Source: a virus
DNA length: 23,579 bases
Reading direction: 5' to 3' (one strand)
Virus record (IMG/VR): IMGVR_UViG_3300025647_000279
Location: 1 to 23,579 of that record
In this document: positions 1 to 23,579 of the stretch, in pieces
Layout of the letters: each line of letters starts with the position of its first letter
Numbering within the stretch: position 1 is the first letter of the stretch
Notes under the pieces: generated by a model
Databases searched by the model: none
What the model was told of the DNA's origin: nothing
The model's input: the letters and a program-made list of their open reading frames with translations, nothing else
Program-made: the position numbers and the translations under genes

Positions 1-47
1 GGACCTAAGCTGGATGCCGAAGAGGAGTTAACAAACGTAATTGCCAT
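1..47 (-). CDS. 5' end of a probable virion/tail gene (cut by window edge)
   Basis: Only the first 15 codons are visible, reading MAITFVNSSSASSLG. The ATG at 47-45 overlaps the TAA stop of the preceding gene (TAATG), the same tight coupling seen at several junctions of this operon. No clear Shine-Dalgarno is seen, so translation is probably coupled to the upstream gene. The Ser-rich N-terminus resembles starts of phage structural proteins, but this is only a resemblance and no function can be assigned from 15 residues. Confidence 0.5.
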   Translation of the reverse strand, partial: MAITFVNSSSASSLG

Positions 48-286
48 TACGGAAGCTCTTTTTTACCGTTAGCCGTATGCCTCGCCAGCTCAATCCGCAG
101 ATCGGTCAACACCGATCCTTGAGCAGCCTGAATATTAACAATCTCCACTTGCCGGTTTTCTACAGTATCCAAACGAGTTTCCAATTTAATGGTCACTCCT
201 TGTAGAATAACAAAACCAGTAACGAGACCAATGATTGCGGCTCCAGCCAAATCTCTTATTAATGTTTTCAGCCCATTATCATCCAT
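47..286 (-). CDS. One-TM holin- or spanin-like small protein
   Basis: A 79-aa protein with a short charged N-terminus, one hydrophobic segment at about residues 13-33 (LAGAAIIGLVTGFVILQG) and a C-terminal half that looks coiled-coil-like (LETRLDTVENRQVEIVNIQA). The start at 286 is preferred because AAGGAAA lies about 6 nt upstream. A longer form from 373, just after the stop of the peptidase gene, would add a 29-residue leader but has a weak ribosome site. It sits directly downstream of a peptidoglycan peptidase, which fits a lysis cassette. One N-terminal TM followed by a coiled coil could be a holin or an inner-membrane spanin subunit. Assignment rests on topology and position only. Confidence 0.6.
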   Translation of the reverse strand: MDDNGLKTLIRDLAGAAIIGLVTGFVILQGVTIKLETRLDTVENRQVEIVNIQAAQGSVLTDLRIELARHTANGKKELP

Positions 287-374
287 TGGAATTTCCTTAC
301 TTATCGCCAAACCCAACAGTGGCAAGTGGCTCAGGAAATCATGCAAATTGAAGGAGTGAGGAACGAAGGACATG

Positions 375-752
375 TTAATTCCCGTAGTAGTGCCAGACAA
401 CGTTTTCGTCGAATCCATCTTCCTCGGTCAAATCATCCAGGTGAATGAACGTTTTCCCTATACCGATTCGATTAAATCCAGCAAAAATAGCCGCTGTTAA
501 AAACCAAGCTCGCTGGCGAGACCCGGACACTTTGATATCAATGGCGCGTCCAGTAGTATGCGGGCCATCAAAACCAGTTGAGCTTTCTTGTGCGTTATAC
601 TCTGGACACCTATACGCAGAACGGACGATGAACTTAAACTGAGATGTAGCACGAAGTGCAACGAGCTTTTGCATAAAAGAGTCTTGCATCTTCATCTCAC
701 CGCAGCCGCATTTGCAGCGCAATTCATCGTCTGTAAAGAAGTCCCAGGGCAT
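375..752 (-). CDS. Peptidase M15-type D-Ala-D-Ala carboxypeptidase/endolysin
   Basis: A 125-aa protein resembling the compact Peptidase_M15_3 family, zinc peptidases that cut peptide bonds in peptidoglycan. Visible motifs are SAYRCPEYN (residues 45-53), HTTGRAIDI (65-73) and FIHLDD (102-107). By family knowledge the zinc ligands would be H65, D72 and H104. The length is usual for the phage version, with no separate cell-wall-binding domain. The start has GGAG about 8 nt upstream. Its place late in the structural operon and next to a one-TM protein suggests host lysis, though a virion-associated role in cell entry is also possible. The N-terminal CKCGCG cluster is common in this family. Confidence 0.88.
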   Translation of the reverse strand: MPWDFFTDDELRCKCGCGEMKMQDSFMQKLVALRATSQFKFIVRSAYRCPEYNAQESSTGFDGPHTTGRAIDIKVSGSRQRAWFLTAAIFAGFNRIGIGKTFIHLDDLTEEDGFDENVVWHYYGN

Positions 753-757
753 CTAAT

Positions 758-1384
758 TCACTCCAGATCATCGTGGGAGTAACTGTGCCTCCCAACATGC
801 TTGATCGTCAACGAAAGCTCGTGGTCCGTAAAAATCTTTACTCCAGCTTCTTGCAGCCTCATACAAAAATATACATCTTCTCCGCAGTAGGCGTTTTCCT
901 CTGGCATCCACTCCATCATAAACAGCGGCGGACGGACGTTACGCAACTGAGTTGCCTCCACCATCATCACCGCCATACCTGCATGAGCAATCTCCTCAAC
1001 GCCATGCCGTTTTCGGGAGTCAATACGCTGTTCTTGCATATCAAAGGCCGTCGGCTGGACGGGACGAACCCTTGTTGTACAGTTCAATGCAAGGACAGGC
1101 TTATCCCGCTCTAACATCTTGTTTGCCAGATCCTTCGGAAAGGCCATATCAGAATCAAGGTACAGGATATGGGTAGCCTTGCTTCTCAGCGCATTCACAG
1201 TCAAAAGATGGCGCAGGTATACCAGCATACTCCCTTTTGCGGTCAGCAATGACATCCGCTGACTACGCGCGCCTTTGACACGGTTCTGAGCAAAGTAAGA
1301 AAACATTAAAGCGAGCGACTTGCCAAAGTCATCAACCCATTCGCCAGTGGACGGTACACAAACCGCTACATGATAATCTTTCAT
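758..1384 (-). CDS. GT-A fold glycosyltransferase-like protein
   Basis: A 208-aa protein with features of family 2-like glycosyltransferases: an N-terminal strand VAVCVPSTGEW, a hydrophobic strand ending in a DxD metal/nucleotide-sugar motif (HILYLDSDM, residues 72-80, D77 and D79), and a later acidic GED (168-170) where a catalytic base would be expected. A His (H196) near the C-terminus could be a further metal ligand. It overlaps the upstream 73-aa gene by ATGA. No TM segment or secretion signal is seen, so it should act in the cytoplasm. Located between capsid and lysis genes, it may modify a virion protein or a host glycan. The substrate is unknown. Confidence 0.72.
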   Translation of the reverse strand: MKDYHVAVCVPSTGEWVDDFGKSLALMFSYFAQNRVKGARSQRMSLLTAKGSMLVYLRHLLTVNALRSKATHILYLDSDMAFPKDLANKMLERDKPVLALNCTTRVRPVQPTAFDMQEQRIDSRKRHGVEEIAHAGMAVMMVEATQLRNVRPPLFMMEWMPEENAYCGEDVYFCMRLQEAGVKIFTDHELSLTIKHVGRHSYSHDDLE

Positions 1385-1602
1385 CCTCGTCGATAGCCTC
1401 CAACCTCAAGCCCTCTTTTAATAATACCGACCGTCCAGGGAGCTACTTGTTCCATGGGAATCATCAATCCCTTTGTATGGAAAGAGACAACCTTTCCACG
1501 ATCAGTATGCGGAACGATCTCCTGGCACCACCCATCATCACAGTCAAACCATGTATTGGGGGGCCAGGGAGCGTTGTTCTTGTGTACGACACGAAAGCCC
1601 AT
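1381..1602 (-). CDS. Hypothetical 73-aa protein in late operon
   Basis: Not recognised. A small Trp/Pro-rich protein starting MGFRVVHKNNAPWPP, with a CDDGWC pair of cysteines near residues 21-26. Its ATG overlaps the stop of the preceding gene (TAATG at 1604-1600) and its stop overlaps the next start (ATGA), so it is translationally coupled on both sides and is very likely real. No TM segment is visible. The position between a possible head protein and the glycosyltransferase gives no firm role. Confidence 0.7.
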   Translation of the reverse strand: MGFRVVHKNNAPWPPNTWFDCDDGWCQEIVPHTDRGKVVSFHTKGLMIPMEQVAPWTVGIIKRGLEVGGYRRG

Positions 1603-1952
1603 TAGACAGGCTTCCGGTGGTTTCGCTCGACTTCAACAGCAAAGGTAAAGCTCGGTGTAGTGCCGCCGATTGTGTATTCGATTTTAACAGTTTCGGGACA
1701 CTGTGAAACCACAAGCGACTCTTGCCCGGCCGCTGTCAACTGTGTAAAGGAGGCAAGAACGTGGTCCACGCCCTCAACGGTTGCCACAATGTTGACATCC
1801 AGCGTAGGTGAGGTTCCCGAAACGATGGGAGCCTTCAGGAAAAACCGGGCGTCGGAATCGTAGTGTTCATGCTGGACCGTCGACGTCGGGGACCCCTCGC
1901 CAGTAACCGTTCTTGCATCATAACTCAGCAAGTTAATGCGTTTGAAAGCCAT
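1602..1952 (-). CDS. Hypothetical 116-aa beta-rich protein downstream of capsid gene
   Basis: Not recognised. The sequence has alternating hydrophobic/polar strands (VNIVATVEG, VKIEYTIGG, FTFAVEVER), suggesting an all-beta fold. A position just after the major capsid gene would fit a head decoration, neck or minor structural protein, but that is inference. AGGAA lies about 7 nt before the ATG and only a few bases after the U-tract of the terminator that follows the capsid gene, so its expression should depend on read-through. No promoter is evident in the gap. Confidence 0.75.
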   Translation of the reverse strand: MAFKRINLLSYDARTVTGEGSPTSTVQHEHYDSDARFFLKAPIVSGTSPTLDVNIVATVEGVDHVLASFTQLTAAGQESLVVSQCPETVKIEYTIGGTTPSFTFAVEVERNHRKPV

Positions 1953-1962
1953 AATAAATTCC

Positions 1963-1989
1963 TAAAAAAGTGGGGGACCGAAGTCCCCC
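1963..1989 (-). terminator. Intrinsic terminator after major capsid gene
   Basis: On the minus strand a perfect 7-bp stem GGGGGAC/GTCCCCC closes a UUCG loop and is followed by ACTTTTTT. It lies 13 nt past the capsid stop codon. It probably cuts transcription after the highly expressed head genes and lowers expression of the genes beyond. Confidence 0.9.
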
Positions 1990-2001
1990 CAAGGAGGTAG
2001 C

Positions 2002-3219
2002 TTACGCCTTGTAGACGTTACCCAGATAGGCCATGGTGTTCAGGTGCTGGAATTCAACACCACACTCACCAAAGTACTGACCCTTGCGCTCATCGGCATC
2101 GTTTGCCTGGATGTTATCCTGCATACGAGTGTCACGACCCTTCATGGGACGGTACACCATACCGGCCGGGTTGATTACCAGCATACCACGAGTATAGTAA
2201 CCGTGGGTATTGAACAGCGGGTGGGTCTTGATGTACAGGGTACCCTGCGGGGTAACCCACTTCTGGAGCTCCATGCCGTAGACCTTGACAGTCCCCTCGA
2301 AGTTGATCCGGGTAGAGCTGGAATCCCGGGCAATCTTGTTCAGGGTATTCAGGGCCTCGTTACCTGCCAGAACGATACGTTCATTGCCGGCGCCGTTGGA
2401 GTTGTAATCCCACACCTTATAAACCGCGTTGAGGATGTCGTCCTCGGTCGGAGTCGTGGTGAAGATTCTACGGCAGTGGGTATAACCGGCACTGTACGCT
2501 TCGGACAGGTAGTGCATGAGTCCGCCGGTGAAACGCTTGGGTTTGCCGTTGGAACCAGTGGTTTCATACGGACGCCCGAAGACGAACGCAAACTCCATGT
2601 TGGCGGAGTGATCGAACATCTTCCGTTTCTTGTCGTTCTTGACCGGGTCACCGGTACGAGCGTGAGTGTTCTCAGCGGTGCCGGTAATACGGTAAGAGGT
2701 TTTGAAGATCTGCGTAAAGTTCAGATACTTCGTCGGGTTGCGGGTGGAGGAATCGGGAGAGCCGGTACCTTCCGCAAACACATTGCCGATTCTGGTCAAG
2801 AACGTGTCGTCAGCAATAGTGCCTGGGGTAGTGTTGGCCTGCCCGCGAGTTACAACGAAGGTGGTAGTGTTGGTGACACTGGAGACCACAATCAGTTCGT
2901 TGTCATAGGTCGCCGATTCAGCGGCCTTCTCCACCAGCATCACATCACCTGCTACCAGGTCCTGAGCATCACCGGAGTCGATAACGAAAGTAGTATCACC
3001 GGTGGTAAGCGCACCAGCAATCTGCAGACGTACGACGTTCAGTTCCTCTTCCCACCAGCTGAATTCGGGGTCGTCGGTGACCTCCTTCTTCATCTTCGCC
3101 ATCAGGGCGGTCAGGGGAGCGGAGCCGTTCGGATCACGCCAAAGGATGGATTCACGAAAATTCTTGGGGCGCTCACCAGTGCCCCAATCGCCAGTACCAC
3201 GAAGTCCTGCAACAGCCAT
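2002..3219 (-). CDS. Major capsid protein, SU10/DUF5309-like
   Basis: A 405-aa protein, the main shell subunit of the head. Its N-terminal region (RESILWRDPNGSAPLTALMAKM, about 22-43), the WWEEE segment (55-59) and a beta-rich insertion (about 70-150, with GDTTFVIDSGDAQDLVAGDVM then TTTFVVTRGQ) resemble the SU10 major capsid family (DUF5309), an HK97-fold group. A conserved-looking block FKTSYRITGTAENT follows at 172-185. The start at 3219 is chosen over 3249 because GAGGATT sits just upstream and because the longer form would overlap the scaffold stop. It follows the scaffold candidate and is followed by a strong terminator, as expected for an abundant head protein. Confidence 0.87.
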   Translation of the reverse strand: MAVAGLRGTGDWGTGERPKNFRESILWRDPNGSAPLTALMAKMKKEVTDDPEFSWWEEELNVVRLQIAGALTTGDTTFVIDSGDAQDLVAGDVMLVEKAAESATYDNELIVVSSVTNTTTFVVTRGQANTTPGTIADDTFLTRIGNVFAEGTGSPDSSTRNPTKYLNFTQIFKTSYRITGTAENTHARTGDPVKNDKKRKMFDHSANMEFAFVFGRPYETTGSNGKPKRFTGGLMHYLSEAYSAGYTHCRRIFTTTPTEDDILNAVYKVWDYNSNGAGNERIVLAGNEALNTLNKIARDSSSTRINFEGTVKVYGMELQKWVTPQGTLYIKTHPLFNTHGYYTRGMLVINPAGMVYRPMKGRDTRMQDNIQANDADERKGQYFGECGVEFQHLNTMAYLGNVYKA

Positions 3220-3223
3220 AGTA

Positions 3224-4156
3224 TTAATCCTCTTCCAAATCTTCCACAAATGCCGACCAGGGATTTTCCGAAGGTTTCGGAGCGGTCGGATGTTCAGTTA
3301 CTGAAGACTGACCGGCAGGCACATGGGGTGCGGAAGCGGCAGTAGGAGTACCGGCAGGCGGAGGAGACTCGGACGGAGCATCCAAAGGATACCCGAGTTC
3401 GATCATCACATGCTTACCAATACTCTCCGCAGCTTCTTCCGCTGTAGCGTTGGGGTAGAGCTGGCCGTAAAGACGCGCGAAATTCGCAACTTCTGTCTTA
3501 TGTTTCGCCAGCTTTGGCCAACGCGAGTAGAAGCTGCTCGTATGCTTCTTCTGCGTTTCCATGCCAGTAACATGCTGTGTAACCACGCTAGGCAAATACT
3601 GCATAATCGACGCAATGACGTCGTTGTATATCTGCATATGCAGGTTGGCAGCAAGTTGTGGCAGCACCTTTTCCGGTTCAGTCTGCATCAATGCAGCATC
3701 AGCTTCATTCAGCCCATACCGTTGGGTAAGCTGTTTATGAGCTTCAGCGTAGAGTGCCTTTCTTTCCTCTTCAGATAACTGTTTCGGCGGCTCCTCTTTT
3801 GGTTCAGGCTCCGGTTGTGGTTCCGGTTCGGGTTCGGGAGTAGGTTCCGATTCCGGTTCCGGCGGCACTGTTGGTTCGGGTTCAGGTGTCGGCGCGGGTT
3901 CCTGGCTCGTAGGCGGTACTTCCGGCACATCATCATCAACCGTTGCAACAGGTGCCTTAGGAACTGGGAAGTCGTCCTCACTTCCAGCCTGGGACAGTTC
4001 GGCGCCCTGTCCCGGAACCTCATTTTCGACGAGGTCCCCCCATGCATCTGAATCGACACCCTCGTCGACAGGCTCATCACCAGCCGCTGGGGTAATAACC
4101 TCAGCACCGGTTTCCTCGTCCATGAACACATATTTTTTACTCAGTCTCTTCAACAT
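3224..4156 (-). CDS. Putative head scaffolding protein, Pro/Glu-rich
   Basis: A 310-aa acidic protein immediately upstream of the capsid gene. Residues 86-123 are a low-complexity tract of alternating Pro and Glu (PEPEP, PEPEPEPQPEPEP). The N-terminal third is acidic and disordered, residues about 125-255 are predicted helical by composition (SEEERKALYAEAHKQL onward), and the tail is Pro/Ala/Ser-rich. Position between portal and capsid genes, acidity and helical core are typical of phage scaffold proteins. A head-maturation protease is less likely since no catalytic motif is seen. The start at 4156 has GAGGAA 7 nt upstream and overlaps the preceding gene by 20 nt. Confidence 0.72.
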   Translation of the reverse strand: MLKRLSKKYVFMDEETGAEVITPAAGDEPVDEGVDSDAWGDLVENEVPGQGAELSQAGSEDDFPVPKAPVATVDDDVPEVPPTSQEPAPTPEPEPTVPPEPESEPTPEPEPEPQPEPEPKEEPPKQLSEEERKALYAEAHKQLTQRYGLNEADAALMQTEPEKVLPQLAANLHMQIYNDVIASIMQYLPSVVTQHVTGMETQKKHTSSFYSRWPKLAKHKTEVANFARLYGQLYPNATAEEAAESIGKHVMIELGYPLDAPSESPPPAGTPTAASAPHVPAGQSSVTEHPTAPKPSENPWSAFVEDLEED

Positions 4157-4421
4157 CGCTTAATTCCTCGTCTATACCCTCAATGATAGTCTCGGGGAGC
4201 TGCATAACCAACTTCAACGCTTTCCGCTCCTCTTTAAGCTTCCGAACCTCAGCCACTTGATCTTTAGTGTCCAGGTCTTCTGCCAGGATACGACGCTCAC
4301 GCATTTCTACCTGAGCATCTATAATCTTACCCAGTCGCGCCCATCCCGCTGATTTGACCAGGCTCACTAACTCGTGCCTGATCTCCCTCTGCGCTTCCAG
4401 ATCCAAATCGTTCTCGTCCAT
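4137..4421 (-). CDS. Small helical protein between portal and scaffold
   Basis: Not recognised. A 94-aa, highly charged protein with coiled-coil character (RERRILAEDLDTKDQVAEVRKLKEERKALKL, centre of the protein) and an acidic tail. GGGAGG lies 5 nt upstream of its ATG, so the start at 4421 is well supported even though it lies 95 nt inside the 3' end of the portal gene. Position suggests a role in head assembly, but none can be demonstrated. Confidence 0.75.
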   Translation of the reverse strand: MDENDLDLEAQREIRHELVSLVKSAGWARLGKIIDAQVEMRERRILAEDLDTKDQVAEVRKLKEERKALKLVMQLPETIIEGIDEELSDVEETE

Positions 4422-6276
4422 CAGGACCTCCCAATGCTACTGCATTAACTCCGTCGCGTCCCAGAAGCCGGTCATCTGGCACAACTTGAATACGGAATTG
4501 CTTAATGTTCTTCAGGCCAGCAAGCTGCGCCATCCACTCAAATATCCCTCCCACATCATAACGCTGTCCAATGGCAGGCATTTTATGTGTTCCCATGAGA
4601 ATCTCCCGCCAGAGATTCGCCTGCGCGTACCGATCAATCGGCATAGTGCCGTCGACTGGTACAAAGTCAAACTGACCTCCGAGAAGGTCCGGCGTAACAG
4701 CCATAAACTTTGGAGCGTCTTCCAGCAGATTCCCGGCGATCTTGAACTTCTGCTCCGCGTCGTAATATTGCTGGGTCGAAATCAGGTGCATCTGAGCCTG
4801 CGGCGCCAGAGCAACCGCCGACCAGAACTCCGCCAGAGTCTTCAGTCGGTTTGCACCGAATGTGGACGAGGTGCGGATTTCCGTAGCCGTCTTGCGCCCA
4901 CCTGGATTAACCATTCCCATGATATTATCAGTAACGCCCGAAACCCGCTGGATCATATCAGCCACGAGCTGGGTATCCCGTACATGGCCCTGGGTCAGGT
5001 CAGTAACGGGCAGTTGCTGGATAACCGAGCGCACGTCCGTGCCATAGGCACTTTCCTTCAGGCGAATGAGCTTCCCCGCTCCTGCTTTCGTAATATCCTT
5101 GATAACGACACGGAAAGGGTCAACAATAAACTGATTATTCAACCCTGCGCGAACATTATAGAAATGGGTATTCATGAGCCAGTCGACGGTCTGGTTCAAT
5201 GATTCCAGGGTTTTCATCATCGAGCGGTTGGTGAAAGAATGCCCGTCAATCTCATACGGCAGTACATGATAAGGAAACTTACCATGCAAATCGCCGGTTG
5301 GCCTTGCCTCGATGATGACATCTTCGATGACAGTGAAAACCCACTTTTCCGGTGATGCAGACTGGCCAAGTTTCCAGTCAATCGGGATCAAGTCCACGTG
5401 CATCTCATACCCAGTCAAAGTGCCGATGTCACGAATGTTAACTGTATCGGCGGCCGCGGCAGTGTCCTCAATCCGTTCTTTGTGCTCAGAACTTTCACCA
5501 TCCGTCATGTGCTTCGTATTTCGCAGGCGCTTCAGCACCTCGACATTAAAATACCGGCCTTGGTCCTTTCCACGAACAATCGCGTTCCAGCTGAGCTTCA
5601 GCTTCCGTCCGACGAACTCGCCTTCTTGCGTCGAGACGATTGGCACCCGTGGGTCGGGGAGGTAATCATAAGGACTAACGTTGAAGGTTTTGTTTCCCTC
5701 ATACCCTGGAATCTTAACGGTTTGCTTAACCTTCTTCTTTTTCCCCTCCAGCTTCATACCAAAAAAGGTACGATCAACTTCAGTAATCTTGGAGGTCTGT
5801 ATGGTTTCGTTCGCCCAATACGAACACTCCACACCAAAGCCATACTTCGGAGCATCGTGCATCCAAATGTAGTGCGTCGCCAGCTGCTGGCCCACATGCA
5901 TCTGATAATCCATCACAGCTTCAACGGCTTGGATGGATTGCTGGGACTCTCCATGCCGGCCTGTAAACTGCATCACCGGCGAACGACCAAGAAAAACGGT
6001 TGTCCAGTAAGTATGCGCGGAGAGCAAAACCGCGTAGGAGTATGGAATCTGAATGGTCGTGAACTGAGGATCGCCACTTTTCCGCCGGTTATTCCTGATC
6101 CGGTCAGCCTCTTTTTCAGGCATATATGCAGTGTACAGCTCCTCCGAGTCCCGCATATCCTCGTACAAATCACTCATACGATTTTCGGACAATTCCTTTC
6201 GGGCATCGAGAGCCGCTAGCACATCACTGTGCTTCTGACCGTCAAACCGCAGTTCGATGTTTAAAGACTCACTCAC
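4327..6276 (-). CDS. Portal protein
   Basis: A 649-aa protein that would form the dodecameric portal at one head vertex. Size, acidic helical N-terminus, and position directly after the large terminase gene are typical. Recognisable portal-like segments include the region around IPYSYAVLLSAHTYWTTVFLG (about 78-98), NVSPYDYLPDPRVP, and the C-terminal third around GVTDNIMGMVNPGGRKTATEIRTS, a stretch commonly seen in portals of short-tailed and SU10-like phages. It begins with GTG at 6276, overlapping the terminase stop (GTGA), with GGGGAG about 7 nt upstream. The last ~30 residues (Gly/Arg/Ser-rich) are encoded in the overlap with the next gene and may be a dispensable tail. Confidence 0.87.
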   Translation of the reverse strand: MSESLNIELRFDGQKHSDVLAALDARKELSENRMSDLYEDMRDSEELYTAYMPEKEADRIRNNRRKSGDPQFTTIQIPYSYAVLLSAHTYWTTVFLGRSPVMQFTGRHGESQQSIQAVEAVMDYQMHVGQQLATHYIWMHDAPKYGFGVECSYWANETIQTSKITEVDRTFFGMKLEGKKKKVKQTVKIPGYEGNKTFNVSPYDYLPDPRVPIVSTQEGEFVGRKLKLSWNAIVRGKDQGRYFNVEVLKRLRNTKHMTDGESSEHKERIEDTAAAADTVNIRDIGTLTGYEMHVDLIPIDWKLGQSASPEKWVFTVIEDVIIEARPTGDLHGKFPYHVLPYEIDGHSFTNRSMMKTLESLNQTVDWLMNTHFYNVRAGLNNQFIVDPFRVVIKDITKAGAGKLIRLKESAYGTDVRSVIQQLPVTDLTQGHVRDTQLVADMIQRVSGVTDNIMGMVNPGGRKTATEIRTSSTFGANRLKTLAEFWSAVALAPQAQMHLISTQQYYDAEQKFKIAGNLLEDAPKFMAVTPDLLGGQFDFVPVDGTMPIDRYAQANLWREILMGTHKMPAIGQRYDVGGIFEWMAQLAGLKNIKQFRIQVVPDDRLLGRDGVNAVALGGPDGRERFGSGSAEGDQARVSEPGQISGMGATG

Positions 6277-7775
6277 GGGCAGCTCCCCTCGTATTCCAAA
6301 TCAGGTATTTCAGCCTCGGCTTCAATGATACTGTCTGTATCCCTCATGCCAGTATAAGCCGCGGCTTCTGCAACTCCAATCGAGACTGCTTCAATCTCAT
6401 CGTCGAAGTCAACGAACGGATAGTTGACAATAGCCGAGATGAGATCATGCTGGGACGCGTGAACATAGAGTTCCCTGTTTCCAATGGCATCACCCAGGGC
6501 ATCGACAATTCGGTAGGATTTCTTCCGTCTCTCTGGTACATGATCATCGACGAGGACATATTTCCCCTTCCTCCGCATGGCCTTTTCCAGCAACCACTTC
6601 AACGTCCGTTGGTAGTTCACACTTTCTACTTTTACCTTAATGGGCTTCCACCTGTCAAGTAACTCAAAGAAAGTTTTTACAGACCAATCTGGATCGTGCC
6701 CGCGCATCTTCAGTGTTTCAAGGACAAACACTTTTTTGTACCCAGTTACAATATCTCGCCAGAGACCGACGACAGCCCAGGCCTCGTAATCCTTTCCTTT
6801 CAACCCTTCCCGAAGCTCGCGGTCGGACGGCGGAGGAACAGGGTCAACAATAATAAAAGTGGTTAACTGTTCCAGCGGAGGTAAAACTTCGTAATAGTTC
6901 AGAAGTTCCGAACGAAACGCCGTTAGCTCCCCGGTGACGGTCTGGCATTCCATCTCCCGCATCCAAAGCGGCAGCTTGCCCCTGTCGATAAACGACTGCT
7001 TTTCTTTCAGAAGCTCTTCCGTCGTCCAGCGTTCCGGCCACGCAGACTCCCCATCTTCGGTAAAGATTGAAATGCGAACCGAATCCCAAGTAGAGTCACG
7101 ATCACACTTAGAGATCACATCATCGTCATCAAGAAGAGTCTGCAATAAAACCATCTTCGCCAGGGGGGTCTCACTCCTGGGAGCTAGAGAGTTCTTCAAC
7201 GACCCGAGAAGTAAATCCTCCGTCTTATCCCTTTGCGTTTGAGTAGCAGTGTTTTCCTCGTCACAAGGGTCATCGACGAGGATAAGGTCAGGACGATAGT
7301 CATCCACGTTGATTCCACGGGTAGAGCCGGTGATACCCAGAGCAATAACCCTGATTGGAATGTTATCAGTCCCATGGTAAATCTCAATCTCCTCTGACGT
7401 CCACTTATTCCCTTTTCGAAGTTGGAAGGTAGCGGCCCAGCGAGTATTGTATTCCACCTGCTTCATCAGCCATTCGACAGTCCGACGGGAATGATCCTGG
7501 GATTTACCAACGATGAGAATCGTCCTGGAAATCGCAAAGGCAATTCGCTTGGAGAGGTACAGACGGAAAAGGGTAGTCTTTGCACCTCCACGAAATACCA
7601 TAAAGGAAACCAAACGGGACTGACCGTCCAGCTTCCCCCACATCATTCGGTGGAACGGAGGGGAAGACTGTCGGACAGTGTTCGGAAAGAAGAAGCGGGA
7701 ATAAAAGATACTATCAACCGCTGAGAGCTTCAGCACTTCCTCAACGGAGATAGTCTCTGTCTTTTCGGGAACCAT
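6273..7775 (-). CDS. terL: Terminase large subunit (packaging ATPase/nuclease)
   Basis: A 500-aa motor protein that pumps DNA into the prohead and cuts the concatemer. The ATPase domain shows a Walker A-type FRGGAKTT (residues 61-68), Walker B LILVDDP (164-170, with D168/D169) and a downstream LLQT coupling-motif candidate (210-213). The C-terminal RNase H-like nuclease shows IIVDP (D311), KVESVNYQ (E384) and a late acidic cluster FDDE (457-460) as likely metal ligands. The length is normal. GGAGG lies 5 nt before the ATG, which overlaps the stop of the upstream nuclease gene (TAATG). It is followed by the portal with a GTGA overlap. Confidence 0.95.
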   Translation of the reverse strand: MVPEKTETISVEEVLKLSAVDSIFYSRFFFPNTVRQSSPPFHRMMWGKLDGQSRLVSFMVFRGGAKTTLFRLYLSKRIAFAISRTILIVGKSQDHSRRTVEWLMKQVEYNTRWAATFQLRKGNKWTSEEIEIYHGTDNIPIRVIALGITGSTRGINVDDYRPDLILVDDPCDEENTATQTQRDKTEDLLLGSLKNSLAPRSETPLAKMVLLQTLLDDDDVISKCDRDSTWDSVRISIFTEDGESAWPERWTTEELLKEKQSFIDRGKLPLWMREMECQTVTGELTAFRSELLNYYEVLPPLEQLTTFIIVDPVPPPSDRELREGLKGKDYEAWAVVGLWRDIVTGYKKVFVLETLKMRGHDPDWSVKTFFELLDRWKPIKVKVESVNYQRTLKWLLEKAMRRKGKYVLVDDHVPERRKKSYRIVDALGDAIGNRELYVHASQHDLISAIVNYPFVDFDDEIEAVSIGVAEAAAYTGMRDTDSIIEAEAEIPDLEYEGSCP

Positions 7776-8290
7776 TAAGGCCTCCAGATATGAACGCCGA
7801 GTTCACCCCCGAGAACTATCTCAGGCTTTTCGGCCATAACGATTTTCTCAGGGAACGCAGTCGATGGGTCAAACCACTTCACCACTTCACACAAAGCAAT
7901 ATCCCAGAGAGCCTTCGGAAAGATACTCCGAATCACCGGGAAATACAGTTGCCTCAACTGCCACCATGCGTCAGATGTATGCTGCAGCTTAAACTCAAGG
8001 ATATGAATCCGCCCCTGAGCAGGGTCGAACAGAAGCGCATCCGGCTGGCACCAGCGCGGAGCGCAACTGTCCTCTTCAAGAAATTGGAACCACGGACTTG
8101 GAATGTAGCGTGTTCCGTAGAGCTTTTCGAAGAAGTCGTGTCCTCTCTGCTCGTAACGGATCCCCTGGGCCCTTCGTCCAGTCCTTTTCCTTCGTCCCCT
8201 CGCGAAAGGAGGTGCTGTTGGTGAGTATCTTGTCCATAGTATTGTCCCCGCAGGTTTAAACCTCTTGGGTGGTGGGCACCTCGTGTGCAT
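7775..8290 (-). CDS. PD-(D/E)XK nuclease-like protein between terminase genes
   Basis: A 171-aa protein with a basic N-terminus (KRFKP, RGRRKRTGRRAQG) and a PD-(D/E)XK core: RWCQPDALLFDP followed by RIHILEFKLQHT, giving Asp then Glu-x-Lys on consecutive strands, and then a WWQLRQLYFPVI helix. This layout is known from VRR-NUC/Mrr-like and Cas4-like nucleases. It is placed between small and large terminase genes, overlapping both (35 nt with terS; TAATG with terL). By analogy with HNH proteins beside terminases in other phages, it could assist DNA cutting during packaging. That function is inference. GGAG lies about 10 nt upstream of the start. Confidence 0.72.
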   Translation of the reverse strand: MHTRCPPPKRFKPAGTILWTRYSPTAPPFARGRRKRTGRRAQGIRYEQRGHDFFEKLYGTRYIPSPWFQFLEEDSCAPRWCQPDALLFDPAQGRIHILEFKLQHTSDAWWQLRQLYFPVIRSIFPKALWDIALCEVVKWFDPSTAFPEKIVMAEKPEIVLGGELGVHIWRP

Positions 8291-8783
8291 TGACCACTTT
8301 CTCCTGTTGTTCAGTATTCAACGTTTGTAGCACAGCAACATTGTGCATCAAAGCTCGGGCTTCTTCCAGCGAACCTTTATCCGCCACGAAGATATTCTGC
8401 TGTACGTTCAGTTGCCCTGGGGTAACAGTTTCACCCCCGGACTTCGGAGCGTATCCCAACCGATGCAACGTCTTGTCGGCAGCTGCGAGCAAAAAGCTCG
8501 GGTCTTGTGAATCGGCCACTGCCTTTCCCAGTTTTTCCACCGCCAAGTGCGAGACCCCCAGGAGCTTATCTCGCAGCGGTATTACTTGCGACTGAAGGAT
8601 CTCCTCATTCAGCTTCGCAACATATTCCTGAAACGCCTGGGAATTCACGATAATGCTCAACCAGCTTACCGTCAGGTTAAACGCCACGGCCACCTCATTC
8701 TGCGTTGCCGTAGGATTCGCAAGCATATACTGAGCAATCGCTTCGTGCTTCAGTCCAACTTTCTGTAGTTCCGTTCCGGCCAT
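8256..8783 (-). CDS. terS: Terminase small subunit
   Basis: A 175-aa protein. Residues about 22-50 (NPTATQNEVAVAFNLTVSWL) form a helix-turn-helix typical of the DNA-recognition domain of small terminases. A helical central region follows for oligomerisation, then a polar tail. The role is to bind the packaging site and recruit the large subunit. The start at 8783 (MAGTELQK) is chosen because a strong GGAGGAGG lies about 8 nt upstream; a start at 8810 would fall on the promoter -10. It is first in the late operon. Assignment rests on HTH, size and position, since small terminases vary widely. Confidence 0.82.
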   Translation of the reverse strand: MAGTELQKVGLKHEAIAQYMLANPTATQNEVAVAFNLTVSWLSIIVNSQAFQEYVAKLNEEILQSQVIPLRDKLLGVSHLAVEKLGKAVADSQDPSFLLAAADKTLHRLGYAPKSGGETVTPGQLNVQQNIFVADKGSLEEARALMHNVAVLQTLNTEQQEKVVNAHEVPTTQEV

Positions 8784-8809
8784 TTGAAAACCTCCTCCGA
8801 TTTGAGGCA

Positions 8810-8838
8810 AGTATAACGGAAAAAGGGGGGAGTGTCAA
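8810..8838 (-). promoter_or_regulatory. Consensus sigma-70 promoter of the late (structural) operon
   Basis: On the minus strand TTGACA (8838-8833), a 17-bp spacer and TATACT (8815-8810). Both boxes are at or one base from consensus and spacing is optimal. Transcription would begin near 8803, about 20 nt before the terS start codon. Confidence 0.88.
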
Positions 8839-9138
8839 GGTCGGCATGGCGCCGTGGCGGAATGGGGGCATACGGGCCATGGGGGACGCGTAGGGCGGGG
8901 ATCGGGAAAATCGAATGGTATGGCACGGGGTACGGCGGGCGGCGCGTGGTGGGCGCGTGGTGGCGCGAGGAAAAGTGTGCTGATATGAAAAAAGATATCG
9001 TCATACTTTATAATGAAAACTGGCGCAGTCCCGGAAGTGGTCATATGGAGACCGAGGCCGGGGGAGGCCATGGGGGGTCGGGCCTATAAATTTCACAGGT
9101 GCAGCATAGAAAACTTGAATTACCTTTTGTCCTGGTTA

Positions 9139-9147
9139 TGCTATACT
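9139..9147 (+). promoter_or_regulatory. Extended -10 promoter for the rightward paralog gene
   Basis: TG-C-TATACT at 9139-9147 is an extended -10 element. No good -35 sits at 17 bp; TTGAAT at 9115-9120 is 21 bp away. Transcription would begin near 9154, about 50 nt upstream of the gene at 9203. Confidence 0.65.
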
Positions 9148-9202
9148 TATAGCACGGATGGAGCATTTCCGTCCGGTTCTTTAACAACCAGGAGAAATGA
9201 AG

Positions 9203-9691
9203 ATGGCTAGAACTAAGGTAGCTGATAAGATCGTACTGCGTGATGAAAACGGGATTGCCTGTGCAATTAGAATCCTGTTTACCGATGGCCGAGAGGTGAA
9301 GGTTAACCTTGAAACCTTGGGTCAAATCATCAAAGCCGAAGCGCTTGCCCACGGGATTTCCCAAAAGCTGGGCGATTCATACAGCGGATGCCAGGGGAAC
9401 CTGGACGAAGCATTTGCTGAATGCGCCGCCGTTGCCGAAAGCATCATTGAAGGCAACTGGAATCGTAAAGGCGGAAGCGGAGGCGGCGAGCTCGCACAAG
9501 CCATTGCCGACCTTACCGGGAAGGAGTTGGATGAAATCATCCCGGTATTGCGTACGATGTCCGACGAGGACAAAGCAACGTTGCGGCGGCGTAAGGATGT
9601 GAAGGCGGCGCTGGCCAAGATCAAGGCGGCGAAAGCCGAAGCAGCGGCGAAAGCGGGCGGATCATCAGGCGATCTGAACGAATTGTTCTAA
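9203..9691 (+). CDS. Hypothetical protein, paralog A of a convergent pair
   Basis: A 162-aa protein of unknown function, clearly homologous to the gene at 9844-10341. Shared blocks are MA(R/K)TK(V/I)ADK at the N-terminus, HG(I/L)SQKLGD(S/A)YSG in the middle (about residues 52-65), a G(N/D)W, a GGG linker, a TG(K/R) segment, and an Ala/Lys-rich helix near the C-terminus. The HG.SQKLGD block resembles short conserved segments in unassigned phage proteins. The start at 9203 is preferred to 9197 because GGAG is 8 nt from it and because the paralog starts at the same residue. It has its own promoter and terminator and is the only rightward gene left of 10.8 kb. No TM or enzyme motif is seen. Confidence 0.85.
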   Translation: MARTKVADKIVLRDENGIACAIRILFTDGREVKVNLETLGQIIKAEALAHGISQKLGDSYSGCQGNLDEAFAECAAVAESIIEGNWNRKGGSGGGELAQAIADLTGKELDEIIPVLRTMSDEDKATLRRRKDVKAALAKIKAAKAEAAAKAGGSSGDLNELF

Positions 9692-9704
9692 CACACGACA
9701 GGAG

Positions 9705-9733
9705 CCCAGGCTGGAAACGGCCTGGGTTTTTTA
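9705..9733 (+). terminator. Intrinsic terminator of paralog A
   Basis: Stem CCCAGGC (9705-9711)/GCCTGGG (9720-9726), 8-nt loop, then TTTTTTATT. It lies 13 nt after the stop codon. Confidence 0.9.
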
Positions 9734-9787
9734 TTGTCCGTGAAAAGGCAGAACTTCAAACCGAGAGGGCTTTGTGCCCACACAGGC

Positions 9788-9812
9788 AAAAAAAGAGCCG
9801 CCCGAAGGCGGC
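9788..9812 (-). terminator. Intrinsic terminator of paralog B
   Basis: Read on the minus strand: stem GCCGCC/GGCGGC with a UUCG loop (9797-9812) followed by TC and a run of seven T. It lies about 30 nt after the stop of the leftward paralog. Together with the facing terminator it insulates the convergent genes. Confidence 0.9.
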
Positions 9813-9843
9813 CCAAACTTCCACGAGAAGGGAGGCGGAAAGA

Positions 9844-10341
9844 TTAGCCGATCAGGTCGGCAACGGAAGGGCCGGATTCGGCGTCAGCCTTGGCCCTTTC
9901 CGCAGCTTCGGCGGCACGTTCGGCTGTGATGCGAGCCAATTCCGCTTTGATCTGCGCGTGGTTGCGGAGATCTTTCTTGGCTTCCTTGGTCATACCCTCG
10001 ATGACGCCAACGGCTTCTTCAATGGTGCGGCCAGTGACGGTAGCCAGGGCATGTGCCAGGTCGGTGATACGACCGCCGCCACCTTCACGGACTGCCTTCC
10101 AGTCACCGTTAACCAAACGTTTGGCGACAGCTTCCGCCTTCCCGCGCGCCACGGCAACGTCCTTCTCACCGGAGTAGGCATCACCCAGCTTCTGAGACAG
10201 GCCATGCAGGGCCAGATGGGTCACGATTTCCGGGGGAAGATCGCTCAGGTTCACGGTCATGTTCTGCTCGTCGGAGAAGCTCAGCGTCACACCGGACAGA
10301 TCTTCAGCAATAGCTTTGTCAGCAATTTTGGTCTTAGCCAT
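9844..10341 (-). CDS. Hypothetical protein, paralog B of a convergent pair
   Basis: A 165-aa protein homologous to the gene at 9203-9691 (shared MAKTKIADK start, HGLSQKLGDAYSG block, G-D-W, GGGG linker, TGRTIEEA, then a long Ala/Glu/Lys/Arg-rich C-terminal helix with repeated AERA/AAE segments). Function unknown. The start at 10341 is chosen since GAGG lies 8 nt upstream and it matches the paralog's N-terminus; the 10359 start lacks a ribosome site. It is driven by a near-perfect sigma-70 promoter at 10416-10443, suggesting early and strong expression. The helical, charged C-terminus could serve in oligomerisation or nucleic-acid binding, which is speculation. Confidence 0.87.
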   Translation of the reverse strand: MAKTKIADKAIAEDLSGVTLSFSDEQNMTVNLSDLPPEIVTHLALHGLSQKLGDAYSGEKDVAVARGKAEAVAKRLVNGDWKAVREGGGGRITDLAHALATVTGRTIEEAVGVIEGMTKEAKKDLRNHAQIKAELARITAERAAEAAERAKADAESGPSVADLIG

Positions 10342-10415
10342 TAGATAATCCTCTTTCATGTGTTGGAGGTAAAAACATTTGTTCAGTCGGTAGGAACTTC
10401 CGTTCCCACAATTCC

Positions 10416-10443
10416 ATTATACATACCCCGTTCATGTTGTCAA
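10416..10443 (-). promoter_or_regulatory. Consensus sigma-70 promoter of paralog B
   Basis: On the minus strand TTGACA (10443-10438), 16-bp spacer, TATAAT (10421-10416). Both hexamers are perfect consensus. Predicted start is near 10409, giving a leader of about 68 nt with a small GGAAC/GTTCC inverted repeat at 10393-10406. Confidence 0.9.
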
Positions 10444-10518
10444 CGATTTTTCCCCCGCAGACATCATTTCCCCATCTTTCCCCGTTTGCACCTCAAGAGC
10501 ATACTCATTTCCCCACAC

Positions 10519-10557
10519 CCCCCTGTATTGGCCCCCTGTCTTTACCCCCTGTTCTTG
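10519..10557 (+). repeat. Three direct 13-bp iterons (CCCCCTGT core)
   Basis: Units begin at 10519, 10532 and 10545 and share CCCCCTGT plus a T-rich remainder (ATTGG, CTTTA, TCTTG). The exact 13-bp period is not expected from base composition alone. Confidence 0.85.
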
Positions 10558-10714
10558 CCTGAAAACGTCGATTTGAGGCATGTGTCCACCCCCGGGGGTA
10601 TCCTATACTGAGTTTTTATTTTTTTTTCTTTTTTTTAAGTATAAAAAATATTTTATAGAAAGTATGACGATTACTCTGGGGATACATCCCCCATTTACCC
10701 ATTTTCAGGCTACA

Positions 10715-10770
10715 ACAGGGGGAAAACACAGATGGTTACTACAGGGGGTCATGGGGAAATGTTCTCACAG
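10715..10770 (-). repeat. Inverted iteron array (ACAGGGGG on plus strand)
   Basis: Units at 10715 (ACAGGGGG), 10728 (ACAGATGG, degenerate) and 10741 (ACAGGGGG), with a weak in-phase ACAG at 10767. This is the reverse complement of the left array with the same 13-bp period. Confidence 0.75.
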
Positions 10771-10808
10771 AAAATGCCGGGGGATATGATACTATGGGGG
10801 AATATGGG

Positions 10809-10835
10809 TTGACATGCTGGGAACACTTTTATAAT
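10809..10835 (+). promoter_or_regulatory. Sigma-70 promoter opening the rightward gene block
   Basis: TTGACA at 10809-10814 and TATAAT at 10830-10835 are both perfect hexamers, with a short 15-bp spacer; TAATAT at 10832 would give 17 bp. It leads to the gene at 10886 with a leader of about 45 nt. The spacer contains GGGAACAC, similar to motifs in the two other right-arm promoters. Confidence 0.85.
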
Positions 10836-10885
10836 ATGGAATCGGGAATACACACCAACCCACCCGCAAAATCGGAGCACGAACA

Positions 10886-11242
10886 ATGAACCAAGCCGAC
10901 AAACAACTTCTGATCAAAATGATCGAGCATCAAATTACAATGACTGACAATTCTTACCGCACAATGGAAGGGATTGATGAAAAGGCATTACAGGAAATCA
11001 AGCAATGGCGGAAGCTGATCAAAGTCCTGGAAGAAATAAGCGTATCTCCGCCGGTTGAGCGTATTCAGCATACAACCATCATCGACGGCATTCCAGTTAA
11101 GGTTATCGCCCACATCGGCTTTGTGTCGATTGCGACTGGATTTTACGCGGAAAAGAAATGCCAGGCTTTTTATGCCTTCGGGGCGAATAATAAGGTTCTG
11201 GATGAAATTTATTTCACTGATAAGTTTGTAAAAGGAGAATAA
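10886..11242 (+). CDS. Hypothetical 118-aa early protein
   Basis: Not recognised. The N-terminal half is helical and charged (NQADKQLLIKMIEHQ onward) and the C-terminal half looks like alternating strands (TTIIDGIPVKVIAHIGFVSIATGFYAEK). GGAG lies 8 nt before the ATG. First gene after the strong promoter at 10809, so expected to be expressed early. No TM segment or known motif. Confidence 0.82.
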   Translation: MNQADKQLLIKMIEHQITMTDNSYRTMEGIDEKALQEIKQWRKLIKVLEEISVSPPVERIQHTTIIDGIPVKVIAHIGFVSIATGFYAEKKCQAFYAFGANNKVLDEIYFTDKFVKGE

Positions 11243-11248
11243 TTTTCC

Positions 11249-11836
11249 ATGCCGAAATATACAAAGAACCTGGAATTCTACCCCGAGCCATTCTGGTCAT
11301 TATTCGACATGATGGAGAACGGGCAGACAATTTCCCTCCGCTTTCCAGACGAAAAGCTCTGCATGAACACTCGTTTCGCCTGGTATAATTTTCAGAAAGC
11401 TGTCCTGGCGGCAATCAAGGCCGGGGATGAGTTTGATGAGGAAAGGCAGCTGAAGCTGACCGAACAGTGGCGGATATCGAAATCTTACGAGGCGATCATC
11501 CGACATGAACCTTCAGGAAGTTTGCCCGAATACGTCCTCCGCTTCCGTCCCAGGCGAGTCAACGACTTCCACTCTGCCATCCACAACGCCTTTGAACTGG
11601 CGGAGATGGACCAAACGCCCGAGGATTTGATCAAGGGGCTTTTTGACGAAGCGGATAAAGGGAAGAAAGGGAAGGAAGGAAGTGAGCTCCCACCCGCATT
11701 CGCGGGAGTGCAAACGGCGCCAAGCACTCCTCCCCCGGAGGATGTCGCTCCTTCCCTGTTCGTCCAACCACCGGAATTCTGCGTTGACACCGAAAACTGC
11801 AGCTACCCATATTGTGATTGCGGGAGGGGTGTATGA
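11249..11836 (+). CDS. Hypothetical 195-aa protein with Cys-rich tail
   Basis: Not recognised. An ordered, aromatic-rich N-terminal domain (about 1-135), then a Lys/Gly/Pro-rich linker (KGKKGKEGS, PSTPPPED), and a C-terminal CVDTENCSYPYCDC cluster of four Cys that could bind a metal. It begins 6 nt after the previous gene with AGGAG about 11 nt upstream. Its stop overlaps the next start (ATGA). The linker plus Cys tail suggests a small separable binding module. Confidence 0.8.
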   Translation: MPKYTKNLEFYPEPFWSLFDMMENGQTISLRFPDEKLCMNTRFAWYNFQKAVLAAIKAGDEFDEERQLKLTEQWRISKSYEAIIRHEPSGSLPEYVLRFRPRRVNDFHSAIHNAFELAEMDQTPEDLIKGLFDEADKGKKGKEGSELPPAFAGVQTAPSTPPPEDVAPSLFVQPPEFCVDTENCSYPYCDCGRGV

Positions 11837-12219
11837 AACATCTGTGGACCGATACACTGACCAAAGACGGCATTTTTGGCCTTAAATGTCAAAAATGCGG
11901 GAAATTCATTTCGGCTCTGGACGCCACGAAAATGGCGGTGGAGGAGCATGAAGAAACAACCAACACGGAATGTCCTGGTGCTACCATTAAAGAAGTCGTT
12001 TTCACCCCCGAAACCTCCGAGCCCGCCCGTTGCGCGAACGTCGTCCTTCGAGAAGCTCTTGGTCAATTCGACGAGGTCATCGTCATTGGACTGAAAGGCG
12101 AAAGCGACATCGCCCTTTCCGCCTCCCTCAACCTTTCCGCCTATCATGTGCACTATTACCTCACTCAGATCATTCACAATATGCACGCTGGAAAGTATCA
12201 CGTTGTCCGGGAGGAATGA
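11833..12219 (+). CDS. Hypothetical 128-aa protein with N-terminal CxxC
   Basis: Not recognised. It begins at 11833, where ATGA overlaps the previous stop and GGAGGGG lies just upstream; a start at 11818 is less likely. An N-terminal LKCQKCGKF (C19, C22) with C47 in TECPG suggests a small zinc-binding site. The second half (QFDEVIVIGLKGESDIALSASLNLSAYHVHYYLTQIIHNM) resembles a strand-helix fold. It is the last gene before the promoter at 12266. Confidence 0.8.
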   Translation: MKHLWTDTLTKDGIFGLKCQKCGKFISALDATKMAVEEHEETTNTECPGATIKEVVFTPETSEPARCANVVLREALGQFDEVIVIGLKGESDIALSASLNLSAYHVHYYLTQIIHNMHAGKYHVVREE

Positions 12220-12265
12220 GATAAAGTACGATAATATCTAAAATGATATCGTCTTACATTTGTGC

Positions 12266-12294
12266 TTGCCAGTGTGGGGAAACTATGTTAAAAT
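12266..12294 (+). promoter_or_regulatory. Sigma-70 promoter with overlapping inverted repeat
   Basis: TTGCCA (12266-12271), 17-bp spacer, TAAAAT (12289-12294). The spacer contains GGGGAAAC. A perfect inverted repeat AATGGC-ATC-GCCATT (12292-12306) overlaps the -10 and the expected start point and could be an operator. A second GGGGAAA follows at 12307-12313. The leader to the gene at 12349 is about 48 nt. Confidence 0.78.
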
Positions 12295-12348
12295 GGCATC
12301 GCCATTGGGGAAATATACCCCACGAACGCAACCACGAGGAATAAAAAA

Positions 12349-12957
12349 ATGACTAACGGCACAGCGCCAACCAAAGCAGGTGAGGAACTCTGGGGTTTGT
12401 TACAATCCGGGGAATTCTCTCGAAAGTCTAAGCAGGCAAAGCGGGCAAAGCAGTCGGGAAAGAAAGAAAAATCCGACGCGATCCTCCGCGCTCTTGGCCT
12501 TCCCGCGAAGGTTATTCCTTCTCCATGGAAGGCGATAGCAATCGTTCTTCCGGTCAGGGAAATTCATTGCAAGTGCGGCAGCATCCATCGTCACCCTGCC
12601 GGTTCCCCACTCGTCCGTTTCCAGCACAAGTCGGATGGGAGTATCTGGGAAGTTGACGATCATCCATCGCTGAACAACGCTTCCCTGCCGAGGGAGCACC
12701 ATGTAATGTGCTCCACCGTCACATGCTGCCAGGATTGCTTCCAGGTTGAAACAGTCCCAGAAGCACAATTCGATCTCTTTACCATTTATGTGAAACCGGA
12801 GGGAAGAAAAACCTTCCGCGATCACACCCCCGCAAACCAGGAGGACATTAAACGAACCGCCACAACAGTTGTCAGGTACGAGGACATCATTCAACCTTTT
12901 TTCCCTCCCGTACCGATCTCTTATTACACCAACGCTCAAGGAGCACGAAATGACTGA
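12349..12957 (+). CDS. Hypothetical 202-aa protein, basic N-terminus and Cys cluster
   Basis: Not recognised. Residues 24-42 are strongly basic (KSKQAKRAKQSGKKEK), followed by a possible zinc-binding region: CKCGSIH (C74, C76) and a second cluster CSTVTCCQDC (C121, C126, C127, C130), with several His between them. Such a layout could bind nucleic acid or protein, but that is inference. First gene after the promoter at 12266. Its stop lies inside the start of the next gene, overlapping by 8 nt. Confidence 0.82.
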   Translation: MTNGTAPTKAGEELWGLLQSGEFSRKSKQAKRAKQSGKKEKSDAILRALGLPAKVIPSPWKAIAIVLPVREIHCKCGSIHRHPAGSPLVRFQHKSDGSIWEVDDHPSLNNASLPREHHVMCSTVTCCQDCFQVETVPEAQFDLFTIYVKPEGRKTFRDHTPANQEDIKRTATTVVRYEDIIQPFFPPVPISYYTNAQGARND

Positions 12958-13531
12958 AAAACTCGACAACACTGATCTGGTCGATGCAAGGGCGACCCAG
13001 GAAACTGCCAAAACCCTCGAGACAGCAGGCGTGAAGGTCGTTGCTATCGACAACCCGGAACAGCTGGAAAAGTGTTTGCAGGAACTTAAGGACAACGCGT
13101 CTCACGAGGAATCCCTCGACGACAGTGACGCCGCTCGTCTGACTGCGCAGTATGCACCGGACGGCGCCATTTTCCGACATCCACTGGACCTTCCCGAGAT
13201 GCCGGACTTCAAGGAATTCTACAAGGCCAACAATCAGGTGCTTTTCGATGTCCTGGACAATTTCTATGAAGCTGCTATGAGAAATTGCAAGGCGCATCTG
13301 TCCAGCTTCTGCGGCCCTCGCCACGAATGGGGAACCGTTTTTCTGATGGAAGATAATTCCTGTGTCTTTATCGGAGCTCCGATGATCGAAACCCCGGTAA
13401 GTCATGGAAGGTTCGACAGTATGGAATCCTGGAACGACTACGCGAAAGAGATTCAGGAAGCTGATGCTGTCGCCCATCAGAAGTACATGGATGAACAGGC
13501 AAACACCAAAGGACCTGATTCTGTTCAGTAA
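12950..13531 (+). CDS. Hypothetical 193-aa acidic protein
   Basis: Not recognised. Acidic, mainly helical by composition, starting MTEKLDNTDLVDARATQ. The start at 12950 has GGAG 7 nt upstream and overlaps the previous stop; the upstream in-frame ATG at 12869 is inside the previous gene. The central region (FYKANNQVLFDVLDNFYEAAMRNCKAHLSSFC) looks globular and is followed by short strands (WGTVFLMEDNSCVFIGAP). A structured RNA hairpin lies just after its stop codon. Confidence 0.8.
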   Translation: MTEKLDNTDLVDARATQETAKTLETAGVKVVAIDNPEQLEKCLQELKDNASHEESLDDSDAARLTAQYAPDGAIFRHPLDLPEMPDFKEFYKANNQVLFDVLDNFYEAAMRNCKAHLSSFCGPRHEWGTVFLMEDNSCVFIGAPMIETPVSHGRFDSMESWNDYAKEIQEADAVAHQKYMDEQANTKGPDSVQ

Positions 13532-13537
13532 CCTTCA

Positions 13538-13592
13538 TTGATAGACCAGAGGGCATTTGCATTTCCCGTGCGAGTGCCCTCGATTCTATCAA
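13538..13592 (+). ncRNA. Long structured RNA hairpin in intergenic leader
   Basis: Outer stem TTGATAGA/TCTATCAA (8 bp), a symmetric 3x3 internal loop, then a 13-bp stem from 13549-13561 with 13569-13581 (GAGGGCATTTGCA against TGCGAGTGCCCTC, including two G-U pairs), closed by the 7-nt loop TTTCCCG. It fills the gap between two genes and ends 3 nt before the AAGGAG ribosome site of the next gene. There is no U-tract, so it is not a simple terminator. It may be an RNase III target, an mRNA stabiliser or a protein-binding site. Confidence 0.75.
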
Positions 13593-13607
13593 CCAAGGAG
13601 ATAGAAA

Positions 13608-13820
13608 ATGAAACGAGACGAGGTTCGAATTGGCGCTGCTCGTAGCGCCGTAAATATGTGCCGGCGTTGGCTGAATTTCTACCGTGGCTTGGCTAGAGAC
13701 ACGAAGGATTCACAGGAATGGAACCGTTACATGCACCAATGTAAACGCTGGAAAGCTCAACTCCGCAAAGCCATTCACTGGCTGGAAACGGAGCTTAACC
13801 GCCCACACCGTCAACTTTAG
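13608..13820 (+). CDS. Hypothetical 70-aa basic protein
   Basis: Not recognised. Strongly basic and Trp-rich (CRRWLNFYRGLARD, CKRWKAQLRKAIHWLETEL), probably two or three amphipathic helices. AAGGAG lies 7 nt before the ATG and directly follows the long RNA hairpin. Its size and charge could suit a nucleic-acid- or protein-binding inhibitor, which is speculation. Confidence 0.78.
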   Translation: MKRDEVRIGAARSAVNMCRRWLNFYRGLARDTKDSQEWNRYMHQCKRWKAQLRKAIHWLETELNRPHRQL

Positions 13821-13829
13821 GAGATAGTC

Positions 13830-14318
13830 ATGAGCCGCTTTACAAAAGTAAGTCAGTATATGGAATCCCCTCCACACGAACATTTGCTGTGGAACCTTAC
13901 TAAAACAAGGATTGAGCACCAACTGCTCAGTCAGCCTTGCCTTCCTGACATTGTCGATGAGCTTGTCAAAGAAATGGAAGAAGAGACTGGATTGGACCTG
14001 ACCAGTAGCCTCTACCATCCGTTCATTCGAGTGCGTATCGGAGATACGACGGCGCAGTCGGAGGTCAGCTTTGAACTAACGAAGCCCCTGGAGTATGATG
14101 ACCTCATCGAGCTCGCGGATGAACGTATGTTCGTAGGAGGCCTGGACCTGATAAAATTTATCAGCAAGAAAAAAGGGTCTATACGAGTCGAATGCACCCT
14201 CACTGCAAGTGTCCCAGAGCGTGAACTTGCGTTGCTGGACTCACTCGGAATGGTGCAATATTCCCCAGGATTTGTTTCTTCTGGTTCACGTTCCGTCGTC
14301 TGTAAGGGAGGTGTATAA
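13830..14318 (+). CDS. Hypothetical 162-aa protein
   Basis: Not recognised. Mixed alpha/beta by appearance, with a helical stretch PDIVDELVKEMEEETG and strands FIRVRIGDT and IRVECTLTASV. GGAG is about 7 nt before the ATG. Its stop codon overlaps the next ATG (TAATG), so the two are translationally coupled. No motif of a known enzyme. Confidence 0.78.
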   Translation: MSRFTKVSQYMESPPHEHLLWNLTKTRIEHQLLSQPCLPDIVDELVKEMEEETGLDLTSSLYHPFIRVRIGDTTAQSEVSFELTKPLEYDDLIELADERMFVGGLDLIKFISKKKGSIRVECTLTASVPERELALLDSLGMVQYSPGFVSSGSRSVVCKGGV

Positions 14319-14776
14319 TGAAAGACGCCACAAGACTTCAGAACTTTCTGCTCGCCGAGCTCGGTGATACGTCGGATCATCATATCAATTTCCCCTCCGT
14401 TTTCCGTGAGGCGATGAGTCAATTTGATGCCAGCGTTCTCGGCGTACAGTATTGGGAGGGGCGGTGTCACGCATGTGACATTATGATCCTCGTTGCTTGC
14501 CATGATGAGAGCCTCTTTGTATACTATCGCCTTCATAATAAACAGCGGGAAGATGGAATGTATTCTGTCAACTGGGATTTAAAGGCATATGATAACGGCT
14601 GGGAGGCGGAGATAGGTCTCGGTCTCATCTGCTTTGCGATTGAGCATAACATCTGGCCCCGAAAAGATGATAAACTCGGTATGACTCTTTTCAAGGAAGT
14701 GGAACAAGTGTTTGGGTCCAAAATTCAACTTAAAGGTCGTTTTTATGAATCGCCACATTACGCTGTCCCTGAATGA
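14318..14776 (+). CDS. Hypothetical 152-aa protein
   Basis: Not recognised. It contains FREAMSQFDASVLGVQYWEGRCHACDIMILVACHD and an aromatic-rich central region (SVNWDLKAYDNGWEAEIGLGL). A CHAC pair is present but with no partner Cys cluster. It is coupled to the upstream gene by TAATG and overlaps the next gene by 32 nt. No TM segment; the hydrophobic strands look like a globular core. Confidence 0.76.
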   Translation: MKDATRLQNFLLAELGDTSDHHINFPSVFREAMSQFDASVLGVQYWEGRCHACDIMILVACHDESLFVYYRLHNKQREDGMYSVNWDLKAYDNGWEAEIGLGLICFAIEHNIWPRKDDKLGMTLFKEVEQVFGSKIQLKGRFYESPHYAVPE

Positions 14777-15095
14777 AAATGAGGTGTCCTTCCCCTGGGG
14801 GACATATGAGATTCTACCGGGCGTTGCTATGGTTTTAAAAGCCTTCGATGTTCTCGGAGACCGAGCAATAGAGGTAGAATTCTCCTATTACCCCGGACGG
14901 GAAGGGCAATTCAGTGGATGCCTGGAGAACCGAGCCCCAGACGAACCGCCAACAGTAGAGATCGTGTCGGCTCGAGAATACTCTCCAGTCTACAACCTTA
15001 ACTGGCTGCCGTTTATTAGCGATGTTCTTCCTGATATGGAAGATGAAATCATCGCCTGGATTAAAGACGTTATTGAACAGGAGAAGTACTCATGA
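14745..15095 (+). CDS. Hypothetical 116-aa protein
   Basis: Not recognised. The start at 14745 (MNRHITLSLNENEVSFPWG) is preferred over 14712 because AAAGGT is positioned upstream and the overlap with the previous gene is shorter. Strand-rich first part, then an acidic helical C-terminus (PDMEDEIIAWIKDVIEQEKYS). Its stop overlaps the following ATG (ATGA). Confidence 0.73.
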   Translation: MNRHITLSLNENEVSFPWGTYEILPGVAMVLKAFDVLGDRAIEVEFSYYPGREGQFSGCLENRAPDEPPTVEIVSAREYSPVYNLNWLPFISDVLPDMEDEIIAWIKDVIEQEKYS

Positions 15096-15355
15096 AACTG
15101 ACTCCCAATCAGTTCATCTTCCTCCGCGCCTATAAGCCGGAGAACAATTATGCTGTGCGTTTCTGCCGCGACGGCCGGGTTCTTCTCGGCCTTTATCGCA
15201 GGGGTTTTGTAAAAGACCTGAATCGTAGCGATGCCAGAGACCCGAAGAGACGTTGGCGCTTTCGTTTTACTCCGAAGGGAAAAGCAATGGCAGCTGTTTG
15301 CCACCGCCTTCGTTCGGATTCTCCACTATACCGAGCCCTCATGGGGCTTTTATAA
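15092..15355 (+). CDS. Hypothetical 87-aa basic protein, possibly winged-helix-like
   Basis: Not firmly recognised. It is basic (FCRDGRVLLGLYRRGFVKDLNRSD, DPKRRWRFRFTPKGKAM). The pattern of a helix followed by two short strands ending in F-x-F-TPKGKAM is similar to the wing and last helix of small winged-helix proteins, in which TxxG is common. A DNA-binding regulator is possible but unproven. It is coupled to the upstream gene by ATGA and is the last gene before dUTPase. Confidence 0.72.
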   Translation: MKLTPNQFIFLRAYKPENNYAVRFCRDGRVLLGLYRRGFVKDLNRSDARDPKRRWRFRFTPKGKAMAAVCHRLRSDSPLYRALMGLL

Positions 15356-15384
15356 CCCGTCCTTGATATAAAAGGAAAATACAC

Positions 15385-15912
15385 ATGAAACTGAAAATCA
15401 AACTTCTCTCCGACCACATCCCCGTTCTTCTGGACGAGGACGGCGAAACAAACCTCAACCCCCCGGAGGCATACATCCCAAAGCAACAGACCCCCGGCGC
15501 TGCTGCCTTCGACCTGTATGCGAACGTCAACCGAGTGGCCCTTCTTCCCGGCGAGCGGAAGCTGATCTCTACCGGAATCTCCGTTGCCATCCCCGAGGGC
15601 TTTTGCGGTCTCGTTCTTCCCCGCTCCGGCCTCACCCTGACCGCCGGTCTCGGGGTCGCTAACTCTCCCGGCCTGATTGATTCAGACTACCGCGGCGAGG
15701 TCTGCGTCGTGGCCCATAATATGACGGAGACGGAAACCGTCGTCATCGAGCGGGGTATGCGTATCGCGCAGCTTCTCCTCCTCCAAACCCCGGAAATCGA
15801 GCTCCATGTTGTTGATGAACTGAACGAAACCGAGCGCAATGAAGGCGGTTTCGGTTCAACCGGGGTGAAGGATACCGAACAGGACACGTCCGATGAGACC
15901 GAAGAAAGTTGA
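15385..15912 (+). CDS. dut: dUTPase (deoxyuridine triphosphatase)
   Basis: A 175-aa trimeric-type dUTPase that hydrolyses dUTP to dUMP and pyrophosphate. All five family motifs are visible: I PGAAAFDLYA (37-46), II LPRSGLT (78-84), III NSPGLIDSDYRGEV (93-106, catalytic Asp expected at D99), IV RGMRIAQLLL (123-132) and V RNEGGFGSTG (151-160). The C-terminal 15 residues are an acidic extension beyond motif V. AAGGA lies upstream of the ATG. It fits the replication module, and the same module ends in a uracil-DNA-glycosylase fused to a polymerase, so uracil control appears twice in this phage. Confidence 0.96.
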   Translation: MKLKIKLLSDHIPVLLDEDGETNLNPPEAYIPKQQTPGAAAFDLYANVNRVALLPGERKLISTGISVAIPEGFCGLVLPRSGLTLTAGLGVANSPGLIDSDYRGEVCVVAHNMTETETVVIERGMRIAQLLLLQTPEIELHVVDELNETERNEGGFGSTGVKDTEQDTSDETEES

Positions 15913-16132
15913 TCCTCCGTATCGTCTCACGCTTGCCCTTCCTTCCTCAACGGTTGGAAAACTGGATCTCGTTATCACTAATCCGGCGACAGGTAAAGTA
16001 CCCTATGGTGCTCGGGCCGAGATCGCTGACGCCCTCCTATCCGAGCTTCTTGACTCCTTCATGTCAGGAAAAACGGAAATGACTGGGCGCCCAGCAATGG
16101 CCCTTCTCCGTAAGTACGCAAGCGGAGCATAA
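15893..16132 (+). CDS. Hypothetical 79-aa protein, possibly ribbon-helix-helix
   Basis: A small protein overlapping the dUTPase end by 20 nt. YRLTLALPSSTVGKL could be the beta-strand and first turn, and YGARAEIADALLSELLDSFMSG the helices, of a ribbon-helix-helix-type regulator, but the match is weak. AGGA lies about 8 nt upstream of the ATG. It is the last gene before the promoter at 16172. Confidence 0.68.
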   Translation: MRPKKVDPPYRLTLALPSSTVGKLDLVITNPATGKVPYGARAEIADALLSELLDSFMSGKTEMTGRPAMALLRKYASGA

Positions 16133-16171
16133 CTCCACCTTCCCCGGGTTTCGAGAGCCGATAAAAAAGGC

Positions 16172-16200
16172 TTGACAGACTCGGGGAAACGTGGGAAAAT
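16172..16200 (+). promoter_or_regulatory. Sigma-70 promoter of the recombination/replication genes
   Basis: TTGACA (16172-16177), 17-bp spacer, GAAAAT (16195-16200). The spacer contains GGGGAAAC (16183-16190), as in the promoter at 12266. Transcription from about 16207 leaves a short leader to the start codon at 16229. Confidence 0.72.
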
Positions 16201-16228
16201 ATTTCAAATCACAAAACCGGAGATTACA

Positions 16229-16486
16229 ATGTCCGACGAAACGCCCATTACTAAAATCAACGACCTTCGCTCCCGCATCCTTAAAGCAAAGGCTCTGCGC
16301 TCGGAAGGAAAGGAAGATGCGGCACAAGCCGTTCAGCCTTCTCCTGAAGAACTTCGCGAGGGTCTCATCGCCCTCCGTCAGCATCGTGGCAAGTCTGTGG
16401 AATCGGCTGCAAGAAAAAAAGCTCCCACCATCGACCCAGATGCGAATCTACAGGATTTGTTTGGAGGCGGCAATGGCGCGGGTTAA
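16229..16486 (+). CDS. Hypothetical 85-aa protein
   Basis: Not recognised. It starts MSDETPITKINDLRSRILKAKAL, is helical and charged, and ends in a short acidic/hydrophobic motif DANLQDLFGGG. The start at 16229 is chosen because it has GGAG about 7 nt upstream and because the promoter lies over the longer in-frame start at 16172. It overlaps the next gene by 14 nt. Confidence 0.74.
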   Translation: MSDETPITKINDLRSRILKAKALRSEGKEDAAQAVQPSPEELREGLIALRQHRGKSVESAARKKAPTIDPDANLQDLFGGGNGAG

Positions 16487-16766
16487 ACCAGTTAAACGGT
16501 ATTCTGAACTGTTCCTCCAGTCACTGAAGTTCGCCATCGAGCGTGGAACTTTTGAAATTCCCTGCAAGGATCATAAGGAAGCGCTTGCCCTTCGTGGTCA
16601 GTTCTATTCCTTTCGCTATGCCCTTCGCAGGGAGGCACACGAACTGCAAAGAAATGCAGATAAGCTCATGTTCGAGGTCGACGGCGAGCGACTGATTATT
16701 CACATGCCTGCATATCAATTCACCGAAACTTTAAAAGGAGCGGTCAATGCTAGTAAACCTGAGTGA
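16473..16766 (+). CDS. Hypothetical 97-aa protein
   Basis: Not recognised. It begins MARVKPVKRYSELFLQSLKFAIERG, with GGAGG about 5 nt upstream. The open frame extends back to 16191, but that part overlaps the preceding gene and has no ribosome site. A helical, basic central region (ALRGQFYSFRYALRREAHELQRNADKL) is followed by strands FEVDGERLIIHM. It overlaps the nuclease gene by 20 nt, so it is probably coupled with it. Confidence 0.74.
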   Translation: MARVKPVKRYSELFLQSLKFAIERGTFEIPCKDHKEALALRGQFYSFRYALRREAHELQRNADKLMFEVDGERLIIHMPAYQFTETLKGAVNASKPE

Positions 16767-17739
16767 ACGCCCGGACTTTCCCCTCATCTGGGATTCAACG
16801 ATGCGCGGGAGTTTTGTTTCGTGCCCCCGCAAGTTCATGTATGAGTTCCTTTTCCGCCTCGCTCCCAGGAAGGTCTCCATCCACCTTCACTTCGGCGCCT
16901 GTTTCGCCCGGGGTCTGGAAGATTTCAGGAAAGTCTTTTACGATACGAACTCAACCCTGGACCTCCGGGAGCGTTATGATGCAGCGCTGGCAGCTGGAAT
17001 TTTTGGAGTATTCGATGAGTGGGGGGAGTACGAGCTTGAATATGACGATCCCACCCCGAAGACACTCGAAAACTGTCTCCTTGCTTTTGACGCGTATCTT
17101 CAGAACTGGAATCCGGCAACGGATTACGTCAAGCCGTATCAAGCTGCAACCGGGCCGGCAGTCGAGTTCACCTTCGGGCTTCCCATTCCAGAAGTGCTGC
17201 ATCCCCTCACGGGGGAACCACTTATTTATGCTGGACGATTTGACATGCTGGGAGAGTATTCCTCCATGCTCTACGTCGTTGATGAGAAAACGACCTCTCA
17301 GCTCGGCCCTAAATGGGCTGGTCAGTGGCCCCTCCGTGCCCAATTCACCGGCTATGTCTGGGCTGCAAACACATTCGGCATGGATGTTCTCGGAGCAATC
17401 GTCCGCGGTACCTGCATCCTTAAGAAGTCTTTTAACTTCGGCGAGGCAATCCTCGACATCGCACCGTGGCAGCAGGAACGCTGGTACCAGCAACTCGTCC
17501 GTGATCTTCAGCGAGCCGTGGATGCGTGGAAGGCGTTTTACTTCGACTACGATCTGGACTCAACATGCAACGCATACGGAGGCTGCGTCTTCCGTCATCT
17601 TTGCGAATCGCAGAATCCGCAGCGTTGGGTCGAGGATCGTTTCGTTATCCGCCACTGGAACCCACTTGCAAAAGACCCGACAGCTGACCCGGAGGAAGCC
17701 GATGGCTCTGAAACTCGGACGATCTACAAAAACGGGTGA
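16747..17739 (+). CDS. Cas4/RecB-like PD-(D/E)XK exonuclease, probable Fe-S
   Basis: A 330-aa nuclease of the PD-(D/E)XK RecB/Cas4 type. Visible elements in order: SCPRKFMYEF (C26), HFG (H48), GRFDMLGE (D166), VVDEKTTS (D179-E-K181), QFTGYVWAA (Q199, Y203), and a C-terminal C274...C280...C286 set. One N-terminal and three C-terminal Cys around the nuclease core are the known arrangement for a 4Fe-4S cluster in Cas4 and AddB. The expected role is DNA end processing for recombination-dependent replication, working with the Sak4-like ATPase and SSB-type protein downstream. It overlaps genes on both sides. Confidence 0.87.
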   Translation: MLVNLSERPDFPLIWDSTMRGSFVSCPRKFMYEFLFRLAPRKVSIHLHFGACFARGLEDFRKVFYDTNSTLDLRERYDAALAAGIFGVFDEWGEYELEYDDPTPKTLENCLLAFDAYLQNWNPATDYVKPYQAATGPAVEFTFGLPIPEVLHPLTGEPLIYAGRFDMLGEYSSMLYVVDEKTTSQLGPKWAGQWPLRAQFTGYVWAANTFGMDVLGAIVRGTCILKKSFNFGEAILDIAPWQQERWYQQLVRDLQRAVDAWKAFYFDYDLDSTCNAYGGCVFRHLCESQNPQRWVEDRFVIRHWNPLAKDPTADPEEADGSETRTIYKNG

Positions 17740-18103
17740 GTTCCACTGGTATGTCGAGGGCGTTTACATGGGAATCTCTACCCGTACAGGTATATTCCGC
17801 GTCGGGCATAATTTCCCTCCGTCCTCTGCACACTGGTTCTGTCCAACCTGCGGCCGCGTCTGGGCAAGGTGTGTACCGGCTGACGCGAGTCAAAACTTTA
17901 AACACACCGCAATCCACCGCGAGTGTGATCGTTGTAATGGAACTGGATCACTTGGTTTAATGTCAGATGAACTGGCAGAAACACCGAGGCTGGTACTTGA
18001 GCGTGAGGTATTAATTGCGTCCGAGTACCCGGACTCCTACATGGGAGTCTTTGGCCTTTTAACTGAAACTGACAAAAGGAGACGCGACAATGCTCGAGCT
18101 TAA
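17702..18103 (+). CDS. Zinc-ribbon-type hypothetical protein
   Basis: A 133-aa protein with paired Cys: FCPTCGRVWARC (C47, C50, C57) and HRECDRCNGTGS (C75, C78), the second resembling the CxxCxGxG repeat of DnaJ-type zinc fingers. The start at 17702 has GGAGG about 6 nt upstream. The frame is open much further back (to 16763) but that part lies antiphase inside the nuclease gene. It overlaps the nuclease end by 38 nt and the next gene by 14 nt. A role in DNA or protein binding is likely but unspecified. Confidence 0.8.
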   Translation: MALKLGRSTKTGEFHWYVEGVYMGISTRTGIFRVGHNFPPSSAHWFCPTCGRVWARCVPADASQNFKHTAIHRECDRCNGTGSLGLMSDELAETPRLVLEREVLIASEYPDSYMGVFGLLTETDKRRRDNARA

Positions 18104-18575
18104 TAACGCCATTCGTGAGGCAATCAAACAAGACCTGAAAAGTGCAGCGGCTACGGAAGTGGCGGAGTTCATCAATGACGCAATGGCATTGCAACAGAAG
18201 TATGATGCGTTGACAAAAGAACACGCAGCTCTTGTCCGGGAGTTTACGGAGCTTCAGGGAACCTATCACAAACAGGAGAAGCTGTGCATCGGCATGAAGG
18301 AAAGGGAAGTATCTGTGGAGAAACGGGAAAGCGCCGTTCGTACCCAGGAAATGCTGTTGAACAAGCGCGACAATGACCTGGAACTAACGGTTGCCCGTGC
18401 CGTTCTCGAAGAGGTCCGCAACTCTCGTGCAGAGGTCGGCAGGCTGGTTGAAAGAGTTTTCGGACATCCGGGGGTTAAGGTTGAGCGTTTTACCTCCTCA
18501 AACGTCAACACTCCAGAAGGCTATTCCTCCGATTCCAGAACTGAAACTGTCACAACTACGGACATTAAAGAATGA
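18090..18575 (+). CDS. Coiled-coil protein upstream of Sak4-like ATPase
   Basis: Not recognised by family. A 161-aa protein, nearly all helical: QQKYDALTKEHAALVREFTELQG and KEREVSVEKRESAVRTQEMLLNKRDNDLEL show heptad-like spacing over about residues 35-125. The C-terminal 35 residues are Ser/Thr/Glu-rich and probably disordered. GGAG is upstream of the ATG, and its stop overlaps the next ATG (ATGA). Close coupling with the ATPase suggests a partner, which is inference. Confidence 0.78.
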   Translation: MLELNNAIREAIKQDLKSAAATEVAEFINDAMALQQKYDALTKEHAALVREFTELQGTYHKQEKLCIGMKEREVSVEKRESAVRTQEMLLNKRDNDLELTVARAVLEEVRNSRAEVGRLVERVFGHPGVKVERFTSSNVNTPEGYSSDSRTETVTTTDIKE

Positions 18576-19417
18576 ACACTGAAGTAACATCACTCTCACC
18601 AGGAAACACCACCGGGCAGATTCCCGGTACAAACACTCTCCTTCTCGGGCCAACGGGAGTGGGGAAAACCTATGCCCTTCGCACAGCTGTTGCCGCCGGT
18701 TTGGAGGTATTTGTCCTTTCAACCGAGCCGGGAATTGCCTCTACCCTTGGAGATATTCCGTCGGATAAACTCCATTGGAAATACGTTGCACCAGCTGACA
18801 CCTCCTGGGAGGATCTTATCGACTCTGCCCAGAAGATCAATCAGCTTTCCTTTGAAGCCCTGGCAAAGATGTCGGCTATCAATAAACAGAAGTACACCCA
18901 GTGGATCGAAGTCATGTATTCCCTGAGGAACTTCATTGATGATCGGACAGGAAAGGAATTCGGAGATGTCACCTCCTGGGGGCCAGACCGTATGCTCGCC
19001 CTGGATTCCCTCTCCGGCCTTAACATTATGGCCATGAACCTTGTTGTCGGCTCCAAACCTACAAAGTCCCAGGCTGACTGGGGTGTTGCAATGGATAACC
19101 TCAAGCGGTTTGTCCATAAGCTGGTCTCTGATACCAACTGCTTCTTCACCCTCATCGGACATATGGAGCGGGAGAAGGATGAAATCTCCGGCGCGGTTAA
19201 GCTCATGCCGGCAACACTCGGGCGTAAGCTCCCCGCTGAAATTCCACTCTTTTTCGATGATGTCATTATGGCAAAACGGGAGGGAACTTCATTCAAATGG
19301 AGTACCGCTGCGACCGGCGCTGATCTCAAGGCTCGCAACCTTCCCATCTCTGACAACCTTTCACCAGACTTCAAATTGATTGTCGATGAGTGGAAGAAAA
19401 TGGGAGGTATTCTCTGA
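18572..19417 (+). CDS. Sak4-like RecA-fold ATPase (single-strand annealing/recombination)
   Basis: A 281-aa P-loop protein with Walker A GPTGVGKT (residues 26-33), Walker B MLALDSLSG (141-149) and a TLIGHMERE segment (193-201) typical of phage AAA_24/Sak4 proteins, which are short RecA relatives lacking the extra N- and C-terminal domains of RecA. The known role is ATP-dependent homologous annealing with the phage SSB. Here the SSB-type gene lies two genes downstream and a Cas4/RecB-like nuclease upstream, the usual recombination set. The start overlaps the previous stop (ATGA). The ribosome site is weak, so translation is probably coupled. Confidence 0.88.
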   Translation: MNTEVTSLSPGNTTGQIPGTNTLLLGPTGVGKTYALRTAVAAGLEVFVLSTEPGIASTLGDIPSDKLHWKYVAPADTSWEDLIDSAQKINQLSFEALAKMSAINKQKYTQWIEVMYSLRNFIDDRTGKEFGDVTSWGPDRMLALDSLSGLNIMAMNLVVGSKPTKSQADWGVAMDNLKRFVHKLVSDTNCFFTLIGHMEREKDEISGAVKLMPATLGRKLPAEIPLFFDDVIMAKREGTSFKWSTAATGADLKARNLPISDNLSPDFKLIVDEWKKMGGIL

Positions 19418-19617
19418 TGTCCAGTTTCGTTGAACTTGCAGATGGAAGCGTAGCGCTGTACGATGTTGAATGCGTCGGCAGTACTGAACTGGCCATTCAA
19501 ATCAACTTCGAAGGCGAGCGGATGTGGATTCCCCGCTCACAAATCCAGGACTTCGACGAGGACTTTACCTATCTCGAAATTCCTGAATGGCTCGCCCAGG
19601 AGAAAGGAATAATCTGA
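19417..19617 (+). CDS. Hypothetical 66-aa protein preceding the ribozyme
   Basis: Not recognised. A small, strand-rich acidic protein (SSFVELADGSVALYDVECVG, ERMWIPRSQIQDFDEDFTYLEIPEWL), similar in style to compact OB- or SH3-like modules but without a firm match. The ATG at 19417 overlaps the ATPase stop (TGATG) and has GGGAGG about 9 nt upstream. Its UGA stop codon forms part of stem II of the hammerhead ribozyme, so ribosomes ending translation here would disturb ribozyme folding. Confidence 0.8.
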   Translation: MSSFVELADGSVALYDVECVGSTELAIQINFEGERMWIPRSQIQDFDEDFTYLEIPEWLAQEKGII

Positions 19618-19743
19618 CGAAACATAGGAACACGGCAGACGCGGAAGGTCTTTGCCTATCTCCCCATCCGCTCAATGGTTGGTGACCGCTGTCGTGTTCC
19701 TTGTTCAGGCACTTGGGTATGTGCCTGCTGATGAGTCTACCCA
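19616..19743 (+). ncRNA. Type II hammerhead self-cleaving ribozyme
   Basis: All core parts are in place. GAAA (19619-19622) opens stem III, in which 19622-19638 pairs with 19689-19704 through 16 pairs with one bulged U and one G-U, enclosing a roughly 50-nt loop. The cleavage site UU (U16.1 at 19704, H17 at 19705) follows. Stem I is CAGGCAC (19706-19712)/GTGCCTG (19721-19727) with loop UUGGGUAU. CUGAUGA is at 19728-19734. Stem II is G19735-U-C pairing with G19616-A-C. Loop-I bases UGGGUA (19714-19719) complement UACCCA (19738-19743), the pseudoknot expected for type II hammerheads. Predicted cleavage is between 19705 and 19706. H17 = U is permitted but unusual. Activity has not been shown. 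Confidence 0.9.
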
Positions 19744-19794
19744 TAACCGTTACCTAACAGTAACATTTTTCCGAACAGAAAGAGGAAACAAACC

Positions 19795-20223
19795 ATGTCT
19801 TTCAATCCTGAAGAATTCATGCAGACAACCACCGAAGAAGCAACCTCAACCGAATACGTTCCGATTCCCGAAGGCGAATACAACGCTGTCATTGACAAGG
19901 TGGATGGTCGCGAAACCCAGAATGGTTCCCCCGTGATGGATGTGACCTGGAAACTGGACGCACCCGACAACGAAGATGCACATGAGAAATCCGTCCGTCA
20001 GTCCATTTTCCTGGACTTGTCCGAAGGCGGTGCACTCCTGACCGGCAAAGGCCAGAACGTCCAGCTCGGACGTCTCCGTGCTGCGCTCGGCCAGAACACT
20101 CCCGGACAGGCCTGGGCGCCCAGCATGCTGCAGGGGAATGTTGCAGTCGTGACTGTCAAGCATCGCATGGGTGACGAAGGTCAGATCTACAACGACGTCA
20201 AACACGTTGCCGCCCTTTCCTAA
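19795..20223 (+). CDS. Probable single-stranded DNA-binding protein (DUF669-like)
   Basis: A 142-aa protein starting MSFNPEEFMQTTTEEATSTEYVPIPEGEYNAVID. The pattern PEGEYNAVIDKVD.. followed by MDVTWKLD, then a RLRAALGQ helix and a strand VAVVTVKHR resembles phage OB-fold SSB-type proteins of the DUF669 kind that travel with Sak4-like ATPases. Family knowledge places such proteins on ssDNA at the fork and in recombination. GAGGAAA lies about 8 nt upstream. The 177-nt leader is taken up by the hammerhead ribozyme, so its mRNA may start with a stem-I hairpin and a 5' hydroxyl after cleavage. Low primary-sequence conservation keeps this below certainty. Confidence 0.72.
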   Translation: MSFNPEEFMQTTTEEATSTEYVPIPEGEYNAVIDKVDGRETQNGSPVMDVTWKLDAPDNEDAHEKSVRQSIFLDLSEGGALLTGKGQNVQLGRLRAALGQNTPGQAWAPSMLQGNVAVVTVKHRMGDEGQIYNDVKHVAALS

Positions 20224-20240
20224 ACCGTAACCGAATGGAG

Positions 20241-20263
20241 GCGGGGGCTTCGGCCCCTGCTTT
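20241..20263 (+). terminator. Hairpin with weak U-tract after SSB-type gene
   Basis: GCGGGGGC (20241-20248), UUCG loop, GCCCCTGC (20253-20260): 8 pairs with one G-U, followed by only TTTCT. The short U-tract suggests partial termination or 3'-end protection of the SSB-type mRNA rather than a full stop, since genes continue downstream with no new promoter seen. Confidence 0.65.
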
Positions 20264-20277
20264 CTGAAGGAGATATC

Positions 20278-20445
20278 ATGGTACATAAAAATATCTTTGG
20301 TTCCAGACGCAACGGTTCCGTTGTTAAAGGACGATTCCAGGCCTTCCGTGCCTCTGACATTCTTGCAAAGGAAATCGAGCGGAAGGCAGATGTTCAAGCA
20401 CAGCGTAATGCAAAACGTATAGAAAAACGTCGCCGGAGTTCCTAA
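20278..20445 (+). CDS. Tiny basic protein (55 aa)
   Basis: Starts MVHKNIFGSRRNGSVVKG and ends KRIEKRRRSS. Strongly basic, with one predicted helix in the second half (SDILAKEIERKADVQAQRNAKRIEKRRR). AAGGAG lies 7 nt before the ATG, and the stop overlaps the next gene start (TAATG), so it is very likely translated. Not recognised; the charge suggests contact with nucleic acid. Confidence 0.75.
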   Translation: MVHKNIFGSRRNGSVVKGRFQAFRASDILAKEIERKADVQAQRNAKRIEKRRRSS

Positions 20446-21728
20446 TGGATCAACTCGTAAAACTCTCCTCCATCAATAAGGATACCCGCCAACGCAAGTT
20501 CTTCGACGAAATGAAGATCGTTGAGCTGGCAGATTCAATCCTTGCTCATGGGCTTCTCCATGCCGTTGTCCTCCGTAAGGATGTCGATGATCTCGTTGCC
20601 GGTGATCGCCGCTCCCGAGCCGTCGAGCTTATTTACCGCAAGGGCCTGACATTCTCGTACAATGGAGTGGAGGTCCCTCCTGGTTTTATCCCTGTCACCC
20701 GCGTCTCCCCTGCGGATGAACTTCAGTTCCGTGAGATGGAGCTGCATGAGAACATTCAGCGAGAGGACCTGACGTGGCAGGAAGAGTCCGAGGCCCACGC
20801 AGAACTCCATCGACTCCGCCAACTGCAAACGAACGGGACGCAAACACTCGAGCAAACGGCGAGGGAACTTAAGGGAGAGCGTCCCTTCTCTGGCACCGAC
20901 ACCACCGCGCTATCGACCGATATCCTCATCGCAGATAACCTGGGGGACGAGGATATTGCAAAGGCCAAGTCAAAGAAAGAGGCGTTGAAGATTCTTCAGC
21001 ATAAAAAGCAGAAGGAGAAGAACGAACAACTGGCCGAAAAGTTTAACCTGAATTCTCAGCTGGATCATCGCCACCAGCTTACCCATGGTAATGCTATTGT
21101 CGAACTCCACAATATGACCCCGGAGCATTTCGATGTCATCATCACAGATCCTCCATACGGAGTCGGCGCCCACACCTTTGGCGACCAGACACTCATCAAC
21201 CATGAGTACGACGACTCATTCGAGTCCTGGCAAAAGATTATGGTTCCTTTTGCTCATGAGTCTTTTCGTGTCGCAGCCGCTCAATCACACGCCTATGTGT
21301 TCTGCGACATCAGGAATTGGCCCACTCTTGCAGAGATGTTCCGAGAGGCCGGATGGTATGTCTGGTCTCGACCACTCATCTGGGACAAAGGCAACGTGGG
21401 CACACTTCCGAGACCCCAGCATGGGCCACGCCTTTGCTACGAGGCAATCCTCTACGCCATCAAAGGCGATAAGGAGACCACAAAGGTTGCCCACGATGTT
21501 ATCAGAATCCCGGCAACCGCAAAGCCCAGACATGCGGCGGAGAAGCCTGTCGATCTTTACGTCGAGCTTCTCTCCCGTTCTGTGAAACCCGGAGATAAAA
21601 TCATAGACCCGTTCTGTGGCTCCGGTCCCGTGTTCCCAGCGGCAAACAGGCTTCATCTTACCGCAACGGGAATTGAACTCGAACAGGCGAACATTGGTAT
21701 CGCTTCAGAAAGATTAGAGGAAAAATAA
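20445..21728 (+). CDS. ParB-like nuclease/N6- or N4-DNA methyltransferase fusion
   Basis: A 427-aa two-domain protein. Residues 1-115 resemble a ParB/Sulfiredoxin-type N-terminal domain (VAGDRRSRAV at 51-60, a GERR-like box, and HENIQREDLTWQEE at 101-114). Residues about 210-427 form an amino-methyltransferase: DPPY (235-238, catalytic motif IV), WDKG (313-316), and DPFCGSG (388-394, S-adenosylmethionine site). DPPY preceding the FxGxG motif is the beta-type order. It would transfer a methyl group to adenine or cytosine amino groups in a specific DNA sequence. Such fusions are known in phages, where methylation can shield phage DNA from restriction. No cognate nuclease is seen here. Confidence 0.9.
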   Translation: MDQLVKLSSINKDTRQRKFFDEMKIVELADSILAHGLLHAVVLRKDVDDLVAGDRRSRAVELIYRKGLTFSYNGVEVPPGFIPVTRVSPADELQFREMELHENIQREDLTWQEESEAHAELHRLRQLQTNGTQTLEQTARELKGERPFSGTDTTALSTDILIADNLGDEDIAKAKSKKEALKILQHKKQKEKNEQLAEKFNLNSQLDHRHQLTHGNAIVELHNMTPEHFDVIITDPPYGVGAHTFGDQTLINHEYDDSFESWQKIMVPFAHESFRVAAAQSHAYVFCDIRNWPTLAEMFREAGWYVWSRPLIWDKGNVGTLPRPQHGPRLCYEAILYAIKGDKETTKVAHDVIRIPATAKPRHAAEKPVDLYVELLSRSVKPGDKIIDPFCGSGPVFPAANRLHLTATGIELEQANIGIASERLEEK

Positions 21729-22018
21729 TGTCCATTAATACGAAAGGGCCAGAAGTTGTGCGTTCAGCAGAAAATAAACTGGAGTACGCTTATAGTCAGA
21801 TTGATTCGGCAAGCAGCCGGATAACTGTCTTAATCGACCAAACCGAGGCGCTTCTTTGCAGGCTCCGTGGGGACATACCGCAGGAGGCGAGTAACGCCAA
21901 AGAGACATCACCCTCCAGCGGTTTTCTGGGCCATATGGTGTATACCGTGGAGATTCTTCACACCCGTATCTATCATCTGGAAACCCTCCAGGAAGAGCTT
22001 CGGAGTCTCCTTCCGTGA
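21728..22018 (+). CDS. Hypothetical 96-aa helical protein
   Basis: Not recognised. Two helical segments (SAENKLEYAYSQIDSASSRITVLIDQTEALLCRLRG and GHMVYTVEILHTRIYHLETLQEELRSLL) joined by a short polar loop, so probably a helical hairpin. The ATG overlaps the methyltransferase stop (TAATG) and its own stop overlaps the GTG start of the polymerase gene. It may support the polymerase or methylase, though nothing in the sequence proves it. Confidence 0.77.
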   Translation: MSINTKGPEVVRSAENKLEYAYSQIDSASSRITVLIDQTEALLCRLRGDIPQEASNAKETSPSSGFLGHMVYTVEILHTRIYHLETLQEELRSLLP

Positions 22019-23579
22019 TAATCGCTTCCGGCCCACAACCAGCAGATGTGCTTGTGGTCGGAGAAGCTCCTGGCGTGGATGAAATCAAACAACAAGAGCC
22101 TTTTGTTGGGAGAGCCGGCCAGGAGCTAACCCGTATGCTCCATGAATCGGGGTTCCTCCGCACCGAGTGTCGCATCACCAATGTCACATCTCACCGTCCT
22201 CTCGGAAACCTGATCTCGAACTTCTTTCCCCCGAAGTCAAAATGCACTGGTGGAGAACAGTTCGTTAACGGTCGTTGGTGTAAACCAGAAATCCTTGAAG
22301 GGCTTATGCAGTTGAAGCGTGAGATTGCCTTAACGAAACCCAAGATCATTATCGCTCTCGGTGATACCGCCCTCTGGGCCTTAACCGGAGAATCCGGTAT
22401 CACCAAATGGCGAGGATCTCTTTTATGGAGTGATGAATACAATGCCTGGATCATACCAACCTTTCATCCGTCTGGTATACTCCGCCAATGGGCATGGCGC
22501 TATCCAGCTATGCACGATTTGCGAAGAGCGCGGAAACAGTTGGATAACCCTGTACACGAACCTTCCTGGTCCTTTCTTGTCCGTCCAGACTACGAGAGCA
22601 CTATTCAAGTGCTCGACATGCTCCTTGCCCGGGTGCGGAATGAACGAACTCGAATCGCGTGCGATATTGAAACCAGGGCAGGTTATACAGATTGCATCGG
22701 ATTGTCCTGGTCTGCAACTGAAGCCATCTGTATTCCATTCTTTTCTCAAGACTCTTTGGAAAGCTATTGGTCGTTGGAGGAAGAACTTCAGATCGTTTTG
22801 AAACTTCGGGAATTGCTCACCCATCCAGGTGCTGCGATCATCGGACAAAACTTCCTCTATGATGTACAGTTCTTTGCCCGTCACTGGGGATTCGTTTGTA
22901 TCCCAGCCATGGATACGATGATTGCTCATGCGGTTTGCTTTCCTGGAACTCCCAAGTCCTTAGATTATCTTTCCTCCATGTACCTCGACTTTCATCGCTA
23001 CTGGAAGGATGAACGCAAGGAGGCAAATGATAAGGAGGACGATGAGCAAAGGTGGATATACAACTGCAAAGACTGTGTCGCAACCTGGGGAGTTGTCGAT
23101 GGGCTGGAGGCTACTATCGCACACTTCAATTTGCAAAAACCTTTCGAGCTCGAAATGCGTTTATTTGAGCCTCTGCTCGGTATGATGCTTCGAGGCGTCA
23201 AGATTAACAAACCGTTGAAGAACTCTCTCGGTATGGCATTACTGGAAGAGCGGGCGCGGTTGGAAAAATATTTCCTTGAAATCAGCAAAGGGGTTTGGGA
23301 TGATGTTCAGCTGGTTAAATCAAAAACGGCGGCGCCGTGGTACGATTCCCCAACACAGCAAGTCAAAATCTTCTACCGTATTCTCGGTCAACAAGAAGTC
23401 AAGGGGAAGAACACGAAAGGCGCCTCGTGCGATGATGACTCACTTACGGTTGTCGCCCGTCGCGAGGTTATGCTTGAGCCTCTTATTGACCATATCCTTG
23501 GTTATCGGAGTCTTGGCGTTTTTAATTCTACTTTCGTTGGTGCAAAACTTGACTGGGACGGGAGGATGAGGTGTTCCTA
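22015..23579 (+). CDS. Uracil-DNA glycosylase / 3'-5' exonuclease / family A DNA polymerase fusion (3' end cut)
   Basis: At least 521 codons, open to the window edge. Residues about 10-175 match a family 4/5-type uracil-DNA glycosylase: VVGEAPGVDE (14-23), PFVGRAGQEL (29-38), IIIALGDTALWALTG (111-125) and HPSGILR (151-157). Residues about 210-370 are a DnaQ-like 3'-5' exonuclease: DIET (217-220), NFLYDVQFF (279-287) and YNCKD (349-353). The DNA polymerase I fold begins after about 380, with the conserved SPTQQ at 445-449. The polymerase active-site motifs lie beyond the window. The GTG start at 22015 overlaps the previous stop (GTGA) with GGAG about 9 nt upstream. The N-terminal CxxC used by family 4 glycosylases for their Fe-S cluster is missing. 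Confidence 0.88.
   Translation, partial: MIIASGPQPADVLVVGEAPGVDEIKQQEPFVGRAGQELTRMLHESGFLRTECRITNVTSHRPLGNLISNFFPPKSKCTGGEQFVNGRWCKPEILEGLMQLKREIALTKPKIIIALGDTALWALTGESGITKWRGSLLWSDEYNAWIIPTFHPSGILRQWAWRYPAMHDLRRARKQLDNPVHEPSWSFLVRPDYESTIQVLDMLLARVRNERTRIACDIETRAGYTDCIGLSWSATEAICIPFFSQDSLESYWSLEEELQIVLKLRELLTHPGAAIIGQNFLYDVQFFARHWGFVCIPAMDTMIAHAVCFPGTPKSLDYLSSMYLDFHRYWKDERKEANDKEDDEQRWIYNCKDCVATWGVVDGLEATIAHFNLQKPFELEMRLFEPLLGMMLRGVKINKPLKNSLGMALLEERARLEKYFLEISKGVWDDVQLVKSKTAAPWYDSPTQQVKIFYRILGQQEVKGKNTKGASCDDDSLTVVARREVMLEPLIDHILGYRSLGVFNSTFVGAKLDWDGRMRCS

Follow-up and report, generated by a model that had tools for sequence, protein, structure and literature searches.

A pseudoknotted type II hammerhead ribozyme as a probable intercistronic joint in the replication operon of an uncultivated tailed-phage-like virus

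What hammerhead ribozymes do in phages has been a standing question since 2011. The window analyzed here, the 23,579-base record of an uncultivated virus with tailed-phage genes, harbors at positions 19616–19743 a complete set of pseudoknotted type II hammerhead elements when its sequence is read base by base (Table 1). We assign a probability of about 0.82 to the reading that this RNA is a pseudoknotted type II hammerhead serving as an intercistronic joint at which the replication-operon mRNA is cut. The component claims carry different weights. That the element truly belongs to the hammerheads, by sequence descent or design, is nearly certain; that it cleaves usefully is predicted with good confidence; and that it acts as an operon joint, should it cleave, is likely. 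It adds to a known ribozyme type a member that had not been listed before and that Rfam does not detect.

The minus strand of the window encodes the portal, terminase, and major head protein; the plus strand forms a replication module that includes a PD-(D/E)XK exonuclease. As the first-pass annotation had placed it, the element lies between a 66-aa gene and a single-stranded-DNA-binding (SSB)-type gene. For the upstream gene, the preferred reading starts at ATG 19417 and gives 66 aa; its protein family, phrog_8389, is annotated function-unknown. The family of the downstream gene, phrog_378, is that of single strand DNA binding protein, and an AGAGGA ribosome-binding site precedes the ATG by about 10 nt. 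Downstream of the SSB-type gene, positions 20445–21728 encode a fusion of a ParB N-terminal domain with an N6/N4 DNA methyltransferase. No DNA similarity to cultured phages was found for the window.

Table 1. Coordinates of the hammerhead elements and flanking genes in the window (R1 is the covariance model described in the text)
Feature	Position	Strand	Basis
Sak4-like AAA protein	18572–19417	+	
66-aa gene (ATG 19417, GGGAGGT before start)	19417–19617	+	ORF list; phrog_8389, E 1.5e-6
Stem II, 5′ strand GAC	19616–19618	+	Sequence; R1 alignment
Core G12 A13 A14 A15.1 (GAAA)	19619–19622	+	Sequence; invariant in alignment A1 of natural hammerheads
Stem III, 16 pairs, one bulged U (19625), branched ~50 nt loop	19622–19704	+	Sequence; folding
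Predicted cleavage site, 3′ of U17 (19705), before C19706	19705–19706	+	Junction register; R1 alignment
Stem I hairpin CAGGCAC-TTGGGTAT-GTGCCTG	19706–19727	+	Sequence; folding
Pseudoknot, loop I strand TGGGTA	19714–19719	+	Descriptor scan; class-wide complementarity test
Core CUGAUGA	19728–19734	+	Sequence
Stem II, 3′ strand GTC	19735–19737	+	Sequence
Pseudoknot, tail strand TACCCA	19738–19743	+	Descriptor scan; class-wide complementarity test
SSB-type gene, DUF669/phrog_378	19795–20223	+	Pfam PF05037, E 3e-5; phrog_378, E 5e-6

The order of the parts is that of a type II hammerhead, with stem II open at the 5′ and 3′ ends and loops capping stems I and III. The three-helix junction proposed in the first-pass annotation holds base by base: the CUGANGA core, GAAA, and the UH site all sit in the correct junctions, and the stems have the claimed lengths (16 pairs in stem III, 7 perfect pairs in stem I, and 3 in stem II). 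Stem III is closed by the A15.1–U16.1 pair, and its strands run from A19622-C19623-A19624 through the bulged T19625 to 19626–19638, opposite 19689–19704, with one G-U. In stem I, CAGGCAC (19706–19712) pairs with GTGCCTG (19721–19727) around a loop at 19713–19720. The full complementarity claimed between TGGGTA in this loop and the six bases 3′ of stem II was confirmed as six Watson–Crick pairs, a trait that is common in type II hammerheads and not obligatory. An unconstrained minimum-free-energy fold recovers all three stems round the junction (−47.7 kcal/mol, z −2.6) with a single non-native additional pair, A14 with U17. For the cleavage products, the upstream piece (19616–19705) is predicted to fold at −34.4 kcal/mol (z −3.6) as stem III plus its cap, and stem I on the downstream piece at −12.2 kcal/mol. 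Placing C19706 at position 17 instead was ruled out as a register, since it disrupts the second pair of stem III and leaves an additional base ahead of CUGAUGA.

That such a coincidence is very unlikely by chance, as initially argued, is borne out by counts in random sequence and by a covariance model. A loose descriptor (stem I ≥5, stem II ≥3, and stem III ≥3, with a pseudoknot ≥5 as an extra condition) was run over first-order Markov sequence having the dinucleotides of the window. It matched once in 60 Mb and never in 20 Mb; with the pseudoknot ≥5 added, there was no match in 60 Mb. The actual element surpasses the descriptor limits in stem I, the pseudoknot, and the continued stem III, and it is the only site that the descriptor finds in the window. 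The covariance model R1 was built from 20 natural type II hammerheads found in phage contigs other than the window. With filters off it gives the site 34.9 bits and an E-value of 6e-9 (34.8 bits with default filters). The second-best place in the window reaches 8.1 bits (E 1.6), so that the gap is wide even though a short calibration makes these E-values rough. Other long-stem examples score 29.6–48 bits under R1, a normal range that includes the window. Anatomy, descriptor, and R1 together uphold the identification as a type II hammerhead with a loop-I pseudoknot.

The Rfam hammerhead type II covariance model, suggested at the outset as a check, behaved otherwise: run over the window, RF02276 did not match the ribozyme, and neither it nor any other Rfam family gave a relevant match at the gathering threshold or at E ≤ 10. 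We read the missing match as a limit of the model, because RF02276 also misses other clear hammerheads with a long stem III (L030, L050, L063, and L127). It misses further hammerheads in two more loci (L103 and L130) and accepts short ones in L069 and L131. Like RF02276, the window element occurs in a phage setting, has a very short and open stem II, closes stems I and III, keeps the whole core, and pairs loop I with the tail immediately following stem II; it departs from that family in its 83-nt stem III domain, in having U17 for C, and in a score far below the Rfam threshold. Since the Rfam type II model overlooks an elaborated stem III, surveys and catalogues undercount such hammerheads.

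Siblings were sought by scanning viral contigs for GACGAAA-(90-120)-CTGATGAGTC and then applying the descriptor, which yielded many clear type II hammerheads, some of them in tandem. They form same-strand sets in four wholly read contigs, with 13 copies in G020 (45 kb), 9 in G021 (53 kb), 2 in G024, and 10 in G022 (126 kb), where they span the contig ends; about ten more occur in a 12 kb fragment (L131, array at 6909–11872). One copy stands ahead of a DNA helicase gene in each of G020 and G021. The long elaborated stem III recurs in the four such loci named above and in G020, G021, and L131, and loop I/tail complementarity averages 5.1 Watson–Crick pairs among long-loop members versus 3.5 when re-dealt (0 of 2000 shuffles). 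Among the features first flagged as odd, neither the 3-bp stem II nor the long, branched stem III is unusual in this class; only the U at the cleavage position is truly odd. The arrays in G020/L069, G021/L073, G022, and L131 resemble the window in being type II, in having a stop codon against stem II, and in having the next gene just 3′. Pseudoknots like that of the window (TTGGTA/TACCAA, TTGGCA/TGCCAA) occur in some of their members, and a long stem III occurs in some. However, arrays carry 9 to 13 copies per contig, placed before nearly every gene of the module, and the window carries one.

The earlier observation that the upstream stop codon falls within stem II is correct: the TGA of the 66-aa gene, at 19615–19617, overlaps the 5′ strand of that stem. 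This abutment was assessed across the class by asking whether an ORF of ≥45 codons ends no more than 10 nt before GAAA, with shifted positions as the control. In the first set, 35 of 50 hammerheads abut a stop versus 3.3 expected (control maximum 8). A second sample, drawn with a short-stem pattern and free of the first-set contigs G021 and G022, gave 107 of 154 versus 7.8 in the control (maximum 17), with at least one stop-abutting hammerhead in 68 of 94 contigs. Stop distances from GAAA peak at −4, −5, and −7. On the 3′ side, a ribosome-binding site and an ORF start within 60 nt follow 124 of the 154, mostly at 13–35 nt; the start codon of the SSB-type gene, 58 nt from stem II, is farther than in most arrays (13–35 nt). 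The order of stop, hammerhead, and next gene is a rule for phage type II hammerheads, holding in ~70%, although the counts ignore lineage and part of the abutment could simply reflect how compact phage genomes are. The earlier open-access descriptions consulted here do not mention the order of stop, ribozyme, and ribosome-binding site as a general rule. Such frequent abutment with a ribosome-binding site next is as expected of mRNA-processing joints that can meet a terminating ribosome. We tentatively propose that type II hammerheads might be termination-coupled joints, in which a terminating ribosome on stem II and GAAA decides the cut; the window element might, just as tentatively, be one case of such a termination-coupled intercistronic joint. 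If the coupling is true, the ribosome finishing the upstream gene sets cleavage before the next ribosome-binding site.

Published precedents are consistent with a role in RNA processing. Type II hammerheads with a pseudoknot have been described in prophages, those with a loop-I pseudoknot cleave in vitro, and tandem bacterial and prophage sets cleave in vitro, one set also in E. coli; the authors proposed that processing of phage transcripts yields mRNAs for an operon or for a single gene (Perreault et al., 2011; PMC3088659). In the haloviruses HF1/HF2, an mRNA 5′ end lies within three nt of the hammerhead cleavage site before the helicase gene (PMC3088659). This 'HHphage' hammerhead is, like that of the window, just upstream of an early viral replication gene, but it has a variant core and an archaeal host, whereas the window has a canonical core except for U17. 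By analogy, the mapped 5′ end supports cleavage in vivo.

The operon-joint reading, in which a pseudoknotted type II hammerhead cuts the replication mRNA, would proceed as follows. The transcript of the replication operon would fold and cut itself between U19705 and C19706. By established chemistry, hammerhead cleavage puts a 2′,3′-cyclic phosphate on the upstream product and a 5′ hydroxyl on the downstream one. The upstream RNA, with the Sak4-like and 66-aa genes, would end in the cyclic phosphate at the foot of the stem III hairpin, and the downstream RNA, with the SSB-type gene and the methyltransferase, would start with the hydroxyl at the base of the stem I hairpin. Two mRNAs would result, each with a hairpin on its new end, so that their stability and dosage could differ; the hairpins would probably protect both, and the SSB-type gene would be uncoupled from the genes upstream. 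That both new ends carry a hairpin in type II topology suggests why phages may favor this permutation. A ribosome stopped on the TGA would presumably sit over stem II, GAAA, and the first part of stem III, and termination and ribozyme folding would therefore momentarily exclude each other. The full anatomy, its departure from random expectation, its kinship with the type II hammerheads of phages, and its place between a stop codon and the following gene are directly shown; cleavage in the cell, an effect on mRNA stability, and competition with ribosomes ending at this stop codon are inferred. The stop-codon overlap behind the competition idea, raised in the first-pass annotation, is general among these hammerheads.

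The most atypical feature of the element is its cleavage nucleotide. None of 203 other hammerheads (49 + 154) has U at position 17, where nearly all have C and a few A. The NUH rule permits U there, with GUC reported as the best triplet (PMC2238771), and since the formal rule is H, not G, U17 is atypical without excluding the element from the hammerhead class. The A14–U17 pair of the predicted fold may slow cleavage, and the window copy, in which this pair can form, may be slow or on its way out. Carried further, these two facts suggest a decayed or nearly inactive hammerhead whose fold persists and whose activity is crippled by U17 and a stable A14–U17 pair. We regard decay as unlikely, given that the remaining core bases, the three stems, and the perfect 6-bp pseudoknot are intact and that U is a permitted nucleotide. 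A different possibility dispenses with catalysis: the stem I helix together with the loop/tail pairing makes an H-type pseudoknot ahead of the SSB-type gene, and this could be a regulatory structure bound by the SSB itself. Phage T4 gene 32, with its autoregulatory pseudoknot, provides the model. Such a reading is very improbable and was set aside as the main one, for it does not account for the catalytic core, with stem II, GAAA, CUGAUGA, and the UH site at exact junctions, or for the R1 hammerhead match; moreover, SSB relatives do not have such an element. That two hairpins in an intergenic region fell into this arrangement by chance would accord with the lack of conservation at the locus among relatives, but the random-sequence counts and R1 refute it statistically and leave it a negligible probability.

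The same relatives bear on whether the ribozyme serves the operon at all. Searches with the Sak4-like protein recovered 15 loci (40–62% identity), 3 cultured-phage or named records, and 67 further loci by profile; a scan of IMG/VR with the SSB protein recovered no locus. The SSB-type gene follows the Sak4-like gene in nearly all relatives, at an interval of 10–730 nt. Neither R1 nor the descriptor found a hammerhead in any of the ~85 relatives with this Sak4–SSB neighborhood, and none has a homolog of the 66-aa gene in the interval. Because the relatives have neither at this locus, the 66-aa gene and ribozyme look like a local gain. The proposed check on preservation of the core and pseudoknot in related phages thus found the whole element absent, which makes conservation at the locus unusable either way; support comes from the class instead. 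Both parts look inserted, and elsewhere hammerheads are often found beside small ORFs that are not conserved (PMC6155905), which raises the alternative that the 66-aa gene and hammerhead form a mobile cassette whose ribozyme serves the cassette, for example in RNA circularization or gene insulation, rather than the operon. However, an RNA circle cannot form, because only one hammerhead is present, and homologs of the 66-aa protein, which occur in unrelated phage contexts (L142–L155), have no hammerhead nearby. We consider the cassette doubtful, and an operon joint remains the preferred reading.

Several weak signals were dismissed as chance. A scan for the same pseudoknot pattern had a single match (L022), which has no stem I; RF02276 matched weakly in relatives L020 and L021 (16 and 11.5 bits) and R1 in L152 (13.8 bits, E 0.25), all without proper stems. 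Between the ribozyme and the SSB-type gene, a weak 5-bp hairpin (19753–19773, GTTAC-CTAACA-GTAAC) followed by ATTTTT was not flagged by a terminator scan of the 3′ region and could be a weak terminator or nothing. Dense hammerhead arrays are seen in IMGVR_UViG_3300047317_000073 (L156–L158; 22493–30437), IMGVR_UViG_3300047160_000799 (L159–L161; 32646–36727), and IMGVR_UViG_3300048837_000975 (L162/L168); in two arrays the module ends in a DNA helicase.
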